From Chloroflexota bacterium (GTDB lineage: Bacteria > Chloroflexota > Anaerolineae > Aggregatilineales > Phototrophicaceae), in the NCBI GenBank assembly GCA_026707665.1, contig JAPOWK010000117.1, positions 16,901 through 80,900 of the forward strand: a stretch of 64,000 nt of DNA, given 5' to 3'. Made by a program: the position numbers and the translations under genes. Positions 1 to 64,000 of the stretch are shown in pieces. Below the pieces are notes generated by a model. The model worked only from the letters and a program-made list of their open reading frames with translations. It ran no database searches and had not been told where the DNA came from. Positions within the stretch are counted from its first letter, which is position 1. Every line of letters begins with the position of its first letter.

Positions 1-222
1 CATCGGCAGTTCGGCGGCCGGCGTGAATATCCTCAGCCGGAAGTCGGCGGCGGGATCCGCAGGCGGGAAGACGAATGTGGTCTCGCTGAGATTGAGTTCC
101 TTGGCGATCTGCTGCATCGTCTTCGCCGGCAAGTCCCGCGGCGGATCGGGGAAGACCGCCAGTTGGTTGCCGCCAAATTGACGATCGCTAAAGACATCGA
201 GCAAATGGTAATGCAAGCGCAT
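1..222 (-). CDS. PhzF family isomerase, N-terminal part (runs off window edge)
   Basis: Minus-strand translation [53 protein letters not shown] resembles PhzF N-termini; CGGAGGAGG RBS upstream of ATG. Confidence 0.85.
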
Positions 223-421
223 GCGTCTTCGCCTCCTCCGCGAGTGGTTCCTGATTTTGGATTCGCCAGTACGATAAACGCCGCAGCCGAAACTGTCAGT
301 CCCTGAATTGCAGAATGAGCGCGTTGTGCCGAAGCGCCGGCTGGGCGCGCCTGCCTGTGGACGAAAGACGGGGCTGTGGACTACAATCGAGGAAGCTAAC
401 TTGGATGGACAGGGGGCTGCT

Positions 422-1510
422 GTGACAATCAACTATGCCGCGCGCTTGGATGCCTTGCTGGAGCAGAGCGAAGCTGATCTGGTCGCCTTTGTTCCGGGCG
501 AAAACATGATTTACTTCACGGGCTTGCATTTTCACTTGTCGGAACGCCCCATTCTCGGCTTGTATGGCCGGCAAGGGATATCGTTCATCATTCCGGAGTT
601 GGAAGTGGCCAAGCTGGAAGCGCGGCCGGATTTGGAGGCGCGCCGCTTTATGTGGACGGACCAGGGCGGCTATGAAGGCGCGTTTCGCGAGGCGGTGGCG
701 GCCTTGGCGCCTGCGGAGACGACCTGCGCAATGGATGGCCAGACGCTGCGCTTCTTCGAATGGCGGGCGCTGGAGACAGCGGGCTTGGCTTCGGAGAATG
801 CGCTGGATGTGGGCGACCTGTTCCTCGACCTGCGCGCGCGCAAGGCGCCGGAAGAGATTGCCAATATGCAAAAAGCGATTGATATCAGCGAAGCCGCCCT
901 CGCGGCGACGATGGAATGGGCGCGCCCGGGAATGACCGAGCGCCAAATCGCCGACAGACTCTCGGCCGAAATGGTCGAGCGGGGCGCGCAGGGAACTGCT
1001 TTTCTCTTGGTCCTGACCGGCGAAAAGAGTGGACTGCCGCATGGGGATACGGGCGACCGCGTCTGGGGCGCCGACGAATTCCTGCTGATCGACTTCGGCG
1101 CGCGCCATAACGATTATCCGGCCGATATCACGCGTACATTCTGTTATGGCGAGCCGACCGCGCAGATGCGGGCGATGTATGATGCCGTGTATGGCGCGAA
1201 CAAGGCGGCGCGCGAATTCGCCTGCGCCGGCGCGAGCTGCGAAGCGGTTGACCGGGTCGCGCGAGACGTGATCGAGTCGGCCGGCTTCGGTCCCTATTTC
1301 ATACACCGGCTGGGGCATGGGCTCGGTTTGAGCGTACACGAGTTGCCCAACATCGTGGAAGGCAACACGCAACTGTTGGAGCCGGGTATGGTCTTCACCA
1401 TCGAGCCCGGCATCTACATTCCCGGAGTGGGTGGCGTTCGCATTGAGGACAACGTCGTTGTCACCGAGGATGGCATTGACTCGCTAACGTCCTACCCGCG
1501 CGAGTTGTAA
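422..1510 (+). CDS. M24 family metallopeptidase / Xaa-Pro aminopeptidase
   Basis: [34 protein letters not shown] and [27 protein letters not shown] are M24 metal-ligand motifs; GTG start at 422 preferred over ORF-track start 308. Confidence 0.9.
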
Positions 1511-1569
1511 GGGCGGATCAATCCAAGCGCTCGCCTCACGCGGCTGCTCCGCCTGGATAGACTTCTTGT

Positions 1570-2763
1570 ATGGTTCTGCGGAAGCGGCTCAGATGGTTCT
1601 TGATCATCTTCGTCTGGCTGATCGTCGTTTTGGCGCTCCTGGAGCTTGCTCTGCGCCTGTTCACCGCGGCGCTGCCTCCCCGATTGCAGGAAGCGGCGCA
1701 TATCGCGATGCATGGCGTTCCCTATCCCGAGCCCTGGGACCGGGCTTGGACGCGCAATCCCGATCATCATTTCGTCTTGAAGCCGGGGCTGGTGGATGCT
1801 CTGCAGTTCGGCAGCCCGAGCGTACGATTCCACCTGAGCACCATCGAGCTTTGGGAGGGCGGGGGTATCGGCTTCCGGACGCGGCCCGTGAATTACTTTG
1901 TCGACGCCGTCATCGTTGGCGACTCCTTCGCCTTCTGTTTCACCGAGCGCGCGGACTGTTGGGTGACGCATTTGGAGCGGGAAACGGGCTTGGGAATCGT
2001 CAATCTCGGTCAACCGGGCACGGGCAGCCACAGCCATCTGCTGATTCTGCAAGACTTCGGATCGCCATTGAAACCGCCTCTGGTGATCTGGCAATTCTTC
2101 GGCAATGACTTCAATGACGATTACGGTCTGTTCAGCGCGAGCGGAAAGCTCGAGCCGCTGGACGACGACAGTAATGCGGACGGCGCTGATGTTGGCGAGC
2201 CGAACGAATTGCGGTCTTGGTTGCGGATGCGGTCCGCCCTTTACGCCGTGTTAGAGAGTGTCCTGCCCGCTTGGCGCCGCTTCCGCGATCCCAATGCGGC
2301 TGAATTCGACGAACGCTATGCCGTGACTTTACCAACTGGTGAGCAACTGCGCTTTGGACAGCCTTACGAGTCAGAAGCCTTGGATATGTCGCGGGCGGTC
2401 AATCAAGCCGGCTACGAGATTTCGCGCGCCGCCTTCGATAGCGCGCAGGAACTTGTTTCGGTTTGGGGCGGCCAGCTTGTGGTTGCGCTCGTGCCGACGC
2501 GTGAGGAAGTCTACGCGTCGTTTACGGCAGCCGCGCTCGGCAGTGACATTGGCGCCATCAGCAGCGCACGGCTGGCAATGCTCGACCTTTGCGCCGAGCT
2601 GGAGCTGCTCTGCTATGATGCCCTCGCGGATATGCAGGAGCGGGCGGCGACAAGCGAGCTGCTCTATTATGCCGATGACCTGCATTGGAACTCATTGGGC
2701 AATCGCGTCTTTGCCGAGCTCTTGCGCGAGTGGCTCAATGAGAATGGGTTGTTGGACCAGTGA
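1570..2763 (+). CDS. Membrane-anchored SGNH/GDSL-hydrolase-like protein
   Basis: N-terminal TM segment; GDSFAFCFTE block; late DDLHWNSLGNRVFAELL (D..H) as in SGNH/AlgX-like proteins. Confidence 0.6.
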   Translation: MVLRKRLRWFLIIFVWLIVVLALLELALRLFTAALPPRLQEAAHIAMHGVPYPEPWDRAWTRNPDHHFVLKPGLVDALQFGSPSVRFHLSTIELWEGGGIGFRTRPVNYFVDAVIVGDSFAFCFTERADCWVTHLERETGLGIVNLGQPGTGSHSHLLILQDFGSPLKPPLVIWQFFGNDFNDDYGLFSASGKLEPLDDDSNADGADVGEPNELRSWLRMRSALYAVLESVLPAWRRFRDPNAAEFDERYAVTLPTGEQLRFGQPYESEALDMSRAVNQAGYEISRAAFDSAQELVSVWGGQLVVALVPTREEVYASFTAAALGSDIGAISSARLAMLDLCAELELLCYDALADMQERAATSELLYYADDLHWNSLGNRVFAELLREWLNENGLLDQ

Positions 2764-2767
2764 AGCG

Positions 2768-3265
2768 CTAGACGCGCATGACGCCGCAGACTGGCGGATC
2801 CCAGGCGAGACCGCGGTGCCTCGCCAGCAGTGCATCTAGATTGGCTTTCGCCACCGTCGGGAATGGCCTCCCCCGCCGTAGCTTTACGTCGACATTCATC
2901 ATGACGACTTCAACGGTAGCTGCCAGCTCCTCACGAGTTTCATTCAGGAGGAAGGCGAGGAAATAGGCGCGCTTCGGCGAGAGATCGACGAGACGGATGT
3001 AGACTCTGACTCGGTCGCCTTGAAGCAATTCGGCGAGATAGCGAATGTGCTGCTCCAGGGCAAAGTTGCCAATCTCATCAGCCGCCGCGTAACGCTCGCC
3101 CAAGCCAACGCGCTGAAAGATCTCGCCCAAACCGCGCTCCACCAAATGCACATAGTACTGCACGTTGACGTGCTGGTTTTCGTCCAGGAAGGCGCGCGGA
3201 ATCGTCGTTTCGTACGCGTGTTCCAGTTGACGAATCTCGGCGAGCGATGTCCTGATATGAGCCAT
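2768..3265 (-). CDS. 4HBT-type acyl-CoA thioesterase
   Basis: Hot-dog thioesterase-like sequence TTIPRAFLDENQHVNVQYYVHLVERG; start at MAHIRTSL. Confidence 0.7.
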   Translation of the reverse strand: MAHIRTSLAEIRQLEHAYETTIPRAFLDENQHVNVQYYVHLVERGLGEIFQRVGLGERYAAADEIGNFALEQHIRYLAELLQGDRVRVYIRLVDLSPKRAYFLAFLLNETREELAATVEVVMMNVDVKLRRGRPFPTVAKANLDALLARHRGLAWDPPVCGVMRV

Positions 3266-3394
3266 GGCGAATCTCGTTTGAATGGACCGGCAGCCATTAT
3301 AATCATATTCGGCGCCTGTGCAACGAGTGGACATCTTGCCGCTGCGGCGGATGAATGCGGGCAGCGTATCAGAGGCATCGCCTTGAGCTTACAA

Positions 3395-4303
3395 ATGATC
3401 AATCGAGACAATGTTACGTCACTGCGCTGCCTGGGAACTGTGCGAGTCGGCTGGATATCGGCTCTGTGCTGGTCGCCCGGTGGCGACAAGCTGGCGATCG
3501 GCGGGGGTGATGGCATCGCGATATACGTCGACGGCTTCGGCGGCGCGCCCAGTATTCGACTGCGCTCGCAGGTGGCGCCGGTCAAAGATATTGCCTTTAG
3601 TCCTGACGGAAAGCTGCTGGCAGCGGGCCGTGCAGACACGACAATTGCACTTTACGTCCTCGCCGGCAATCAAGCGTCCCTTTCGCAAACACTGAGTGGT
3701 CACGACGGCTCGGTCGAAGCGCTCGCTTTCAGCCCGGATGGGCGCCTGCTGGCTTCGGGAGGCACGGATAAAGCAATTCGGATTTGGTCTGTCGAGGCTG
3801 GCGAGCAAGTGCAAGCGCTCGCCGGTCATCCGGCTGGAGTAACGACGCTTTGTTTCGCCAGCGATAGCCGGCGTCTTTATTCGGCGGGGCGGGATGGCAA
3901 GATTCGCGGCTGGGATATCGAGACGTGGAATGTTTCGGAAGTCATTGGCCGTCACGCTGATCGGATCCGGCGCATTGCCTTGCGGCCCGGGAATGCGGCG
4001 CTGGCTTCCGCGAGCCGCGACATGATGATCGGCCTCTGGTCCTTGGGTGAAGGCGCTGGATCGCTGTCTTGGCGAGGGCACGCGGGCGGCGTCGACGCCT
4101 TGGCATTCTCTCCTAATGGGGCGCTGCTGGCGAGCGGCGGCCGGGACAATGCGGTTCGAATCTGGGATGCCGACTCCGCGCGGGAATTGACAGCGTTGTT
4201 GGCGCACCGACGGCCGGTGCTGGCGCTCGGCTTTCATCCCGCAGGCACGATGCTGGCCTCTGGCGCCGGCGACAATCAGGTGAAGCTGTGGGCGATCGCC
4301 TAA
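3395..4303 (+). CDS. WD40 repeat protein
   Basis: Multiple repeats such as GHDGSVEALAFSPDGRLLASGGTDKAIRIWSV. Confidence 0.9.
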   Translation: MINRDNVTSLRCLGTVRVGWISALCWSPGGDKLAIGGGDGIAIYVDGFGGAPSIRLRSQVAPVKDIAFSPDGKLLAAGRADTTIALYVLAGNQASLSQTLSGHDGSVEALAFSPDGRLLASGGTDKAIRIWSVEAGEQVQALAGHPAGVTTLCFASDSRRLYSAGRDGKIRGWDIETWNVSEVIGRHADRIRRIALRPGNAALASASRDMMIGLWSLGEGAGSLSWRGHAGGVDALAFSPNGALLASGGRDNAVRIWDADSARELTALLAHRRPVLALGFHPAGTMLASGAGDNQVKLWAIA

Positions 4304-4384
4304 GTGTATTCTGTGATATGGCGCAGCGCCGCCATAGGGACTAGAATGCGTCTCAAGCACGAGGTCAAGCCAAGGAATGGGACT

Positions 4385-4876
4385 ATGAGCGAATTGGGAA
4401 CGACCTGGCGCCAGGCGCGCGAGCGTCAGATCAACTCCATGCGGCTGAGCTGCGAGATTCTGGGCCACATCTTGCGAAAGGTCTCCGCTGAGGACGCGCG
4501 GGGCTTGCGCGACGGTCCTGAAGGTTGGTCGATCATTGAGATCGTCTGCCACCTGCGCGATTTCGATGAGATTTTCTACAACCGCGCGATGATGATGCTG
4601 GAGGGTGACCATCCGCAACTGCCGGCTTTCGATCATGAGGCGATGGCGATTGAGCGCGAATATCAAGCGGAATCGCTCGCCGATGCCTACGGCGCGCTGC
4701 AGGCTTCTCGCGCTCGCTTTGCCGCTTTCTTCGAAGCTTTGACGCCGGCGCAATGGGCGCGGGGCGGCGTCCATCCGGAGCGCGACAGTTTTAGCATGAC
4801 CGATGCCCTGATGCAGGTCAGCGCGCATGATCTGGATCACATCGAGCAGATCACGCGCGTCTTGGCGCAAGCCTGA
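4385..4876 (+). CDS. DinB family protein
   Basis: GWSIIEIVCHLRDFDEIF and HDLDHIEQI His motifs. Confidence 0.85.
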   Translation: MSELGTTWRQARERQINSMRLSCEILGHILRKVSAEDARGLRDGPEGWSIIEIVCHLRDFDEIFYNRAMMMLEGDHPQLPAFDHEAMAIEREYQAESLADAYGALQASRARFAAFFEALTPAQWARGGVHPERDSFSMTDALMQVSAHDLDHIEQITRVLAQA

Positions 4877-4915
4877 GCAGATCTAGGCCCGTGACCGGGT
4901 ACTTGGAGCGGACAT

Positions 4916-5494
4916 ATGAAAGCGCTGATTGAGCGGATTCGGGCGGAAGGCGTCAACCTCGGCGGGGGCATTCTCAAAGTTGACAGCATTATCAATCACC
5001 AGCTGGATCCGGCCTTGATGGCCGATATGGGCGCCGCCATCGCCGCGCGCTTCAGCGGCACACCAGTCGATCGCATCTTGACCGCGGAGATTTCGGGCAT
5101 TGCGCCGGCGCTGATGACTGGCATTGAGATGAAGGTGCCGGTGGTTTACGCGCGAAAGCGGAAACCAATCACGATGTCCGGTCCGGTCTTCCTCGAGACG
5201 GCGCCGAGCCATACCAAAGGCGGCGAAACCTTGCTGTTGGTTTCGGCGGAATTCCTCCATGCGGGAGAAAATGTGCTGATCATTGATGACTTTTTGGCGA
5301 CTGGCAAGACCTTGCTGGCGCTGGCGCGGATTGTCTTGAGCGCGAAAGCCAACTTGGTCGGCGTCGGGGTGGTGGTGGAAAAGACTTTTGAAGGCGGCCG
5401 CGCGGCGATGCAGGCGCACTACGATGTGCCGATCCACTCATTGGCGACGATTAGCGCCATGGAGGGCGACACTATCACCGTTCGGGACGAATGA
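4916..5494 (+). CDS. xpt: Xanthine phosphoribosyltransferase
   Basis: 192 aa; VLIIDDFLATGKTLLAL PRPP motif; N-terminus MKALIERIRAEGVNLGGGILKVDSIINHQLDP typical of Xpt. Confidence 0.92.
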   Translation: MKALIERIRAEGVNLGGGILKVDSIINHQLDPALMADMGAAIAARFSGTPVDRILTAEISGIAPALMTGIEMKVPVVYARKRKPITMSGPVFLETAPSHTKGGETLLLVSAEFLHAGENVLIIDDFLATGKTLLALARIVLSAKANLVGVGVVVEKTFEGGRAAMQAHYDVPIHSLATISAMEGDTITVRDE

Positions 5495-5503
5495 GCCCTG
5501 TCG

Positions 5504-6565
5504 TCAGAGCTGGACCGCCGCCCCAATCCGCGCGGATTCTTGCGCGGCCAGGGCGAATTGAAGCACATCGCGTCCCTCTTCGCCGGTTAAGCTTGGCGGC
5601 TCGCCGGCGAAATAGGCGTCAATGAAGTGCTTCGTCGAGTTGATGAAGCTGTGCTCCCAGCCGACTGGCATATCGGAAAAGCCTCGCGTCTGTTGGTCTT
5701 TGTACATCAGCACCGGCGGCAGGTCCATCATTTTGCCGTGCCCGCGGGTCACCCAGATGACGCCTTTGCTGCCGGTGATTTCAATGCGATCGTCCTGCGC
5801 GTAATGCTGGGTGTCGAGCTGCAATTCCGGAGAGTAGACCGCTTCCAACGAGCCGTAGCGATTGTTTGAGAATTTCCACGAGACGATTGCTGGGGCATCT
5901 AGGTATTCGCCGGGCGCGACTTCGGTGCTGCCGATCCAGGCGTGCACTTCTTGCGCCATGCCCATGAAATGCCAGCCGAGAGCAAACTTGTGGTGACCAT
6001 CATCGAATACCAGCGGTCCGCCGCCGCACTCTTCCGGATTCAGGCGCCAAGCCCGCGCCGATGCCGGCACTTGCCATTCGGTGGGGCTGACGCCGGAGTT
6101 GCTTTTGATGCGGATCGTGAGGAGGTCACCGATTTCGCCATTGTCGATCAAGGCTTTGGCGCGCTGCACGGGCGGATAGAAGATGAAGTTTTCGTATACT
6201 TTCAGAATGACATCGGCTTCATGGGCCGCCGCCACCATCTCGTCGGCTTGCGCGAGATTCAGCGCCATTGGCTTTTGCACCGAGATGTGCTTTCCCGCCG
6301 CGGCCGTATCAAGTGTCGCCCGGAAGTGCAAATGATGCGGCAGCAAAATCTCCACCAGGTCGATGTCTTCCAAGGCCAGCAGGTCATGATAATGGGAGAA
6401 CACTCTCGCCATCGGGACGCGCCACTTCCGCGCGCGCTGACGAGCCACTTCTATGTTGCTGTCGCAAAGGGCGACGAGTTCAGCGCGTTCGTCGTCCAGA
6501 TAGGCCAGGGCATGCAAGTCGGAGATTCGTCCGGTTCCGATGAAAGCGACGCGCAGCTTGTCCAT
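5504..6565 (-). CDS. Gfo/Idh/MocA family oxidoreductase
   Basis: VAFIGTGRISDLHALAYL Rossmann motif; KPMALNLAQADEMV. Confidence 0.9.
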   Translation of the reverse strand: MDKLRVAFIGTGRISDLHALAYLDDERAELVALCDSNIEVARQRARKWRVPMARVFSHYHDLLALEDIDLVEILLPHHLHFRATLDTAAAGKHISVQKPMALNLAQADEMVAAAHEADVILKVYENFIFYPPVQRAKALIDNGEIGDLLTIRIKSNSGVSPTEWQVPASARAWRLNPEECGGGPLVFDDGHHKFALGWHFMGMAQEVHAWIGSTEVAPGEYLDAPAIVSWKFSNNRYGSLEAVYSPELQLDTQHYAQDDRIEITGSKGVIWVTRGHGKMMDLPPVLMYKDQQTRGFSDMPVGWEHSFINSTKHFIDAYFAGEPPSLTGEEGRDVLQFALAAQESARIGAAVQL

Positions 6566-6797
6566 GTTTGACTTCTCTATCGCTGAATTCAGTTTCGCTC
6601 AATGGTATTACTGATTGTCGCTTCTGTTAATGGCTGGCTGTGGGCGGCGGATTCATCGCTCACATGTCTACATTTTTTTGGGCGAGAAAACATTCCGTCA
6701 CGAGTTTTGCTCGCGCTAAACTTCGCCAGCGTTGTCATGCTTAGCCGGTAAATGATACAATATGGGTGCGCGGACCGATAGCGGTTGCGAGGTGAGC

Positions 6798-7799
6798 ATG
6801 CATAGTCAGACAGACGCGCATACGATGAAACTGCTTGATCTGCCGCTGATGCTGCGTTTGAAGCAGAACGCCATCGTCTTACACAGCGAGTTCGGTTTGA
6901 CCGAAGACGCGCGCGGGCAGAGCGGCGCCACATTGTCCAGCATTGTCTTTCCGCGCGGGCTGCATACGCTGGTTGCGAACCACGATGACAAAGATGTTGT
7001 GGGGCAATTCCGTTATCGTCCCGGCGAGACGAATGCGCATATTGTCTGCCTGGCGCCGACGCTCGAAGCGCATGAAGACGATACGATTTGGCTGCATATG
7101 CTCGACGCAATGGCTGATGGTGCGGGCAGAAATGGCGCGCATACCTTGGTGGGAGAAGTGGAGTTGAGCCACCGGCTATTTGAAACCATGCGCCGCGCGG
7201 GCTACGCCGTTTATTCACGGCAGGTCATTTGGCGGCATGGACCGGTCGCAACTGGTTTTGAGCGGGCTCGTTTGACGGTCACTGAAGAGACCGAGGACGA
7301 CCAGATTGGCATCGCCGCTTTGCTCGGCTGTACGATTCCGCGGATCTTGCAGACCGTCCTGGGACCGTCGACGGAAATGGCTGGTTTGGTTTACCGCAAG
7401 GAAGGGCAGATCGAAGCCTATGTCGCCTATTCAGAAGGCAAACATGGCGTTTATCTGATGCCCTACCTGCATCCGGAAGTGCTCAGCGACGCGCCCGAGA
7501 TTGTCTTCTCTGCCATGCGGCAAATCGACCGCTGTCGAAAACTGCCGATTTACGTTTGTGTGCGCGGCTATCAAGGCTGGCTGGAAAACGCGATGCTTGA
7601 TCTGGATTTCGATCCCTGGCTGGAACAAGCGGTGATGGTCAAGCATTTGACCGCCGGCGTCCGGCAGACGTCGTTTGAGAGTGTCAAGCTGGCGACAAGC
7701 GGGGGACAGAAGCCGGCCGCCACACTGAGAATGGTCGGTGACGAAGACGCTCGGCGATCGAGAGACTCCGGCTCGAGGAGAGTATCGCCGCGCCTGTGA
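6798..7799 (+). CDS. Conserved hypothetical protein, GNAT-like
   Basis: 333 aa ORF; promoter-like TTGTCA-N18-TACAAT upstream; weak resemblance to acetyltransferase-fold proteins. Confidence 0.5.
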   Translation: MHSQTDAHTMKLLDLPLMLRLKQNAIVLHSEFGLTEDARGQSGATLSSIVFPRGLHTLVANHDDKDVVGQFRYRPGETNAHIVCLAPTLEAHEDDTIWLHMLDAMADGAGRNGAHTLVGEVELSHRLFETMRRAGYAVYSRQVIWRHGPVATGFERARLTVTEETEDDQIGIAALLGCTIPRILQTVLGPSTEMAGLVYRKEGQIEAYVAYSEGKHGVYLMPYLHPEVLSDAPEIVFSAMRQIDRCRKLPIYVCVRGYQGWLENAMLDLDFDPWLEQAVMVKHLTAGVRQTSFESVKLATSGGQKPAATLRMVGDEDARRSRDSGSRRVSPRL

Positions 7800-7862
7800 T
7801 CGCTTAGACAGGCAGCGACAACTGAATCTTGAAATCTGAATGGGAGGACAGCCACCCGATAC

Positions 7863-9485
7863 ATGGACAAACGCATAACTGACGATTTTGACATACTCAA
7901 AAATATATTGCCGGCGCGGATTCAAAGCGCGATTGATGAGTATGGAGAAACCAGCAGACTCCTGGAAATCGTCCTTGATCTTGGACGGACGCCCGCCGCC
8001 CGATACACCGATAAGGAATTTGAACTCTCGGACACTGAGGTGACCGAGGCTGATCTACGTCTGCTAATCGACGAGCTCGGTGAGTTTGACGATGACAATC
8101 GGGCCGGCATCGAGCGTTCGCTGCACCGGATTTCCGCCATTCGCAATCGCCGCGGGAAGATCGTCGGCTTGACCTTGCGCGTCGGGCGGGCGGTCTACGG
8201 CACCATCGACATCATCGACGATCTGATTGAAGCGGGGCAGAGCGTGCTGCTGGTGGGTCCCCCCGGCGTGGGCAAGACGACGCTGTTGCGCGAGGCGGCG
8301 CGCGTTCGGGCTCGGGATAAACGCGTGGTGATTGTCGACACCTCCAACGAAATTGGCGGCGACGGCGATATTCCGCACCAGGCGGTAGGCAAGGCGCGGC
8401 GCATGCAAGTTTCGCAGCCCGATCGCCAGCATGAGGTCATGATCGAGGCGGTGGAGAATCACAATCCGGAAGTCATCATCATTGACGAGATTGGGCGCGA
8501 ACTGGAAGCCAAGGCGGCGCGCACGATTGCTGAACGCGGCGTGCAATTGATCGGCACGGCGCATGGCAACACGCTGGAAAACCTGCTGCTCAATCCGACC
8601 TTGTCCGACTTGATCGGCGGCATCGAATCGGTGACCCTGTCGGATGATGAGGCGCGCCGGCGAGGCACACAAAAGGTCGTATTGGAGCGGCGGACGGCGC
8701 CGACCTTCGATATTATGATTGAGATTCAAGCGCGCGATCGCCTGGTGGTGCACGCGGATGTGGCGACAGCTGTTGATGCGATGCTCCGCAACCGTCCCTT
8801 GCCGGCGGAATTGCGCGAAAGAGATAAAACGGGCGCCATTCACGTCAGCGAATATTTGCCGGAAACGGATTCACGGTCCGCCCCTGCCCGGCATGGCGGC
8901 CTGCAGCGCAGCGGCAGCAGCCAGTCGACGAGTGCGCATGTGGTGCGGGGCAACCGTGACAATGGGGTGACGCGCAACGAGATGAAGGAAGGCGTCGGCG
9001 GCCTTGACGGGCGTCATCTGCGTCCGATTGCCGTGTATGCCTACGGCGTGGCGCGCAACCGTTTGGAGCAGGCGGCGCGCCGGCTATCGGCGCCCTTACT
9101 GCTGACCGATGATTTTGGCGAGGCTGAGGCGATCGTCACCCTGAAGACGCATTATCGCCGCCGGCCGCGCTTAATCAGCGATGGCGAGAAGCGGGGATTA
9201 TCCATTTATGTCTTGCGCGCCAACACGGTGACGCAGATGGAGAATTTCCTGGTGGATCTATTTCGATTGAATGGGCGGCGCGATGCCGATGTCTTCGGCG
9301 AGGCGCTGCTCGAGGCGGAACGAGCCATCAGCCGCATACGCGCTGGCGAAGACTATATCGACCTACGGCCGCAAGCGTCGCAAGTGCGCAAACGCCAACA
9401 TCAATTGGCGCGGCAAGCGCGGATGCAATCCGCCAGCGTCGGCGATGAACCGCGGCGCTATGTCACCATCTATCGCGGCGCCTGA
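7863..9485 (+). CDS. AAA ATPase with R3H domain (SpoIIIAA/Ycf45-like)
   Basis: Walker A GPPGVGKTTLLRE, Walker B VIIIDEIG; C-terminal R3H-like region. Confidence 0.85.
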   Translation: MDKRITDDFDILKNILPARIQSAIDEYGETSRLLEIVLDLGRTPAARYTDKEFELSDTEVTEADLRLLIDELGEFDDDNRAGIERSLHRISAIRNRRGKIVGLTLRVGRAVYGTIDIIDDLIEAGQSVLLVGPPGVGKTTLLREAARVRARDKRVVIVDTSNEIGGDGDIPHQAVGKARRMQVSQPDRQHEVMIEAVENHNPEVIIIDEIGRELEAKAARTIAERGVQLIGTAHGNTLENLLLNPTLSDLIGGIESVTLSDDEARRRGTQKVVLERRTAPTFDIMIEIQARDRLVVHADVATAVDAMLRNRPLPAELRERDKTGAIHVSEYLPETDSRSAPARHGGLQRSGSSQSTSAHVVRGNRDNGVTRNEMKEGVGGLDGRHLRPIAVYAYGVARNRLEQAARRLSAPLLLTDDFGEAEAIVTLKTHYRRRPRLISDGEKRGLSIYVLRANTVTQMENFLVDLFRLNGRRDADVFGEALLEAERAISRIRAGEDYIDLRPQASQVRKRQHQLARQARMQSASVGDEPRRYVTIYRGA

Positions 9486-9512
9486 TTCATTACCGCATTT
9501 GACAGGCAGATC

Positions 9513-10736
9513 ATGAACGATAGCAGCGGGCGTCCGGCGCCGATTCGCACGGACATGAGCAACGCCTTTGCCAATAATACAATGCGCGTTCGCTTGCCCG
9601 CGATCATCGACGAGACAATTGCCCTGAATTCCGATTATCCTCCCGACATCACGAGACGACTGTGCATGTTGCGAAACGATATCGCGTCCGGAGCGCGCAT
9701 CGACGACATGGAGCTGACGCATACCGGCGATGAGGCGGCGTGGTCCAGCGCTTTGCAAAAGCAGCGCGATATCGTCGGGGGCGAGCCGACCTGGCATAAT
9801 GCCGAGTGGTTCTTCGCCGAGACTTACGCTTACCGCTGCTTGATCGAAGCGGCGCGCTGGCACGAGAGTGGGCGCGACCCCTTCTTGCCCAAGAAGCTTG
9901 ACGAATTGCACGGCGATGCGCTCTGGCAGTTGATCGAACGCGCGTACCAACCGCTTGACTCGCCCGATAGCGAAGTGCGTCGCGCGGTCGAGTTTGCTTT
10001 GTGGGGCAATCGCATCGACCTCAGCTATGCGGCGTCGATGGAGCGGGGCACCAGCATCAGCGCGGATGATTTGCTGGTGGATGACCGTGAAGCGTTGATG
10101 ACTTATCTCAGCGAATCGCGGATGTCAGGGGAAGGCGTTCGGGGTCACGCGCCCGCGCACATCGTGGCCGACAACGCCGGCAGTGAATTGGCGATGGATC
10201 TGGCGCTAAGCGATGCTCTGCTGCGCCACGTGACGCCCAGGGTGGTGATATGGCTCAAGGCGCATCCGACTTTTGTCAGCGATGCCGCGCCGGCCGATGT
10301 GTGGATGATGCTGGCTGAGATGGAAGGCCGGGGACCAAAACCGGCCGCGCTTGCCAGGCGACTGCGCGCCGCTTGGGACGAGGGGCGCTTGCGCTTCCTG
10401 CCGCATCCCTACTGGAATAGCAGTCGCTTATTGTGGGACTTGCCGGCGCCGCTTTGGAAGCAGCTAAACGAGGCGCGGCTGGTCATCATCAAGGGTGATG
10501 CCAATTATCGGCGGGCGGTAGGTGATTGCCTCTGGACACCGTACACACCCTTCGGCGATGTGGTGAACTATCTTGACGCGCCGGTGCTCTGTCTGCGGAC
10601 GCTGAAGAGCGACCCGGTGGTCGGATTGCAGTCAGCGGGGACAGCGGAACAGTTAGACTGCTGTGATCCGGATTGGCGCGTCAATGGCAAGCGGGGTTTG
10701 ATTCAGTTCAAAGGTCAGACGTCGAAGAGCCAGTAA
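9513..10736 (+). CDS. DUF89 / ARMT1-like damage-control phosphatase family protein
   Basis: HIVADNAGSELAMDLALSDALL and VIIKGDANYRRAVGD motifs of DUF89. Confidence 0.85.
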   Translation: MNDSSGRPAPIRTDMSNAFANNTMRVRLPAIIDETIALNSDYPPDITRRLCMLRNDIASGARIDDMELTHTGDEAAWSSALQKQRDIVGGEPTWHNAEWFFAETYAYRCLIEAARWHESGRDPFLPKKLDELHGDALWQLIERAYQPLDSPDSEVRRAVEFALWGNRIDLSYAASMERGTSISADDLLVDDREALMTYLSESRMSGEGVRGHAPAHIVADNAGSELAMDLALSDALLRHVTPRVVIWLKAHPTFVSDAAPADVWMMLAEMEGRGPKPAALARRLRAAWDEGRLRFLPHPYWNSSRLLWDLPAPLWKQLNEARLVIIKGDANYRRAVGDCLWTPYTPFGDVVNYLDAPVLCLRTLKSDPVVGLQSAGTAEQLDCCDPDWRVNGKRGLIQFKGQTSKSQ

Positions 10737-11215
10737 GTTGCGGTGGCTGGGTAATCGCGCTCGAGCCAAGCCATGACTTTCCGCGGCAGCAGGCGCAACA
10801 GCAGGTCGCCTGAATCTTCTAATTCGGGATCGAGAACATATTTCTCGACATAGCGCGCTGTGATTCTTTTGAGCAAGGTCTCTGGGACTTCTGCTTCCAC
10901 CACATGGCCTTCAAAAATCACCGTCTCGTCGCCGCTGTTAAGATGAACGACAACGCGGTTGTCCCGCGCGATATTGCGCGCCTTGACCGAGCTTCGGTCT
11001 GTGCCGAAGTACAAGTTTCCTTCGACCCAGGCGCCCCAGACGGGAACGCTGTGAGGGCGGCCATCGCCACAAACGCTGCAGATCCAGTAATTGTGAGCGC
11101 TGTGCATCTGCTGATCGACCCAATCCCAAGTCAGCATAGCGTCTACGTCGCCCGGCATGACGCCGTAGTTCGGCATGTTGGGGCGTACGCGTCGCGCATT
11201 CGACGGCTGGATCAT
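10715..11215 (-). CDS. Pyridoxamine 5'-phosphate oxidase-like FMN-binding protein
   Basis: GDGRPHSVPVWGAWVEGNLYFGTDRSSVKARNIARDNRVVVHL split-barrel signature. Confidence 0.85.
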   Translation of the reverse strand: MIQPSNARRVRPNMPNYGVMPGDVDAMLTWDWVDQQMHSAHNYWICSVCGDGRPHSVPVWGAWVEGNLYFGTDRSSVKARNIARDNRVVVHLNSGDETVIFEGHVVEAEVPETLLKRITARYVEKYVLDPELEDSGDLLLRLLPRKVMAWLERDYPATATYWLFDV

Positions 11216-11243
11216 GATGTAGTAGCCAGAGCGAGGCAGATCG

Positions 11244-12368
11244 CTACTTGCTCATCGGCATGATGACGTGGACAAAGTCTTCGCGATTCTCCGGCTTGAG
11301 CACGCCGGGATTCTCCGGTCCGTTGCTCTGGAAGACGACGCGCTCTTCGTTGATGACACGCAGCACATCAATCAGGTAGCGGATGTTGAAGGAGATATCG
11401 AGCGGCTCGCCTTCGGCGGTGGCGTCCAGCATGCCCTCGCTGTCGCCGCGCTCGGCGCTCTTGCCGCCGATCAGGACTTCCGCCGGTTCGCCCGGATTCT
11501 GGGCTGGCTTGACTTGCAGATTGGCGCTGTTGGCGTTGTCGCGGGCGAAGATTTCCGCGCGCTGGCAGACTTGCAGCAAGTCGTCAGTGTACATCACCGT
11601 GGAAGTGACAAAGGAGCGCGGGATGATGGAGGCGAAGTCTGGGAAGCGCCCCTCCAACAGCTGTGACGAGACCAATACATTCGGCGCGAAGAAGGTGATG
11701 CTGTTGCGCTGAGTTGGCAACGAAACGCCGACCTCATGTTCGTCTTCGACGATGCGCGCCACTTCGCTCATCGTGCGCGCCGGCACGACCATGTCTTGCC
11801 TCTCGTCGAAGCTTTCGCCGATCTCGGCCGTGCGCACCGCCAGGCGGTAACCGTCGGCGGCGGCCATCGTCATCGTTTGCCCTTCAAGCTGGAGGTAAAC
11901 GCCGGTGAGAATCGGTCGGTTCTGCTCGCGCGCGGCGGCGAAGGCGGTCTGGTTAATCATCTCGCGCAAGGTTTCGCCCGGGACCTGCAGATCGGCGCTT
12001 TCATTGTGATTGACGGGCGGGAACTCATCGGCGTCGATGCCGCGGATGTTGGAGGTTTGTACGCCGCAACGCAGGTGCACGGTATGGGTAGCGGCATCCA
12101 GGCGCAGGTCTATACGTTCTGGCGATAAGCTGCCGACCAATTCGCTGAAGGTCCTGGCTGGCAGCGTGATGCTGCCGGCTTGCTCCACCCTGGCGCCAAT
12201 CCAAACGCTGATGCTCACTTCGAGGTTGGTGCCGGATATTTTCAAGCGCGAGTCTTCCGTCTCCAACAGGACGTTGGCGAGGACGGGCAAGGGCGGGTTA
12301 CTGTCAACCGCCTTGGTGACGATATTCAGGCTCCTCGCCAAGTTTTCTTGAAGCACGCTAACAATCAT
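11244..12368 (-). CDS. dnaN: DNA polymerase III subunit beta (sliding clamp)
   Basis: N-terminus MIVSVLQENLARSLNIVTKAVDSNPPLPVLANVLLET; LTGVYLQLEGQTMTMAAADGYRLAV; C-terminal HVIMPM. Confidence 0.95.
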   Translation of the reverse strand: MIVSVLQENLARSLNIVTKAVDSNPPLPVLANVLLETEDSRLKISGTNLEVSISVWIGARVEQAGSITLPARTFSELVGSLSPERIDLRLDAATHTVHLRCGVQTSNIRGIDADEFPPVNHNESADLQVPGETLREMINQTAFAAAREQNRPILTGVYLQLEGQTMTMAAADGYRLAVRTAEIGESFDERQDMVVPARTMSEVARIVEDEHEVGVSLPTQRNSITFFAPNVLVSSQLLEGRFPDFASIIPRSFVTSTVMYTDDLLQVCQRAEIFARDNANSANLQVKPAQNPGEPAEVLIGGKSAERGDSEGMLDATAEGEPLDISFNIRYLIDVLRVINEERVVFQSNGPENPGVLKPENREDFVHVIMPMSK

Positions 12369-12721
12369 GGTTGACCTCTGTATTCGGCTCGCGGCGCTGG
12401 CGTTCGCAACGCGTAAATCAGCCCGACGTTTTGTGTTTCGGATTCCCGCTTAGTATAGCCCAAGTTGGGGGCATTTCCTACTGCACGCTGAACTGAGGCG
12501 ATATGTATATTCGCCAATTCTGAAGCGGCAATCGTTTTATCGCCGAGAACTTCGAGAAAGTCGAGCGCGCTGTGAGGGCGAGCCTATGTGTTGCCTCGCT
12601 TCCTCTGCGATAAGGTCATGATCGTCGGTTTGCATTTGGTAGAGACAGAATCGAACCATCAAGTAGAGGACAGGCCGTAGAGCAATGCGGCGCAGCCTGA
12701 GGCTTGACAACCAGGCAGTGG

Positions 12722-13078
12722 TCAATCGTCCGCGGGCGTCACATCGGTGACATCGTCGCCCGATATCAGGATGGTTTCGGCGTCTTCGTCGATGTCTTCG
12801 GCGCGAACGATATCGAGTTTGAGTTTGGCGAAGAGCGCCGCCAACGCGCCCAGCGCCGCCAGCACCGGGCTGATCAGGGTGGCGACGCCGCCAACGACGA
12901 CGGCCGAGGTCAAGGGCACTTCGATCAGCACCTCGTTGTTGGCGTTGCGGATGATTAAGCGGCGGACGTTGCCTTCGGCCACCAAGGTTTTGACCCGGTC
13001 GACCAGCTCGTTGCCGGCTACTTCCATCTCCTCGACCCAGTCGCGCTGATTCTTCGGTTTCTGCGGCTCGTGATCCAT
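12722..13078 (-). CDS. DUF4342-like domain protein
   Basis: VKTLVAEGNVRRLIIRNANNEVLIEVPLTSAVVVGGVATLISPVLAALGALAAL. Confidence 0.75.
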   Translation of the reverse strand: MDHEPQKPKNQRDWVEEMEVAGNELVDRVKTLVAEGNVRRLIIRNANNEVLIEVPLTSAVVVGGVATLISPVLAALGALAALFAKLKLDIVRAEDIDEDAETILISGDDVTDVTPADD

Positions 13079-13150
13079 CTCTGTATCTCCATCACAAGGT
13101 CTCACTGCGAATACGCAGCGAGTTGCGGCAAGGTTGCGTCGCTTGCGCTG

Positions 13151-14122
13151 TTAGCGGAGAAGCTGATAGAGAAGGGCTTTCCAACGGGAGGCGTCCAACT
13201 CCCAGCAGATGGACGGCTGGTTCGCGGTCGACAGCAGTTGGCGCCAGACGGGCTGATTGCGCTCGTCGTCGGCTAGATTGAGCTTGTCCACCACGGTCAT
13301 GCCACGGGTCAACTCGCTGTCGCATTCGACATCGACATAGTGATGGCTGCTGGCGGTGCAGATCGTGGGATCAATCGCGACCGCCATCGCTACGCCATCA
13401 GGCAGGGAGATGCCTATCTCGCCGGTCTGAATCTCGTAGCCGCGCATGCCATTGATATTGCAGTCGATGGTGAAGTCGGCGTAAGGAGTTTTGATGCTTC
13501 GGACGAATTCGATGTCGTCAAGCGAGAGGACAAATTCGCCGATGCTGAATTCCCAGCCGACCATCTCGATCGGCAATCCGGAGCGAAATACGATCCGCGC
13601 CGCTTCCGGGTCGCACCAGATATTGTATTCGGCGGCGGGCGTGACATTGCCGTTGGTGCAGGCGGCGCCACCCATCACGACGCAGCGCGATACCAGCGGG
13701 ACGATATCCGGCGCTTTGGAGAGCGCCAGCGCCAGATTGGTTAGCGGACCCAGCGTCACGATGACGAGGTCTTCAGTGGAGCGGGCGGTTTCGATGATCG
13801 CGTCAATGGCGTGCATGTCACTGGCAGTGGCGCGCTGCGGTTGGTAACGGTCGCCCCAATCGCCCAAGCCATCGGCGCCGTGGAACCAGTCGGCGGAGAC
13901 ATATTCGCGCAGCATAGGACCGGCGGCGCCGGCGTGGACCGGAACATCGGTGTCGCAGAGTTCGGTGAAATAGAGCGAATTGACCAAGCCTTGCGGCAGC
14001 GGCACGTTACCGGCGACGACAGTGATCGCGCGGACATCGACATCGGCGCAGCGCAGCGCCATCAGAATCGCCACCGCGTCATCGGAGCCGGCGTCAGTGT
14101 CAATCAAGAAGGGGCGGGGCAC
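13151..14122 (-). CDS. Nucleoside hydrolase
   Basis: FLIDTDAGSDDAVAI Ca-binding motif; LGPLTNLALAL; GTG start at VPRPFLIDTD. Confidence 0.9.
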   Translation of the reverse strand: MPRPFLIDTDAGSDDAVAILMALRCADVDVRAITVVAGNVPLPQGLVNSLYFTELCDTDVPVHAGAAGPMLREYVSADWFHGADGLGDWGDRYQPQRATASDMHAIDAIIETARSTEDLVIVTLGPLTNLALALSKAPDIVPLVSRCVVMGGAACTNGNVTPAAEYNIWCDPEAARIVFRSGLPIEMVGWEFSIGEFVLSLDDIEFVRSIKTPYADFTIDCNINGMRGYEIQTGEIGISLPDGVAMAVAIDPTICTASSHHYVDVECDSELTRGMTVVDKLNLADDERNQPVWRQLLSTANQPSICWELDASRWKALLYQLLR

Positions 14123-14138
14123 GAGTCGTTCTCCTCGG

Positions 14139-15320
14139 TCAGGCGGTTTGCACAAGCTGCTCGACGGCAGCCCGCAGCCGCTCCAAGCCCGCCTCAAGGG
14201 TGGAGCGCGGGCAGCCGAAATTTAAGCGCACGAAGCCTTCGCCGGCGTCGCCGAAAAAGGTGCCGGGGCTGGGGGCGATGCCGGCGCTATCCTGGCAGAA
14301 CTCAATCAGATCGCCTTCAATCGGCAAATCGCGCATATCCATCCACAGCAGATAGGTCGAAGTCGGGACGGTGGTTTTGATCAGTGGCATGTGCTCGCGG
14401 ATATAGCGAATGGCGAAATCGCGATTGGCTTTAAGATAGACCAGCAGCTGCCGCAGCCATTCGTCGCCGCCGCTGTAGGCGCCGAAAGCCGCTTCGTAAC
14501 CCATGATGTTGACGTGCGCGCTGATGCTCTGCAGCGCCGCCGCCATCGTTTCGCGGATTTCCTTGTTCTGGGCGATCAAAACTGAACAAGCCAAGCCGGC
14601 GAGATTGTAGGTCTTGCTCGGCGCGATCATGGTCAGCGTATTTTGGGCGATTTCGTCGGACAAAGTGGCGATGGGGATGTGGTCGCCCTCGAGGATCAGA
14701 TCGGAGTGAATCTCGTCGGCGACGATCAATAGATTGTGATTCAGGCAGATTTCGCCGATGCGTTCCAGTTCTTCGCGCGAATACATGAAGCCGGCCGGGT
14801 TCTGCGGGTTGCATTGCAAGTGGATCGACGTTTGTGGATCGCGCGCGACCATCTCAAACTCGTCGTAGTCGTTTTCATAATGGAAGTGATGCGCGTCGTC
14901 AGCGACATACCCCATGTCAATGTTGCCAACGAACTTGCGATTGGCGCGGACTGCCTTGAAGAAGGAGCCGTAAACGGGCGTCTGAATCAGCACGGTATCG
15001 CCGGGCGCGCCAAAGCCGCTGCAGGTTGCGCAAAGCGCCAGTACCATGCCGGGCGAAAACAAGATATCGTCTGGGGTGAGGCGCCAATCGTAAAGCTGGC
15101 TCATCCGCTCGACGACGACCTCTTTGAGCTTCAGCGGGTCCAGGGTATAGCCGAAGACGCCGTGGCGTGCGCGCTCGATCATGGCGTCGATGGCCGACGG
15201 CGGCGAACGAAAGTCCATATCGGCGACCCACATCGGCAGGCAGCCGTCGGCGACCGCGCCCCATTTGGCGCTATGGTGCCTGGTGCGGTCGATGATGTCG
15301 TCGAAATCGAAGGCGGTCAT
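14139..15320 (-). CDS. MalY/PatB family PLP-dependent aminotransferase / C-S lyase
   Basis: WVADMDFRSPPSAIDAMIERA; CNPQNPAGFMYSREEL; MIAPSKTYNLAGLACSVLI. Confidence 0.92.
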   Translation of the reverse strand: MTAFDFDDIIDRTRHHSAKWGAVADGCLPMWVADMDFRSPPSAIDAMIERARHGVFGYTLDPLKLKEVVVERMSQLYDWRLTPDDILFSPGMVLALCATCSGFGAPGDTVLIQTPVYGSFFKAVRANRKFVGNIDMGYVADDAHHFHYENDYDEFEMVARDPQTSIHLQCNPQNPAGFMYSREELERIGEICLNHNLLIVADEIHSDLILEGDHIPIATLSDEIAQNTLTMIAPSKTYNLAGLACSVLIAQNKEIRETMAAALQSISAHVNIMGYEAAFGAYSGGDEWLRQLLVYLKANRDFAIRYIREHMPLIKTTVPTSTYLLWMDMRDLPIEGDLIEFCQDSAGIAPSPGTFFGDAGEGFVRLNFGCPRSTLEAGLERLRAAVEQLVQTA

Positions 15321-15481
15321 ATTCCAGCTTTCATCAGCGCTTGCGGAAATGCGCCTAGAAATATAACCGATTAGCAATGAGCTTGCACGGGCGCTTTTGC
15401 GCGCCGGCGACTCAATGTCTTTCGTCTTGTTGGTGGATCGCCTATTGGCTTCGCTGGCAAAGGCGGCGCCGCGAGAACTTA

Positions 15482-16081
15482 CTAGACAGTTTGCCGATTT
15501 CGCTCGAGCCGGGCGCTGAGAGCCTTGGCGTCGATTTCGCCGCCGCCAGCGACGGTGCCGCGCAGCGCGAAGACAGCGCGCGGATCGTCGTAGAAGAGCG
15601 AGACGGTGACAGCTTGGCCGTAGATTCCGCTGAGTAGCTCAGTCATGATGGCGCGGGTATCAGCGAAAACTTCCGGAGTATTCCGATAGTGCATGCGATC
15701 GAGGAAGCTGATCTTGGCCGAGCCAAAATCGAATACGATATCGCCGGGCGCTTCCGCTTCCAGCGCGAGCGCGGCCGCCAGCGCGCCCCGGAAGACGAGA
15801 CGCAGCGCGTCACTCAGCTCGTCCGGCAAGTCTCGTTTGCGAATGTAGTATAAGCCGATCTCGCCATCCGTGAGGTCGTAGGCGAGATCCGCTTCATCAG
15901 CGATCAGCACGATGCCGGGTCCCTCGGGCACGTGTTTGTAATCGATGACGTCAATCAGCATGCCTTCTAGCGTGTGATCCTGAATCCAACGCTGGAAGAT
16001 TGGCAGGATGTCGTCGGGCGCCAAGGTCGGCTGCTGTTTCAGGTTGAATTTGAGGCCGAGGCGGCGTGGTACTGTTGTCAT
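15482..16081 (-). CDS. Conserved hypothetical protein (199 aa)
   Basis: Intact ORF, consistent codon bias, no recognised family. Confidence 0.55.
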   Translation of the reverse strand: MTTVPRRLGLKFNLKQQPTLAPDDILPIFQRWIQDHTLEGMLIDVIDYKHVPEGPGIVLIADEADLAYDLTDGEIGLYYIRKRDLPDELSDALRLVFRGALAAALALEAEAPGDIVFDFGSAKISFLDRMHYRNTPEVFADTRAIMTELLSGIYGQAVTVSLFYDDPRAVFALRGTVAGGGEIDAKALSARLERNRQTV

Positions 16082-16098
16082 GGCGTCCTCGCGTTTTG

Positions 16099-16171
16099 AT
16101 TAGGGAGACCCACTGGGTCGCCCCTACGGTCTACATCTTTGGCGGGCGACCTGATAGGTCGCCCCTACAAG
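16099..16171. repeat. Intergenic palindromic repeat, family B (two units)
   Basis: GACCCACTGGGTCGCCCCTAC ... GGGCGACCTGATAGGTCGCCCCTAC. Confidence 0.8.
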
Positions 16172-16331
16172 TCTTCTTTGCTGGCGGGCGCGTTATGGTG
16201 TCGCTGCCAAACGCCTTGTCTATTGATGCCGATTTCACTCAGAATAGTCAGGAACAATACCTATCATTAGATCATACGGACGCAATCATTGTGAAAGTCG
16301 CCAGATTATCACAGATTACGTCAATTGTCGC

Positions 16332-16374
16332 ACCCCTTCCCTGATGCTTCGGGGAAGGGGCCGGGGGATGGGGT
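16332..16374. repeat. Intergenic hairpin repeat, family A
   Basis: CCCCTTCCCTGATGCTTCGGGGAAGGGGCCGGGGGATGGGG. Confidence 0.8.
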
Positions 16375-16382
16375 AGACTTTC

Positions 16383-18629
16383 CTAGCCTACAATCACGCC
16401 ATTGATGCGCTGTTCGGCTGTATGGACATTCTCGATGAAAAGCTGGGTTTCATCAATGATCTGATGAGCGTAGTCTTCGTTGATGCGCGTTGGCGTGCCT
16501 TCGTGCCGTTTGAACAGATAGCGGGCGAATTTGCCCTTGGCGAAGCGATCGTAAATCAATTCCGTGTCATAGAAGCGCGATCGGAATTCATCAACGATGG
16601 TGTCGTAGTCGTCGCCGACATCGAGATGTTTGGTGCGCACCAGCGCGCGCGCCGCCATGACCATCGCCTTATAGGCTTGCTCGTCCGCCAGCCGATAGTC
16701 GCCATCGTCCAGCGCCAGCAGCGCTTCGAATTGGGTCGATTCGGCTTTCGAGATTTCCATCGAAAAAAGCGAAACGACCTCGCCGGCGCATTCGCCGACG
16801 CCGATGTCATCAATGGTATAGACGCGCGAATCGCCCCAATCGCTGAAGTAGTCGGGACGTTCCTCAAAGCTGGGCAGCTTCATAAAGGGCTGCAGCATGG
16901 CTTTGATCTCTTTGCGGCCCAGAGCTTTGACCCAGGTTTGGAAGTTCTCGTCTTCGCCGCGTTCGGCGACATAGCGCTCGGTCAGCGCTTCAATGACATC
17001 GGGCACGCGCTTGGCCGGCACGGCGCCGACCGCCAAACCGTAGCTGCCGGCGTTCTGCTGCCATTGACCGCCGAGCACGACCTGGAAGTGCGGCAATTTG
17101 TGATTGCCGGAGCGGCGGCTGTTGCCGAAGAATCCGATATCGGCCACGTGATGCTGCCCGCAGGAGTTGAAGCAGCCGCTGACCTTGATCTTGAGCTCGC
17201 GCACGGGATCGGGCAGCAGGTTGATCTTTTCGATCAGACGCGTCCGCAGCTCGGCGGTCAAGCCGCGCGACGAGGCGATGCCGAGCTTGCAGGTGTCGGT
17301 GCCAGGGCAAGTCGTGATATCGACGATGGTCCCGGCGTTGGCATCGCCCAAGCCGATTTCGCAAAGATCGCGATAGATCGCCGGCAGATCGGAATCAGCC
17401 ACCCAGCGCAGGACGACATTCTGCTCAACCGAGAGACGTATGTTGTCGCCGACATAGCGGCGGGCGATATCGGCGAGTTGGAAACCTTGCAAGGCGGTGA
17501 AATCGCCGAGCGGCGTGTTCAGCGTGATGGTGCTGTAGCCGCTCTGCACCTGGCGGTAGACGTTGCTGCGATACCAGTCGTCGAAGCCCTCCGGCAGCGT
17601 CGCCCCGTTCAGCGCCATGCCCGCTTTGGCTGGCTCGTAGGTGAAATCGCTCAATGTCTCGATGTATGCCGTATGCCGGTCATCGTGCGGCACCGTTTTG
17701 AGTTCTTCTTCAACCTCGCGCCGAAACTCCTCAATGCCGAGCTTGGCGACCAGGAATTTGATGCGAGCACGGTTGCGATTCTTCTTCTCGCCAAGACGGG
17801 CGAAGACGCGCGCGACCGCTTGCGTCAGCGGCAGCAGCTCTTCTTCGGTGGCGAATTCCGCCAGCACCTTCGCCTGATGCGGCACTGTGCCCAGCCCACC
17901 ACCGACATACACGGTGAAGCCGCGGACGGTCTCGCCGTCGACTTCGCGCGATTGCGCCAGCAAGCCGAGGTCGTGCATCTTGACCAAGCCGCAGGCGTGA
18001 CCGGCGCAGCCCGAAAAGGCGACTTTGAATTTGCGGCCGAAGTCTTGCACATCATCGTGGTTGAGCAGGAAATGCGTCATGGCATCGGCGTAGGGGCTGA
18101 CATCAAAGACTTCATCATGGCAAACGCCGGCCAGCGTGCAAGCAGTGATGTTTCGTACCGAGTTGCCGCAGGCTTCCTGCGTGGTAATGCCGACAGCCGC
18201 CAGCCGCCGCATCAGGTCGGGCGTGTCGTCGATATGCACATAATGAAGCTGAATATCCTGGCGCGTGGTGATGTGCAGGATGCCGTCCGAATATTCGTCT
18301 GCCGTTTCCGAGAGCACTTCCAGCTGCTCGGCGGTCAATCCGCCATAAGGAATCTTGATGCGCTGCATGCCGGGCGCGTCCCAAAGGGTATCGGGACCCT
18401 TGACAACCTCGCCGGAGGGGTAAGCCAGATCACGGGTGCGCACGCCGTCATGTCTCTGTCCATTGTCGTAGCGCTGCCCATAGACGCCCTTACGAAGGCG
18501 CGCCTCGGCGAAGACTTTTTCGTCGAGCTTGCCTTGCTTGCGCAATTCCATTTGCGCTTCGTAAGTGTCGATAAGTTTGCCCCATTCCGCCGGGATCTCA
18601 TCCTTTAGAATCTCTTTCCAGGTCGTCAT
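16383..18629 (-). CDS. Ferredoxin-type nitrite/sulfite reductase with C-terminal helical (HEPN-like) extension
   Basis: Siroheme/4Fe-4S motifs TCPGTDTCKLGIASSRGL and KVSGCFNSCGQHHVADIGF; two-fold NIR/SIR repeat; about 110 aa extension after SRVYTIDDIGVGECAGEVV. Confidence 0.92.
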   Translation of the reverse strand: MTTWKEILKDEIPAEWGKLIDTYEAQMELRKQGKLDEKVFAEARLRKGVYGQRYDNGQRHDGVRTRDLAYPSGEVVKGPDTLWDAPGMQRIKIPYGGLTAEQLEVLSETADEYSDGILHITTRQDIQLHYVHIDDTPDLMRRLAAVGITTQEACGNSVRNITACTLAGVCHDEVFDVSPYADAMTHFLLNHDDVQDFGRKFKVAFSGCAGHACGLVKMHDLGLLAQSREVDGETVRGFTVYVGGGLGTVPHQAKVLAEFATEEELLPLTQAVARVFARLGEKKNRNRARIKFLVAKLGIEEFRREVEEELKTVPHDDRHTAYIETLSDFTYEPAKAGMALNGATLPEGFDDWYRSNVYRQVQSGYSTITLNTPLGDFTALQGFQLADIARRYVGDNIRLSVEQNVVLRWVADSDLPAIYRDLCEIGLGDANAGTIVDITTCPGTDTCKLGIASSRGLTAELRTRLIEKINLLPDPVRELKIKVSGCFNSCGQHHVADIGFFGNSRRSGNHKLPHFQVVLGGQWQQNAGSYGLAVGAVPAKRVPDVIEALTERYVAERGEDENFQTWVKALGRKEIKAMLQPFMKLPSFEERPDYFSDWGDSRVYTIDDIGVGECAGEVVSLFSMEISKAESTQFEALLALDDGDYRLADEQAYKAMVMAARALVRTKHLDVGDDYDTIVDEFRSRFYDTELIYDRFAKGKFARYLFKRHEGTPTRINEDYAHQIIDETQLFIENVHTAEQRINGVIVG

Positions 18630-18650
18630 GTCTGTTCCTTTCTCTGTTAC

Positions 18651-18693
18651 ACCCCATCCCCAGGCCCCTTCCCCAGCCAGCTAGGGAAGGGGA
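18651..18693. repeat. Hairpin repeat, family A, inside the cobA-SiR intergenic gap
   Basis: ACCCCATCCCCAGGCCCCTTCCCCAGCCAGCTAGGGAAGGGG. Confidence 0.8.
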
Positions 18694-18749
18694 GCGAAAT
18701 GCAGCGGACACAAGGTAAATTGCGTGGGCGGCGGTTTCTCCGCTCGCGT

Positions 18750-19529
18750 CTACAAAGCCATCAATACTTCTTTCTGCAACACGTCGAACCAGGCGACGCC
18801 CGCTTGACGCAGCCGCACGACATCGCCAACAACCGTGATTGCCGGCGGTTGAATGTGCTCTGCCCGCGCGATGCCCGCGATCGTGTCGAGCGTACCGATT
18901 CGTGTGCGCTGGCGCCGGGTTGCGCCCCATTCGATGACGGCGGCTGGCGTCTCGCCATCCAGGCCATGATTCTGCAATTGGCGCGTGATCTCGCAAAGCC
19001 GCATGACGCCCATCATGATGACGATGGTGCCGCCAATCTGCGCGAGTGCGGCGTAGTTGATGCTGCTCTCGGGTTTCGTCGGATCTTCATGTCCGGTAAT
19101 CACCGTGAATGAACTGCTGACGTGGCGGTGCGTCAAGGGAATGCCGGCGTATGCGGGAACCGCATTGACGCTCGATACGCCAGGTACAATCTCGAAGGGG
19201 ATGCCATGTTGGCGGCAAGCCAGCGCTTCCTCTCCGCCTCGGCCGAAGACGAGCGGGTCGCCCCCTTTGAGCCGGACGACATCGTAGCCTTGGAGCGCGC
19301 GGTCCAGCAAGATTGCGTTGATCTCTTCCTGCGCCAGGCGATGACGCTTTGGCTGTTTGCCCGCGTCAATCAGTTCGGCATCGGGGCGCGTCTCTTCCAG
19401 CAGTTCGAATGGTATCAGCCGATCGTAGACGACGACATCCGCGCGCCGCAAAAGTCGCAGACCCTTGACGGTAATCAAGTCACTATCGCCGGGACCAGCG
19501 CCGACCAGGTAGACCACCCCACTGCTCAT
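18750..19529 (-). CDS. cobA: Uroporphyrinogen-III C-methyltransferase
   Basis: VYLVGAGPGDSDLITVKGLRLLRRADVVVYDRL; VRLKGGDPLVFGRGGEEA. Confidence 0.95.
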   Translation of the reverse strand: MSSGVVYLVGAGPGDSDLITVKGLRLLRRADVVVYDRLIPFELLEETRPDAELIDAGKQPKRHRLAQEEINAILLDRALQGYDVVRLKGGDPLVFGRGGEEALACRQHGIPFEIVPGVSSVNAVPAYAGIPLTHRHVSSSFTVITGHEDPTKPESSINYAALAQIGGTIVIMMGVMRLCEITRQLQNHGLDGETPAAVIEWGATRRQRTRIGTLDTIAGIARAEHIQPPAITVVGDVVRLRQAGVAWFDVLQKEVLMAL

Positions 19530-20857
19530 GACGCGCGGCTCTCCAACTGTCTGGCGGTCGAAAGCCAAAGATTGCAGGCAGACCGACACGGCAAGGTCGC
19601 GCCTGCGTCGCCGGGGGACCACCAGGCCGGCTCCCGCACACAATTTCCGCAGATCTTGTCCAATGTCATTTCAATCACGTTCTGTGGCAGGCGGTGAATG
19701 TCTTTGAACATGCCGTTTTGCCGCAGCCCGATATCCTCCAATGATTCACTCTTTAGCGCGCCGCGCTTATTCGCCGCCCAGTCGGCGACCAGACCAGGAT
19801 AAATGGTTTCGATCACGGCATGCGCGTCTTGGGCAGCATCCAGGTCTACACGCCAGCCGGCAGGCAAATCCGCGCTTGTCACCAAGGGACGGAAGGGATT
19901 CTCGCGTATGAATGCCCGCAATTCCGCCGGCGCCGAGAGCGCGATGCCGTCTGTTTCATTGTCTCGATGCCAGGCGCGCTCTTCATTTACCATCACTTGG
20001 CCGAATTGTAGAATTTTCTCTGATTCCAGTGCTTGTAGCAAGACACGTCTTCCGGCGCGGGGGAAATGGCGCCAGTTGCCTGTGCTGTCCTTCCGCTGAA
20101 GCGGCAGGCCGGTTTCGCGCGCCAGATCGAGAATGAGCTGGCAAATTGACTCGTCGGCGCCGACCGGTTCGCTGTAGTAGACCGAGCGATCTCTGACCCG
20201 ATTGACCGAATCCAATTCCGCGATGCCGAGCGCGCGTGGAATATCTTGGCGAACGTGCGAGCCGTCAGCCACGAAGTAGGGCAGCGCTATGATATGAGGA
20301 GCGCTTGTGCGTTCGTAGAGGCTGGGAATGTCTGGCTCATCATCGAGATAGACATCGACCGCCTCGCCGAGCCAATTCAATTCGCGAATGCGCTCAGCCT
20401 GATGCCGCGCGGTGTCCCGGCTTTGACGGTTGCGGCTGGTGCCATGACCGATGATGGCGGCGGCGGTTTGTTCGGGCGCCAATTCGTATCGATCTACGAT
20501 GGCGCGCAGTTGCCGTTCAACGATTGACTTCAGCTGAGGATGTTCCCCGAGCGGTCGCGTCAACTGAATCCGCTTGCCAGCGCGTAGCGTAGAATCGCCC
20601 GCCAGGCCAAACTCGGTCGGGATCACTTCGCTGGTGAAGTAGCCGCGCGCCGTGAAGACCGGTACGATGACGACATCGTCCGCTTCGACCGTGTCCAGAA
20701 CTTGTGAGAAGGGCGGCGCTTCCTTCCAGAAGCAAGCGGTGATCTCGTCGGCGACGCCCCAGCGGCGCAAGCGGTCGACGGCGCTCCAGACGATGCCGGC
20801 TGTATTGGCGCTGACATGGGAGCCGTGCCCGGCCAGGATCAGAGCGACTCCGCTCAC
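19526..20857 (-). CDS. Sirohydrochlorin chelatase (CbiX-like) fused to DR2241-type Fe-S domain
   Basis: VALILAGHGSH and AAAIIGHGTSRN CbiX repeats; C-terminal CGNCVREPAWWSPGDAGATLPCRSACNLW cysteine cluster; 4-nt overlaps with both neighbours. Confidence 0.85.
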   Translation of the reverse strand: MSGVALILAGHGSHVSANTAGIVWSAVDRLRRWGVADEITACFWKEAPPFSQVLDTVEADDVVIVPVFTARGYFTSEVIPTEFGLAGDSTLRAGKRIQLTRPLGEHPQLKSIVERQLRAIVDRYELAPEQTAAAIIGHGTSRNRQSRDTARHQAERIRELNWLGEAVDVYLDDEPDIPSLYERTSAPHIIALPYFVADGSHVRQDIPRALGIAELDSVNRVRDRSVYYSEPVGADESICQLILDLARETGLPLQRKDSTGNWRHFPRAGRRVLLQALESEKILQFGQVMVNEERAWHRDNETDGIALSAPAELRAFIRENPFRPLVTSADLPAGWRVDLDAAQDAHAVIETIYPGLVADWAANKRGALKSESLEDIGLRQNGMFKDIHRLPQNVIEMTLDKICGNCVREPAWWSPGDAGATLPCRSACNLWLSTARQLESRAS

Positions 20858-21504
20858 TCGGCTATTCCCTTCTGCACGATCTGCTGAAAGACAGAGCGCG
20901 CTTGCTCGGGCTTGCCGTCGCGAAGGAGGGCGAGCACATCCGAATTCAAGACATCTTGGTAAAGCGCTTGGCGAGCAGGCTGCGAGCCATTTACTTCCTG
21001 CGCGCACTCACGATAGGCGCCCAGCCAATCGGCGAGTATGGCGTATTCTTCACCGATGTCCTCAGCCAGCTTGGCTTTGAGCGCTCGCAGCAGAGCCGGC
21101 GATTTGCCGCCCGTGCTCAACGCGACAGTGAGCGGCGGCTTGTTAATCTGCGCCATGTTGCTAAAGTCGCTGTCCATGCTGCTGCCGTTCGCTACATTGC
21201 AGAGGGCGCGGATGCGATGCGCGTCTTGGGCAACTGTCTGATTGACGCGCTCGTCATCGGTCGCGGCGATGACCAGGACGGGCATGTAGTCGTTGAACAT
21301 GTCGCGCTGATATTTGGATTGGATCCAGACGAACGCGCCCTGGTCCAAGATTTCGCGCATAGCTGGCGCAATCTCCGGGCTGATCAGAAAAACGCGCGCG
21401 CCCGCTTGCAGCAGTCGCTCGACCTTGCGCGCCGCGACCCGCCCGCCGCCCACAACGGCGACCGGCTTGTCTTGCAAGTGCAGCATGATTGGATAGCCGC
21501 TCAT
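20854..21504 (-). CDS. Precorrin-2 dehydrogenase / sirohydrochlorin ferrochelatase (Met8p/SirC/CysG N-terminal type)
   Basis: PIMLHLQDKPVAVVGGGRVAARKVERLLQAGARVFLISPEI; start MSGYPIML at 21504, not the ORF-track start. Confidence 0.92.
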   Translation of the reverse strand: MSGYPIMLHLQDKPVAVVGGGRVAARKVERLLQAGARVFLISPEIAPAMREILDQGAFVWIQSKYQRDMFNDYMPVLVIAATDDERVNQTVAQDAHRIRALCNVANGSSMDSDFSNMAQINKPPLTVALSTGGKSPALLRALKAKLAEDIGEEYAILADWLGAYRECAQEVNGSQPARQALYQDVLNSDVLALLRDGKPEQARSVFQQIVQKGIAE

Positions 21505-21508
21505 TGAT

Positions 21509-22228
21509 TTATGCCTCGACGCTGCGTGCCGCGAGTGAAGGCAGCGGCAAGTGAATGCCACACTCGATCTTGCCCTGGTTCGCCCAGCGGCCGCTGCGGA
21601 GATGGTCGTCTTCGCCCGCGGCTTTGGTGCAGGTCCAGCAACCGATGCTGGGATAGCCAATATCGTGCAGGCGGTTGTAGGGCAGGTCGTGCTCATGAAT
21701 GTATTGCCAGACAGCTTCCTCGGTCCAGTTGGCGAAGGGCGCGATTTTGATGGATCGGTTGCGCGCGTCGCGGCTGATGATTGGCGTGGCAGCGCGCTGC
21801 GAAGACTGATCGCGGCGCACGCCAGTGACCCAGGCGTCAAAACCGACGAGGGCGTCGCGCAAGGGAATGGTCTTGCGGATATGGCAGCAGCGATCGGGGT
21901 TGCGCTCCCATAGGCGATCGCCATAGTCGCGGGCTTGCTGCGCCGGCGTCTGACGCGGTTTGATGCGCCGCAGATCAAGATTGAAGCGCGCTTCCAGATT
22001 GTCCATCAGGTCCTGCGTCTCGGGGAAGAGCAAGCCCGTATCCAGCGTCAGCACGGGCGTACGCGGCGCGATGCGCTGCATCATGTGCAGGGTCGCGATG
22101 CCGGTCACCTGAAAGCTGGTAACGATGGCGAGTTTGTCGCCGAATGAATCGCTCGCCCAGGTCAGAATCTCGAATGGGCTGGCTGTTTCAAATTGCTCGG
22201 CGTGTGACTGAATCTGTGAGTTTAGCAT
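21509..22228 (-). CDS. cysH: Assimilatory adenylyl-sulfate (APS) reductase, Fe-S type
   Basis: CCHIRKTIPL, GCWTCTKAAGEDDHLRSGRWANQGKIECGIH (CC...CxxC plus catalytic ECGIH). Confidence 0.93.
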   Translation of the reverse strand: MLNSQIQSHAEQFETASPFEILTWASDSFGDKLAIVTSFQVTGIATLHMMQRIAPRTPVLTLDTGLLFPETQDLMDNLEARFNLDLRRIKPRQTPAQQARDYGDRLWERNPDRCCHIRKTIPLRDALVGFDAWVTGVRRDQSSQRAATPIISRDARNRSIKIAPFANWTEEAVWQYIHEHDLPYNRLHDIGYPSIGCWTCTKAAGEDDHLRSGRWANQGKIECGIHLPLPSLAARSVEA

Positions 22229-22264
22229 TTCGTCTCCGGTCTGTAGGGAATTGCCGCATGAAGC

Positions 22265-22292
22265 AAAAAGCGCCTCGGATTATCCGAAGCGC
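22265..22292 (-). terminator. Intrinsic terminator/attenuator 1 (proximal to cysH)
   Basis: Minus strand GCGCTTCGGATAATCCGAGGCGCTTTTT: 11-bp stem (one G-U) plus T5, between leader ORF 1 and cysH. Confidence 0.9.
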
Positions 22293-22311
22293 CCCTGAGA
22301 TTCCTGAACGT

Positions 22312-22407
22312 TCACCGGCTACATCGCTGCGCCGGCCGCGGATAACCCTGCCGAATCGGCACGGTACAACAACAGTCCGGACAACAGCACATCATTTTTG
22401 CGATCAT
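22312..22407 (-). CDS. Cysteine-rich leader peptide 1: MIAKMMCCCPDCCCTVPIRQGYPRPAQRCSR
   Basis: ATG with GAGG 7 nt upstream (GAAGAGGAACTAGAATG); 7 Cys in 31 codons, CCCPDCCC; followed by terminator. Confidence 0.85.
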   Translation of the reverse strand: MIAKMMCCCPDCCCTVPIRQGYPRPAQRCSR

Positions 22408-22434
22408 TCTAGTTCCTCTTCAGCGCGCTACAAT

Positions 22435-22460
22435 AAAAAAGCCCCGTGTCGTCACGGGGC
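22435..22460 (-). terminator. Intrinsic terminator/attenuator 2 (distal)
   Basis: Minus strand GCCCCGTGACGACACGGGGCTTTTTT: perfect 8-bp stem, 4-nt loop, T6. Confidence 0.93.
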
Positions 22461-22494
22461 ATCTCGATTCTGCTTGCTGCGCGTCAATCACGAT

Positions 22495-22587
22495 CTAGCA
22501 AAGCGCCACCGTACGACTCTCGGTCGAACCTGTCTGACAACAACACGGACAGCAGCACAAGCAAGTCACAAATGAAATCTTACTCAT
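22495..22587 (-). CDS. Cysteine-rich leader peptide 2: MSKISFVTCLCCCPCCCQTGSTESRTVALC
   Basis: ATG start about 10 nt after predicted TSS; 8 Cys in 30 codons, CLCCCPCCC; followed by terminator. Confidence 0.85.
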   Translation of the reverse strand: MSKISFVTCLCCCPCCCQTGSTESRTVALC

Positions 22588-22604
22588 TTCCAACGCTGAA
22601 CAAG

Positions 22605-22633
22605 AGCTTAGCGCAAACTTCAATATCTGTCAA
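22605..22633 (-). promoter_or_regulatory. Sigma70-like promoter of the cys leader/operon
   Basis: Minus strand TTGACA (22633-22628), 17-nt spacer, TAAGCT (22610-22605). Confidence 0.75.
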
Positions 22634-22682
22634 GCGGTTGCTGATAAATCGCTGGAATTGACCAAATTCGTGCGCCGACCGC

Positions 22683-23450
22683 TTAGCTGCTGCCCATTCT
22701 AAGCGCGCCATCGAGGCGGATCGTCTCGCCGTTGAGCATTTCGTTCTCGACGATTTGCTGCGCCAGTTGAGCGTATTCGGCCGGCTGGCCCAATCGCTGG
22801 GGGAAGGGCATTTGGGCGCTTAGGGACGCGCGCAGGTCGTCCGGCAGGCTGCCGAGCAAGGGCGTATCAAAGATGCCCGGCGCGATGGTGCAGACGCGAA
22901 TCCCATAGCGAGCCAGATCGCGGGCTATCGGCAGAGTCATGCCGACAATGCCGCCCTTGGAAGCGGCGTAAGCAGCTTGCCCGATTTGGCCTTCGTAAGC
23001 GGCGACGGAAGCGGTGTTGACGATGACACCACGCTCGCCGGAGGGCAGGGGCGCATTCTCCGCCATGACCGCGCTCGCCAGCCGGATAACATTAAAGGTC
23101 CCAATCAGGTTGATGCCTATGACCGTCGCAAATGCCTCCAGGGGATGCGGTCCGCGGCTGCTGGTCGTGCGCAGGGCGATGCCGACGCCGGCGCAGTTGA
23201 TAAGGACGTTGAGCCCGCCAAACTCGGCGGCAGTGTAGTCAAGCGCTGCTTGTATGGCGTCCGCGCTGGTTACATCGGCCTGGATGAAGCGCGCCCGCTC
23301 GCCCAATTCGGCGCTGAGAGCTTGGCTTTTTTCCTCATCGCGGTCGAGAATCAGCACGCGCGCGCCGCAATCAATGAAGCGTTTTGCCGTGCCCGCGCCC
23401 AGGCCGGACGCGCCACCGGTGATTAGCGCGACGACATCTTGCATCTTCAT
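22683..23450 (-). CDS. SDR family oxidoreductase (3-hydroxyacyl-CoA dehydrogenase type II-like)
   Basis: [57 protein letters not shown]. Confidence 0.9.
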
Positions 23451-23573
23451 TCGCGTAACCTACGTAAGACGTACCAAGTTAGCATTGCTAGACTCGTGCG
23501 ATAGATCGAAAAGCAGCATTGTACAGTGTAGGGCTTGTCCGGTAATAGCGAAAGCCGGTATCCGGCACGATTT

Positions 23574-23613
23574 CACCCCATCCCCGGCCCTTCCCCAGTG
23601 AACTTGGGAAGGG
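23574..23613. repeat. Hairpin repeat, family A
   Basis: CACCCCATCCCCGGCCCTTCCCCAGTGAACTTGGGAAGGG. Confidence 0.8.
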
Positions 23614-23690
23614 TGACTCGACGCCGGTAGTGGTAATTCGGGTGCTACAACTGTGAGCCAGGTGGGCTAGCTTTTTCGCGGCAAATGCGT

Positions 23691-23738
23691 TCCCCCTTCC
23701 CTAGCTCGCTGGGGAAGGGGGTTGGGGGGATGGGGTGG
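23691..23738. repeat. Hairpin repeat, family A (inverted orientation)
   Basis: TCCCCCTTCCCTAGCTCGCTGGGGAAGGGGGTTGGGGGGATGGGGTGG. Confidence 0.8.
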
Positions 23739-23748
23739 ATTTCCGTCG

Positions 23749-25017
23749 CTAACGACCGTTGCTGCCATGCAAGCTGTTGAGGAATTCCTCGTTGGTGTCG
23801 TAGAGCCGGAAGTTATGCAGCAGTTGATCGGTGGCGCCGGCGATGCCTTCCGGCTGTTCGGCCAGATGCGACCACATGCGGCGCATCGTATAAACGCGCT
23901 GCAAAACATCGGGACCCAGCAGCAATTCCTCGCGCCGAGTGGAGGACTGCTCGATATCAAAGGCGGGGAAGATTCGCCGTTCCTGTAGCTTGCGGCTGAG
24001 GTGCAACTCCATATTGCCCGTGCCTTTGAATTCTTCATAAATCACATCGTCCATTTTGCTGCCGGTATTTACCAGGCAGGTGGCGACGATGGTGAGGCTG
24101 CCGCCTTCTTCGACATTGCGGGCGGCGCCGAAAAGCCGCTTCGGCGGATGAATGGCTGATGGATCGAGACCGCCGGAAAGCGTGCGACCGCTGGTGGGCA
24201 CGACGAGGTTGTAAGCGCGCGCCAGCCGGGTGACGCTATCCAGCATCATCACGACATGACGCTTGACTTCGACCAGGCGCTTGGCTCGCTCCAGCGCCAT
24301 TTCAGCGACGCGTACGTGATGATGGACCGGGTCGTCGAATGTCGAGGCGATGACCTCGGCGTCGACCGAGCGATCCATGTCGGTGACCTCTTCCGGGCGC
24401 TCGCCGATCAGCGCCATCATGAGATGCACATCGGGATAGTTGGTGCTGATGGCGTTGGCGACGTCTTTGAGCACGGTTGTCTTGCCCGCTTTCGGTGGCG
24501 AGACGATCAAGCCGCGCTGGCCGAAGCCGATCGGCGCGATGAGATTGAGCATGCGCGTGGACATGATGCGCGGGAGCGTCTCGAGATCAAAGCGGACTTC
24601 AGGGAAGATCGGCGTGAGCCGCTCGAAATTGGGACGTTGCTTGACTTCATGCGGATTCAGCCCGTTGACCGAGTCCACGCGGAGCAGACCGTAATAGCGT
24701 TCCGTGTCCTTTGGCGGGCGCACTTGCCCGATGACCATGTCGCCGGTGCGCAAGCCAAACTTCTTGATTTGCGTCTGGCTGACGTAGATGTCATTTTTGC
24801 CCGGGAGATAACCTTCGGCGCGCAGGAATCCGATGCCGTCGTCGACGACTTCCAAGATGCCGCCGCGCAGCTGGTGCCCGCGCCGCTCGGCGTCTTGACG
24901 GAGCAGGCCAATGATCAGGTCCTGCTTTTTTAGCCGGCTGAAGCGGGGCACGTGATGGTTGCGCGCCATTGAGCGCAATTCGGGCAGCGTTTTTGATTCA
25001 AGGTTCGCGATATTCAT
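23749..25017 (-). CDS. rho: Transcription termination factor Rho
   Basis: Rho N-term [65 protein letters not shown]. Confidence 0.95.
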
Positions 25018-25365
25018 TCCGTTCTTCCTGGAACACTTGGCCGCGGCGAGGCAGGTAAATGGGATGCCGCTAGTCTTACTGGTTTCCTGGTTCACAATCG
25101 GAGGGAAACGCTCCGCTCGTAGCTTACGTGGCAGGTCATGCGACATGTCAAGCGAGGTCACTGACATTGTACGCAAATAAAAGTTTCAGGCAAGCTAGTG
25201 GAAATCTTGGACGTCAAGGTACTATAACATATAAATTAAGGGGCGTCAAATGCAAGTATGACAAATGTTTGCGCAGATCTGTTGATGAGCGCTGTAGGGG
25301 TTCAGCATAGACAATCTTAATTGAAGTTTAACGACAAATGCTAGCTGTAAACGCGGTCGCCGAGT

Positions 25366-25389
25366 GGAAACCCCGCCGGATGACGGGGC
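25366..25389 (-). terminator. Possible terminator of the ABC transporter operon
   Basis: Minus strand CCCCGTCATCCGGCGGGGTTTCC; only a short T-run. Confidence 0.45.
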
Positions 25390-25419
25390 TTCCATTGCAT
25401 AGCTTTGCTTTGATGGTGG

Positions 25420-26760
25420 CTAGGCGTCGAGTTCCTCGTGCAATTCAGCCGCTTCCACGTTGAGCTCGGCCAAGGCGTCGGCCGGGGCGGCATCGCCATT
25501 GACCACTTCGGCGATAACGTTGGGCACCAAGCCGCGTACGGCGCTATAGCTCGGCAAGCCCGGCGACGAATATACGCTGACCGTGTCATCGCTGAGTATG
25601 CCTTTGACTTCGATGAAGCGGGCATAGGGCATGCGCGGTTCGGTGAAATCCGCTTCGGATACTTCGATGTCATTGCGGATGCTGAAATAACCGGTGGCGC
25701 CGGACCAAGCAAGCTGCGCGTCTACCCCCGCCAGGTACTTCACGAAGAGCCAGGTAGCCAGCTCCGCTTCGGGTGACCCGGTAAGGATAACTTGGCTGGG
25801 CACGTAGAGCTGGATTGTGGCGCCGACGCTATCCGCTCCGGGGAAGGCGGTCACCACCCATTCATCGGTCATTTCGGCGGTGGCCGCGTCCCAGGTGATG
25901 AAGGGGATGCCGGCTGAGCTGCCGGCGGCGAAGGGCGTGATGCCGATCGAGAAGTCGCCCGTGTTTTGATAACGCTCGGCGAAGAGATAGGCACAGTTGT
26001 TTTCCAGCATGCGAGTGAATAGTTCCAGCGCCGCAACAACTTCATCGGATTCGAAAATGTAGCTGTCCACGTCGCCATCGTAAATGGCGCCACCATGGGC
26101 GGCGACAAAGCTCTCGAAGTGAGAGGTTCCCGTATCCAATGGATAGCCCTGATACATGTCGCTAGCGCCGGCGGCACAGGCGATCTCTTCAAACTCGTCC
26201 AAGTTTGCGGGCGGGCGCCGTTCGAATCCCAGCGCTTCGACAATGTCCAGATTCGTGTAGAAGACATTGAGCGAGTTCTGGTTGGCCCAGGCGACCCGCA
26301 TGCCATAGAAAGGCGGAAAATCCAGTTGATTGACATTGAGTAGATTGAAATTGAGGTTCGCCTGTTCTTCTGGCGGGATGCCCCATTCCGGGCTGTTGAG
26401 CAGCAGATTGATATCAACGACAACTCCCTCGTTCGCCCAGCCGGCCGCAGCGTTGGCGTATCCGGCGACAAGATTAGGCAGTTCGCCGGACAGAATCGCT
26501 GTATTCATCAGGTCTTGAATGGTGCCATAGTGCCCTTGATGTTGGCTCGTGACTGTGATGCCGTATTCATTGCTGCTGTTGAAGTCTTCAATGAGTGCCG
26601 CCATGGTCTCAGCTTGCGAGCTGTCGTCGGAGTATTGATGCCAATAGACGACGGTCTGTCCGCTGGGATCAACACCTTCATAGCTCATGTCGCTTTGCGC
26701 CTGAACGAGGCCAAGCCCCGGCGCAAGCGCCAAAAGAAAGACAAGCAGAATGCGTTTCAT
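25420..26760 (-). CDS. Extracellular sugar-binding protein (ABC transporter)
   Basis: Signal peptide MKRILLVFLLALAPGLGLVQAQ; TVVYWHQYSDDSSQAETMAALIEDFNSSNEYGITVT. Confidence 0.9.
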   Translation of the reverse strand: MKRILLVFLLALAPGLGLVQAQSDMSYEGVDPSGQTVVYWHQYSDDSSQAETMAALIEDFNSSNEYGITVTSQHQGHYGTIQDLMNTAILSGELPNLVAGYANAAAGWANEGVVVDINLLLNSPEWGIPPEEQANLNFNLLNVNQLDFPPFYGMRVAWANQNSLNVFYTNLDIVEALGFERRPPANLDEFEEIACAAGASDMYQGYPLDTGTSHFESFVAAHGGAIYDGDVDSYIFESDEVVAALELFTRMLENNCAYLFAERYQNTGDFSIGITPFAAGSSAGIPFITWDAATAEMTDEWVVTAFPGADSVGATIQLYVPSQVILTGSPEAELATWLFVKYLAGVDAQLAWSGATGYFSIRNDIEVSEADFTEPRMPYARFIEVKGILSDDTVSVYSSPGLPSYSAVRGLVPNVIAEVVNGDAAPADALAELNVEAAELHEELDA

Positions 26761-26878
26761 GAGAATGTCTCCTTCACTGATCATTGTTTGCCAATGGCAG
26801 ATTGGCTGCCTTCGGCATTTGGACTTATTTCGACTTCTAACATCATATCACGGCTCGTGCGCGCTGAAGAGTGCCTGG

Positions 26879-27856
26879 CTATCCTCTGATTCCCGTTTGG
26901 GCGATTCCTTCGGTGAATTGCTTTTGCGCTACAAAATACAGAAGCAAGATCGGGATGACGGTAATCACGGAGGCCGCCATTTGCAAATTGAGGTCGCCAG
27001 GCGTGTCCGCGGTGACGAAGTTGGATAATCCGACGGCTATCGGGCGCCACTCATCGTTAATGGTCACCAGCAGGGGCCACATAAGCGCGTTCCAGGAACC
27101 GATGAAACCCAGCGTGACGATGGTCATGATCGGCGCTTTAGATAGCGGCAGCACTACGCTGATGAGGAAGCGCGGATGGCCGGCGCCATCAATGCGCGCC
27201 GCCTCCCACAAGTCTAGCGGAATTTGTATGAAGAATTGCCGCAGCAGGAAGATGTTGAAGACCGACGCGAAGAAGGGAATGGTCAGCGCAGGCCAATTGT
27301 TGAACCAGGCGCCGAGCGGCCCAAACAGGCTCTCGCTGAGCCGGCCGAGCCAGATCACGGTCAAGAGATGCGGTATCAGCATAACGATGCCGGGGATCAT
27401 CATCGTGGAAAGGAAGAGCGCGAAAAGGAAATTGCGCCCAACAAACTTCATGCGGGCGAAGGCGTAGGCGGCCGGAATGCAGACAGCCAGCGAGCCAAGC
27501 ACGGTGATCAAGGTGATGCGTACGCTGTTCCAGATGTAGCCGGAGATGCTCAGCGATTGCAGCAGGCCGGTCTGCGGATCCGCACCGATCTCGATATTCA
27601 GGAAGTTGGCGCGGCGCAGGGCGGTCGCGTAATTCTCCCACAACAGATTCTCGGGCAGCAAGCGCGTCAGGTTGACTTCGCTCAAGGTCATGAAGGACGC
27701 GCTGATCATCCAGAGGAAGGGACCGATCGCGATGATGACACCGGCGAAGAGCACGGCATAGATGCCAATTCTGCTCCAGGAAATATCTTTGCGCGCGCTA
27801 CCGACCGGCGGACGGCGATTGGGCGCGGCGCGCAAGTTCTCAACCTCGCTAGCCAT
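26879..27856 (-). CDS. Carbohydrate ABC transporter permease (MalG type)
   Basis: EAARIDGAGHPRFLISVVLPLSKAPIMTIVTLGFIGSWN EAA loop. Confidence 0.92.
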   Translation of the reverse strand: MASEVENLRAAPNRRPPVGSARKDISWSRIGIYAVLFAGVIIAIGPFLWMISASFMTLSEVNLTRLLPENLLWENYATALRRANFLNIEIGADPQTGLLQSLSISGYIWNSVRITLITVLGSLAVCIPAAYAFARMKFVGRNFLFALFLSTMMIPGIVMLIPHLLTVIWLGRLSESLFGPLGAWFNNWPALTIPFFASVFNIFLLRQFFIQIPLDLWEAARIDGAGHPRFLISVVLPLSKAPIMTIVTLGFIGSWNALMWPLLVTINDEWRPIAVGLSNFVTADTPGDLNLQMAASVITVIPILLLYFVAQKQFTEGIAQTGIRG

Positions 27857-29534
27857 AGAAGACGCGCCTCCCCATGACTCGATTCTGGAAAAGCGTCATC
27901 AGCAAGATTAAGGCGAAGAGGACAAATGCCATCGACGAAGCGTAACCGTAGCGATTGCTGTTCTGCAGCTCGTCAAAGATATAGACGCTGGCTGTGTTAA
28001 CCTTGTTGCCGACAGCGCCGGTGCGCAGGATCCAAATCTGGGTGAAGGCTTGGAAGGTGCCGATGATCGCGACCAGCGACAGAAAGAAAACCGTCGGCGA
28101 GAGCAGGGGCAAGGTAATATGGCGGAAGATGCGCCAGCCGCTGGCGCCGTCAATGCGCGCCGCCTCATACAGCTCGCCCGGTATGTTGCCCAAGCCCGCC
28201 AAGAAGATCACGGCGTCATAGCCGATGTAGGTCCAGGTCGAGTAGATCATGATCACAATCAGCGCCAGGCTCGGACCGGCGAGGAAATCGGGCAAGCCCA
28301 GCAGATCGCCAATCGTCGAGCGTTCGAGGATCCAGCGTTGAGGTTCGATACCGGCGATGCTTAGGATTCGGTTTGCCGGCGCATATTGACCAGCATCAAA
28401 GATGATGCGAAAGACGATCGAAGTGGCGACGAAGGGAGTGATATAGGGGATAAAGTAGACCATGCGAAAGAAGGCGCGGAAGCGAATGGGCTGAAATAGA
28501 AGATAAGCCAGCAGCAAGCCTATGGACAGTTGAACGGGCACGGTGCCCGTGGCATACATGATCGTGACCCAAAAGCCTTGCAAGAGGTCGTCATCCGCTG
28601 CCGCCAATGCCGCTGGCGCCTCCGCCATCAAGAGGTAGCCGCCGACCGCCAACATGAGCCCGCTGACCAGCTGCAAGACAAAACGACGATTATCGTATGC
28701 CCCTATGCCGTGTCGGAAAATCAGCCAGGCGCCGGCGATCAAGGCGATGCCGGCGCTGATAAAGACGAGTTGGGACCAGATTGGCAGCGCCTCGCCTGAA
28801 TCGCGCGCGGCCGCGATCGCCGCCTGCGTTTCCGCGACGGTCAGTTGAAGCAGGAATATCCCGGCGCCGGCGATGCCGGCCGTTGCGGCGCTGAGCGCTA
28901 TGAGCTGTCCGCTATCGGCGCAGCGAAAGCGCCAGACAGCCAGCGTGATCGCCAAGATCCCGATCAGCAGCCCGACAAGCATGAGGTTTCCGGCGGCGTA
29001 AACGTCGGGGGTGGTGAAACTTTCGCCGAGTTTTTCCATGAAGAGTGACAGCGTCGTGTTTTGGCGGCGCACCTGGCGGGGAATCAGCATGATCACGGGA
29101 ACCAGCTTGAAAAACCAGTCGATGACGAGGAGGGCGGCGTAACCAGCCACTAAGCCGGCCGCGACATTTGCGAATCCGCGCTGGTCGCTGGACACCCGCA
29201 GCAGCTTCTGCAGACGCCTCCCCATTTTGACGGCGCTGGCGAGCGCTATGATGGCCAGCCAGAAGAAAAGGATGTAGCCGAGGTTGCCCAATGCTTTTTC
29301 GTAGTTGGCCAAGCCCACGTATTCGTCCGGGAAGCGGCGCCAACGATGGAGACTGACGAAGAAGGCGAAAGCCACTGGAAAGATGCCAAAGAGCAAAATG
29401 AGCAGACCGGCTGGCGCCAGAAACAGATATGCCGTTACGTTTTCGATTAGCAGTCTTCCACGCCGGGTTCCAAGGGCGCGGGCAATAGGGGGGAAAGTGA
29501 CCATCGGCAGTCGTGGAGCTTGGTTGAATAGCAT
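27849..29534 (-). CDS. Carbohydrate ABC transporter permease (MalF type) with long inserted membrane segment
   Basis: EAARIDGASGWRIFRHITLPLLSPTVFFLSL EAA loop; 561 aa; extra hydrophobic segments before the core. Confidence 0.88.
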   Translation of the reverse strand: MLFNQAPRLPMVTFPPIARALGTRRGRLLIENVTAYLFLAPAGLLILLFGIFPVAFAFFVSLHRWRRFPDEYVGLANYEKALGNLGYILFFWLAIIALASAVKMGRRLQKLLRVSSDQRGFANVAAGLVAGYAALLVIDWFFKLVPVIMLIPRQVRRQNTTLSLFMEKLGESFTTPDVYAAGNLMLVGLLIGILAITLAVWRFRCADSGQLIALSAATAGIAGAGIFLLQLTVAETQAAIAAARDSGEALPIWSQLVFISAGIALIAGAWLIFRHGIGAYDNRRFVLQLVSGLMLAVGGYLLMAEAPAALAAADDDLLQGFWVTIMYATGTVPVQLSIGLLLAYLLFQPIRFRAFFRMVYFIPYITPFVATSIVFRIIFDAGQYAPANRILSIAGIEPQRWILERSTIGDLLGLPDFLAGPSLALIVIMIYSTWTYIGYDAVIFLAGLGNIPGELYEAARIDGASGWRIFRHITLPLLSPTVFFLSLVAIIGTFQAFTQIWILRTGAVGNKVNTASVYIFDELQNSNRYGYASSMAFVLFALILLMTLFQNRVMGRRVFYG

Positions 29535-29666
29535 CCAGTATAACCTCAACCGAAGGGAATACCAATGAGTTGCTGAACGCTCCTGGCAAATGCGGCGGAG
29601 GCGGCAAATGCGCCCTTCATGGTACAATCCATTGGACAACCGGTACACAGGAGCAGACAGGGCAAA

Positions 29667-30596
29667 ATGCCGCGCATCTTCGTCATTGGGGCGCTCGTAT
29701 ATGATATTGTCTTTGACGTCCCGGACTGGGTCGCCCCCAATCAGGCGGTACATGCCCGCCAGGTGACCAGGTCGCCGGGCGGCAAGGCGCTGAATCAGGC
29801 GACAGCGGCTCGTCGCTTGGGCGCTGACGATGTTCGCCTTATCGGCTGCGTGGGCGATGATATCTTTGGCGCGGAAATGCTGGAGGCATTGCGACGGGAG
29901 GGCGTCAATGTCGAACAGGTGCGGCAGCTAAGCGCGAGCAGAACAAGCATCGCCGGCATCGTCGTCAAAGATGGTTTGCCGGGATTCATCGGCGCTCCCT
30001 GCGCCAGCCGGATGGTCAGCGACGAACATATCCGTGGGGCGCTTGCCGACCTCGCCGCTGGCGATATTCTCCTGCTTGACTTTGAAATCCCACAGCCTCA
30101 AGTGATGTTTGCGCTGCACTTGGCCCGGGCGGCCGGCGCCATTACCGTGCTCAATCCGGCGCCATTCTTCACGCGTGACGCCTTTGTCGTCGATTATTTG
30201 CATCTGGTTGATGTGATTATTCCCAACCAAATGGAAGCGCAGTTGATTCTCGACAGTGAATCCGACGACCTTGATGAATTGGCGAGCGGGCTGCTGGGCC
30301 ACGGAATTGGGACGGTTGTCTTGACGATCGGCGAGGCGGGCAGCATCCTGTATCAGGTTGATTGCCGAGCCGTGCAACCGGCATTCAAGCTCGCCGCGGT
30401 GGATACGACCGGGGCAAGCGATGCCTTCGTTGGCGCCTACTGTCTTGGGCTCTCGCTGGGTTGGCAAATTCGGAAGACTCTAATTTTCGCGTCGGCGGCG
30501 GCCGGCTTGGCTTGTACGCGGCGCGGCACCATGTCCGCCTTGCCGTCGCTGGAAGAAGTCAGGCTTTTGATGGCGTCGCGTCAAAGCTGCTGCTGA
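29667..30596 (+). CDS. PfkB/ribokinase family carbohydrate kinase
   Basis: RSPGGKALNQATAARRLG; VDTTGASDAFVGAYCLGLSLG; GGAG RBS. Confidence 0.92.
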   Translation: MPRIFVIGALVYDIVFDVPDWVAPNQAVHARQVTRSPGGKALNQATAARRLGADDVRLIGCVGDDIFGAEMLEALRREGVNVEQVRQLSASRTSIAGIVVKDGLPGFIGAPCASRMVSDEHIRGALADLAAGDILLLDFEIPQPQVMFALHLARAAGAITVLNPAPFFTRDAFVVDYLHLVDVIIPNQMEAQLILDSESDDLDELASGLLGHGIGTVVLTIGEAGSILYQVDCRAVQPAFKLAAVDTTGASDAFVGAYCLGLSLGWQIRKTLIFASAAAGLACTRRGTMSALPSLEEVRLLMASRQSCC

Positions 30597-30649
30597 TCCG
30601 AGGGACCGGCGTAACCCGCGCGTGCGATACGGGTTAAGATGATTACAGA

Positions 30650-31264
30650 ATGAAGAATCCATTCTCACGTCGAATCGATTACACGGCACTCGATGAGGGG
30701 CAACTTGTCGCGCTGGCGAAGGAGGACAAAGCGGCTTTTGGCGAACTCTACGAGCGCTATCTGCCAAAGATATACAGTTATGTATACTATCGAACGGGCA
30801 ATGTGCATGACGCGGAAGACCTAACGGCGAAAGTCTTCTTTCGCGCGCTCTCGCATATTAGCAACTATGTTGAGAAGGGAGTGCCGTTTCAGGCCTGGCT
30901 GTACCGGATCGCTCACAACCTGGTGGCGAACTGGCACCGCGATCAAGGGCGGCGGAAGATCATCGCCCTGGACGAATATGTGGCGTATCCGCTGAAGACA
31001 GAGGCGCCCGATCGGCTAGCCGAGGAGCAGGAAGAGCGCACTCAGCTTCTGGAAGCGGTTCGCGGCCTGCCGGAAGACCGTCAACAGTTGTTATTGCTAA
31101 AATTTGTGGACCAAATGTCGAACGCGGAAATCGGCGCGATCATGGGAAGGACGGAAGGCGCCATCAAGTCACTTTATCATCGTACGCTGCTGGCGCTGCG
31201 CGAGGAGATGGTCGCGATTCAGGATGGCGACCGGAAACAGTGGACGGATGGAAAAGAGGGATAA
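30650..31264 (+). CDS. ECF-type RNA polymerase sigma factor
   Basis: Sigma region 2 AFGELYERYLPKIYSYVYYRTGNVHDAEDLTAKVFFRAL and region 4 NAEIGAIMGRTEGAIKSLYHRTLLALRE. Confidence 0.92.
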   Translation: MKNPFSRRIDYTALDEGQLVALAKEDKAAFGELYERYLPKIYSYVYYRTGNVHDAEDLTAKVFFRALSHISNYVEKGVPFQAWLYRIAHNLVANWHRDQGRRKIIALDEYVAYPLKTEAPDRLAEEQEERTQLLEAVRGLPEDRQQLLLLKFVDQMSNAEIGAIMGRTEGAIKSLYHRTLLALREEMVAIQDGDRKQWTDGKEG

Positions 31265-31271
31265 CCGTACC

Positions 31272-31655
31272 ATGCCTACAGCTTCGGAAGCGCAATTGCG
31301 CAATCTTCTAGATTCCATCACGACGCGGCTGCAACGCGGCGATGCCGTCGACCCGCTCATTAGGCAAGCCGACGAAGAGCAAAGTGATGTGGAGGACATC
31401 TTTGAGCTCATCCAGTCGCTTCATGCATCTTTGACGCCAATGAATCCCGATCAGGAGTACGCGGAGAACCTGCGAGCCAATCTGCTTGAGGGGCGCCCCG
31501 GCGTCGCTGGACGCGTTCGGCAGATGCCGGCGCGGCTTTCTGTCGCGGCGATCCTGGCCCTTGTCGCTGGTTGCCTTCTGTTGATGTTGCGGCGAATATT
31601 TGGCTCTGAGACGGCGCCCGATGTCCCGGAAGAAGCGGTGGCCACGCCGCTTTAG
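31272..31655 (+). CDS. Small single-TM protein, candidate anti-sigma factor
   Basis: Immediately downstream of sigma gene; RLSVAAILALVAGCLLLML TM helix. Confidence 0.6.
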   Translation: MPTASEAQLRNLLDSITTRLQRGDAVDPLIRQADEEQSDVEDIFELIQSLHASLTPMNPDQEYAENLRANLLEGRPGVAGRVRQMPARLSVAAILALVAGCLLLMLRRIFGSETAPDVPEEAVATPL

Positions 31656-31799
31656 ACGCTCCGAACTCGTTGAATCTGCATCAAATTTTGAATCAGGAGG
31701 CTTGCGCCGGTCCCCTGCAAGTCGCGAAACTTGCCTTATGATGCAGGGGATTTGGGTGGGAATATTGTCTCCTGGTCGTGAAACAGCGGGGAATCGAAG

Positions 31800-32900
31800 A
31801 TGCCGCCGCAAACCCTGTCGCTGCGTCAACTCAATCGCACGCTGCTTGCGCGGCAGCTCTTGCTGGAGCGGCAGAATCTCAATTGCTGCCAGGCGATTGA
31901 GGCTTTAGGCGGCATGCAATCGCAGATTCCCAACCCGCCCTACATCGGTCTGTGGACGCGTTTGAAGGGCTTCAGCAAGCCGCAGCTTACAGCGGCGCTG
32001 GAAACGAGGTCGGTGGCGCGGGCGCCATGGATTCGCTCGACCTTGCACCTGGTGACCGCCGACGATCATCAGCGCTTCCAGCCGGTCATTCAGCCGGCGC
32101 TGGCACGGGGCTTGCGCTCATTCTTCGGCGCGCGCGCCAAGGGACTGGATATTGAGCGGCTCATCGCCATCGCCAAACCCTACCTGGAGGCGGCGGAACC
32201 CGCGATCGGCGAGTTGCGCGACAAGCTGCAAGAATACGAGCCGGATAAAGACAAGCAGGCGATGGCTTACGCCGTGCGCAGCTACTTGCCCTTGGTGCAG
32301 GTCCCGCCCAGCGGCGCCTGGGGCGTGGGCACGCGCGCGAATTATACGACAGCCGAGAGCTGGCTTGGCAGGGCGGCGCCCGCCGATCTACCGGCGCTGT
32401 TCCGGCGATATCTGGCTGCTTTCGGTCCGGCCGATGTGATGGACTTCCAAACCTGGACCGGTATGACCAGCCTGAAATCGCGACTGAATGAGACGCTGTC
32501 GACGCTCGCCGTCTATCGAGATGAATCGGGTCGAGCGCTCTACGATTTGCCCGATCAGCCGATCGTGGACGAAGACAGCCCAGCGCCGATCCGCTTCTTG
32601 CCCGAATACGACAACATTCTGATTGGTCACAGAGATCGCCGCCGAATACTGCCGGAATTGCATCGCAAGAATGTCTTTGTTTCGGCGGGCCGCGTGCTCG
32701 GCACGGTCATCATCGACGGATTTGTCACCGCCATCTGGAAAATCGAGCGAGAAAAAGAATGGGTGACCCTGCGGGTGACGCTATTCGGGGAGCAGACGGA
32801 GGACATCCTGGAGAAGATTGAAGCGGAAGGGTTGGCTTTGGCGCGCTTCATCTATGAGGACGCGCTTTCGCATCGTGTTAAATTCATGGGAGCCGACTGA
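31800..32900 (+). CDS. Winged helix DNA-binding domain (AlkZ/HTH_42-like) protein
   Basis: LARQLLLERQ...IEALGGMQSQIPNPPYIGLWTRL; FLPEYDNILIGHRDR. Confidence 0.85.
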   Translation: MPPQTLSLRQLNRTLLARQLLLERQNLNCCQAIEALGGMQSQIPNPPYIGLWTRLKGFSKPQLTAALETRSVARAPWIRSTLHLVTADDHQRFQPVIQPALARGLRSFFGARAKGLDIERLIAIAKPYLEAAEPAIGELRDKLQEYEPDKDKQAMAYAVRSYLPLVQVPPSGAWGVGTRANYTTAESWLGRAAPADLPALFRRYLAAFGPADVMDFQTWTGMTSLKSRLNETLSTLAVYRDESGRALYDLPDQPIVDEDSPAPIRFLPEYDNILIGHRDRRRILPELHRKNVFVSAGRVLGTVIIDGFVTAIWKIEREKEWVTLRVTLFGEQTEDILEKIEAEGLALARFIYEDALSHRVKFMGAD

Positions 32901-32996
32901 GGCGGAACGGCGCGCTCTATACCGTCGGTCATTTCGGTGGTAGCCTTTCCCCGAAGAAATTGTTGGGCAGCATCGAAGGGCAAGGGCACGAGCGCC

Positions 32997-33098
32997 ATGG
33001 CACCGGCAGTCAAAATCAGCGCCTTGCGCGGCATGCGGGATGTGTATCGCGCGCGACCGGCAGCAATCCCGCGCGAGATGGGCCGCCAACTGGAATAG
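32997..33098 (+). CDS. Short ORF upstream of hisG: MAPAVKISALRGMRDVYRARPAAIPREMGRQLE
   Basis: 33 codons; ISALRGMRDVY resembles HisRS/HisZ N-termini; terminator overlaps its stop codon. Confidence 0.3.
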   Translation: MAPAVKISALRGMRDVYRARPAAIPREMGRQLE

Positions 33099-33110
33099 TT
33101 GGTGGTTTTT
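33083..33110 (+). terminator. Intrinsic terminator upstream of hisG
   Basis: CCGCCAACT-GGAAT-AGTTGGTGG-TTTTT, 9-bp stem with one G-U. Confidence 0.7.
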
Positions 33111-33150
33111 GGCGCCTTGCCGCGGCGAGTCGAGGAGATATTGAATACAC

Positions 33151-34191
33151 ATGACTGACTCAATGTCGCCGGATAGCCTTGTAGTTGCCTTGCCGAGCAA
33201 GGGGCGTATGGGGGATGCAGCCGACCGGTTTCTCGGTCGAGCCGGTCTGCAGATTTACAAGGCAAACCAACGGCAATATACAGCGACCATTCCCAATTTA
33301 CCTGCTGCGGATGTCGTCTATCAGCGCCCGCGCGATATCGTTAGCAGAGTAGCGGAAGGGTTGGCTGATATTGGCATCACAGGGCTGGATAATGTATCGG
33401 AGTACGGCACGGACTCGGCCGATATCATGGTGATTGACCGGCTCGGTTTTGGCAAATGCGAATTGCTGCTGGCGGTGCCGGATTCATGGATTGACGTGGC
33501 CTCGATGGCCGATCTGGCTGATTTGAGCCTGCGCCATCAAGAACGCGGGGCGCAGCTGCGCATCGCCACGAAATACAGCAAGCTGGTCAAGAGTTTCATG
33601 TATCGGCAAGGGATTTCGCATTTTCTGCTGGTGCATGCGGAGGGGGCGATGGAAGCGGCGCCGCGCATGGGCTACGCGGATTTGATCGCCGATCTATCGG
33701 AGACGGGCACGACCCTGCGCGAAAATCATCTGCGTCCGATCGATGGCGGCACGATCGTGGCCTCGGAAGCGGTCTTGATTGGCAATCGCCGGACGATGCG
33801 GCAGTCGCCGCCCAAGCTGGAAACGCTGCGCGAAATGCTCGAACTCATTGAAGCTCATCGGCGGGCGCGCCAATTTGTATCGCTGCGCGCGAATATCAGC
33901 GGCGAATCGGTGGCGGATGTGCAGGGGCGCATCCTGGGCAATCCCGCGCTAAGCGGCACAAAGGGGCCGGGGGTTGTGGCTGTTGCCAGCCCGCCGGGCT
34001 CTGAGCAGCGCTGGTTCGAGACTACGCTCTTGGTGCAGTCCGATCTGATACACAAGACGATGCAGCACTTACGCAATCTTGGCGGGACCGACATCATTGT
34101 GACGCGCCCCAATTATGTCTTTGATGAGAAGTCACAGACCTATGATCGTTTCGAGCGACTGCTGCATTCCAGGGAAAGACTGAGATACTAG
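33151..34191 (+). CDS. hisG: ATP phosphoribosyltransferase (long form)
   Basis: VALPSKGRMGDAADRFLGRAGL; DIGITGLDNV; C-terminal HisG_C-like region. Confidence 0.88.
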   Translation: MTDSMSPDSLVVALPSKGRMGDAADRFLGRAGLQIYKANQRQYTATIPNLPAADVVYQRPRDIVSRVAEGLADIGITGLDNVSEYGTDSADIMVIDRLGFGKCELLLAVPDSWIDVASMADLADLSLRHQERGAQLRIATKYSKLVKSFMYRQGISHFLLVHAEGAMEAAPRMGYADLIADLSETGTTLRENHLRPIDGGTIVASEAVLIGNRRTMRQSPPKLETLREMLELIEAHRRARQFVSLRANISGESVADVQGRILGNPALSGTKGPGVVAVASPPGSEQRWFETTLLVQSDLIHKTMQHLRNLGGTDIIVTRPNYVFDEKSQTYDRFERLLHSRERLRY

Positions 34192-34200
34192 CGAGCGCTT

Positions 34201-35043
34201 ATGAGCACAATTGGCATCATCAATCCGGGCGCGATGGGCATTTCGATCGCGGCATCGGCGCGGTCGCGCGGTCACGATGTCTTTTGGGCGTCGGCCGGGC
34301 GCAGCGCCGATACGCGTCGGCGCGCCGAGGCACATAATCTTCTCGAAGTTCAAACCTTGGCCGAGCTCTGCGCGGTCTGCGAGGTGATGCTTTGCGTCTG
34401 TCCGCCGCACGCGGCCGCGTCCGTCGCGGACGCTGTGATCGATGCCGGCTTCAGCGGGCTCTATTGCGACGGGAACGCCATCGCGCCGCGGCAATCGCAG
34501 CTTGTCGGTGAGCGCCTTAGGGCCGCGGGCATCGATTTCGTCGACGGCAGCATCATTGGTCCGCCGGCTTGGGAAGCAGGCAGTACCCGCTTTTACTTGT
34601 CCGGTCCGTCGGCTGGGCAGGTCGCCGGCTTATTCGAAGGCGCTCTGGCGGAGGCGGTCGTGATCGGCGATGAGATCGGCAAGGCGTCGGCGCTGAAGAT
34701 GGTGTTCGCGGCGCAGACCAAGGGCTTCACCGCCTTGCTCTCGGCGATTCAGGGGGCGGCTGAACAACTGGGCGTGCGCGCCGATCTGGACCGGGAGTGG
34801 GCGCGGCGGGATAAGGCGGTGGCGGCGCAGCGCGTCAATCAGGTGCGAGGCGTCACCGGGAAAGCCTGGCGCTTTGCTGGCGAGATGCAGGAGATCGCGG
34901 CGACCTTTGAAGCGGCCGGGATGCCGCCGGGTTTCTTCGAGGCGGCGCATGATATCTATCAGCGTATGGCGCCCTTCAAGGACGCGGAAGAATTGCCTGC
35001 GCTTGAGGATGTGCTGGCGGCGCTTACTGCGGCCCGCGACTAG
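34201..35043 (+). CDS. NAD(P)-binding 6PGDH-like oxidoreductase (DUF1932 C-terminal)
   Basis: IGIINPGAMGISIAASARSRGHDVFWASAGRS; ALKMVFAAQTKGFTALLSAI. Confidence 0.85.
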   Translation: MSTIGIINPGAMGISIAASARSRGHDVFWASAGRSADTRRRAEAHNLLEVQTLAELCAVCEVMLCVCPPHAAASVADAVIDAGFSGLYCDGNAIAPRQSQLVGERLRAAGIDFVDGSIIGPPAWEAGSTRFYLSGPSAGQVAGLFEGALAEAVVIGDEIGKASALKMVFAAQTKGFTALLSAIQGAAEQLGVRADLDREWARRDKAVAAQRVNQVRGVTGKAWRFAGEMQEIAATFEAAGMPPGFFEAAHDIYQRMAPFKDAEELPALEDVLAALTAARD

Positions 35044-35046
35044 ACA

Positions 35047-35826
35047 TCAGAGCGCCTCAATCAACTCCGGCAAGCCGGCGAAGACCAAATCCGGCCGTAC
35101 TTCACTCTGCTGCAAACTTATCTCCGTCTCCACGCCCGTCATCACGAGCGCGGTCTGGATGCCCAGAGCTTGCGCGCCGGCGATATCGGTGCCAATGCGG
35201 TCGCCGATCATCAGCGTCTCTTCGGGGCAGGCCTCAAGCTGACGAAGCGCGGCGTCGAACATGCCGCGTGCCGGCTTGCCGATGATGGTGGGCGATTGAC
35301 CGGAGGCCGCTTCGATCAAGGCGATGATGCTGCCGGCGCCCGGCACCAGACCCTCCGGCGCCGGGAACGACGGATCGGGATTGGTGCCGATGAAGCGCGC
35401 TCCTGCTCGAATCAAGAGGGTCGCCGTCCGCGCTTTTTCGTAAGTGAGGTCGACGTCAATGCCGCAGACGACGGCATCGGCGCTAGCATCGACCAGTTTG
35501 AAGCCAGCGTCTGACAACATGCGCTTTAAGCCAGAGCCGCCGAGGACGTGCAAGGGCGTGCCAGCTGGGTAGCGCGTCTGCAAATAGCGGACTGTGGCGG
35601 TTCCGCTGGTGACAATGTGTCGCGGCTGCACGCCGGAGACGCCCATGCTCGCGAGCTTGTCCACATAATCATCTTGCGTTCGGCTGCTGTTGTTGGTGGC
35701 GAGCACGAAATCCAGCTCGCGCTCGAATAAGAGGTCGAAGAAATTCGTCATGCCGGGCAGAGCTTGCGACCCGCGCCATAAGACGCCGTCCATGTCTGAG
35801 ATGACGGCTTTGATCTGGAGTGACAA
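35047..35826 (-). CDS. HAD-IIA family hydrolase (NagD-like)
   Basis: AVISDMDGVLWRG; LATNNSSRT; MIGDRIGTDIAGAQALGIQTALVMTG. Confidence 0.92.
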   Translation of the reverse strand: MSLQIKAVISDMDGVLWRGSQALPGMTNFFDLLFERELDFVLATNNSSRTQDDYVDKLASMGVSGVQPRHIVTSGTATVRYLQTRYPAGTPLHVLGGSGLKRMLSDAGFKLVDASADAVVCGIDVDLTYEKARTATLLIRAGARFIGTNPDPSFPAPEGLVPGAGSIIALIEAASGQSPTIIGKPARGMFDAALRQLEACPEETLMIGDRIGTDIAGAQALGIQTALVMTGVETEISLQQSEVRPDLVFAGLPELIEAL

Positions 35827-35905
35827 TGCGTGCGTCCTTTCGCCAGCTACATCGCGGAGTATTTTAGCGCATCTCGGCGCTGGCGAAAGGCTGCTGACTC
35901 CGGGG

Positions 35906-36886
35906 TTATTTCAGTCGATCCAGCGTACCCTGTTCCAGGGCGTAGAGGTGCTGCCCTTCCTGAGCTTGCAGCAGGCTCGCCAGCCGCGGATATCCCTGCT
36001 CGTATTCGCGCGACCATTCGATGGCGAAATCGCCTTGGCGGATTTCGTCCAGCGTCGCTTCCATCAAGCCTTCCAGTTTGAATTCCTTGAATCGGTGCAA
36101 GCGGCTGAAGATGCCGTACTGCCCGGTTAAGGATGACAGCCGCAGCGCGCGCAGCAAGCCTATCTGTGAAACGCGAGAGAGATAATCGGTGAACTCGCCG
36201 CTAATAATCAGATCCAGCATGACCGCTTCCGGCGGGTACCCCAGTTCCAGCAGCACAGCGGCCGCGGTGGTCATGACGTGGTGAAAGGCGGGCAAGATCG
36301 CTTGCTGCACGAATAGATCCAACTGGGATTCTTGTTCCATTGAGATTTCGATCGCGCCCGCCTGCAGGCTGCCCATGGCTTTGGCGAGCGCCAGCAGCGA
36401 CTCTAGAGTGCTGCCCGTCGCATCCTGCCCAACGCCGACAAAACTGAAGAAGCCGCTGCCATCCAAATATCGTGAGCGCACTGCCGCCCCGATTGTGCGC
36501 GGCGCGATCATGCCGACATCGACGAAAGGCGGCGGCTCGACGAATCCGAAGGCGATGTTGTAGCCGCTGGCGAATACCAAAAGATGACCGCGCTGGAGAT
36601 ATGGTGAAATCCGCTCGAGATAGACTTCCGGCACCACTTCATCCGGCAGGAAGAGCATCAGAATGTGGCAGCGCGGGATCACCTTTTCGATATCTTGCGG
36701 CTCGAAGCCGTCTTCGCGCGCGTGATCGCGGGTCTCGTCATCGCGCAGGCCGACAAGGACGCGGATACTTGAATCGCGCAAGTTATTGGCGACGGGTCTT
36801 CCCAAGTTGCCAAAGCCAATGATGCCCACCGTTTTGCCGCTCAAAACATTGAGATTCGCGTCTGTTTCACGATAGATCGTCGCCAT
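35906..36886 (-). CDS. Ketol-acid reductoisomerase-like protein (divergent IlvC paralog)
   Basis: YRETDANLNVLSGKTVGIIGFGNLGRPVANNLRDSSIRVLVGLR; AGAIEISMEQESQLDLFVQQAILP. Confidence 0.8.
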   Translation of the reverse strand: MATIYRETDANLNVLSGKTVGIIGFGNLGRPVANNLRDSSIRVLVGLRDDETRDHAREDGFEPQDIEKVIPRCHILMLFLPDEVVPEVYLERISPYLQRGHLLVFASGYNIAFGFVEPPPFVDVGMIAPRTIGAAVRSRYLDGSGFFSFVGVGQDATGSTLESLLALAKAMGSLQAGAIEISMEQESQLDLFVQQAILPAFHHVMTTAAAVLLELGYPPEAVMLDLIISGEFTDYLSRVSQIGLLRALRLSSLTGQYGIFSRLHRFKEFKLEGLMEATLDEIRQGDFAIEWSREYEQGYPRLASLLQAQEGQHLYALEQGTLDRLK

Positions 36887-36917
36887 AGCGTCATCCCGAG
36901 ATTCTGAGTTGCGCGCT

Positions 36918-37775
36918 TCACTCGACTCGCTTGCGCCACAACTCCATATCGTTGCCGTTGCGAAAAAAACCGTAGCGTTCGTATAGTCGCTGCGAGGGCA
37001 GATTTCTCAATTGCGTGTTGACGGAAAGTTCCGCCAAATTCCAGTTGCGGAATGCAAGCATTAGCTGATGCATGAGGGCGGAGGCGATTCCCATGCGTTG
37101 ATGCGCCGGGTGCACCGCCAGGCGCGCGAGATGCCCCACACCCTCCTGGCGCGTGCTCAGCTGATAGGCGACTAATTCGTCATCCCGCGTCGCCACAGTT
37201 GCGCTTGCCGCGCTGCGAATGGCCTGCCAAATATCGTATTCCGCCAGCTGCCATGGCGCGCCAAATGCCAGGCGGTCAATCTCCATGATGCCATCGACGT
37301 CTCTCAGGTCCGCCGCCCGAATGCTCGCGGATATCTTGGGCGCCGCTCCGATGCGATTGCCGATATGGCTCATGGTAATGATATCGTCTTCGCAGCTGAA
37401 ACCACGCTCGCGCAGGTAGGTGGGCAGCCAGTTGGTGATCATGAGAATCGCGATATCGCTTATCCCCAAGGCGGGGCAGCGGGCTTCGGCGGCTTCGCAG
37501 AGCTCGCGCACAATCAAGCCAGGCATCCTGCCGCCGCGAATGCCGAGTAGCCGGATCCAGCTCCAGCCGTCAATAGGCAGCGAAAGTCCCAAATAGCCGA
37601 CCAATTGTTCTCCATGCCAGGCGAGCAAGACGGCGCCCATTTCGCCGTCCAGCCATTGGTCGGTTTCGTACCAATCGAGGTGCTTGTGCGTCCACTGGCT
37701 GTGCCAGGCGAGGTCAAGCAGCGCGCTGCGGTGTCGGCGCTCGTAGCCGCTGATCTTCAAGCGCGTGCCCAGCAT
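36918..37775 (-). CDS. GNAT family N-acetyltransferase
   Basis: LARLAVHPAHQRMGIASALMHQLMLAFRNWNLAELSVNTQLRNLPSQRLYERYGF. Confidence 0.9.
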   Translation of the reverse strand: MLGTRLKISGYERRHRSALLDLAWHSQWTHKHLDWYETDQWLDGEMGAVLLAWHGEQLVGYLGLSLPIDGWSWIRLLGIRGGRMPGLIVRELCEAAEARCPALGISDIAILMITNWLPTYLRERGFSCEDDIITMSHIGNRIGAAPKISASIRAADLRDVDGIMEIDRLAFGAPWQLAEYDIWQAIRSAASATVATRDDELVAYQLSTRQEGVGHLARLAVHPAHQRMGIASALMHQLMLAFRNWNLAELSVNTQLRNLPSQRLYERYGFFRNGNDMELWRKRVE

Positions 37776-39208
37776 CAGGACTGCGACTTCATCCGTTTGA
37801 CGTAGCTGCCGACCGGGTCCAGATCTAACCAGTCGCAGAGCCGCCGATCAAACAGACGGGTGGCAAGGCGGGGCGAATCTTCCTCTATCATTTGCCTGGT
37901 TTCGGATGTGGTGAAGACAGTTGGACGCTTTGACAGATATCGGAAATCAATGATTTGAAACAGCTTTTCCTTAGACCAGGAAGTCGCGTTTGTCAGGCTC
38001 AGGTCATCCAGAATCAATATCGGAATGCCGAGAATATCCTGGAAGCGCTTGTCGAAACGCGAACGAGACTGCGGATCGAAGGCTTGTCTCAGATAATCCA
38101 GCAAATCCGGAGCGGTGGTAAACATGACATCCTTGCCGCGTTCATTGAGATCATTGGAGATGGACGCGGCCAAATGCGTTTTGCCCGATCCATAGTCGCC
38201 CAGGAAGCACAGCCAGCCGCGCGGATCCTGCGCCCATGTTCTCGCCATACGCAGCGCAGTTTTCAAACTGGCTTTCTCATCATTGTCCAAGCTGTCAATT
38301 GAAAAAGTATCGAAGCGCATTTCCTGGTAAAGCCGCAGATCATTGAAACGCATGTCGAGCGACTGCGTGCGTGCCACTCGGCGATAATCTGGCGCGTTGA
38401 TCCTGATGTGCTTGACGATTTCGCCCTGCATCATGCGGCTGCTGATGCGCGGATCAAGGTCGTCAAAAGGCGTGTTGGTGGTTACCACGGTCGGCAGACG
38501 ATTGACATGGCGGAAGTTCAGCAGCTGGAACAGCTTTTCCTTCGCCCAGCCGCTGGGATTCTCAACGCCCAGGTCATCGAGCACTAGTAAAGGTACGTTA
38601 CGTATGCGCTCGAAATAGGCGTCAAAGGAGGCTTCGGATTCGGGACCAAAGGTGGCGCGCAACAAGTCTAGCAGATCGGGCGCGGTGATGAATATGACCT
38701 GCTCGCCATAGAGTTCCAAGCGTGTGTTGGCGATGGCAACAGCAAGGTGCGTCTTGCCAGACCCGTAGGGTCCTTCGTATACAAGCCAGCCGATCGGGTC
38801 TTCCGCATAGCCTTCCGCGACCGATTTCGCGTTGTAGAGCGAGGTCACGTTGTTTGGCGTATAGCTTCCGCCGAGGTGGCTGACTCGAAAGTTTTCGAAG
38901 GTCTTGTCGCGGTAGCCGTCAAGATTGCCGAAACGGCGCAGGCGTTCGTGCATGGCCCGGTCGTCTTCGACCGGATGATTGGGGCAGCGCTGAAAGCGGC
39001 CGAAGCGCGGGTCGGCAACAGGAACGTCGAGCGTGTAGACGCCTTTGCCGTCGCAGAGCGGGCAGGGCAGGTCGCGATTTTCCGGATCGTAACATACGAA
39101 GTCAATTGGATATTCAGGTTCTTCGTTAGCCCGGTGGCTAGATGTTGGCGTTCCGTTATCTTGACCGGCTAGGTTTGCGTCGTCCAAGGCGTCGCCCAGG
39201 TTTCTCAC
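37775..39208 (-). CDS. DnaC/DnaI-like helicase loader with two tandem AAA+ domains and N-terminal Zn-binding region
   Basis: Two Walker A motifs GPYGSGKTHLAVAIAN and GDYGSGKTHLAASISN; two Walker B VPLLVLDDLG and IPILILDDLS; CPLCDGKG...RCPNH. Confidence 0.9.
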   Translation of the reverse strand: MRNLGDALDDANLAGQDNGTPTSSHRANEEPEYPIDFVCYDPENRDLPCPLCDGKGVYTLDVPVADPRFGRFQRCPNHPVEDDRAMHERLRRFGNLDGYRDKTFENFRVSHLGGSYTPNNVTSLYNAKSVAEGYAEDPIGWLVYEGPYGSGKTHLAVAIANTRLELYGEQVIFITAPDLLDLLRATFGPESEASFDAYFERIRNVPLLVLDDLGVENPSGWAKEKLFQLLNFRHVNRLPTVVTTNTPFDDLDPRISSRMMQGEIVKHIRINAPDYRRVARTQSLDMRFNDLRLYQEMRFDTFSIDSLDNDEKASLKTALRMARTWAQDPRGWLCFLGDYGSGKTHLAASISNDLNERGKDVMFTTAPDLLDYLRQAFDPQSRSRFDKRFQDILGIPILILDDLSLTNATSWSKEKLFQIIDFRYLSKRPTVFTTSETRQMIEEDSPRLATRLFDRRLCDWLDLDPVGSYVKRMKSQS

Positions 39209-39848
39209 GGCCCCGTCCTTCCTGCTGCCATCTGTCGAGTATCGCGCGAATATAACGCCAATTCCGCTTGTTGCCTTCGACCGCCAGCCGCATCGCCTCT
39301 TCGATCCAGCCCGGCGGATAATCCTTCTCCGCCTCTTTCAGCGCATCGATGATCATCGGTGTCAAGACGCCGATATTGTCCTCGTACAGACCGAAAATCG
39401 AGGGCCGCGCCGGCAGCAGCTCGATCTCCCGATCCGCCGACGGGCGCCACTCGCCCGCCAGTATCCGCTGCTGCAGCGCTCGGCCAGCGGAGTCAGCGCT
39501 GGTGTAGTAGCGTGTCATCTCGCCTCTAACATTAACTTCCGACGCGAGCAGCGTGCCGCGAGCCAGCATTTTGTCCAGCCCGCGCTGCAGCGCCTCCCGC
39601 GCCGTCAGGGATTCATCAATGATGGCGAGCCCGCGCATAAGCTGGTCGTCGGCCAGGAACTCGTCAAAGCGCAGAAAGCGGTAATCGCCCTCCTTCTGCT
39701 GGAGCGCCGCCAGGCAGAATATCGTCAGCTTGAGCTCGGCGAGATCGTCAATCGCTGGCAGAAGCTGGCTGAAGAAATGGGCGGGCAGCGCGACCGGCTC
39801 CATACCGTGAACGAGATTCTTGCCGTTCTTCGCAGCCATGCGCATCAA
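39156..39848 (-). CDS. DnaD-domain replication protein
   Basis: FGLYEDNIGVLTPMIIDALKEAEKDYPPGWIEEAMRLAVEGNKRNWRYIRAILDRWQQEG. Confidence 0.88.
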   Translation of the reverse strand: MMRMAAKNGKNLVHGMEPVALPAHFFSQLLPAIDDLAELKLTIFCLAALQQKEGDYRFLRFDEFLADDQLMRGLAIIDESLTAREALQRGLDKMLARGTLLASEVNVRGEMTRYYTSADSAGRALQQRILAGEWRPSADREIELLPARPSIFGLYEDNIGVLTPMIIDALKEAEKDYPPGWIEEAMRLAVEGNKRNWRYIRAILDRWQQEGRGREKPGRRLGRRKPSRSR

Positions 39849-41218
39849 TCCAGGTTGCTGATATCAGCGAGATTCAAATTGACTTTTCTGACGTCTTTGA
39901 AACGGGTATACGATTTTTCAAAATAAAGCTGGACGGCGCCAGTCGGTCCGTGACGGTGTTTTGACAGCAAGACGTCGGCTTGGTTGGGGAATTCGGTCGT
40001 ATCCGGATTGTAGACTTCATCGCGATAGAGGAAAAGCACGGCGTCGGCGTCTTGCTCAATGGTGCCGCTCTCGCGCAGATCGGAAAGCTGCGGGCGCTTG
40101 TCTTGCCGCTGCTCAACCGCGCGCGACAACTGGGCGGTCGAAAGCACGGTGACGTTTAACTCGCGCGCCAGTTCCTTCAGAGATCGGCTGATGTAGCTGA
40201 TCTCTTGCACGCGATTGTTCTCGTAGGCGCGGCCGGCCGACATCAACTGCATGTAATCGACCATGACGATATCAAGTCCATATTCATGCTGGAGCCGGCG
40301 ACATTTTGTGCGCATTTCGACTGGCGAAATTGAGGGCGTATCGTCTATGAAAAGCGGCAAATTGGAGATGCGCCCGATGGCTTCGGTCAAGCGCGTGTGC
40401 TCGCGCGCTGAGATTCTGGCTGTGCGCAATTGCTGAATGCCGATGCCGGTCTCCATGGAGATCAGGCGCTGAACCATTTGCTCGACGCCCATTTCCATAG
40501 TGAAGATGGCAACGCGGCGGTCTAGGCGCGCCACATTTAGAGCGACCGACAGCATCCAACTCGTTTTGCCCATGCCCGGGCGCCCAGCGAAGACGATAAG
40601 GTCCGATTTCTGAAAGCCGCCGAGCAAGCCGTCCAGGTCGTTGAAGCCTGTCGGCATGCCGATTGAGCCGACGCCGATCTCCAGCAGCCTTTCGAGCTCA
40701 TCATAATACTCGCTGGCGGCCGCTTCAATCGGCACGAATTCGCGCTTCATCTGATTATTGCTGACGGCGAAGAGCGCCTGTTCCGCTTCATCAATCACTT
40801 TGTCGATGGGCAATTCTTCGTCGAGCGCGAACTGGCGGATGCTGTCCGCGGCGCCCAGCATCTTGCGGCGCGTCGATGTGCGCGCCACCATCTCGCCGTA
40901 GACTTCAACGTGAATGGCGGTTGGGGTATTGTTTACCAAACTGGTCAAATAAGCTTGCCCACCGACCTCGTCCAGCAAGCCCATGTCTTGCAGCTCGCGC
41001 GGGAGCGTCACGTAATCGATGGCGTCATTGCGTTCTTGCAGGCGGCTTAAGGCGTTCCAGATATACTCGTGGCGCTTGATAAAGAAGTCTTCCGCCTTAA
41101 GAAAGGAGGCGACGCTGAGGAAGGCTTTTGGCTCCAACAGGATGGCGCCAAGTAAGGCCTGCTCGGCCTCCTGGCTCATCGGGGCTTGTAACGGTGTCCG
41201 CTGCGCTTGAAGGTCCAT
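39845..41218 (-). CDS. dnaB: Replicative DNA helicase
   Basis: PMSQEAEQALLGAILLEP; DLIVFAGRPGMGKTSWMLSVALNVA; STAQLSRAVEQRQDKRPQLSDLRESGTIEQDADAVLFLYRDE. Confidence 0.95.
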   Translation of the reverse strand: MDLQAQRTPLQAPMSQEAEQALLGAILLEPKAFLSVASFLKAEDFFIKRHEYIWNALSRLQERNDAIDYVTLPRELQDMGLLDEVGGQAYLTSLVNNTPTAIHVEVYGEMVARTSTRRKMLGAADSIRQFALDEELPIDKVIDEAEQALFAVSNNQMKREFVPIEAAASEYYDELERLLEIGVGSIGMPTGFNDLDGLLGGFQKSDLIVFAGRPGMGKTSWMLSVALNVARLDRRVAIFTMEMGVEQMVQRLISMETGIGIQQLRTARISAREHTRLTEAIGRISNLPLFIDDTPSISPVEMRTKCRRLQHEYGLDIVMVDYMQLMSAGRAYENNRVQEISYISRSLKELARELNVTVLSTAQLSRAVEQRQDKRPQLSDLRESGTIEQDADAVLFLYRDEVYNPDTTEFPNQADVLLSKHRHGPTGAVQLYFEKSYTRFKDVRKVNLNLADISNLD

Positions 41219-41326
41219 GAATGGCCTTCCACTGAGGATGACCGACAGTGGTCCCACTCCGGAGGACGGATCGCGACCGAGAATCGGAATATTGCTACTA
41301 TTTTAGACCAAAGAGTGGCTCAAAGA

Positions 41327-41872
41327 CTACTCTTCGTCTTCGAGATCTTCCAGGTTAAGGGTATCCACGAAGTCGGCAAAGGCGCTCAGCTTGCTCTCGT
41401 CGACGCGCTCGCCGCCTTCGCTTCTTTCGTGCAAGTCGTCAGCCAGCCCCAGAATCTCCGGCTCGACATTTCGGTCGGGGCGGATGCCGGCGCGGTCCAT
41501 CACGCTCTTGTCGACATAAATCGGAGCACTCAAGCGCACAGCCAGGGCGATGGCATCGCTGGGTCGGGCGTCAATCTCGATGGTATCGCCAGCCGCGTCA
41601 ATATTGATCACGGCGAAGAACACATCTTTGCTCAAATTATTGATGTAGATGTGCCGTACCGAACCGCCCATTTCCTGGATGGTGGACTTGAGCAGATCGT
41701 GGGTCAGCGGTCGTTCGCGCGCCATGCCCTGCAACTCCAGGGTTATCGCTTCCGACTCGAATTGACCAATCCAAATGGGCAAGTAACGCTCTTCATCAAC
41801 ATCGCGCAGCACGACCAACCGATGTTGCGACATCAGGCTTACCTGTACTCGATCCACGATCATTTCAATCAT
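41327..41872 (-). CDS. Bifunctional nuclease (DUF151) family protein
   Basis: LPIWIGQFESEAITLELQGMARERPLTHDLL; IDARPSDAIALAVRLSAPIYVDKSVM. Confidence 0.93.
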   Translation of the reverse strand: MIEMIVDRVQVSLMSQHRLVVLRDVDEERYLPIWIGQFESEAITLELQGMARERPLTHDLLKSTIQEMGGSVRHIYINNLSKDVFFAVINIDAAGDTIEIDARPSDAIALAVRLSAPIYVDKSVMDRAGIRPDRNVEPEILGLADDLHERSEGGERVDESKLSAFADFVDTLNLEDLEDEE

Positions 41873-42059
41873 AGTCCGGTCGCCTTACTCGAAATCAGTC
41901 CAATGCACATTATACACGGAAGTCGCGTCACTTCAAACTTTGGCTGACGTTCCGATGTCCCAATTTGCTCTCACTGGTACCCGTTCGGGCGAGGCGCTGC
42001 TTGTAAATACGAGCAGGGATTGGCTACACTCAACATCGGATTACGCGTGGGGAAACGTT

Positions 42060-42737
42060 GTGCATATTCTGTTGCTGATGCTCGTTGTGGCGCTGCTGGC
42101 GGCTTGCGCGAGCGTCCAAGAACTGGTTGTGCCTAGGCAGTCGCCGGAGCTGGGATTCCGCTTTGGCGAATTGATTTTTGAAGACGGTTTCGAAACCGGC
42201 TCTGAGTGGCGCGCATACGAAACGGGCGCCGATCTGTTCCTTGGCGTCCGCGCCGGCGCCTTCCGGGTTGAATTCAGCGGGCGACAATACGTCTGGTCGC
42301 AGCGTAACGGCCAGCACAGAAATGTCGTGGTTGAAGCGGATGTGCGGCAGATGTCGGATTACGATCACAACGGCTACGGATTGGCTTGCCGCCTGGATCC
42401 CGGCAACAGCGGGCGCGGCTATTTTTTCTTTATCAGCGGCGATGGTCATGCCAGCATTCGCTGGAGCAACGGGCGTTCGCTCGAGCCGATTGTTGCGGCG
42501 GCGCCGTCGGCCCATATTCGCCAGGGGCAGTCCAGCAATCGCTTGCGAGTCGTTTGCATTGACGATTACCTGGCGCTCTGGGTCAATGGTCGATTCGTGG
42601 CCGACGCCCGCGACAGCCGCACCGGGCAGGGCGAGGTCGGTTTGGCTGCTGTCATGAATTATGCGGGGGTGCGCCTCGCTGTTGACTTTGATGATATCAA
42701 GGTGTGGCGCGCCGCCCTTGACATGCGCGAATCGTAA
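42060..42737 (+). CDS. Predicted lipoprotein, LamG/DUF1080-like
   Basis: Lipobox LLAAC after hydrophobic segment; ELIFEDGFETGSEWRAYETG; ADARDSRTGQGEVGLAAVMNYAG. GTG start at 42060 inferred. Confidence 0.65.
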   Translation: MHILLLMLVVALLAACASVQELVVPRQSPELGFRFGELIFEDGFETGSEWRAYETGADLFLGVRAGAFRVEFSGRQYVWSQRNGQHRNVVVEADVRQMSDYDHNGYGLACRLDPGNSGRGYFFFISGDGHASIRWSNGRSLEPIVAAAPSAHIRQGQSSNRLRVVCIDDYLALWVNGRFVADARDSRTGQGEVGLAAVMNYAGVRLAVDFDDIKVWRAALDMRES

Positions 42738-42827
42738 GCGCGTCATTCGCGCAGGTGGTCGCAACATCTGCGGCGCCGCTGCGTATACTGCATGAGAGAG
42801 CGGCGGCAGCCAGTTGGACAAATCATG

Positions 42828-43664
42828 GGACTTGAAGACACGATAGCGGAAGCGATCGTCATGGCGATGGACGAGCTCGCCGGCAATCCGCAGCGCGCGG
42901 TGAAATCGGCGCTGGACTGTGATTCGCCCGCCCAATGGATCAAGCAGGAGACGACCAAACTGGCGGTCATCGGTGGCGTCGAGATGGTCGTGCCCGGTTT
43001 GCACGCGTTCACGATTCCGACCGGTGTCAGCTATCTCTTGCATAAGATGGGCTATATCAGCTGGGGGATTGGCGCGCTCAAGGGCGCTTACATTGTCGAG
43101 ACGGAAGCCTATTCTGACCTGCGGAATATCCTGGCGCTGTGGGCGAACGAGTCTGACTTCGATGCCAATATCATTGAGCATTTGGCGATTTCGCTTGAGG
43201 CTTTGCGCTGGGCGCTTTCTGCGGAGGGCCAAGCGGCGATGCCGGACCTGCTCGAGGCATCGGTCGATGCAACGACACTGCGCACTTACCATATTCTTCA
43301 GAAGCTGGCGGAGAACTTTGTCGCTGGCGATGAGCGGGGCTATGCAATCGCCAGCGCGATGTTGGGCGCGGAAGCGGCGACTCTTCTGCTTGATGCTGGC
43401 AAAGAGCATGTGAATCACCTGAATTGCGAAGTGATGCTGACACGACCGCTGGGGCGGAAAATCAGCCGCCGGCTGGCATACAAGCTGGCATCGCGGATTA
43501 GCGCCCGAGTCCCGGCGAAAATGATCGTCGGCTTCATCCCGGTCGCCGGGGCGATTGTCAATGCCTTGCTCAATGTGCAGACGATCCAGAGCATGGCGGA
43601 GGCGGCCGAAAAGTATTACGACCGCCGTTTGCAGCGCGTGCATCTGGAAGCGGCGATTCCTTGA
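42828..43664 (+). CDS. EcsC-like family protein
   Basis: VPAKMIVGFIPVAGAIVNALLNVQTIQSMAEAAEKYY resembles EcsC C-terminus; start at MGLEDTIAEA preferred. Confidence 0.55.
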   Translation, partial: GLEDTIAEAIVMAMDELAGNPQRAVKSALDCDSPAQWIKQETTKLAVIGGVEMVVPGLHAFTIPTGVSYLLHKMGYISWGIGALKGAYIVETEAYSDLRNILALWANESDFDANIIEHLAISLEALRWALSAEGQAAMPDLLEASVDATTLRTYHILQKLAENFVAGDERGYAIASAMLGAEAATLLLDAGKEHVNHLNCEVMLTRPLGRKISRRLAYKLASRISARVPAKMIVGFIPVAGAIVNALLNVQTIQSMAEAAEKYYDRRLQRVHLEAAIP

Positions 43665-43670
43665 GCTGAA

Positions 43671-44555
43671 TCAGCGTGTTTCTTCGGCCGCGCGCAACTC
43701 GCCGATCATCTCCAGCAGGATCGCCTTGAAGGCTTCCAGCTTGTCGGCGCTGTGCAGGTGATTCAAGGCGATCGCCGGTCTGCCATTTGCTTTGTCCGCT
43801 TTGAAGCGCTGCTTTTTTGGCAGCAGGTGGTTCAGTTGCCCCAGCGTGGCGGCGCGGACGCGCTTGCGGTCGAAGGGTTTGCGCGCGGCCAAGCGGTCGA
43901 GCGGGATCTGGGCGGATGGCTTTCGGCGATATGCCCGCACTGAGAATATTGTCACCAACTTTCCATTCAGATCGACGCGCGCGTGAAAGCCCGGATTGGT
44001 CGCCCCGCCAAAAGCCACTTCATCGGCGACGCCTCGCGCCCAATGGAAAAGATCGCGCGCAACCAGCGACGCGATGTCGCCGGCAGGAAGCTGCTGAAGG
44101 AAGGGAAAGAAATTCGCTTCGGCCGGTTCTCGCGAGATAGAGGAGATGGCTCGCGGTCTTGCCTCGCGTTCGGCGCGCAAAGCCTTATGTATGGAATCGA
44201 CAAGCTTCGCCATGCCGGCGGTGGGCTCGTGGCGCAGATCGCAATACTGGATGTTGATCAGGTGCAGTGGAATCAATATATCGGCGACCAGCGCGGTGAA
44301 CACCGGCTTGCGCAGCTGCCAGGCATAGAGGCATTCGCGCTCCACCCAGACCGATTGCGCGCTTGACTTCGAGAGCACAACGACTACGGCATCGCAGCGC
44401 TGGATCCCCGCTTGTATCTCGCAGAGCCAGTCGGCGCCGCCGCGGATATTCTCGTAGTCGACCCAGGCGCCGATTCCCGCGCGCCTCAGCGAGTCGGCGA
44501 TGAAGAGGGTTTCATCGCTGTCTTGATTGCTATGGCTGATGAAGACTTTAGGCAT
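43671..44555 (-). CDS. TIR-domain protein with uncharacterised C-terminal domain
   Basis: PKVFISHSNQDSDETLFIADSLRRAGIGAWVDYENIRGGADWLCEIQAGIQRCDAVVVVLSKSSAQSVWVERECLYA. Confidence 0.88.
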   Translation of the reverse strand: MPKVFISHSNQDSDETLFIADSLRRAGIGAWVDYENIRGGADWLCEIQAGIQRCDAVVVVLSKSSAQSVWVERECLYAWQLRKPVFTALVADILIPLHLINIQYCDLRHEPTAGMAKLVDSIHKALRAEREARPRAISSISREPAEANFFPFLQQLPAGDIASLVARDLFHWARGVADEVAFGGATNPGFHARVDLNGKLVTIFSVRAYRRKPSAQIPLDRLAARKPFDRKRVRAATLGQLNHLLPKKQRFKADKANGRPAIALNHLHSADKLEAFKAILLEMIGELRAAEETR

Positions 44556-44611
44556 GGGGTTTCGATTATGGGCAGTCAATCCTGCGCAAACTGATTCCTT
44601 CGTTAGGGCGA

Positions 44612-44643
44612 AAGCGGGCGAGCCACCGGCTCGCCCCTACAGG
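44612..44643. repeat. Intergenic palindromic repeat, family B
   Basis: GGCGAGCCACCGGCTCGCCCCTACAG. Confidence 0.75.
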
Positions 44644-44720
44644 TTCCGCAATCTTTTGGAGATTTCATTTTGGCGACTGTCATTCACGTTGCTCGCTTGG
44701 CAATACTTCTAATACGGCGT

Positions 44721-45914
44721 TCAGCGTTGGCTGAGGACGCCGTAGCGCTTGATTACATCGCGGGCGACGACCATGCGGTGCACCTCGGAGGCGCCGTCAT
44801 AAATGCGGAATGAGCGTGCCTTCTCGTACCAGCCAGAGAGGGGCAGATCGCGCGAGATGCCGCGTCCGCCGCAGATTTGCACACAGCGATCCAGCACGCG
44901 CCCTACAATCTCCGAGACTTGCAGCTTGGCGATCGATGTCTCGACGCGCGCCTGCTCGCCCTGCGCCAGCCGCCAAGCCGCTTCCTGGATCAGCAGCCGG
45001 CCCATCTTCAGCTCCATTTCCGAATCAGCCAGCATCCATTGGATTGACTGATGCCCGGTCAGCGCGCTTCCAAACGCGTCGCGTCCAGCGGCGTAGTCGG
45101 TGGCGATTTCGAGGGCGCGTTGGGCGATGCCGGTCCAGCGCATGCAGTGGGTCAAACGAGCCGGACCTAATCGCGATTGCGCCAGCATAAATCCTTGTCC
45201 CGCCTTGCCCAGGATGGCGCTATCGGGCAGGCGCAGATCTTCGTAACGAATCTCGACGTGCCCGCCGAAGTCCTTCGTGCCCATCACCGGCACATCGCGC
45301 AGGATTTTGATGCCGGGCGTGTCACGCGGCGCCAGAAACTGTGTGCAGCCTTGATAGGGATGCACGGCCGGATCCGTCACGGCCATGATGATGAAGAAGT
45401 CGGCGATTTCGCCATTGGTTGTGAGCCATTTATGCCCGTTGATGACCCAGTCGCCGCCATCGCGGACGGCGCGGGTCTGGATCATGCGCGGGTCGCTGCC
45501 GGCGCCGGGCGGCGGTTCGGTCATCGAAAAGGCGGAGAAGGTAGCGCCCTTCGCCAAGGGCACGAGGTAGCGCTCGGTTTGTTCTTCATTCGCCCAATGA
45601 TGCAGCAGGTGCATATTTCCTTCATCGGGCGCAGCGCAGTGAATGCCCAGGGGACCCAGCATGCTGCGCCCGGCCGCTTCAAATACGGGTACGATCTCCT
45701 GGATACTCAAGCCCATTCCGCCCCAGGCTTTGGGCATGGTCGGCGCCCAGAGCTTGGCCGCTTTCGCCTTGGCACGCAGTTCCTGCAGGATGTCCGCGTT
45801 CAGGTCCGTGTTCGTCCGCAGCAGCTCCGTCTCCACCGGAATGACTTCTCCGTCGACGAATTGACGGACGCGGTGGGCGATCGCCTCGACATGGCGCGGG
45901 ATGGTGAAATCCAT
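44721..45914 (-). CDS. Acyl-CoA dehydrogenase
   Basis: FSAFSMTEPPPGAGSDP; GDWVINGHKWLTTNGEIADFFI; QICGGRGISRDLPLSGWYEKARSFRIYDGASEVHRMVVAR. Confidence 0.93.
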   Translation of the reverse strand: MDFTIPRHVEAIAHRVRQFVDGEVIPVETELLRTNTDLNADILQELRAKAKAAKLWAPTMPKAWGGMGLSIQEIVPVFEAAGRSMLGPLGIHCAAPDEGNMHLLHHWANEEQTERYLVPLAKGATFSAFSMTEPPPGAGSDPRMIQTRAVRDGGDWVINGHKWLTTNGEIADFFIIMAVTDPAVHPYQGCTQFLAPRDTPGIKILRDVPVMGTKDFGGHVEIRYEDLRLPDSAILGKAGQGFMLAQSRLGPARLTHCMRWTGIAQRALEIATDYAAGRDAFGSALTGHQSIQWMLADSEMELKMGRLLIQEAAWRLAQGEQARVETSIAKLQVSEIVGRVLDRCVQICGGRGISRDLPLSGWYEKARSFRIYDGASEVHRMVVARDVIKRYGVLSQR

Positions 45915-46425
45915 TGGTTTCGACCTTTTAGGATTCGGGAGCATTGAACGGCGCGAGTATACCATAGGGCAGTCGGCCACAGTCGACTCCATTAGGCTTA
46001 GCAGACCGTTCGGCGCATGGTTCATGTATTCAAGATCAGTCGTATTCTCATTCCCGCTCTATTGAGAGCCGGTTGACAAATACGTGGTCGGATGTCGGCG
46101 GCAATTGCCATGTGCAATGTTTTTCCGGCGAATTGACGGTTTGACGCTCGGAAGTCCATTTTATGTCCGATACCGAAACTTTTTCGGACACACAGCGCTT
46201 TTTTGTGTCCGCACTTCCGGGTTCTGCCGTTGTCGAGTCGCGCTCTCTGTTGACGGTAACTTGGGCAGCTGAGCGATTGGCGAATAAATGGTCGCGCATG
46301 CAATTTCTCGAACGAAGAGATGACCATATCGAACAGAGCGTTCAAGCGCGGTTGGTATGGTAGCGCGGCGGATTTGCGCTGCAATCGGGCATCGCCTATA
46401 CTCGGCGCGACTCTAGGAGGGGCCC

Positions 46426-47349
46426 ATGCGAAACTTCATCATCGATACCGATACCGCCTCTGACGATGCGGTGGCGCTGGTGATGGCGCTGCGGCAGCCG
46501 GATATCGACGTCAAGGCGATAACGGTTGTCGCTGGCAATGTGCCGCTGGACATGGGCGTTCAGAACGCGCTGTACACGGTGGAGTTGTGCGGCGCCGATA
46601 CGCCGGTTTACGCTGGCTGCGCCAAGCCTCTGCTACGCGAGCTGGAGACAGCGCAGGATGTGCATGGCCGCGACGGCATGGGCGATATCGGCTTGGCCTT
46701 GCATGGTCGAGAGCCGGCAGTCGGACACGCCGCAGACAAGCTGCGGGAGATAATCGATGCAAATGTCGGCGATATCTCCCTGGTGACGCTCGGACCTTTG
46801 ACCAATGTCGCGCTCGCTTTGCTGCGGGAGCCTGAATTAGCGCGGCGTGTCTCGCATTGCTATATCATGGGCGGCATTGGCTCGGGACATGGCAACGTGA
46901 CGCCGACAGCGGAATTCAATATCTGGGTCGATCCGGAAGCGGCGAAGATCGTTTACGATTCCGGCATGGCAATGACGATGGTGGGTTGGGATATCTCCTG
47001 GAAGTATGCCACTTTTGACGCCGATCAAGCCGACGAAATCAGACGCATCGGAACGCCACTGTCAGAATTCGTTGTCGATATCCAGACGACTTTGACCGAA
47101 TTTTCGATGACGGAAAACGCGCTGGCCGGATTTGACCTGCCCGATCCGATCACGATGGCGGCGGCGATAGACCCGAGTGTGGCTGAATACCATGACTACC
47201 GGGTGGATGTGACGACCGGGGACGGTTTGGCGCGCGGGATTACGGTGGTGGATGTGCTCGGCGTCAGCAGAAAAGCGCCGCAGATGAGAGTCGCGACCAG
47301 CGCCGATCGGTCCGCGTTTGTCGACATGCTGAAGCGCAGTGTTTCCTGA
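46426..47349 (+). CDS. Nucleoside hydrolase (copy 1 of tandem pair)
   Basis: FIIDTDTASDDAVALVMAL; LGPLTNVALALLREPEL. Confidence 0.92.
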   Translation: MRNFIIDTDTASDDAVALVMALRQPDIDVKAITVVAGNVPLDMGVQNALYTVELCGADTPVYAGCAKPLLRELETAQDVHGRDGMGDIGLALHGREPAVGHAADKLREIIDANVGDISLVTLGPLTNVALALLREPELARRVSHCYIMGGIGSGHGNVTPTAEFNIWVDPEAAKIVYDSGMAMTMVGWDISWKYATFDADQADEIRRIGTPLSEFVVDIQTTLTEFSMTENALAGFDLPDPITMAAAIDPSVAEYHDYRVDVTTGDGLARGITVVDVLGVSRKAPQMRVATSADRSAFVDMLKRSVS

Positions 47350-47386
47350 TCTGTAGAGAATCGCGCACTCTGGATCTTTCTGAGTG

Positions 47387-47425
47387 GGCGATCGCCTCGA
47401 CGCGGCGCGGGATAGCGAAGTCCAT
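47387..47425 (-). pseudogene. Fossil 5' end of an acyl-CoA dehydrogenase gene
   Basis: Minus strand MDFAIPRRVEAIAH matches MDFTIPRHVEAIAH at the start of the 44721-45914 gene; homology continues upstream to about 47479. Confidence 0.8.
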
Positions 47426-47585
47426 TGTCTTGAACCTCTTGAGATTCAGGGTCAGTGCTCGGCGCGAGTGTACCATAGGGCGGATCGCGCCAGGCGAAAC
47501 TCTGGTCGCGCATTGTGCTGGCGCGTCGTCAGTTTGCTCCGGCATCAGGCAACCGCTATACTCGTCGAGATTCAAGGAGAAGCCC

Positions 47586-48509
47586 ATGCGAAAATTTATC
47601 ATCGACACCGACAGCGCCTGCGATGACGCTGTCGCCTTGGTCATGGCGTTGCGGCAGCCGGATATCGACGTCAAGGCGATCACGGTGGTTGCTGGCAACG
47701 TGCCTGTGCCGCTGGGCGTTCAGATTGCGCTTTACACAGTTGAGCTTTGCGGCGCTGACGCACCGGTGTATGCTGGCTGCGCCAAGCCGCTGCTGCGCGA
47801 TCTGGAGACGGCGCAGGATTTGCAGGGGCACTCCGGATTGGGCGATATCGGCTTGCCCTTGCAGGGGCGGATACCGGCGAATGGTCATGCCGCAGATGTG
47901 CTGCGTGATATCATCAATGCGAACGCCGGCGATATCACCTTGGTGACGCTCGGACCTTTGACCAATGTCGCGCTCGCTTTGCTGCGCGAGCCGGAACTGG
48001 CGCAGCGGGTATCCCACTGTTGGATTATGGGCGGCATCGGCGCGGGCCACGGCAATGTGACGCCGACGGCGGAATACAACATCTGGGTGGATCCGGAGGC
48101 GGCGAAAATCGTTTACGAGTCGGGCATGAAGATGACTATGGTTGGCTGGGATATCTCTTGGAGATACGCCACCTTTGATGCCGAGCAAGCCGACGAGATC
48201 CGCCGCATCGGCACGGCCCTGGCGGAATTTGTCGTCGATATCCAACCCCCCCTGACCGAATTCTCAATGACGGAGAACGCGCTGGCCGGATTTGACTTGC
48301 CGGATCCGATCACGATGGCGGCGGCTATCGACCCGGGTATCGCCCAATACAAGGACTACCGGGTGGACGTCACGACCGGGGATGGCTTGGCGCGCGGGAT
48401 TACGGTGGTGGATGTGCTTGGCGTCAGCAAGAGAGCACCGCAGATGAGAGTGGCGACCAGCGCCGATCGATCCGCGTTTGTCGACATGCTGAAGCGCAGT
48501 GTTTCCTGA
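47586..48509 (+). CDS. Nucleoside hydrolase (copy 2 of tandem pair)
   Basis: Closely similar to 46426-47349, with identical C-terminal 15 or more residues. Confidence 0.92.
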   Translation: MRKFIIDTDSACDDAVALVMALRQPDIDVKAITVVAGNVPVPLGVQIALYTVELCGADAPVYAGCAKPLLRDLETAQDLQGHSGLGDIGLPLQGRIPANGHAADVLRDIINANAGDITLVTLGPLTNVALALLREPELAQRVSHCWIMGGIGAGHGNVTPTAEYNIWVDPEAAKIVYESGMKMTMVGWDISWRYATFDAEQADEIRRIGTALAEFVVDIQPPLTEFSMTENALAGFDLPDPITMAAAIDPGIAQYKDYRVDVTTGDGLARGITVVDVLGVSKRAPQMRVATSADRSAFVDMLKRSVS

Positions 48510-48565
48510 TCTGTAGAGAATCACGCACTGGGGAACTTTTTGAGTGTGCGCGCCACCGCTGCGCG

Positions 48566-48595
48566 TAGACACTGCAGGTCGCACGCCCCTACAAC
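48566..48595. repeat. Degenerate family B repeat
   Basis: GACACTGCAGGTCGCACGCCCCTACAAC. Confidence 0.4.
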
Positions 48596-48631
48596 AGACA
48601 TGCTTGCGTGTGGAGAGTTCCTTACGCGCCG

Positions 48632-50026
48632 CTAGTCCTCGCGGGTGGCGTCAAGCGGAACCGAGCCGTGCCCGGCGAAGCCACTGCCTCGGTTGGGGAT
48701 GACCAGCTTCGTGCCGCTATAGAGCTTGATCGGCTCGTCGCCCAGGTTTTCCAGGATAATTTCGGCGACGCTCGTTTCGTATCGCCGGGCGATACTGTAC
48801 AAGGTTTCGCCGCGTTCCACAATGTGCACGAGCGCCGGCGGATGCCTGAAGGTCTTCTGCGCGGGCCAGCCGTTGACAGCGGCGAGGCTGTTGAGCGCCT
48901 CTTGCGCGCGCTGACCTCGGGCCAGTTCCGCTTTGGAGGCGGGCAAGGCGCCACTCCAATCGAGCACTTGCAGGTCTCGGTCAGACCGCCGACCGAGGAT
49001 GCCGATGACGCTTTCGCCCTGTTGCACCGTCCCGCCGAATATGGTGGTCACTTTGCCGCGGTGCACGGTCAGGCTTAGCGCGTTGCGATGCACTTGCTGA
49101 AACGTGACCAGGGAGCCGACGTGAATATCAACGCCGTTGATGGTGAGGTTGACGGGCCTATCTTCCGGCGTTTGAATCGCGACCATCGGTTCGGCTTGGT
49201 CGCAAGCGGGAAATTGCGTACTGGTCGTTAACGATAGCGCTTGAAAAGGGAATGCGGCGCCGATGCCGATCGTGGGCAGCGCCTCCATCGCGTGCAGGCG
49301 CGCCAGGTCTTTGCGCTGCGCCCAGGCGACCGCTCCGTTATTCACGACGCGCAGCCAATCCCCGGACTCGTCAAAGGCATCGACCAGAAGAAGTTCATCG
49401 ACCGCGGCCGACCCTATTGGCTCGGGAATGATGCCGGGATTCTTGAACAAGGTCGTTTCGACCAAGGCGGCGCTGCTTAATGGGTCGACAATGCGCGCGA
49501 CAGTTGCCAGGTCGGTATCATTGATGACCTCGGCGGCGCCGGACAATAGAATCAGGATGCCCGGTCCCTTATAAGTTCGCGGATACTTGGCGCCCAGATG
49601 AAGTATGACGAGGCCCCAGTGCCGCTGCTCGATATCCAAGCCGCCGGATCGGACACTTGACAAACCCATGACGGAGGCGCGCTGAGAAGGACGGCTGAAA
49701 TCCCCCGGTTGCGAATCGTCTGCGAAGCTGGCTTCCACAAGCGGGTGACTATAGCAAAGGCTGCCCCGTTCCAGCTCGGCGCAGTTTTGACCGATACTTG
49801 CGAACGCATTTTCGACCGTCGCGCGGCAGAGTTCGTCTTGTGCCCGTAGAGGGGCAAAACTCACCGCGGCGAGCAGAAACAGTGGAACGAGTAGACGAAT
49901 GATTGGCACTCTTGCGACAGTATTCAAAAGATTAATTCGGCGCCTATCTATGCTACCACAGCCGTGCATCGTCGGCGAAAAGGTCTGCCGCGCTCGCTCA
50001 CTGTTGCTTGCATCAGTCTTGCGCAA
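48632..50026 (-). CDS. Secreted/membrane protein with LysM domain
   Basis: N-terminal hydrophobic segment; VHIVERGETLYSIARRYETSVAEIILENLGDEPIKLYSGTKLVIP. Confidence 0.85.
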   Translation of the reverse strand: MRKTDASNSERARQTFSPTMHGCGSIDRRRINLLNTVARVPIIRLLVPLFLLAAVSFAPLRAQDELCRATVENAFASIGQNCAELERGSLCYSHPLVEASFADDSQPGDFSRPSQRASVMGLSSVRSGGLDIEQRHWGLVILHLGAKYPRTYKGPGILILLSGAAEVINDTDLATVARIVDPLSSAALVETTLFKNPGIIPEPIGSAAVDELLLVDAFDESGDWLRVVNNGAVAWAQRKDLARLHAMEALPTIGIGAAFPFQALSLTTSTQFPACDQAEPMVAIQTPEDRPVNLTINGVDIHVGSLVTFQQVHRNALSLTVHRGKVTTIFGGTVQQGESVIGILGRRSDRDLQVLDWSGALPASKAELARGQRAQEALNSLAAVNGWPAQKTFRHPPALVHIVERGETLYSIARRYETSVAEIILENLGDEPIKLYSGTKLVIPNRGSGFAGHGSVPLDATRED

Positions 50027-50082
50027 GCGAGGCGCCAGTCAGGCAAGAAGCGACGCGTCTACGCCAAGCGCGCTCTGAACTT

Positions 50083-51804
50083 TCAGCGCGGAGAACGGGT
50101 CTTCCGCCGCTTTTTTCTGGACGCCTTTCGCGCCCTCTTCTGCGCCTGGCGCCACTGATCGCGTAAAGGTACCGTGCGATTGAATACCAGCTTCTCCGCC
50201 GTCGAGTCTTCATCGACTGCGAAGTAGGCCAATCGCTCGAATTGATAGCGATCGCCCGCTTGCGCGCCGCGGAGATTCGGCTCGGCGTAAATCGGATCGA
50301 CAACCGTCAGCGAGTTTGGATTGATGAAATCGGTGAAGTCCGAATTGCGATCGCTGTCGGGATGTTCCACGGTAAAGAGCGTGTCATAGAGTCGAGCTTG
50401 CGCTTCAATTGCGTGCGGCGCGGACACCCAATGCAGGGTGGCTTTGACGCGCCGGCCATCGGGGGCGGAGCCGCCGCGCGTCGCCGGGTCGTAGGTGCAG
50501 CGCAGCTCGATGATTTCGCCGGACCCGTCTTTAATCACATCCCTGCAGGTGATGAAATAGGCGTAGCGCAGGCGCACTTCGCGCCCCGGCGCCAGACGGA
50601 AGAACTTACGCGGCGGGTCTTCCATGAAGTCGTCGCGCTCAATGTAGAGGACTTTGGAAAAGGGGACCAGCCTCGTGCCGGCGGCCGCGTCTTCCGGATT
50701 ATTGATGGCTTCCATCTCTTCGACCAAGTCGTCGGGATAATTCTCGATCACGACTTTGAGCGGATTGATCACCGCCATGACGCGATTCGCCGTCTTGTTG
50801 AGATGCTGCCGCAAGTGATACTCCAGCTTGTGCAGGGCGACGACGCCCTTCACCTTGCCCACACCAATGTCTTCACAGAATTCGCGGATCGCTTCCGGGG
50901 TATAGCCGCGGCGGCGCAAGCCCGAGATCGTCGGCATGCGCGGATCGTCCCAGCCGTGGACGTAGCCCTCTTGCACCAGCCGAATCAATTTGCGCTTGCT
51001 GAGCACGGTGTGGCTCAGGTTCAGGCGGGCGAATTCAATCTGCTGGGGATGGAATATCTCGATATTGTCCAGGTACCAATCGTAAAGCGGGCGATGGTCT
51101 TCGTATTCGAGCGTGCAGATCGAATGCGTGATGCCTTCAATGGAATCCGACTGACCGTGGGCGAAATCGTACATCGGGTAGATTTTCCATTTGTCGCCGG
51201 TGCGCGGATGGGCGGCATCGAGAATGCGATACATGACGGGATCGCGCAAATTGACATTGCCGTTCGACATGTCGATCTTCGCGCGCAGAACCGCTTCGCC
51301 CTCTTTGAAGCCGCCGTCGCGCATCTTTTCAAATAGCGCCAGATTCTCTTCGGGGGACCGATTTCGATAGGGACTTTCTTTGCCGGGCTCGGTCAGAGTG
51401 CCGCGATAAGCTCGAATCTCATCTGGGCTCAGCTCGTCGACGTAGGCGCGGCCGATGCGGATAAGGTCAACCGCCATTTCGTAGAGTTCGTCAAAATAGT
51501 CCGAGGCGAAGTAGAGGCGGTCATCCCAATCGTAACCGAGCCAACGGACATCTTCGGTGATGGCGTCGATATACTCTTGCTCTTCTTTCGCCGGATTGGT
51601 GTCGTCGAAGCGCAGGTTGCAGAGGCCACCGTATTGCGCGGCAATGCCGAAGTTCAGGCAGATCGATTTGGCATGACCGATATGCAGGTAGCCGTTGGGC
51701 TCCGGCGGAAAGCGCGTATGGACGACGCCGTCAAAGCGGCCGTTCTCGTTGTGTTCGTCGATGATATCAGTGATGAAATTCCTGCTGGACTCGCCGTCCG
51801 CCAT
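50083..51804 (-). CDS. glnS: Glutaminyl-tRNA synthetase
   Basis: [26 protein letters not shown] (HIGH); [10 protein letters not shown] (KMSKS equivalent). Confidence 0.95.
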
Positions 51805-51991
51805 CGATTTACTCTCGCATTGGGATCATCGTATCGGTAGAACAAGGCAGTATCTTAAACAAGGAGGGACGCTCCATCAATAGCCATTCGCACTGGCGTC
51901 AACCGCGTTTGCACTCGTCGCGCCTGAAGCCATTCAGGTACAATGGCAGGATGATAGCTGCAACACTTGCGCGAATTTGCGAGCGCCGACT

Positions 51992-54235
51992 ATGAAGCTA
52001 CGATGGGTCGTGTTGCTGATCTTGGCTTATATCCTGGCGCCGGTAACTGTATGGGCGCATGGATATGTCGTTCGGGCGATACCCGCTGATCGCAGCACGC
52101 TAGGGCGCCCGCCTACGCGACTGCAATACTGGTTCAGCGAAGATCTGGAGCCGCGCTTCAGCGAAATCAAGCTGCGGGATCAATCCGGCGAAGTCATCGC
52201 CAGCGGTGCAGTCGACGCGCAGAATCATGCGCTGCTGTCCTTGCGCGTACCGGCTGGCCTGGGCGATGGCGCCTACATCGTTGAACTGCGCCCCGCTTTC
52301 GCCAGCGATGGGCATGTCATCGCTGAGAGCCGCGTGTTCTTCGTCGGCGAGGAAGTCGGCGGGGTGTCTGGCAGCGCCGCCGTCGACCGCGCCCTCCCGC
52401 TGGAGGTGATGTGGCGCGCCGGGATGAACTTGGCCAACTTCCTCTTTTTTGGCGCTTCGCTGCTATACGCCATCGTGCTGCTGCCGGCTTGGGGCAATCC
52501 CCGAAATCCGCACGGCGTCTTGCCAAGCCGCGTCATGCGCCGGCTGCGCAACTGCTTGGCCGCGGCGGTTGCGCTAGCGCTGCTCGCCAATCTTGTCGCG
52601 CTGCTGCAGCAATCGATGGTCTTCTTCAATGCCGACGCGCTTCAAGTGATTCAGCAAAATCTTTGGGGGGTCGTTCTGATTGGATCGCGTTTCGGCGATG
52701 TGTGGATTTTCCGCATGGTGCTTCTGATATTCTGCGCGGTCTTGATATTTGTGGCGGAATTTTATCGCGCGTTGATGCCGCAACTGTCGGCCGGCATCTG
52801 GCGCGGCTTGCCCTGGCTGGGCGCGCTCTTCATCGGGCTGACGATGGTGACCAGCCATGCAGCTGGGTCGACGCTGATGCCCTGGCTGGCGATCACGGTC
52901 GACTGGCTTCACGCGCTGGCAGCCGCCTTCTGGACTGGTGGCGCGCTGGCGCTGACGCTGCTGCTGCCGGCGGCGCTGGTTCCCTTGGATGGGGAGCGTA
53001 GACGGCAGGCGATTCGGGCGGTCATGCTGCGTTTCTCGCGCATGGTCACGCCCTTGGTTGCGCTGATGATCGTCAGTGGCGTGTATAACGCCGCCAACTT
53101 CTTCGTTACGCCGGCCGATCTGGATTCAACGTACGGACGGACGCTGGCGGTGAAGCTGCTGATTGTCGCGCCACTCCTGCTCATCGGCGCCTGGCAGCAT
53201 GTGCTCTTGCGTCCGCAACTTGTGGCGCGTCTGCAACGAGCAGGCGGCATTTTGCCTCGGTCTTTTCGCAGGTGGATGGCGCAAACGGTCGCAACGGGAA
53301 AGGCGCTTCGACTCGAAGTCTTGTTGATGCTAGCGCTGCTTGGCGCGGTCGCCTTTTTGAGCGCGACGCCGGTCCCTGAGCCCGCATCGCTACGAAGCGA
53401 AGTCGAAACGCCGCAGATCACGCAGACGGTTGGCGAGTACACCGTCACCTCGGCGATCATTCCTGGTGGACCGGGCGTCAACACCTATGACAGCCTTGTT
53501 TGGCGCGGCGCGGCGCGGGCCAGCGATGTTGAATTGCGCATGCAACTGGTCAATCCGCGGCGCGGGATTCGAAGTCCCTGGCATCAAACGGAACAGGTGG
53601 AGGTGGGACTTTTTGTGGCGGCGGGCGATGACATCGCCGAAGTTGGCGAATGGTGGTCGCTGATCGACATCGTCACCCAAGAGGGCGCAATGATGCGGGC
53701 GGCGGCCGCTTGGGAAATCAGCGAAGCGGCGGCGGTGATTCAGTCGCGCCCGCCGAATGTCGCGCATTTTGCCCTGCTGCTGGGGATTGTTTTCATACTC
53801 GCATCACTGGTTCAGCGCCGCGCGAGACGACTGCTAAGCGCTTTGAATCTGGGACCCGCGAGCGCGTTGTTGGCGCTTGGCGCGCTGGTAGTTTCGGTCG
53901 GTGTTATGGTTGCTGGCGCGCTGCTGATCAACGAGCGGCAGCGGCAGTACGAAGAGACTTTGCATCCGCCGCCCGAGCAGGTCAATACCGTGCTGCCGGA
54001 TGCCGAATCGTTACGACGCGGCGCGGCGCTATACCGGGAGCGCTGTCTGGTCTGGCAGGGGCAGTCGGCGGATTTCCGCGCGCTGCGGAATCGGCTGGGC
54101 AGGGCGCGCGATGATTTTCTCTATGGCGTGGTGGCCGCTGGCTGGCGGGAGCTGCCGGCTTGCGAAGGGGAGCTAAGCGAGCGGGATCGCTGGGATATCG
54201 TGAATTATTTTCGGACCTTTGAGGCGCGGGAGTAA
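51992..54235 (+). CDS. CopC-CopD fusion protein with C-terminal cytochrome-c-like domain
   Basis: HGYVVRAIPADRSTLGRPPTRLQYWFSEDLEP (CopC); multi-TM CopD; C-terminal SLRRGAALYRERCLVWQGQ...RDRWDIVNYFRTFE. Confidence 0.85.
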   Translation: MKLRWVVLLILAYILAPVTVWAHGYVVRAIPADRSTLGRPPTRLQYWFSEDLEPRFSEIKLRDQSGEVIASGAVDAQNHALLSLRVPAGLGDGAYIVELRPAFASDGHVIAESRVFFVGEEVGGVSGSAAVDRALPLEVMWRAGMNLANFLFFGASLLYAIVLLPAWGNPRNPHGVLPSRVMRRLRNCLAAAVALALLANLVALLQQSMVFFNADALQVIQQNLWGVVLIGSRFGDVWIFRMVLLIFCAVLIFVAEFYRALMPQLSAGIWRGLPWLGALFIGLTMVTSHAAGSTLMPWLAITVDWLHALAAAFWTGGALALTLLLPAALVPLDGERRRQAIRAVMLRFSRMVTPLVALMIVSGVYNAANFFVTPADLDSTYGRTLAVKLLIVAPLLLIGAWQHVLLRPQLVARLQRAGGILPRSFRRWMAQTVATGKALRLEVLLMLALLGAVAFLSATPVPEPASLRSEVETPQITQTVGEYTVTSAIIPGGPGVNTYDSLVWRGAARASDVELRMQLVNPRRGIRSPWHQTEQVEVGLFVAAGDDIAEVGEWWSLIDIVTQEGAMMRAAAAWEISEAAAVIQSRPPNVAHFALLLGIVFILASLVQRRARRLLSALNLGPASALLALGALVVSVGVMVAGALLINERQRQYEETLHPPPEQVNTVLPDAESLRRGAALYRERCLVWQGQSADFRALRNRLGRARDDFLYGVVAAGWRELPACEGELSERDRWDIVNYFRTFEARE

Positions 54236-54300
54236 CTTTCGCCGCAGAGGCGCAGAAACAGAACCAAGTAACTAATGCAAATATGGAATGCCGCTTGCTT

Positions 54301-54347
54301 ACCCCATCCCCCCAACCCCCTTCCCCAGCGAGCTAGGGAAGGGGGAG
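54301..54347. repeat. Hairpin repeat, family A
   Basis: ACCCCATCCCCCCAACCCCCTTCCCCAGCGAGCTAGGGAAGGGGGAG. Confidence 0.8.
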
Positions 54348-54422
54348 CACTCTCGCCGCGAACATGGTCGCTCAGTTTTCTCGCTGATGCAGCACTCGAA
54401 TCTCCCAAATTTGCCGTCGAGT

Positions 54423-54462
54423 CACCCTTCCTCAGTTCACTGGGGAAGGGCCGGGGATGGGG
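54423..54462. repeat. Hairpin repeat, family A (inverted orientation)
   Basis: CACCCTTCCTCAGTTCACTGGGGAAGGGCCGGGGATGGGG. Confidence 0.8.
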
Positions 54463-54521
54463 TTAACCGTGGTGGATACAGGCTTTATACAGTGGCAGAC
54501 AAGCCTCACAATGACATGTTT

Positions 54522-56717
54522 CTAGCGCAAAAAGCCCTCGCTCAGCCCGCCGTCGACATGGATGACCTGCCCGGTCGTCTTGCTGAAGGCATCGGTAATC
54601 AGCAGGTAGGCGACTTCGGCCTGATCTTCGGGTCCAATGGCGGATTGAGTCAGCGTGCGCCGGGCGTAAAAATCGGCCAGGCGCCCCCGCAGCGTGTCGC
54701 TATCTTCGTCCTCGTCAAATGCGAGATCGTATTTGTTCAGCGAGCTGATGACGCGGTCGCGGGGGAACATGCTGCTGCCCTTGACCACGGTGGCCGGCGC
54801 CAAGCCATTCACGCGCACCAGCGGCGCCAACTCAATCGCCAACTCGCGCAAGAGGTGATTGGCGGCCGCTTTGCTGGTGTCGTAGGCGATGGTCCCTTTC
54901 TTCGCGACAACGGCGTTGACGCTGGTGGTCAGCACCAGGGAGGCTGGCAAACCTTGCGCTGCCCAGAGCGAACGGGCGCAGTCGGCGATGACATAACCGC
55001 CGCGGACGTTCACATCGAAGCTGGCACGCCATTGCTCGGCCGAATTCCGGCCCGCGGCATCGGGCGTGAAGAAGACGCCGGCGGTGACGATGATGTCGTC
55101 GACCCCGCCATAAGCCAGGATCGCCTGCTCCAGCATGGCTTGTACGCTATCGGCATCAGTAATGTCAACAGAGAGACCGATTGCCGGACCGCAGCGGGAA
55201 ATGCCGGAGCCGGCGACGCCGATTCCTTGACCGTATTTTGCCGTCAGCGCTTCAGCGGTTGCGCTGGCCCCGTCCAAATTGCGATCGGCGCAGACGACAT
55301 GGGCGCCTTCCGCAGCGACGCGCTTGGCCGTTTCCACGCCGATGCCGCTGCCCGCGCCGACAACGAGCACGACTTTGCGCGCCAGCTCGTTCTCCGGCGG
55401 CATGCGGCGGAGTTTGGCTTCTTCCAGTGCCCAGTATTCGATATCAAAGGCTTCTTGCGGCGGCAGGGCAACATATTCGCCGACGGCTTCGGCGCCGCGC
55501 AGAACCGCAACCGCGCAACTGTAGAATTCCGCTGTGACGCGCGATTCGCTCTTGTTCTTTCCAAAGGCAATCATGCCCAAGCCGGGGATCAGAATCACCG
55601 TCGGGTTGGGATCGCGGATTGGCGGATTGTCCGCGTCTTTGCAGGCTTCGTAGTAGGCCCTGTAATCGGCGCGATACTGTTCGATGCCGAGCGCAAGCTT
55701 GTCTAGCAAGGCGGTAGTGTCTTCCGTTTGCGGATTCCAATCGACGTAGAGCGGCTTGATCTTGGTGCGCAGGAAGTGATCGGGGCAGGAGGTGCCGAGC
55801 GCGGCCAGTCGTTCGCCGTCGGCGCTATTGACGAATGTCAGGATGTCGTCGTCATACTGAACGGTGCCGATGAAGCGATTCTCATTTGAGATTAAGCCGC
55901 GCAACGTCGGTAGCAACTCAACGAGCAGCGCTTGGCGCTCTGCGTCAGACGGATTGGCGTATTTCGCGCCGCCGAATGCCCCCGCGCCCTTGTCGCTCTG
56001 GGCGAGATAGCGCGCCGCCATTTCAATGAGCGTGAGCGAAAACTCGTAACAGGCCTTGTCATCATCCGCCCAATTAATGAGACCGTGACCGCCGAGGATG
56101 ATGCCGACAATGCCCGGATTAGCGGCGATGGTTTCACCCAGGACCAAGCCCAGATCGAAGCCCGGACGCTGCCAATCGAGCCAGAGGACGGCGTCGCCGT
56201 AGATTTCGCGCGTCAGTTGCTCACCATTGCTGGAAGCGGCGATGGCGATAACGGCGTTGGGGTGGGTGTGATCGACGTGGCGATAAGGGATGAAGGCGTG
56301 CAGCGGCGTATCGATTGAACTGGCGCGCGGATTCAAGTTGAAGACGCAGTGTGGGTACATCGAGACCATCTCGTCTTCGATCGGCGTTTTGACGCCCTTG
56401 GTCTCAGCAGCATTGTATAGATCCTGGAGCCGCATCACTTTGTCCATGTAGAGCGAGGCGAAGTTTTCGCGCTTGGCGGTGCGGAGATCGCCGCCGGAGC
56501 CTTTCACGAACATGACATCGACATCGGCGCCGCTGAGGGGATCCGTTTGCCAGATTTTGCTTGAGGTGTTGCCGCCGCCGGTGTTGGTGATGCGCTGGTC
56601 GCCGCCTAGCAGGTTCGAGCGGTAGACTAGCCGATCAACCGCATCAAGCGTCTCGGCATGATCATCGTCCCAGAGGTAGTTGACGTGGCGGTATTCAGAC
56701 GGACTGAATAGTTGCAT
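54522..56717 (-). CDS. Bifunctional rhamnulose-1-phosphate aldolase / short-chain dehydrogenase
   Basis: Class II aldolase N-terminus TNTGGGNTSSKI, HVDHTHPNAVIAIA; C-terminal SDR GAGSGIGVETAKRVAAEGAHVVCADRN. Confidence 0.92.
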   Translation of the reverse strand: MQLFSPSEYRHVNYLWDDDHAETLDAVDRLVYRSNLLGGDQRITNTGGGNTSSKIWQTDPLSGADVDVMFVKGSGGDLRTAKRENFASLYMDKVMRLQDLYNAAETKGVKTPIEDEMVSMYPHCVFNLNPRASSIDTPLHAFIPYRHVDHTHPNAVIAIAASSNGEQLTREIYGDAVLWLDWQRPGFDLGLVLGETIAANPGIVGIILGGHGLINWADDDKACYEFSLTLIEMAARYLAQSDKGAGAFGGAKYANPSDAERQALLVELLPTLRGLISNENRFIGTVQYDDDILTFVNSADGERLAALGTSCPDHFLRTKIKPLYVDWNPQTEDTTALLDKLALGIEQYRADYRAYYEACKDADNPPIRDPNPTVILIPGLGMIAFGKNKSESRVTAEFYSCAVAVLRGAEAVGEYVALPPQEAFDIEYWALEEAKLRRMPPENELARKVVLVVGAGSGIGVETAKRVAAEGAHVVCADRNLDGASATAEALTAKYGQGIGVAGSGISRCGPAIGLSVDITDADSVQAMLEQAILAYGGVDDIIVTAGVFFTPDAAGRNSAEQWRASFDVNVRGGYVIADCARSLWAAQGLPASLVLTTSVNAVVAKKGTIAYDTSKAAANHLLRELAIELAPLVRVNGLAPATVVKGSSMFPRDRVISSLNKYDLAFDEDEDSDTLRGRLADFYARRTLTQSAIGPEDQAEVAYLLITDAFSKTTGQVIHVDGGLSEGFLR

Positions 56718-56740
56718 GTGTTCGTCCTCTCAAATGGAAC

Positions 56741-56843
56741 TGTAGGGGCGAGCCACCTGATCGCCCGTACAAGTCTTCGCTGTTTGCGCGCTCGCCCGTA
56801 CAAACTTGCGCGATAAGGGCGACCCAAGGGTAGCCCCTACAGT
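56741..56843. repeat. Family B repeat cluster
   Basis: GTAGGGGCGAGCCACCTGATCGCCCGTACA ... AAGGGCGACCCAAGGGTAGCCCCTACAG. Confidence 0.75.
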
Positions 56844-56876
56844 GTCAAATTCTAAGGAGTTTTTGATGTCTATGTG

Positions 56877-58151
56877 CTAGCTGCGCTTGGACTGAACGCG
56901 CCGCTCGTAGTCGCGGATTTCGTCCATGAAAGCCATGCCGACGGGCACTTCCTGCGCCCGGCAGTAGTAGTCCCAGACGGCGCCGAAGGGCAAGCCTTTC
57001 AGCTCTTCAAGCAGGGCAAGGCGTCCGGTGAAGTCGCCGTCGTTCTCGTATCCCCGCAACAAATCGCGCGGCTCCAGCAGCGCCATGAGCAGGGCGCGGC
57101 AGGCGTTGCGCGTGCCAATCGCCCAGGCGCCGATGCGATTGATGCTGGCGTCGAAAAAGTCGAGTCCGATATGCACCCGTTCCAGCGCGTCGCAGCGAAC
57201 GATCTCTTGCATGATCGACTGCAGGTCATCGGTCAGCGTCACCACGTGGTCGCTGTCCCAGCGGACGCCGCGACTGACGTGCAGCAGGATCTCGGGCACG
57301 TAGAAAAGGATGGATGATAGTTTGTCGGCGATGGTTTCGGTCGGGTGGAAGTGGCCCGCGTCCAGGCAGAGCAACTTCTGACGGGAAGCGGCATAACCCA
57401 GATAAAACTCGTGCGAGCCGACCACGTAGCTTTCCGAGCCCAAGCCGAAGAGCTTGCATTCGACCGCGTCAAGATTGTGCGCCGGATTGATCTTCACGGC
57501 GAAGATTTCATCGAGCGCGTCGATCAGGCGCTGACGGGGCGCGAGGCGATCGGCCGGCATGTCTTTGTAGCCATCGGGAATCCAGATATTGTTGATGGAA
57601 GGGCTGCCCAACGCGGCGCCGAAGGATGCGCTGATTTCTCGGGTGGCGATGCCGTGATCAATCCAGAATTGGCGGATGCCGGCGTCGGCATGCGAGAGCG
57701 TGAAGCCATCATCGGCCAGGTCATGCGAGAAGAATGTCGGATTGAAATCGAGGCCATGATTATTAACTTTCGCCCAATCGACCCAGGAGGCGAAGTGCTC
57801 CGGCTTGAGTTCGTCGCGCGGCACTTTGGTCGGGCTATCGAGATAGGAGCCGTGCAGCGCCAGTCGGTGATCGCCGGGGATCAAGCTGTAGGCTAGGTCG
57901 AGATCGCTGCGCAGCTCGTCAATATTGGTGGCTTTGCCCGGGTAGTTGCCGGTGGCCATGATGCCGCCGCTGAGACCGCGCTCCGGGTCTTCGAAGCCGC
58001 CGACATCATCGCCCTGCCAGCAATGCAGGCTGATGGGCACGGTCTTGAGGATATCCGTGGCCGCGTCCACGTCAACGCCAAAAGCGGCGTAGCGCTCGCG
58101 GGCAATGTCGTAAGCGGTCTGAATCTGTTTATCGGAGGGTTGGAAGTTCAT
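56877..58151 (-). CDS. rhaA: L-rhamnose isomerase
   Basis: [64 protein letters not shown]. Confidence 0.92.
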
Positions 58152-58173
58152 TGGTTTGCTGTTTCCTTTTTGT

Positions 58174-58240
58174 GGATGAGCCACCGGCTCGCCCGTACAG
58201 CGGAATTTGGCTGCGGGCGACCCAATGGCTCGCTCCTACA
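58174..58240. repeat. Family B repeat cluster
   Basis: GAGCCACCGGCTCGCCCGTACA ... GGGCGACCCAATGGCTCGCTCCTACA. Confidence 0.7.
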
Positions 58241-58260
58241 AACAGTTATCCCATTCGGAA

Positions 58261-59064
58261 CTAGCGGGCGCCGGCCGCTTGCAAGCAGGCTTGCATGTGC
58301 CCGCGGGATTCGGCGCCGATGGTAATGCATTGCTCGAGGGTGTGGCCAAGCCGCTTGGTGCCGATAACTTCGAGATTCAGTGGACCGGTATAGCCGTGCT
58401 CGTGCAGCAAGCGGATGTAGCCGACCAGGTCGATATCGCCGCGGCCGTTGGCTTGGTCTTCGGGCGCGCCCGGCCCCTGCTGGCTTCCTTTACAGTCGCG
58501 GATATGTACGTGTTTAATGCGGTGGATGACCGCTTCAATCGCCTCGACCGGGTTCTCGCCGGCGCGGTGAATATGCGAGGGGTCCATATCCAGGCCGAAG
58601 TTTGGCGAGGTGATGTCATTCAAGATCTTGAGGCTGGTGGGCGTATTGTAGACATAATTGTTGACATGCGCCTTGACGCAGAGCATGATGCCGTAGTGTT
58701 CGGCACGTTGCACCAGCGCGCCCAATTCATCAAGCACCTGCGGATAGGTCGATTCATCGTCCGACTTGCCGCCCGGCCCCACATTGATGATGGGAATGCC
58801 GGTCTCGACGGCCGCTTGCATGGCGCGCTCCATCAAGTCGGGATCGCGCGAGGATTGCTCCATCGCCAGCAATTCCAGGTCGTATTCCTTGGATAAGCGC
58901 ACAATCTCCGGCGCGCATTCCTGCCAGCGTGATAGGACGAGGTGCTGGCTCATCTCGTCAATGGCCGACATTTCGATGCCGTCATAGCCGGCCATCTTCA
59001 AGTATTTGAAAGCGGTCTCCATGTCCCAGTTGCCGAATAGAAGTGAGTTTGCTCCGAGTTTCAT
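58261..59064 (-). CDS. Sugar phosphate isomerase/epimerase (TIM barrel)
   Basis: GYDGIEMSAID; GLDMDPSHIHRAGENPVEAIEAVIHRIKHVHIRD. Confidence 0.9.
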   Translation of the reverse strand: MKLGANSLLFGNWDMETAFKYLKMAGYDGIEMSAIDEMSQHLVLSRWQECAPEIVRLSKEYDLELLAMEQSSRDPDLMERAMQAAVETGIPIINVGPGGKSDDESTYPQVLDELGALVQRAEHYGIMLCVKAHVNNYVYNTPTSLKILNDITSPNFGLDMDPSHIHRAGENPVEAIEAVIHRIKHVHIRDCKGSQQGPGAPEDQANGRGDIDLVGYIRLLHEHGYTGPLNLEVIGTKRLGHTLEQCITIGAESRGHMQACLQAAGAR

Positions 59065-59084
59065 GTTGGGAATTCCTCCTCATT

Positions 59085-59195
59085 TGTGGCGAGTCGCCGC
59101 CGCAGGTCCGTGTCTACGCGACCTCGCCTCTACACTTTCGTAAATACGGGCGACTCACTGGGTAGCGTAGACACTAACCGGCAGTCGCCCCTACG
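59085..59195. repeat. Family B repeat cluster (degenerate units)
   Basis: GGGCGACTCACTGGGTAGCGTAGACACTAACCGGCAGTCGCCCCTACGG. Confidence 0.6.
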
Positions 59196-60205
59196 GTTTT
59201 CGCGTGAATCGAATCAACATACACCACCGATTCCGTCTCCAGCGACTCGATGGCGGCCGCCAGCACTTTCTGCGCCGCCAAGCCATCAGCGCCGCTGCCA
59301 TCGATCGCATCCGGCGCGACGCCGTCCGACACTTGCCGCAAGAAGCAATGGATGCGCTCGCGGAAGGTGTTTTCGAAATTGTGGAAGCCGCCGAATAGCG
59401 GATCGGTGTAGACTGTCTTTTCCATATCGCCAGCGGGATAGAGCGTCAATTCGCGCCACATGTCGTCGAGGACGAAACGTCCGCCAGCGCCGGCGACTTC
59501 GCAGCGCTCCATCGGGTGGCCGCGCTCGATGTCGTAGCTGCCGGTGAGCGCGCCGACGACGCCGTTGCGGAAGCGGAAGTTGAATTGCGCTGTCGACCAG
59601 ATTTGGCGGCCCGGCGCTTTGGTCGCGAAGCAATGCACCGCTTCGATATCGCCGCAGAAATAGCGCATCACATCGACCGTATGCGGGTGCAGGGACTTGA
59701 TGTGATAGTGGGCCGAGGTCTCGGCCGGGTTCATGATCCACATCGCCATATTGATGAAGAGCAAGTGGCCCAGGCGGCCCTGATCGACCCAGGACTTTGC
59801 CAGGCGGGCGGCCGGTGTGAAGCGATGATTGAGATTGATGCCGTAACACAAGCCCAAGTCACGCGCTTTCGCCACCATTTCTTCGGCCGGGGCGATTTCG
59901 TTTGCAATCGGCTTCTCGCCCAGAACGTGGCAGCCGGCCTCCAGGGCTTGCATCGTCGGCAGGTAATGATCGCTGCTGTTTTCGTAGCCGCCGGTGGCGA
60001 CGCTGACGACATCGGGCGCCAGGTCGCGCAGCATGGCGTCAAGATCGTAGAAGGCGGGTACGCCGTGAAGCGCCGCCGCTTTATCGGCTCGTTCTTGAAT
60101 GATGTCGCAGACGCCAACGAGCTCCGCCAGATCGTCCTGCGAGTAAAGTTTCGCGTGTAGATTGCCGATCGGTCCCAGACCGATGACGGCTGCGCGCAAG
60201 GTCAT
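59174..60205 (-). CDS. Gfo/Idh/MocA family oxidoreductase
   Basis: AAVIGLGPIGNLHAKLYSQDD; VLGEKPIANEIAPAEEMVAKA. Confidence 0.92.
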   Translation of the reverse strand: MTLRAAVIGLGPIGNLHAKLYSQDDLAELVGVCDIIQERADKAAALHGVPAFYDLDAMLRDLAPDVVSVATGGYENSSDHYLPTMQALEAGCHVLGEKPIANEIAPAEEMVAKARDLGLCYGINLNHRFTPAARLAKSWVDQGRLGHLLFINMAMWIMNPAETSAHYHIKSLHPHTVDVMRYFCGDIEAVHCFATKAPGRQIWSTAQFNFRFRNGVVGALTGSYDIERGHPMERCEVAGAGGRFVLDDMWRELTLYPAGDMEKTVYTDPLFGGFHNFENTFRERIHCFLRQVSDGVAPDAIDGSGADGLAAQKVLAAAIESLETESVVYVDSIHAKTVGATAG

Positions 60206-60978
60206 AACTGAACCCCTATTGGCGGGCGTCTCGCCGAGACGCCCCTACAGTGGTCGCTGGCAGACGGAATCTCGTAATTGTATTTACGCATGGCCGGCTC
60301 GAAGAAATCGAAGTAATTGACGCCCGTGTCGCTTTGCCAACGGTTGATCGTATCTCGGCGCATGACGACGCGCGCCAGCGGAATGCCGAGGAAATCTTCG
60401 AGCCGTTCCAGAGTCTCGTCCTGATTGGTTACGAAGTCTTCAAAGCGCACTTCAATCCAGCGTTTGGGCTTGGGCGTCGATTTGACCAAGTCATATTGGT
60501 ATTTCCAGGAGATGGCGCGGCGCAGGCGCTCGTCATCGGTTTCCGGGTACTGAATGCCGAAGTCGCGCATGTCGTCCGTTTTGTGCGATCCAATGATGCA
60601 ATCGCGCGGATTGCGGATCCAGAAGATATAGTGCGTGTCTGGGTATAAGCGCAGAATCCAGGGGAAGATCAGCGTGGTCTCGGGCACCTTCCAACCCTTC
60701 AGCGGCCGCGAGTGATTCAGCACCGATTCCAGGTAACGATTGAGGTTCCGCATGAAGGCTGGCGGAATCTCGCTCTCGTGGGCGCGGCTGAAATCCCAGC
60801 TCAAGTCGCCGTTCCACTTTACGTAGCGGGCGAATACCCGGCAGGCGTCATACATGGCATGGGCCGGAACCAGATCGCCCGAGGGGTTGAGCGTTTGCCC
60901 CATGTAGACGCCGGACGCGTAGAGCGTATGCGAGATCGTTCGCGTGCCGCTGTGACCGCGGCCGATAATGGTGATCAC
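60202..60978 (-). CDS. Sulfotransferase family protein
   Basis: PSB-like P-loop IIGRGHSGTRTISHTL; FWIRNPRDCIIGS (3'-PB-like); VRFEDFVTNQDETLERLEDFLGI; GTG start overlapping upstream stop. Confidence 0.8.
   Translation of the reverse strand: MITIIGRGHSGTRTISHTLYASGVYMGQTLNPSGDLVPAHAMYDACRVFARYVKWNGDLSWDFSRAHESEIPPAFMRNLNRYLESVLNHSRPLKGWKVPETTLIFPWILRLYPDTHYIFWIRNPRDCIIGSHKTDDMRDFGIQYPETDDERLRRAISWKYQYDLVKSTPKPKRWIEVRFEDFVTNQDETLERLEDFLGIPLARVVMRRDTINRWQSDTGVNYFDFFEPAMRKYNYEIPSASDHCRGVSARRPPIGVQL
60218..60250. repeat. Family B repeat
   Basis: GGCGGGCGTCTCGCCGAGACGCCCCTACAG. Confidence 0.65.
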
Positions 60979-61991
60979 AGAGTGACCACCTGTCTCGTAT
61001 CCCAAGACTCGATCGCCGCTTCAATGATGCGCTGAACATGAAGGGCGTCGGCGCCAGACGCGTCGATCTTGTCGGGCGCGACGCCGGCTAGATTTTGGTC
61101 GACCCAATGGTTGATACGGGTTTGGAATGTCTCGCCGAAGTGGCTCATGCCGCCGTAGTTTTCATGCCGTTCCGTTGTGCCTTCAAAGCGCGGGTAATAG
61201 ATCAGTTCTTCGCAGGCATCGCGCAGGTAGAAGCGACCGTCCGAGCCGAAGACATCAAGCGTCTCAAGCCCATAGCTGCCGCCGCCCATACTCGTATGGC
61301 CCCAGTTGCCGTCGTAGCTGCCGCGCAGGTGGCCGATGATGCCGTTCTCGTAGAGCAGATTGACCTGCACGTTGGACCAGATCTTGCGACCTTTGCCCTT
61401 TTTGAAAATCGCGTGCACCTGCGTCACGTCGGCTTGAGCGAAATAGCGCATGACATCAAGCGAGTGCGGGTGCAGCGCGCGCATGTGAAAATGGGGCGAT
61501 GTCTCGTTGGGGTTGTTGATCCACATGGTCATGTCGATCATGTTGACCTCGCCCAACCGGCCGCGCAGCATCCACTCTTTCGCCAACATGGCGGCGGGCG
61601 TGAAGCGATGGTTCAGGTTGACGCCGTAGCGTAGGTTGTTCTCGCGCGCGAGCGCTACCATTTCTTCGGCTTCCGGAACGCGATTGGAGATCGGCTTTTC
61701 ACCGAGTACGGGATATCCAGCCGCTAGCAGTTGCATCGTCGGCGCATAATGATCGCCGCCGTTTTCGGCGCCGGCGGTGGTGACGCTGGCGGCATCAAAC
61801 TCGACGCCGCTTTCGACCAGCGTCTGAACCGAATAGAAGCCCTGACAGCCGAAGGACTCGGCCGCTTTGTCCGAGCGTTCCTGGATAATGTCGCAGACGG
61901 CGACGACTTCCGCATCCGGATGATTGGTATAACAGCGGCCGTGATTGTTGCCTATCCCGCCCATGCCGACGATGGCTACGCGTAAAGTCAT
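60975..61991 (-). CDS. Gfo/Idh/MocA family oxidoreductase
   Basis: VAIVGMGGIGNNHGRCYTNH; VLGEKPISNRVPEAEEMVALA; paralog of 59174-60205. Confidence 0.92.
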   Translation of the reverse strand: MTLRVAIVGMGGIGNNHGRCYTNHPDAEVVAVCDIIQERSDKAAESFGCQGFYSVQTLVESGVEFDAASVTTAGAENGGDHYAPTMQLLAAGYPVLGEKPISNRVPEAEEMVALARENNLRYGVNLNHRFTPAAMLAKEWMLRGRLGEVNMIDMTMWINNPNETSPHFHMRALHPHSLDVMRYFAQADVTQVHAIFKKGKGRKIWSNVQVNLLYENGIIGHLRGSYDGNWGHTSMGGGSYGLETLDVFGSDGRFYLRDACEELIYYPRFEGTTERHENYGGMSHFGETFQTRINHWVDQNLAGVAPDKIDASGADALHVQRIIEAAIESWDTRQVVTL

Positions 61992-62010
61992 TCGTGGATC
62001 TCCTTCTATT

Positions 62011-62083
62011 TTGACGGGCGACCTGATAGGTCGCCCCTACAGATTCGCGTTTCGCGGGCGACCCGATGGGTAGCCCCTACAGA
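62011..62083. repeat. Family B repeat (two units)
   Basis: GGGCGACCTGATAGGTCGCCCCTACA ... GGGCGACCCGATGGGTAGCCCCTACA. Confidence 0.85.
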
Positions 62084-62095
62084 TCATAATTGCGT

Positions 62096-63505
62096 CTATT
62101 CTTCCTTGCGCGATTCCGCTTGCAGTCTGATGGCTTGTTCGAGATCGGGGAGGGAAAGCGTGTCATATGCTTGCTGCGAAGTCTTGAAGGGCCCGACGCC
62201 TTTATGGCCATGCCAGTCGCCTTGAGTGAGCATCGGATTCGTCAAGCCGGTTTCCTCCTCGCGCTTGGCGATCCAGGCATCGATGCGCGCGCGCAGGGCC
62301 TCGACGACATCGGGTCGCTCTTCGGCCAGATTGTGGTCTTCATTCGGGTCTTCCACCAGGTTGAAGAGTTCGACTTCCGGCTTGAAGTGGAAGTCGGGTT
62401 CCAGCGCGACCATCAGCTTCCAGCCGGGCGTGCGCCAGCCGTGCTTGCGCATCCAGGTGCACTCGGAAATGTAGAACTCGCTGTCGAAGGACGTCGCCTC
62501 GCCGTTCACCATCGACATCAAGCTTTGACCATCAAATTGGTAGCCGTCAGACGCTGCTTGGTCCTCGAGTCCAGCGAGATCGAGCAGGGTGGGCAGCAGG
62601 TCTTTGTGCTGATTAAAACCGCTGAGGCGCATGCCCGCCGGCACTCGCTCCGGGTAGCGGATTATTAGCGGGACGTGCAAGACGTTATCAAAGATGCCGT
62701 GATGATCGAACCAGAGCTCATGATCGTAAAGCGTCTCGCCATGATCGCCATTGAGGACGACGATTGTGTTGTCGGCGATGCCCATGCTATCAAGCGCTTC
62801 AAAGATCGATTGGATGCAGGCGTCCATATAAGCGATGGCGCCATCGTATTGGGCGATGACGTAATCTTTGTCCGTAAGGCCAGGCGGCATCCAAGACTTA
62901 TAGAATACGGCGAATGGTTTGAAACTGAACACCGGGTCCATTGAGCGGTTGTTCGGGTCGCATTCATCGCCGTGATAAAACATGCGTTCGTAGGGTTCCG
63001 GCGGCAAATAGGGCGCGTGCGGGTCCATGTGGCGCAGCGTCACAAACCAGGGCGCCCCCTCGTCAGTGAGTCGTTCCAGTTCCGGTATCGTCACATCATT
63101 TAGGTTCTGCGCTTTGGGACTGCGGCCGTGCGCGTAGCTGCCCCAACCGGCGAATTCGACGTAGTTGTCATAACCGCGCGAGCTGGGATTGCCCTTGAAG
63201 CCGACAGAAGTCGTGTTGTAGCCATAGCGCCGGAAGATCTCGGCGGCGGTCGGCGCTTCCGGCCGCAGCGGACCCTTATGGCGCAGCGCCACCACTTGGG
63301 TGCCGAAGCAGTCCAGTCCGGTGAGCATGGAGGCGTAAGCGGGCGTGGTTGGAATATGGGGGCTGAAGGTGTTTTCAAAGAGGGCGCCCGATTGGGCGAA
63401 GCGGTCGATGTGGGGAGTGGTGAGTCGGTCGTAACCGTAACAGGACATGTGGTCAGCGCGGATGGAATCAATGGCAATCAGCAGAATATTTGGCTTATCG
63501 GGCAC
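62096..63505 (-). CDS. Sulfatase-like / alkaline-phosphatase superfamily hydrolase
   Basis: PNILLIAIDSIRADHMSCYGY; TTPAYASMLTG; NDGDHGE-like LNGDHGETLYDH; GTG start with AAAGGAG RBS inferred. Confidence 0.88.
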   Translation of the reverse strand: MPDKPNILLIAIDSIRADHMSCYGYDRLTTPHIDRFAQSGALFENTFSPHIPTTPAYASMLTGLDCFGTQVVALRHKGPLRPEAPTAAEIFRRYGYNTTSVGFKGNPSSRGYDNYVEFAGWGSYAHGRSPKAQNLNDVTIPELERLTDEGAPWFVTLRHMDPHAPYLPPEPYERMFYHGDECDPNNRSMDPVFSFKPFAVFYKSWMPPGLTDKDYVIAQYDGAIAYMDACIQSIFEALDSMGIADNTIVVLNGDHGETLYDHELWFDHHGIFDNVLHVPLIIRYPERVPAGMRLSGFNQHKDLLPTLLDLAGLEDQAASDGYQFDGQSLMSMVNGEATSFDSEFYISECTWMRKHGWRTPGWKLMVALEPDFHFKPEVELFNLVEDPNEDHNLAEERPDVVEALRARIDAWIAKREEETGLTNPMLTQGDWHGHKGVGPFKTSQQAYDTLSLPDLEQAIRLQAESRKEE

Positions 63506-63744
63506 GGGCTGTACTCCTTTTATCGCGGGGAAGTCTACCATAGGCGCACACGCAGCGCTACAGATTCGACTGCAAGGCAATAACTTAGCTATTCTCGCGC
63601 GATTTCGCAAGCATGGGAAACGGATTTATCGCAAAGTCGCGATTCTGCGTTACATTATGGTTGCGATCGCCCGTTCCGGGCTAACTGGGGCGCGAAGGGA
63701 GCGCTCCCAAAAAAAGTCGCATTTAGCAAAAAGGAGTTTTTGCA

Positions 63745-64000
63745 ATGGCAAGGAAACTTATGTTATTGCTCTTGTTGGTAGTGTTTTCTATACCAAGTTT
63801 TGTCGGGGTAGCTCAGCTGCCAGTCGATGTGCCGCGTGAAGAGGTATTTGTTGTTGATGCGCTGCTCAGGGCGCCCGTGCCTAATAATCACAATTACTGG
63901 ATCACAGGACCCTGGCCAGGAATTACACATGCGTTGATGATGGAAACGCTGTGGATTCGTGATCAGGAAACCGGTGAACGCGTCAAGGATGTCGCCATCT
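63745..64000 (+). CDS. Secreted solute-binding protein-like, N-terminal part (runs off window)
   Basis: AAAAAGGAG RBS; signal peptide MARKLMLLLLLVVFSIPSFVGVAQ; VDVPREEVFVVDALLRAPVPNNHNYWITGP resembles peptide-type SBPs. Confidence 0.65.
   Translation, partial: MARKLMLLLLLVVFSIPSFVGVAQLPVDVPREEVFVVDALLRAPVPNNHNYWITGPWPGITHALMMETLWIRDQETGERVKDVAI

Follow-up and report, generated by a model that had tools for sequence, protein, structure and literature searches.

Two predicted cysteine-sensing gates in series upstream of cysH in Chloroflexota

Upstream of the genes that make cysteine, a Chloroflexota bacterium and its relatives carry two consecutive Cys-rich mini-ORFs, each followed by a transcription stop signal that should only be overridden when cysteine runs short. 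We propose that these are two ribosome-mediated transcription attenuators in series, both reading charged tRNA-Cys. Single gates of this kind are known, however, a conserved pair reading the same amino acid appears not to have been described. The window analysed here is a 64,000-nucleotide stretch of contig JAPOWK010000117.1 (assembly GCA_026707665.1), and all features discussed are on its minus strand.

The cysH leader and its operon

A preliminary description of the window, made from sequence alone, had reported a promoter, two poly-Cys leader ORFs with 15 Cys in 61 codons and two terminators in front of cysH, and this observation is correct in every item and far beyond chance. A promoter-like sequence, TTGACA-N17-TAAGCT, lies at 22633-22605 (TTGACA at 22633-22628 and TAAGCT at 22610-22605), with transcription expected to start near 22598. 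The -10 box is weak and a 9-of-12 promoter scan listed no promoter in the region, although TTGACA and TAnnCT are conserved in the genus alignment. Leader 1 runs from an ATG at 22587 to a TAG at 22495 and encodes MSKISFVTCLCCCPCCCQTGSTESRTVALC*, with 8 Cys in 30 codons. It is followed by intrinsic terminator 1 (GCCCCGTGACGACACGGGGC + T6) at 22460-22435, the hairpin occupying 22460-22441. Leader 2 runs from an ATG at 22407 to a TGA at 22312, encodes MIAKMMCCCPDCCCTVPIRQGYPRPAQRCSR* with 7 Cys in 31 codons, and has an AGAGGA Shine-Dalgarno-like sequence upstream. Intrinsic terminator 2 (GCGCTTCGGATAATCCGAGGCGC + T5) follows at 22292-22265, with its hairpin at 22292-22270.

We scanned both strands of the window for short ORFs with at least four Cys in eight codons followed by a terminator, and this returned these two leaders and nothing else. 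In the whole genome a search for CCxCC-type sites gave 64, and of the 30 inspected only the leader 1 site itself is followed by such a terminator. One contig of this genome (C158, 9277-9453) carries a repeated TGYTGYGGN stretch, which would be Cys-Cys-Gly if read in that frame, although reading frame and gene were not examined. No poly-Cys leader was found upstream of the single ATP-sulfurylase gene, and a query with a sulfate-binding protein gave only a weak hit. Rfam gave no match at or above the gathering score in positions 20000-25000 of the window or in eight related loci, so that no described riboswitch, T-box or known leader family was recovered.

The genes downstream were confirmed by profile HMM. 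The first is cysH, (phospho)adenylyl-sulfate reductase, at 22228-21509 (NF002537, TIGR00434, PF01507), followed by a siroheme synthase N-terminal domain/precorrin-2 dehydrogenase at 21507-20854 (TIGR01470), a CbiX-type chelatase fused to DR2241 and Fer4_23 domains at 21007-19526 (PF01903, PF18069, PF18009; ORF start uncertain), a uroporphyrinogen-III C-methyltransferase at 19643-18750 (TIGR01469; ORF start uncertain) and a sulfite/nitrite reductase (NIR_SIR) family protein at 18629-16383 (PF01077, PF03460). Together they form the route from activated sulfate to sulfide, and hence to cysteine. A Cys-rich short ORF upstream of a Cys supply operon, as in the mycobacterial poly-Cys leaders, is present here.

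Conservation in the genus and beyond

Absence of the Cys runs or terminators from relatives had been named in advance as an outcome that would count against an attenuator, and the comparison came out the other way. CysH was found in 33 of 34 same-genus genomes, and in every one whose leader was read (33 loci including the window; cysH 63-92% identical) both Cys-rich ORFs and both terminators are present. The Cys run of leader 1 (TGTTGTTGT) and its ESRxVAxC-coding segment are conserved across the genus, and TGTTGTTGT and AGTCGTxCGG are among its most conserved bases, although the start codons of leader 1 are not conserved. In two loci (L013 and L020) leader 2 alternates Cys with Thr or Pro rather than running CCC. 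The close relatives are Chloroflexi, Chloroflexota or Anaerolineae bacterium MAGs, and several isolate codes suggest sponge or coral sources, which is our inference.

To look beyond the genus we surveyed cysH upstream regions across family, order and class (genomes are given as G numbers and loci as L numbers). The tandem layout was found in G036, G096, G097, G064, G062, G071, G074, G109, G107, G106, G105 and G121 of the same family, in G141 (family f8) and in G148 (family f7). The cysH copy behind the tandem leader in G036 (L069) has one in-frame TGA, and whether this is an assembly error or a pseudogene was not resolved. As cysH is not always the first gene of its operon, we looked 2-9 kb further upstream in 20 genomes where cysH had no leader, and found leaders at the operon start in several of them. 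G100, G035, G108, G142 and G049 carry a tandem pair in front of the first operon gene, which is assimilatory sulfite reductase in G035 and G142 by HMM, and in G108 and G049 by the same N-terminal sequence read by eye, whereas in G100 it is a NIR_SIR gene like that of the window. With the window's own genus, these 19 further genomes bring the tandem pairs to 14 genera of three families.

Other lineages have a single version, namely G116, G117, G042, G146, G147, G088, G127 and G080, and the class-level genomes G447, G400 and G203. In G400 and G203 (L163 and L164) the single leader, about 270 nt upstream of cysH, contains MCACMC / MCVCMC and lies much further (about 145 nt) from its terminator, and it may sense Cys and Met or be a different design. 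G070 has one leader followed by two terminators. In G049 (L196) and G043 (L195) a single copy precedes a sulfate ABC transporter substrate-binding gene, which, with the tandem pair of G049, suggests a small Cys-attenuator regulon. In four loci of the class-level family f45 (L158, L168, L176 and L179), a conserved ORF about 310-330 nt upstream of cysH ends in a Ser/Cys run (SSSSSCLCTTSSCCCSCCC) without a recognisable intrinsic terminator, possibly a Ser plus Cys leader working by another mechanism.

We also considered whether the two gates arose by a recent common duplication. This is supported in G148 (L142), where both terminators share the same core hairpin, evidence of duplication or gene conversion of the attenuator, but in the window the two gates share no sequence beyond the Cys core. 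A CysH tree shows that the trait is clustered (14 changes against 34.3 shuffled), but it shows no more than this, as it did not include the leaders found at operon starts and its counts of gains and losses overstate the changes.

Complementarity between leaders and terminators

Mutually exclusive antiterminators, which the preliminary description had not identified, exist at both positions, where a stretch just 3' of the Cys codons can pair with the 5' arm and loop of its own terminator. The helices concerned include GGTTATCC:GGATAATCC and GTCGTxCGG:CCG..ACGAC. At gate 2 the 5' arm GGGTTATCCG (22348-22339, codons Q-GYP of leader 2) is complementary to CGGATAATCC (22286-22277), which spans the distal 5' arm, loop and first bases of the 3' arm of terminator 2. 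Over 33 sequences 97.0% of cells are paired (shuffled mean 94.1%, 0 of 500 as high), three pairs have double changes, and sliding the partner gives only 24-54%. In L034 the leader codon TAT becomes TGT (Tyr to Cys) and the terminator loop TAA becomes CAA, keeping the pair, and four sequences carry CG in place of GU at another pair. The pairs of terminator 2 itself are conserved with changes. A small hairpin, P1 (GCCG-ATT-CGGC, 22360-22350), between the Cys codons and antiterminator 2 also has covarying pairs, including GC to CG in 4 sequences, whereas hairpin P3 (CCGGC...GCCGG, 22335-22315), which overlaps the leader 2 stop region, is 98.8% paired but with only one-sided changes. At gate 1 GTCGTACGGTGGC (22517-22505, codons ESRTVA of leader 1) pairs with GCCCCGTGACGAC (22460-22448), overlapping the terminator 1 5' arm and loop. 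Here 87% of cells are paired against 31-57% when slid, but covariation does not exceed that of shuffles, and thus antiterminator 1 rests on complementarity.

For 32 attenuators from 20 genomes, the duplex between each leader's post-Cys segment and its own terminator 5' half averages -20.0 kcal/mol, while random reassignment averages -15.2 (sd 0.49), with 0 of 20,000 permutations as low. Several matched duplexes are nevertheless no better than swapped ones (G107 leader 2, G148 leader 2, G447 and G033a leader 1). G033a, G036a and G096 keep antiterminators of other sequence. The distance from the last clustered Cys codon to the terminator stem is 69 nt (sd 6) across lineages, while leader and terminator sequences vary freely.

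We next modelled the effect of ribosome position by folding. With a ribosome stalled on the Cys run, the terminator 5' arm is sequestered in the genus with probability 0.80 (gate 1) and 0.87 (gate 2), against 0.37 and 0.21 with the ribosome at the stop codon and 0.54 and 0.61 with dinucleotide-shuffled leaders. Outside the genus the corresponding values are 0.74, 0.30 and 0.52, so base composition does not explain the result. Moving the ribosome codon by codon, the antiterminator survives for every Cys codon and begins to fail about 9-12 nt past the last one. The contrast with the stop position is partly trivial, since less RNA is free, but the location of the break just past the Cys run is not. 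At gate 2 the antiterminator arm lies 24 nt upstream of the stop codon, so a terminating ribosome must block it sterically rather than cover it. With no ribosome at all the window's gates give 0.85 and 0.51, values that do not clearly predict termination of untranslated RNA, as a trp-type protector hairpin would impose, and that leave the default state of the leader undecided. At equilibrium the terminators win, so the switch must be kinetic, and folding of the whole leader was only mildly better than shuffles (z -1.6), as expected for a switch with competing folds.

Codon choice also sets the leaders apart. Leader Cys codons in the genus are 263 TGT to 111 TGC (70% TGT), whereas the cysH genes of the same organisms use 10 TGT to 148 TGC (6%; Fisher P about 1e-46), and leaders outside the genus are 84-87% TGT. 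Rare-codon use fits a sensor of codon-reading speed, and a modelling paper stresses codon choice and the fraction of regulatory codons as determinants of sensitivity (PMC1183508), although that TGT is read more slowly here is inference.

Interpretation and comparison with known systems

The reading of this leader as a tandem Cys-responsive attenuator is supported, and we hold it with high confidence. In this view a ribosome translates each Cys-rich leader behind RNA polymerase. If Cys-tRNA is plentiful, it would run past the Cys codons and cover, or sit between, the arms of the antiterminator helix, so that the intrinsic terminator forms and transcription stops. If Cys-tRNA is scarce, the ribosome would stall on the Cys codons, the segment a few codons downstream would pair with the 5' arm and loop of the terminator, and polymerase would pass. 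The cysH, siroheme and sulfite reductase genes would be made only if polymerase passes both gates, and expression would be roughly the product of two readthrough probabilities, giving lower leakage and a steeper response than one gate. What the sequences themselves show is the two ORFs, the two terminators, an antiterminator complementary to each gate's own terminator, their conservation, compensatory changes at gate 2, the fixed spacing and the rare-codon use, whereas translation, stalling, transcription start, termination, the response to Cys and the multiplicative output are inferred, as no transcript, ribosome-profiling or reporter data were available and a rise in expression on Cys limitation was not measured.

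Other explanations were weighed and all appear unlikely. The two gates may have different thresholds or senses, gate 2 for example reporting general translation or another amino acid, and act as a two-input device like mgtCBR, and their geometries do differ, with spacing of about 76 nt for gate 1 and about 71 nt for gate 2 in the genus and the stop codon lying differently relative to the antiterminator arm. However, in both leaders Cys is the only clustered residue in every lineage, and from codon content, not expression, the gates are not inferred to read different signals. It is similarly unlikely that only one gate works and the other is a degenerate relic or plain terminator. Antiterminator 1 lacks significant covariation and some lineages (G116, G117a, G042, G146 and G147) manage with one leader, but both gates keep Cys run, terminator and complementary arm in 33 of 33 genus genomes and 13 other genera, gate 1 beats shuffled leaders in the stall model, and a relic would not survive this divergence.

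An action mainly on translation of the next ORF, by coupling or Shine-Dalgarno sequestration, as proposed for mycobacterial Cys leaders, is also improbable. Terminator 1 does lie just upstream of leader 2, and the mycobacterial leaders lack terminators (PMC1262725) and are described as translation attenuators (PMC13236596), but here both hairpins are G+C-rich with T5-T6 tails, recur in every lineage with a leader pair, and do not contain the cysH Shine-Dalgarno region, which is downstream of terminator 2. Least likely is that the Cys-rich peptides themselves act and the RNA features are incidental. CCCPxCCC-like clusters could bind metals, persulfide or other sulfur species, or act in redox chemistry, and the operon handles sulfur. 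Between genera, however, only the Cys cluster is kept while length, start and tail all differ, within the genus the conserved tail residues (ESRxV, GYP) are those coding for antiterminator arms, and the TGT preference and fixed Cys-to-terminator distance fit codon-reading, not peptide chemistry.

What seems undescribed is the conserved pair reading the same amino acid. Literature searches found no such pair and no leader-peptide attenuator from Chloroflexota, although they covered open-access papers only, so that absence there is not proof. We consider it more likely than not that this is a homologous tandem ribosome-mediated attenuator, conserved across an order-wide set of Chloroflexota, used as a multiplicative (pseudo-cooperative) gate on sulfate assimilation and, as far as the papers searched show, the first described. 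Attenuation has been a model of gene control for decades, but its known natural units sit singly or, in mgtCBR, read different signals. A conserved same-signal pair makes it directly testable what a second gate buys (lower leak, steeper response or wider range) when the sensor is a race between ribosome and polymerase, and the set of natural single and tandem versions allows the two designs to be compared. It would also show how this phylum controls sulfate assimilation, and the systematic use of the rare TGT codon is a further design rule that can be tested.

Compared with the classical trp, his and ilv leaders, the element has in common a short leader ORF rich in codons for the end product, a terminator with a competing antiterminator and, by inference, control of the biosynthetic operon, but it has two complete units in series for one amino acid, the amino acid is Cys, the antiterminator arms lie inside the leader ORFs, and no protector hairpin enforcing termination without translation was found. 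The poly-Cys leader ORFs of mycobacteria (Canestrari et al. 2020, cited in PMC13236596 and PMC9094748; predicted in Seliverstov et al. 2005, PMC1262725) are likewise short ORFs with Cys runs upstream of cys operons and are reportedly Cys-responsive, but they are without conserved intrinsic terminators (PMC1262725), whereas two are conserved here, they are described as translation attenuation (PMC13236596), and tandem units are not reported in the open-access sources consulted. Two refinements of the preliminary description, which had cited single poly-Cys leaders from mycobacteria, are needed. Cys-codon attenuators with an intrinsic terminator are published for cysS in Rhodobacterales, where the uORFC-8-2 motif has adjacent Cys codons and ribosome-mediated attenuation is proposed (PMC8632094), although this is a single unit with two Cys codons, mostly UGC, controlling Cys-tRNA synthetase in another phylum. 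Tandem ribosome-controlled attenuators as such have a precedent in Salmonella mgtCBR, called a singular example, where two ORF-based attenuators in one leader respond to different signals (ATP and proline) and do not resemble intrinsic terminators (PMC3641672). Pseudo-cooperative tandem riboswitches, such as those for TPP, place two independent transcription gates for the same signal in series and are expected to give a steeper dose response (PMC9481103). The cysH leader would be their translational counterpart, in that those sense a ligand by aptamer whereas here the sensor is a translating ribosome.

Follow-up and report, generated by a model that had tools for sequence, protein, structure and literature searches.

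Ribosome-mediated attenuators of the trp, his and leu type have a leader ORF whose codons call for what the operon itself makes, then an antiterminator/terminator alternative, with an intrinsic terminator ahead of the first gene. Most descriptions of leader-peptide attenuation concern Proteobacteria, Actinobacteria and some Firmicutes (PMC2965389, PMC1262725). For cysteine, poly-Cys leaders of cys operons have been reported in Actinobacteria including Mycobacterium, without an obvious terminator (Seliverstov 2005, PMC1262725), and the mycobacterial poly-Cys ORFs studied by Canestrari 2020 are leaderless and their control is described as translational, at least in the summaries given by later papers (PMC9094748, PMC13236596). 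In Rhodobacterales, uORFC-8-2 before cysS has been predicted to act by Cys-codon ribosome-mediated transcription attenuation with an intrinsic terminator (PMC8632094), and tandem attenuators sensing different signals, ATP and proline, are known from Salmonella mgtCBR (PMC3641672).

The locus examined here lies on the minus strand of a 64,000-nt stretch of Chloroflexota DNA (the window), where a promoter, a distal leader, a terminator, a proximal leader and a second terminator precede, in this order, an operon for assimilatory sulfate reduction with its own siroheme supply, which makes sulfide for cysteine. It shares the three hallmarks of the trp, his and leu attenuators but differs from them in the amino acid, cysteine, in its occurrence in Chloroflexota and in the doubling of the whole unit; as in the trp and his type, ORFs rich in the relevant codon stand before the biosynthetic operon and the position of the ribosome on the control codons sets the predicted fold. 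With the actinobacterial leaders it has in common a short Cys-run ORF before cysteine-biosynthesis genes, whereas here the leaders are in tandem, antiterminators are present and a terminator follows each leader. In contrast to the mycobacterial leaderless ORFs, the proximal ORF starts nearly 200 nt inside the predicted transcript and has its own AGGA; the predicted start site leaves the distal ORF a 5' leader of approximately 10-30 nt, and a non-leaderless status is clear for the proximal ORF only. The rhodobacterial uORFC-8-2 differs in having two Cys codons in a single leader, before an aminoacyl-tRNA synthetase gene of alphaproteobacteria, and mgtCBR, whose leader mRNA likewise has two ORFs one after the other, differs in that both leaders here have runs of Cys codons. 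Searches of a library of open-licence papers yielded no attenuator from Chloroflexota, none that precedes cysH and none with a pair of leaders for the same amino acid, and the tandem cysH form in Chloroflexota appears to be new.

We consider it very probable that the region is a tandem, same-signal, ribosome-mediated transcription attenuator responding to shortage of Cys-tRNA. Its parts, from promoter to operon, are as follows.

22605..22633, minus strand: promoter read from the sequence, TTGACA (22633-22628), a 17-nt spacer and TAAGCT (22610-22605)
22495..22587, minus strand: distal leader ORF, MSKISFVTCLCCCPCCCQTGSTESRTVALC followed by a stop codon, starting at ATG 22587 or possibly GTG 22569
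22537..22563, minus strand: distal control codons, TGC TTG TGC TGC TGT CCG TGT TGT TGT
22505..22517, minus strand: leader strand of the distal antiterminator, GUCGUACGGUGGC, pairing with 22460-22448
22435..22460, minus strand: distal intrinsic terminator, GCCCCGUGACGACACGGGGC-UUUUUU (DNA GCCCCGTGACGACACGGGGC-TTTTTT)
22312..22407, minus strand: proximal leader ORF, MIAKMMCCCPDCCCTVPIRQGYPRPAQRCSR followed by a stop codon, with AGGA upstream of its ATG and homologues in 33 loci of the genus
22366..22389, minus strand: proximal control codons, Cys codons 7-9 (22389-22381) and 12-14 (22374-22366)
22345..22365, minus strand: post-Cys hairpin UGCCGAUUCGGCA with outer ACC/GGU, directly after the Cys codons (RNAalifold)
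22335..22348, minus strand: leader strand of the proximal antiterminator (region 2), identified by pairing, covariation, swaps and folding
22314..22336, minus strand: conserved hairpin around the proximal stop codon, with 95% of cells paired (RNAalifold)
22277..22290, minus strand: region 3, the partner of region 2, reaching from the terminator's 5' arm across its loop into its 3' arm
22265..22292, minus strand: proximal intrinsic terminator GCGCUUCGGAUAAUCCGAGGCGC-UUUUU, stem 22292-22270 and U-tract 22269-22265
21509..22228, minus strand: cysH, (P)APS reductase, the first structural gene (NCBIfam NF002537, 260 bits)
16383..21507, minus strand: rest of the sulfate-assimilation operon, with precorrin-2 dehydrogenase, CbiX-type chelatase, uroporphyrinogen-III methyltransferase and sulfite/nitrite reductase

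Computation established these elements and how far they are conserved, and likewise that the pairings exclude one another and depend on the position of the ribosome. A consensus promoter scan missed 22633-22605 because of its weak -10 box; a TTGACA/G-17-TANNNT pattern recurs at this position, ahead of the distal leader, in 30 of 32 related loci. The distal terminator was the sole terminator-like site in this part of the sequence to pass the scan and is present in all 32 aligned loci, and the proximal terminator has 97% of its cells paired across 33 loci. An Rfam scan of the window gave no family at gathering score. A 199-aa ORF (15482-16081) that follows the sulfite reductase on the same strand had no NCBIfam or Pfam match and is a possible further member of the operon.

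The initial annotation of this DNA had proposed that, in the proximal leader RNA, GGGUUAUCCG (DNA GGGTTATCCG, 22348-22339, minus strand) pairs over 10 bp, one of them G-U, with CGGAUAAUCC (DNA CGGATAATCC, 22286-22277, minus strand), part of the proximal terminator. This segment covers the upper portion of the terminator's 5' arm, its loop and the first bases of its 3' arm. Positions, base pairs and the overlap with the terminator were all borne out, and the pairing is confirmed as real; only the spacing had been misjudged, since 17 nt and not about 30 nt lie between the last Cys codon (22368-22366) and the segment. Beyond the 10 bp, a C.U mismatch is followed by three further pairs (22337-22335 with 22290-22288), giving 13 pairs in total and a duplex energy of -19.1 kcal/mol for the window sequence, and in many relatives the antiterminator consists of 14 contiguous pairs. 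The accompanying argument was that such a match is unlikely for an ordinary terminator. When the leader was dinucleotide-shuffled 20,000 times and paired against the terminator arm, 53 shuffles (approximately 0.3%) did equally well, a figure that on its own is only suggestive, so that the comparative evidence decides. Other terminators of the window were uninformative as a comparison set because few were found.

For the comparison, 34 genomes of the genus were searched; 33 of them had a cysH match, giving 34 loci. The relatives are named as uncultured Chloroflexi, Chloroflexota and Anaerolineae bacteria, and several of their bins presumably come from marine sponges. Leaders were present in 33 of the 34 cysH loci, with the homologous Cys-rich distal ORF lying at about -340 of cysH in 33 loci, and the predicted tandem layout, from promoter to operon, is found throughout the genus. 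The exception, L064, is the second cysH copy of one genome (G033) and has no leaders at all. Several relatives have an in-frame start of the distal leader that aligns with GTG 22569.

The proximal antiterminator was 97% paired as 10 bp and 96% paired as 14 bp across 33 aligned leaders, with compensatory changes at three pairs and a covariation score above those of all 500 shuffles and all slid registers. The shuffles ignore relatedness, and the single covariation events were therefore inspected. In L005, a leader A to G change accompanies a U to C change in the terminator loop (A-U to G-C); in L029, L030, L031 and L061, leader G to C accompanies partner U to G (G-U to C-G), which breaks one terminator pair; and in L021 an outer G-C pair of the antiterminator has become A-U. 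Compensatory changes in the antiterminator are thus seen in at least three lineages. The changes in L005 and in the group of four cannot be explained by selection acting through the terminator, since in the former the changed base sits in the terminator loop and in the latter the change disrupts a terminator pair. When leaders and terminators were exchanged between species, swapped partners paired worse, with none of 10,000 permutations as good as the native combination for the proximal leader and 5 of 10,000 for the distal one. The distal antiterminator, with 12 pairs, two bulges and a duplex energy of -18.4 kcal/mol, had 88% of its cells paired in 32 loci, among which no column covariation was seen. 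The post-Cys hairpin (22345..22365) showed 22 cells with compensatory changes and a score of 0.257 against 0.097 in shuffles.

The influence of the ribosome was modelled by folding the RNA to the end of region 3, that is, before completion of the terminator, with a 30-nt ribosome footprint held single-stranded. In the window sequence, the probability of the proximal antiterminator was 0.94 with Cys12, Cys13 or Cys14 in the A site and approximately 0.7 at Cys7-9; it was 0.00 when the ribosome sat on the segment itself, 0.15 when it had reached the stop codon and 0.01 without a ribosome. The proximal leader had genus means of 0.53 (no ribosome), 0.84 (stalled), 0.02 (seven codons on) and 0.64 (stop); the corresponding values of the distal leader were 0.32, 0.75, 0.01 and 0.04. 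In these models the contrast between a stalled and a moving ribosome is robust in both leaders, and the distal leader is predicted to act like a textbook attenuator. With a proximal no-ribosome mean of 0.53, the models do not make the off state the default in all species. The proximal stop codon lies approximately 54 nt beyond the last Cys codon, and a ribosome that has reached it leaves the segment uncovered, so that repression at this point would depend on timing or on steric hindrance. Such a ribosome would fill approximately 30 of the 44 nt between the two antiterminator strands, and hindrance of the pairing is plausible.

Two further claims of the initial annotation, that terminator and antiterminator exclude each other and that a ribosome stalled on the Cys codons would free the antiterminator, were supported. 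Mutual exclusion follows from the overlap and covariation in the proximal leader and is indicated by conservation and swaps only in the distal one; covariation, species-specific matching and masked folding all point to release by a stalled ribosome. It had also been envisaged that the local hairpin UGCCGAUUCGGCA might outcompete the 10-bp pairing. This was not borne out: the hairpin does exist and has been conserved, but its core can form together with the antiterminator, both having a probability of 0.94 with Cys12 in the A site, and it may possibly serve as a polymerase pause hairpin. In the full-length RNA at equilibrium, wherever the ribosome is placed, the terminator is favoured by 5-10 kcal/mol, and the switch must therefore be kinetic. 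Other attenuators are likewise kinetic in mechanism.

Under the attenuator reading, one promoter would give rise to two successive leader RNAs, each with a short Cys-run ORF (mostly UGU), an intrinsic terminator and, within the ORF, a segment that can pair with this terminator. When Cys-tRNA is ample, the translating ribosome would pass the Cys codons and cover the antiterminator segment while the terminator is being synthesized, and transcription would stop; when it is scarce, the ribosome would stall on the Cys codons, and the free segment would pair with the 5' arm and loop of the terminator and allow readthrough. The operon would be expressed only when both terminators are passed. We lean, by a modest degree, towards the wider reading that two serial attenuators for the same signal form a multiplicative, low-leak Cys-tRNA sensor, that sulfate assimilation in this lineage of Chloroflexota is mainly controlled by it, and that cysH is preceded by independent poly-Cys leaders in further families of the class. 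Because one amino acid is sensed twice, the system lends itself to testing what stacking does to leak and sensitivity, single attenuators having already been modelled (PMC1183508), and the leader signature allows cysteine control to be recognised in bacteria that have not been cultured.

The control codons themselves are biased. The 33 proximal homologues contain 130 TGT and 39 TGC codons, with a mean of 5.1 Cys in the last 12 codons, and the distal leaders of the genus contain 119 TGT and 42 TGC (74% TGT), whereas TGT is the rarer Cys codon in ten genes of the window (5 TGT and 33 TGC, or 13% TGT); for the window's own leaders the enrichment in TGT gave a Fisher p of 2.6e-4. The distal TGTTGTTGT is almost invariant in the genus alignment. 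The same holds, within 22366-22563, for the run of TGT triplets touching the first hairpin, which is among the best-conserved parts. In attenuator modelling, sensitivity depends on the choice of synonymous codons and on the fraction of control codons (PMC1183508), and UGU may be read more slowly in this bacterium.

Other explanations can be weighed against this evidence. Since intrinsic terminators commonly sit between genes and an SDR gene terminates upstream on the same strand, the two hairpins might be ordinary terminators of that gene, with a separate cysH promoter and incidental small ORFs; this is extremely unlikely, as both terminators lie downstream of the conserved promoter, L006 and L011 differ in upstream sequence yet keep the same leader unit, and Cys codons, antiterminator and terminator are retained together in 33 loci. 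The Cys-rich peptides might instead be functional small proteins (for example thiol- or metal-binding) with a trans-regulatory or other role and the RNA pairing secondary, and their C-terminal QGYPxLAQRCSR and CCCQTxSTESR do look conserved. However, these residues coincide with RNA helices, and the third codon positions of GGT-TAT-CCG are 93-100% fixed, so that the peptide motif GYP reflects an RNA constraint; moreover, the leader strand changes in step with the terminator, and in some relatives a stop at +39 or +42 cuts the peptide short, with the pairing kept. Such a role for the peptides is accordingly given only a very slight probability.

Control might also be exerted by translational or Rho-dependent attenuation in place of intrinsic termination, as proposed or described for mycobacterial poly-Cys uORFs, where the same codons and pathway are known (PMC1262725, PMC13236596), and in six relatives the U-tract is interrupted right after the stem (for example UCGUUGCUU). 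Together with the state of the proximal leader at its stop codon, these interruptions are also a weakness of the attenuator reading. Against this, both leaders end in strong hairpins with U-tracts, it is the terminator that the covarying antiterminator pairs with, and the ribosome-binding site of cysH (GGAG, 22237-22234) lies downstream of the proximal terminator, outside the switching helices, and we regard this possibility as improbable. That only one leader is an active sensor and the other a relic or a fixed-strength terminator is doubtful, though the distal antiterminator is bulged and shows no column covariation and the proximal leader is not closed at its stop codon; both leaders keep their Cys runs, terminators and leader-terminator complementarity genus-wide, and tandem Cys-rich ORFs also occur in other genera (L067 and L120 of the same family and L134 of another). 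The tandem attenuator remains the reading that we prefer.

Outside the genus, a short ORF having four Cys in a span of eight residues was found upstream of cysH in 7 of 51 loci of the same class, against 0 of 51 in a reverse-strand control and 0-1 for the other amino acids tested on the forward strand. Pairing of a leader segment with a downstream element was far above shuffles for the distal leader of L067 and for L128 (0 of 3,000 each); for L071, L121 and the L067 proximal leader, leader-terminator pairing was no better than in shuffles, and no more than a Cys-rich ORF is therefore credited to each of them. A search with a covariance model built on the proximal leader gave one strong match in its own genome and strong matches elsewhere only in the genus. 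Five weak matches elsewhere (E 0.004-0.008) revealed no convincing poly-Cys leader and were treated as chance. A loose poly-Cys DNA pattern run over 399 genomes of the phylum returned mostly unrelated or low-complexity matches, and control matches were also frequent.

The Cys-rich ORFs of these more distant loci vary in form. The tandem short ORFs of L134 read CCCQVCCCC and QCCCAVFT, with no clear terminator between them and cysH. L131 and L133 have Cys-rich ORFs upstream of cysH that end in CCC and a stop codon (..TTSSCCC), without an obvious terminator, and the location of their Cys codons near the stop is reminiscent of the actinobacterial arrangement. In L128 and L129 (family f16), a Cys-containing leader (MIQ..MCVCMC..) precedes cysH; there CGGGAAGGACCGU forms a long pairing with ACGGUCUUUCCCG, and another segment is complementary to the terminator, an arrangement that suggests a putative relay of alternative helices.

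Follow-up and report, generated by a model that had tools for sequence, protein, structure and literature searches.

Two cysteine-codon leaders with intrinsic terminators upstream of cysH in Anaerolineae: predicted transcription attenuators in series

How might a short ORF rich in cysteine codons, followed by an intrinsic terminator, act on the sulfur assimilation genes downstream, and why would a second unit of the same kind stand between the two? The question arose from a leader ORF predicted in a 64,000-nt stretch of genomic DNA, hereafter the window, which lies within contig C33 of a 4.67-Mb genome of 164 contigs. Comparison with related loci makes it very likely that two ribosome-mediated transcription attenuators with cysteine codons stand in series before cysH, this element being the first. 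The metagenome-assembled genomes that share the pattern of the second leader belong to the Anaerolineae (Chloroflexota).

Architecture of the cysH leader region

The first structural gene, cysH, is followed by genes assigned through Pfam, in this order, to a siroheme synthase N-domain, a CbiX-type chelatase, a tetrapyrrole methylase, and a two-module sulfite/nitrite reductase (Table 1). This gene set is suited to the reduction of activated sulfate to sulfide, the sulfur source of cysteine. The short-chain dehydrogenase gene upstream of the leader region is unrelated to the operon. A putative promoter of the form TTGACA/G-17-TAnnnT lies directly 5' of leader 1 in 22/24 aligned loci of the genus; its copy in the window scored under the cut-off of a generic promoter scan. 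Since no promoter of this type was seen between the leader units, one transcript probably spans both. At two genus loci (L003 and L008), the DNA 5' of leader 1 is unlike that of the others and lacks the TTGACA promoter, which suggests a rearrangement or a new promoter.

Table 1. Features of the cysH leader region and operon, in window coordinates
Feature	Position	Strand	Sequence or remark	Basis
Predicted promoter	22605..22633	-	-35 TTGACA 22633-22628; -10 TAAGCT 22610-22605; 17-nt spacer	genus conservation
Leader 1 ORF	22495..22569	-	VTCLCCCPCCCQTGSTESRTVALC; likely start GTG 22569; in-frame ATG 22587 possible, not conserved	conserved start
Cys run of leader 1	22537..22545	-	UGU UGU UGU, conserved	
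1:2 hairpin of leader 1	22514..22526	-	CGAC/GUCG; CUAUC/GAUAG instead in relatives	
Antiterminator 5' strand (region 2)	22505..22517	-	GUCGUACGGUGGC	
Intrinsic terminator 1	22441..22460	-	5' arm and loop 22460-22448 = region 3	
Leader 2 ORF	22312..22407	-	MIAKMMCCCPDCCCTVPIRQGYPRPAQRCSR; Shine-Dalgarno AGAGGA	
1:2 hairpin core of leader 2	22349..22361	-	UGCCG/CGGCA; UA/CG/AU compensatory changes	
Antiterminator strand of leader 2	22339..22347	-	GGUUAUCCG	
Hairpin just 5' of leader 2 stop	22315..22335	-	CCGGC/GCCGG; CUGGC/GCCAG in relatives	
Intrinsic terminator 2	22270..22292	-	GCGCUUCGGAUAAUCCGAGGCGC, then UUUUU	
cysH (PAPS/APS reductase), first structural gene	21509..22228	-		Pfam PF01507, E=2e-49
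Putative operon genes 3' of cysH	16383..21558	-		Pfam

Six of seven codons in the core of leader 1 (CCCPCCC) and six of eight in that of leader 2 (CCCPDCCC) encode Cys, and both patterns are kept in the genus; the main Cys run of leader 1 ends 13 codons before its stop. The original prediction had read leader 1 from ATG 22587 to TAG 22495 on the minus strand, a frame that is indeed present and encodes MSKISFVTCLCCCPCCCQTGSTESRTVALC, and had taken it for the distal one of two leaders, as is borne out by the position of leader 2 and terminator 2 between the leader 1 unit and cysH. Its proposal of a near-leaderless start, about 10 nt after the predicted transcription start site (TSS), is not supported for this genome. 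The ATG at 22587, which would leave a 5'UTR of ~11 nt in the window, is found at this position in only 2/24 genus loci (L001 and L005), and the near-leaderless start is rejected for the window genome because the close relatives L002 and L004 lack that codon. Most genus loci have an in-frame ATG or GTG 33-36 nt past the end of the -10 hexamer. The window equivalent is GTG 22569; two of the nearest relatives, L002 and L004, have only a GTG at this position. A start there would give a 5'UTR of ~29 nt, with a weak Shine-Dalgarno sequence. In a subclade of three loci (L022-L024), an in-frame ATG of leader 1 stands 6 nt past the -10 hexamer and coincides with the predicted TSS, so leader 1 in this subclade may be leaderless in the strict sense.

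Terminator 1 was found in the sequence just as predicted, as the hairpin GCCCCGUG-ACGA-CACGGGGC at 22460-22441 followed by UUUUUU. The competing antiterminator had been described as eight pairs with a bulged U; these pairs are present between UACGGUGGC (22513-22505) and GCCCCGUG (22460-22453), but they form only the inner part of a larger helix that takes in the terminator loop. The full helix joins GUCGUACGGUGGC (22517-22505) to GCCCCGUGACGAC (22460-22448) through 12 pairs with two single-base bulges (GUCGU-ACGG-U-GGC on the leader side). Tested on the window alone against dinucleotide shuffles, this duplex is more stable than expected (p=0.017), and the corresponding leader 2 duplex does not reach significance (p=0.14). 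In the pairing comparison, antiterminator 1 forms 88.5% of cells, compared with 30-57% when slid. A further hairpin between the leader 1 stop and terminator 1 (window 22497-22460; UUGCU/AGCAA, GUC..GAC) seems to recur in altered form in relatives.

Conservation and coupled change of leaders and terminators

Loci of cysH from the same genus were collected, and both Cys leaders and both terminators are present by eye in all 24 that were aligned (L001-L024), these sampled relatives being related to one another and not independent samples. An automatic scan that called for at least one leader with a terminator was positive for 31/32 loci of the genus, 18/45 loci from the rest of the order, and 1/40 from the rest of the class. 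Its rule scores two units in only 23/32 genus loci, whereas by eye both are present in every aligned one. In 12 of the 18 positive loci from the rest of the order the scan found two units, and tandem leaders extend beyond the genus to further genera and families within the order (L070, L072, L076, L077, L079, L080, L082, L084, L087, L090, L092, and L093). Loci with a single leader outside the genus include L027, L091, and L098. No leader was detected by the automatic scan at 27/45 cysH loci of the order outside the genus; at some of them cysH is perhaps not the first gene of its operon, rather than the leader having been lost. Cys run and terminator are 53-77 nt apart.

The possibility that the poly-Cys ORFs arose by chance is ruled out by this conservation together with two controls: the antisense strand gave 0/117 positives in the automatic scan, and in the residue control residues other than Cys were rare, except Met, which was found alongside Cys. 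Within the same genome, no other small poly-Cys ORF followed by a terminator (within 110 nt) and lying outside large ORFs was found among the inspected sites, which comprised the CC.CCC and CCC.CCC sites plus 30/63 CC.CC matches. One locus from a different family of the class (L126:35-144) has a lone Cys leader, MCMCCCLCLPAPWWGTSL, and a terminator ~585 nt upstream of cysH; a promoter-like TTGACA stands between this leader and the gene.

The Cys codons of the leaders are 206 UGU to 85 UGC, compared with 7 UGU to 99 UGC in cysH of the same species; slower reading of UGU may sharpen sensing, or the excess may reflect RNA constraints. Met accounts for 45/203 (22%) of the non-Cys residues in 12-codon windows around the Cys clusters of leaders from the rest of the order (L027, L072-L102), perhaps through joint sensing of Cys and Met or because NTG codons are favoured ahead of UGU.

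Within the genus, compensatory changes occur in the 1:2 hairpin of leader 2 and in the hairpin at its stop codon. None were found in antiterminator 1, because it is too conserved there, and its support comes from comparisons between genera. Sequences diverge between genera and the pairing of leader with terminator is kept, e.g., UUCGUUCGG-U-GG with CC-CCGAACGAA for leader 1 of L072 and GUGUUCCGG with CCGGAGCGC for leader 2 of L077. Among divergent loci, hand-picked together with their anchors and terminators from those with a visible leader and terminator after some pairings had been noticed by eye, the leader 1 duplex averages -15.4 kcal/mol with its own terminator versus -11.6 kcal/mol with foreign ones (n=20), and the leader 2 duplex -14.0 versus -11.9 kcal/mol (n=14); a few units were omitted, one of them for a failed anchor. 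For both leaders, none of 20,000 permutations was as good as the own pairing, even with relatives among the foreign pairs. In both leader sets the mean z relative to dinucleotide shuffles is about -2; single loci vary, and the predicted duplexes of several divergent loci are weak. As far as sequences can tell, leader and terminator change together across genera. The pairing strand of leader 2 falls past the end of the ORF or spans its stop codon in L072 and L079; its complementarity must therefore be an RNA constraint, and conservation of the peptide offers no explanation.

Predicted attenuation and alternative readings

We propose the following course of events. With plentiful Cys-tRNA, the ribosome would reach the stop codon of leader 1 and mask region 2, so that terminator 1 could form and transcription would end. 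With scarce Cys-tRNA, the ribosome would stall at the UGU codons of leader 1, leaving region 2 (GUCGUACGGUGGC) to pair with the 5' arm and loop of terminator 1, and the polymerase would continue to leader 2, where the same kind of decision would be repeated ahead of cysH. Since both gates would answer to the same signal in series, their read-through probabilities should multiply, which would yield tight repression and a steep response.

The folding of leader 1 follows this logic, the classical one of attenuation. When a ribosome footprint was placed on the leader and the transcript was folded up to the terminator loop, the probability of the antiterminator in the window was 0.81-0.89 with the ribosome stalled at the main Cys codons, 0.00 with it at the stop codon, and 0.36 without one. 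Means over the 24 genus loci, in pairs per arm base, were 1.09/0.98 stalled, 0.25 at the stop, and 0.58 without a ribosome. Ribosome-masked folding, conservation, and the coupled change between genera strongly support the earlier prediction of a cysteine-responsive attenuator in which antiterminator and terminator exclude each other. With the full terminator present, equilibrium folding always favours it; the choice between the two structures must thus be kinetic, as is usual in attenuators. The equilibrium model does not tell a ribosome stalled on leader 2 from one that has completed it, either in the window or across the genus, and for this reason we infer its switch only from anatomy and coupled change.

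Leader 2 might be the sole regulator of cysH, with leader 1 and terminator 1 a relic or a fixed brake. The weak Shine-Dalgarno sequence of leader 1 (median -3.15 vs -6.4 kcal/mol) and the existence of single-leader loci (L027, L091, and L098) would fit such an arrangement; however, leader 1 is present genus-wide, its antiterminator tracks the changes of its terminator, and its folding logic is cleaner than that of leader 2, so we regard this arrangement as quite improbable.

Stalling at the poly-Cys codons could instead affect downstream translation, as in mycobacteria, with the hairpins incidental. Poly-Cys uORFs do precede cys operons in mycobacteria (PMC1262725; Canestrari et al. 2020, as cited in PMC9031893), and leader 1 of L022-L024 is apparently leaderless in a similar way. 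Nevertheless, each leader has its own intrinsic terminator and coupled antiterminator, and direct coupling of leader 1 to cysH is implausible because terminator 1, leader 2, and terminator 2 lie between them; translational attenuation is accordingly a highly improbable account of the locus. It is most improbable of all that the leader products work as peptides (e.g., metal- or thiol-binding small proteins) with the terminators as ordinary ends of small genes, for although the Cys residues are strongly conserved and the C-terminus of leader 2 is kept inside the genus, the peptides show no conservation between genera outside the Cys run, and the RNA pairing strands, which persist even outside the ORF, fall in their C-terminal part.

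Relation to known attenuators

In its working principle, the predicted series of attenuators resembles trp/his-type attenuation rather than the mycobacterial poly-Cys uORFs. As in trp/his-type systems, the codons of the pathway product are concentrated in a short ORF, alternative 1:2, 2:3, and 3:4 helices can be drawn, an intrinsic terminator precedes the first gene of a biosynthetic operon, and the antiterminator is exclusive with the terminator, this last feature being weaker for leader 2 of the window taken alone. The differences are that Cys takes the place of Trp or His, that two attenuators stand in series, that the antiterminator includes the terminator loop, and that the host belongs to the Anaerolineae (Chloroflexota).

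The likeness to leaderless poly-Cys ORFs of mycobacteria, drawn in the original prediction, extends to the poly-Cys codons of a short ORF before cys genes; a leaderless start is seen only in L022-L024, and leader 1 of the window is probably not leaderless. Terminators are absent from the mycobacterial leaders, whose Cys runs lie near the stop codon (PMC1262725); in the papers that cite Canestrari et al. (2020) they are presented as leaderless, cysteine-responsive attenuators of translation (PMC9031893, PMC13236596). The mechanism at cysH would be unlike theirs, because here intrinsic terminators are paired with antiterminators; the Cys run, too, is placed farther from the stop.

Closer in kind is uORFC-8-2 before cysS of Rhodobacterales, a conservation-based prediction of a Cys-codon attenuator with an intrinsic terminator (PMC8632094). 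It differs in gene, lineage, and structure, having two Cys codons and a single attenuator. Two short ORFs, each in an attenuator, share one leader in Salmonella mgtCBR, where the signals are ATP and proline (PMC3641672); that paper contrasts the mgtCBR leader with one bearing two intrinsic terminators. In the cysH leader region, by contrast, both units have codons for the same amino acid and each has an intrinsic terminator. Identity with a known RNA family was rejected, as Rfam covariance models (riboswitches, T-boxes, and curated leaders) gave no match at gathering thresholds in the window; the terminator hairpin drew only F6 hits below threshold. In the open-access literature searched, outside which most subscription papers lie, we came across neither a description of two amino-acid attenuators that answer to one signal in series nor one of a Cys attenuator with terminator and antiterminator in Chloroflexota.

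We consider the evidence evenly balanced on whether the arrangement is a long-conserved design at the level of the order, in which two complete same-signal attenuators in series would form a multiplicative gate on sulfate assimilation, possibly reading Met in addition to Cys, with Met seen in the relatives. With both copies conserved across genera, the question of why one operon would be gated twice on one signal lends itself to direct testing, and the system offers a ready model for the joint evolution of antiterminators and terminator loops.
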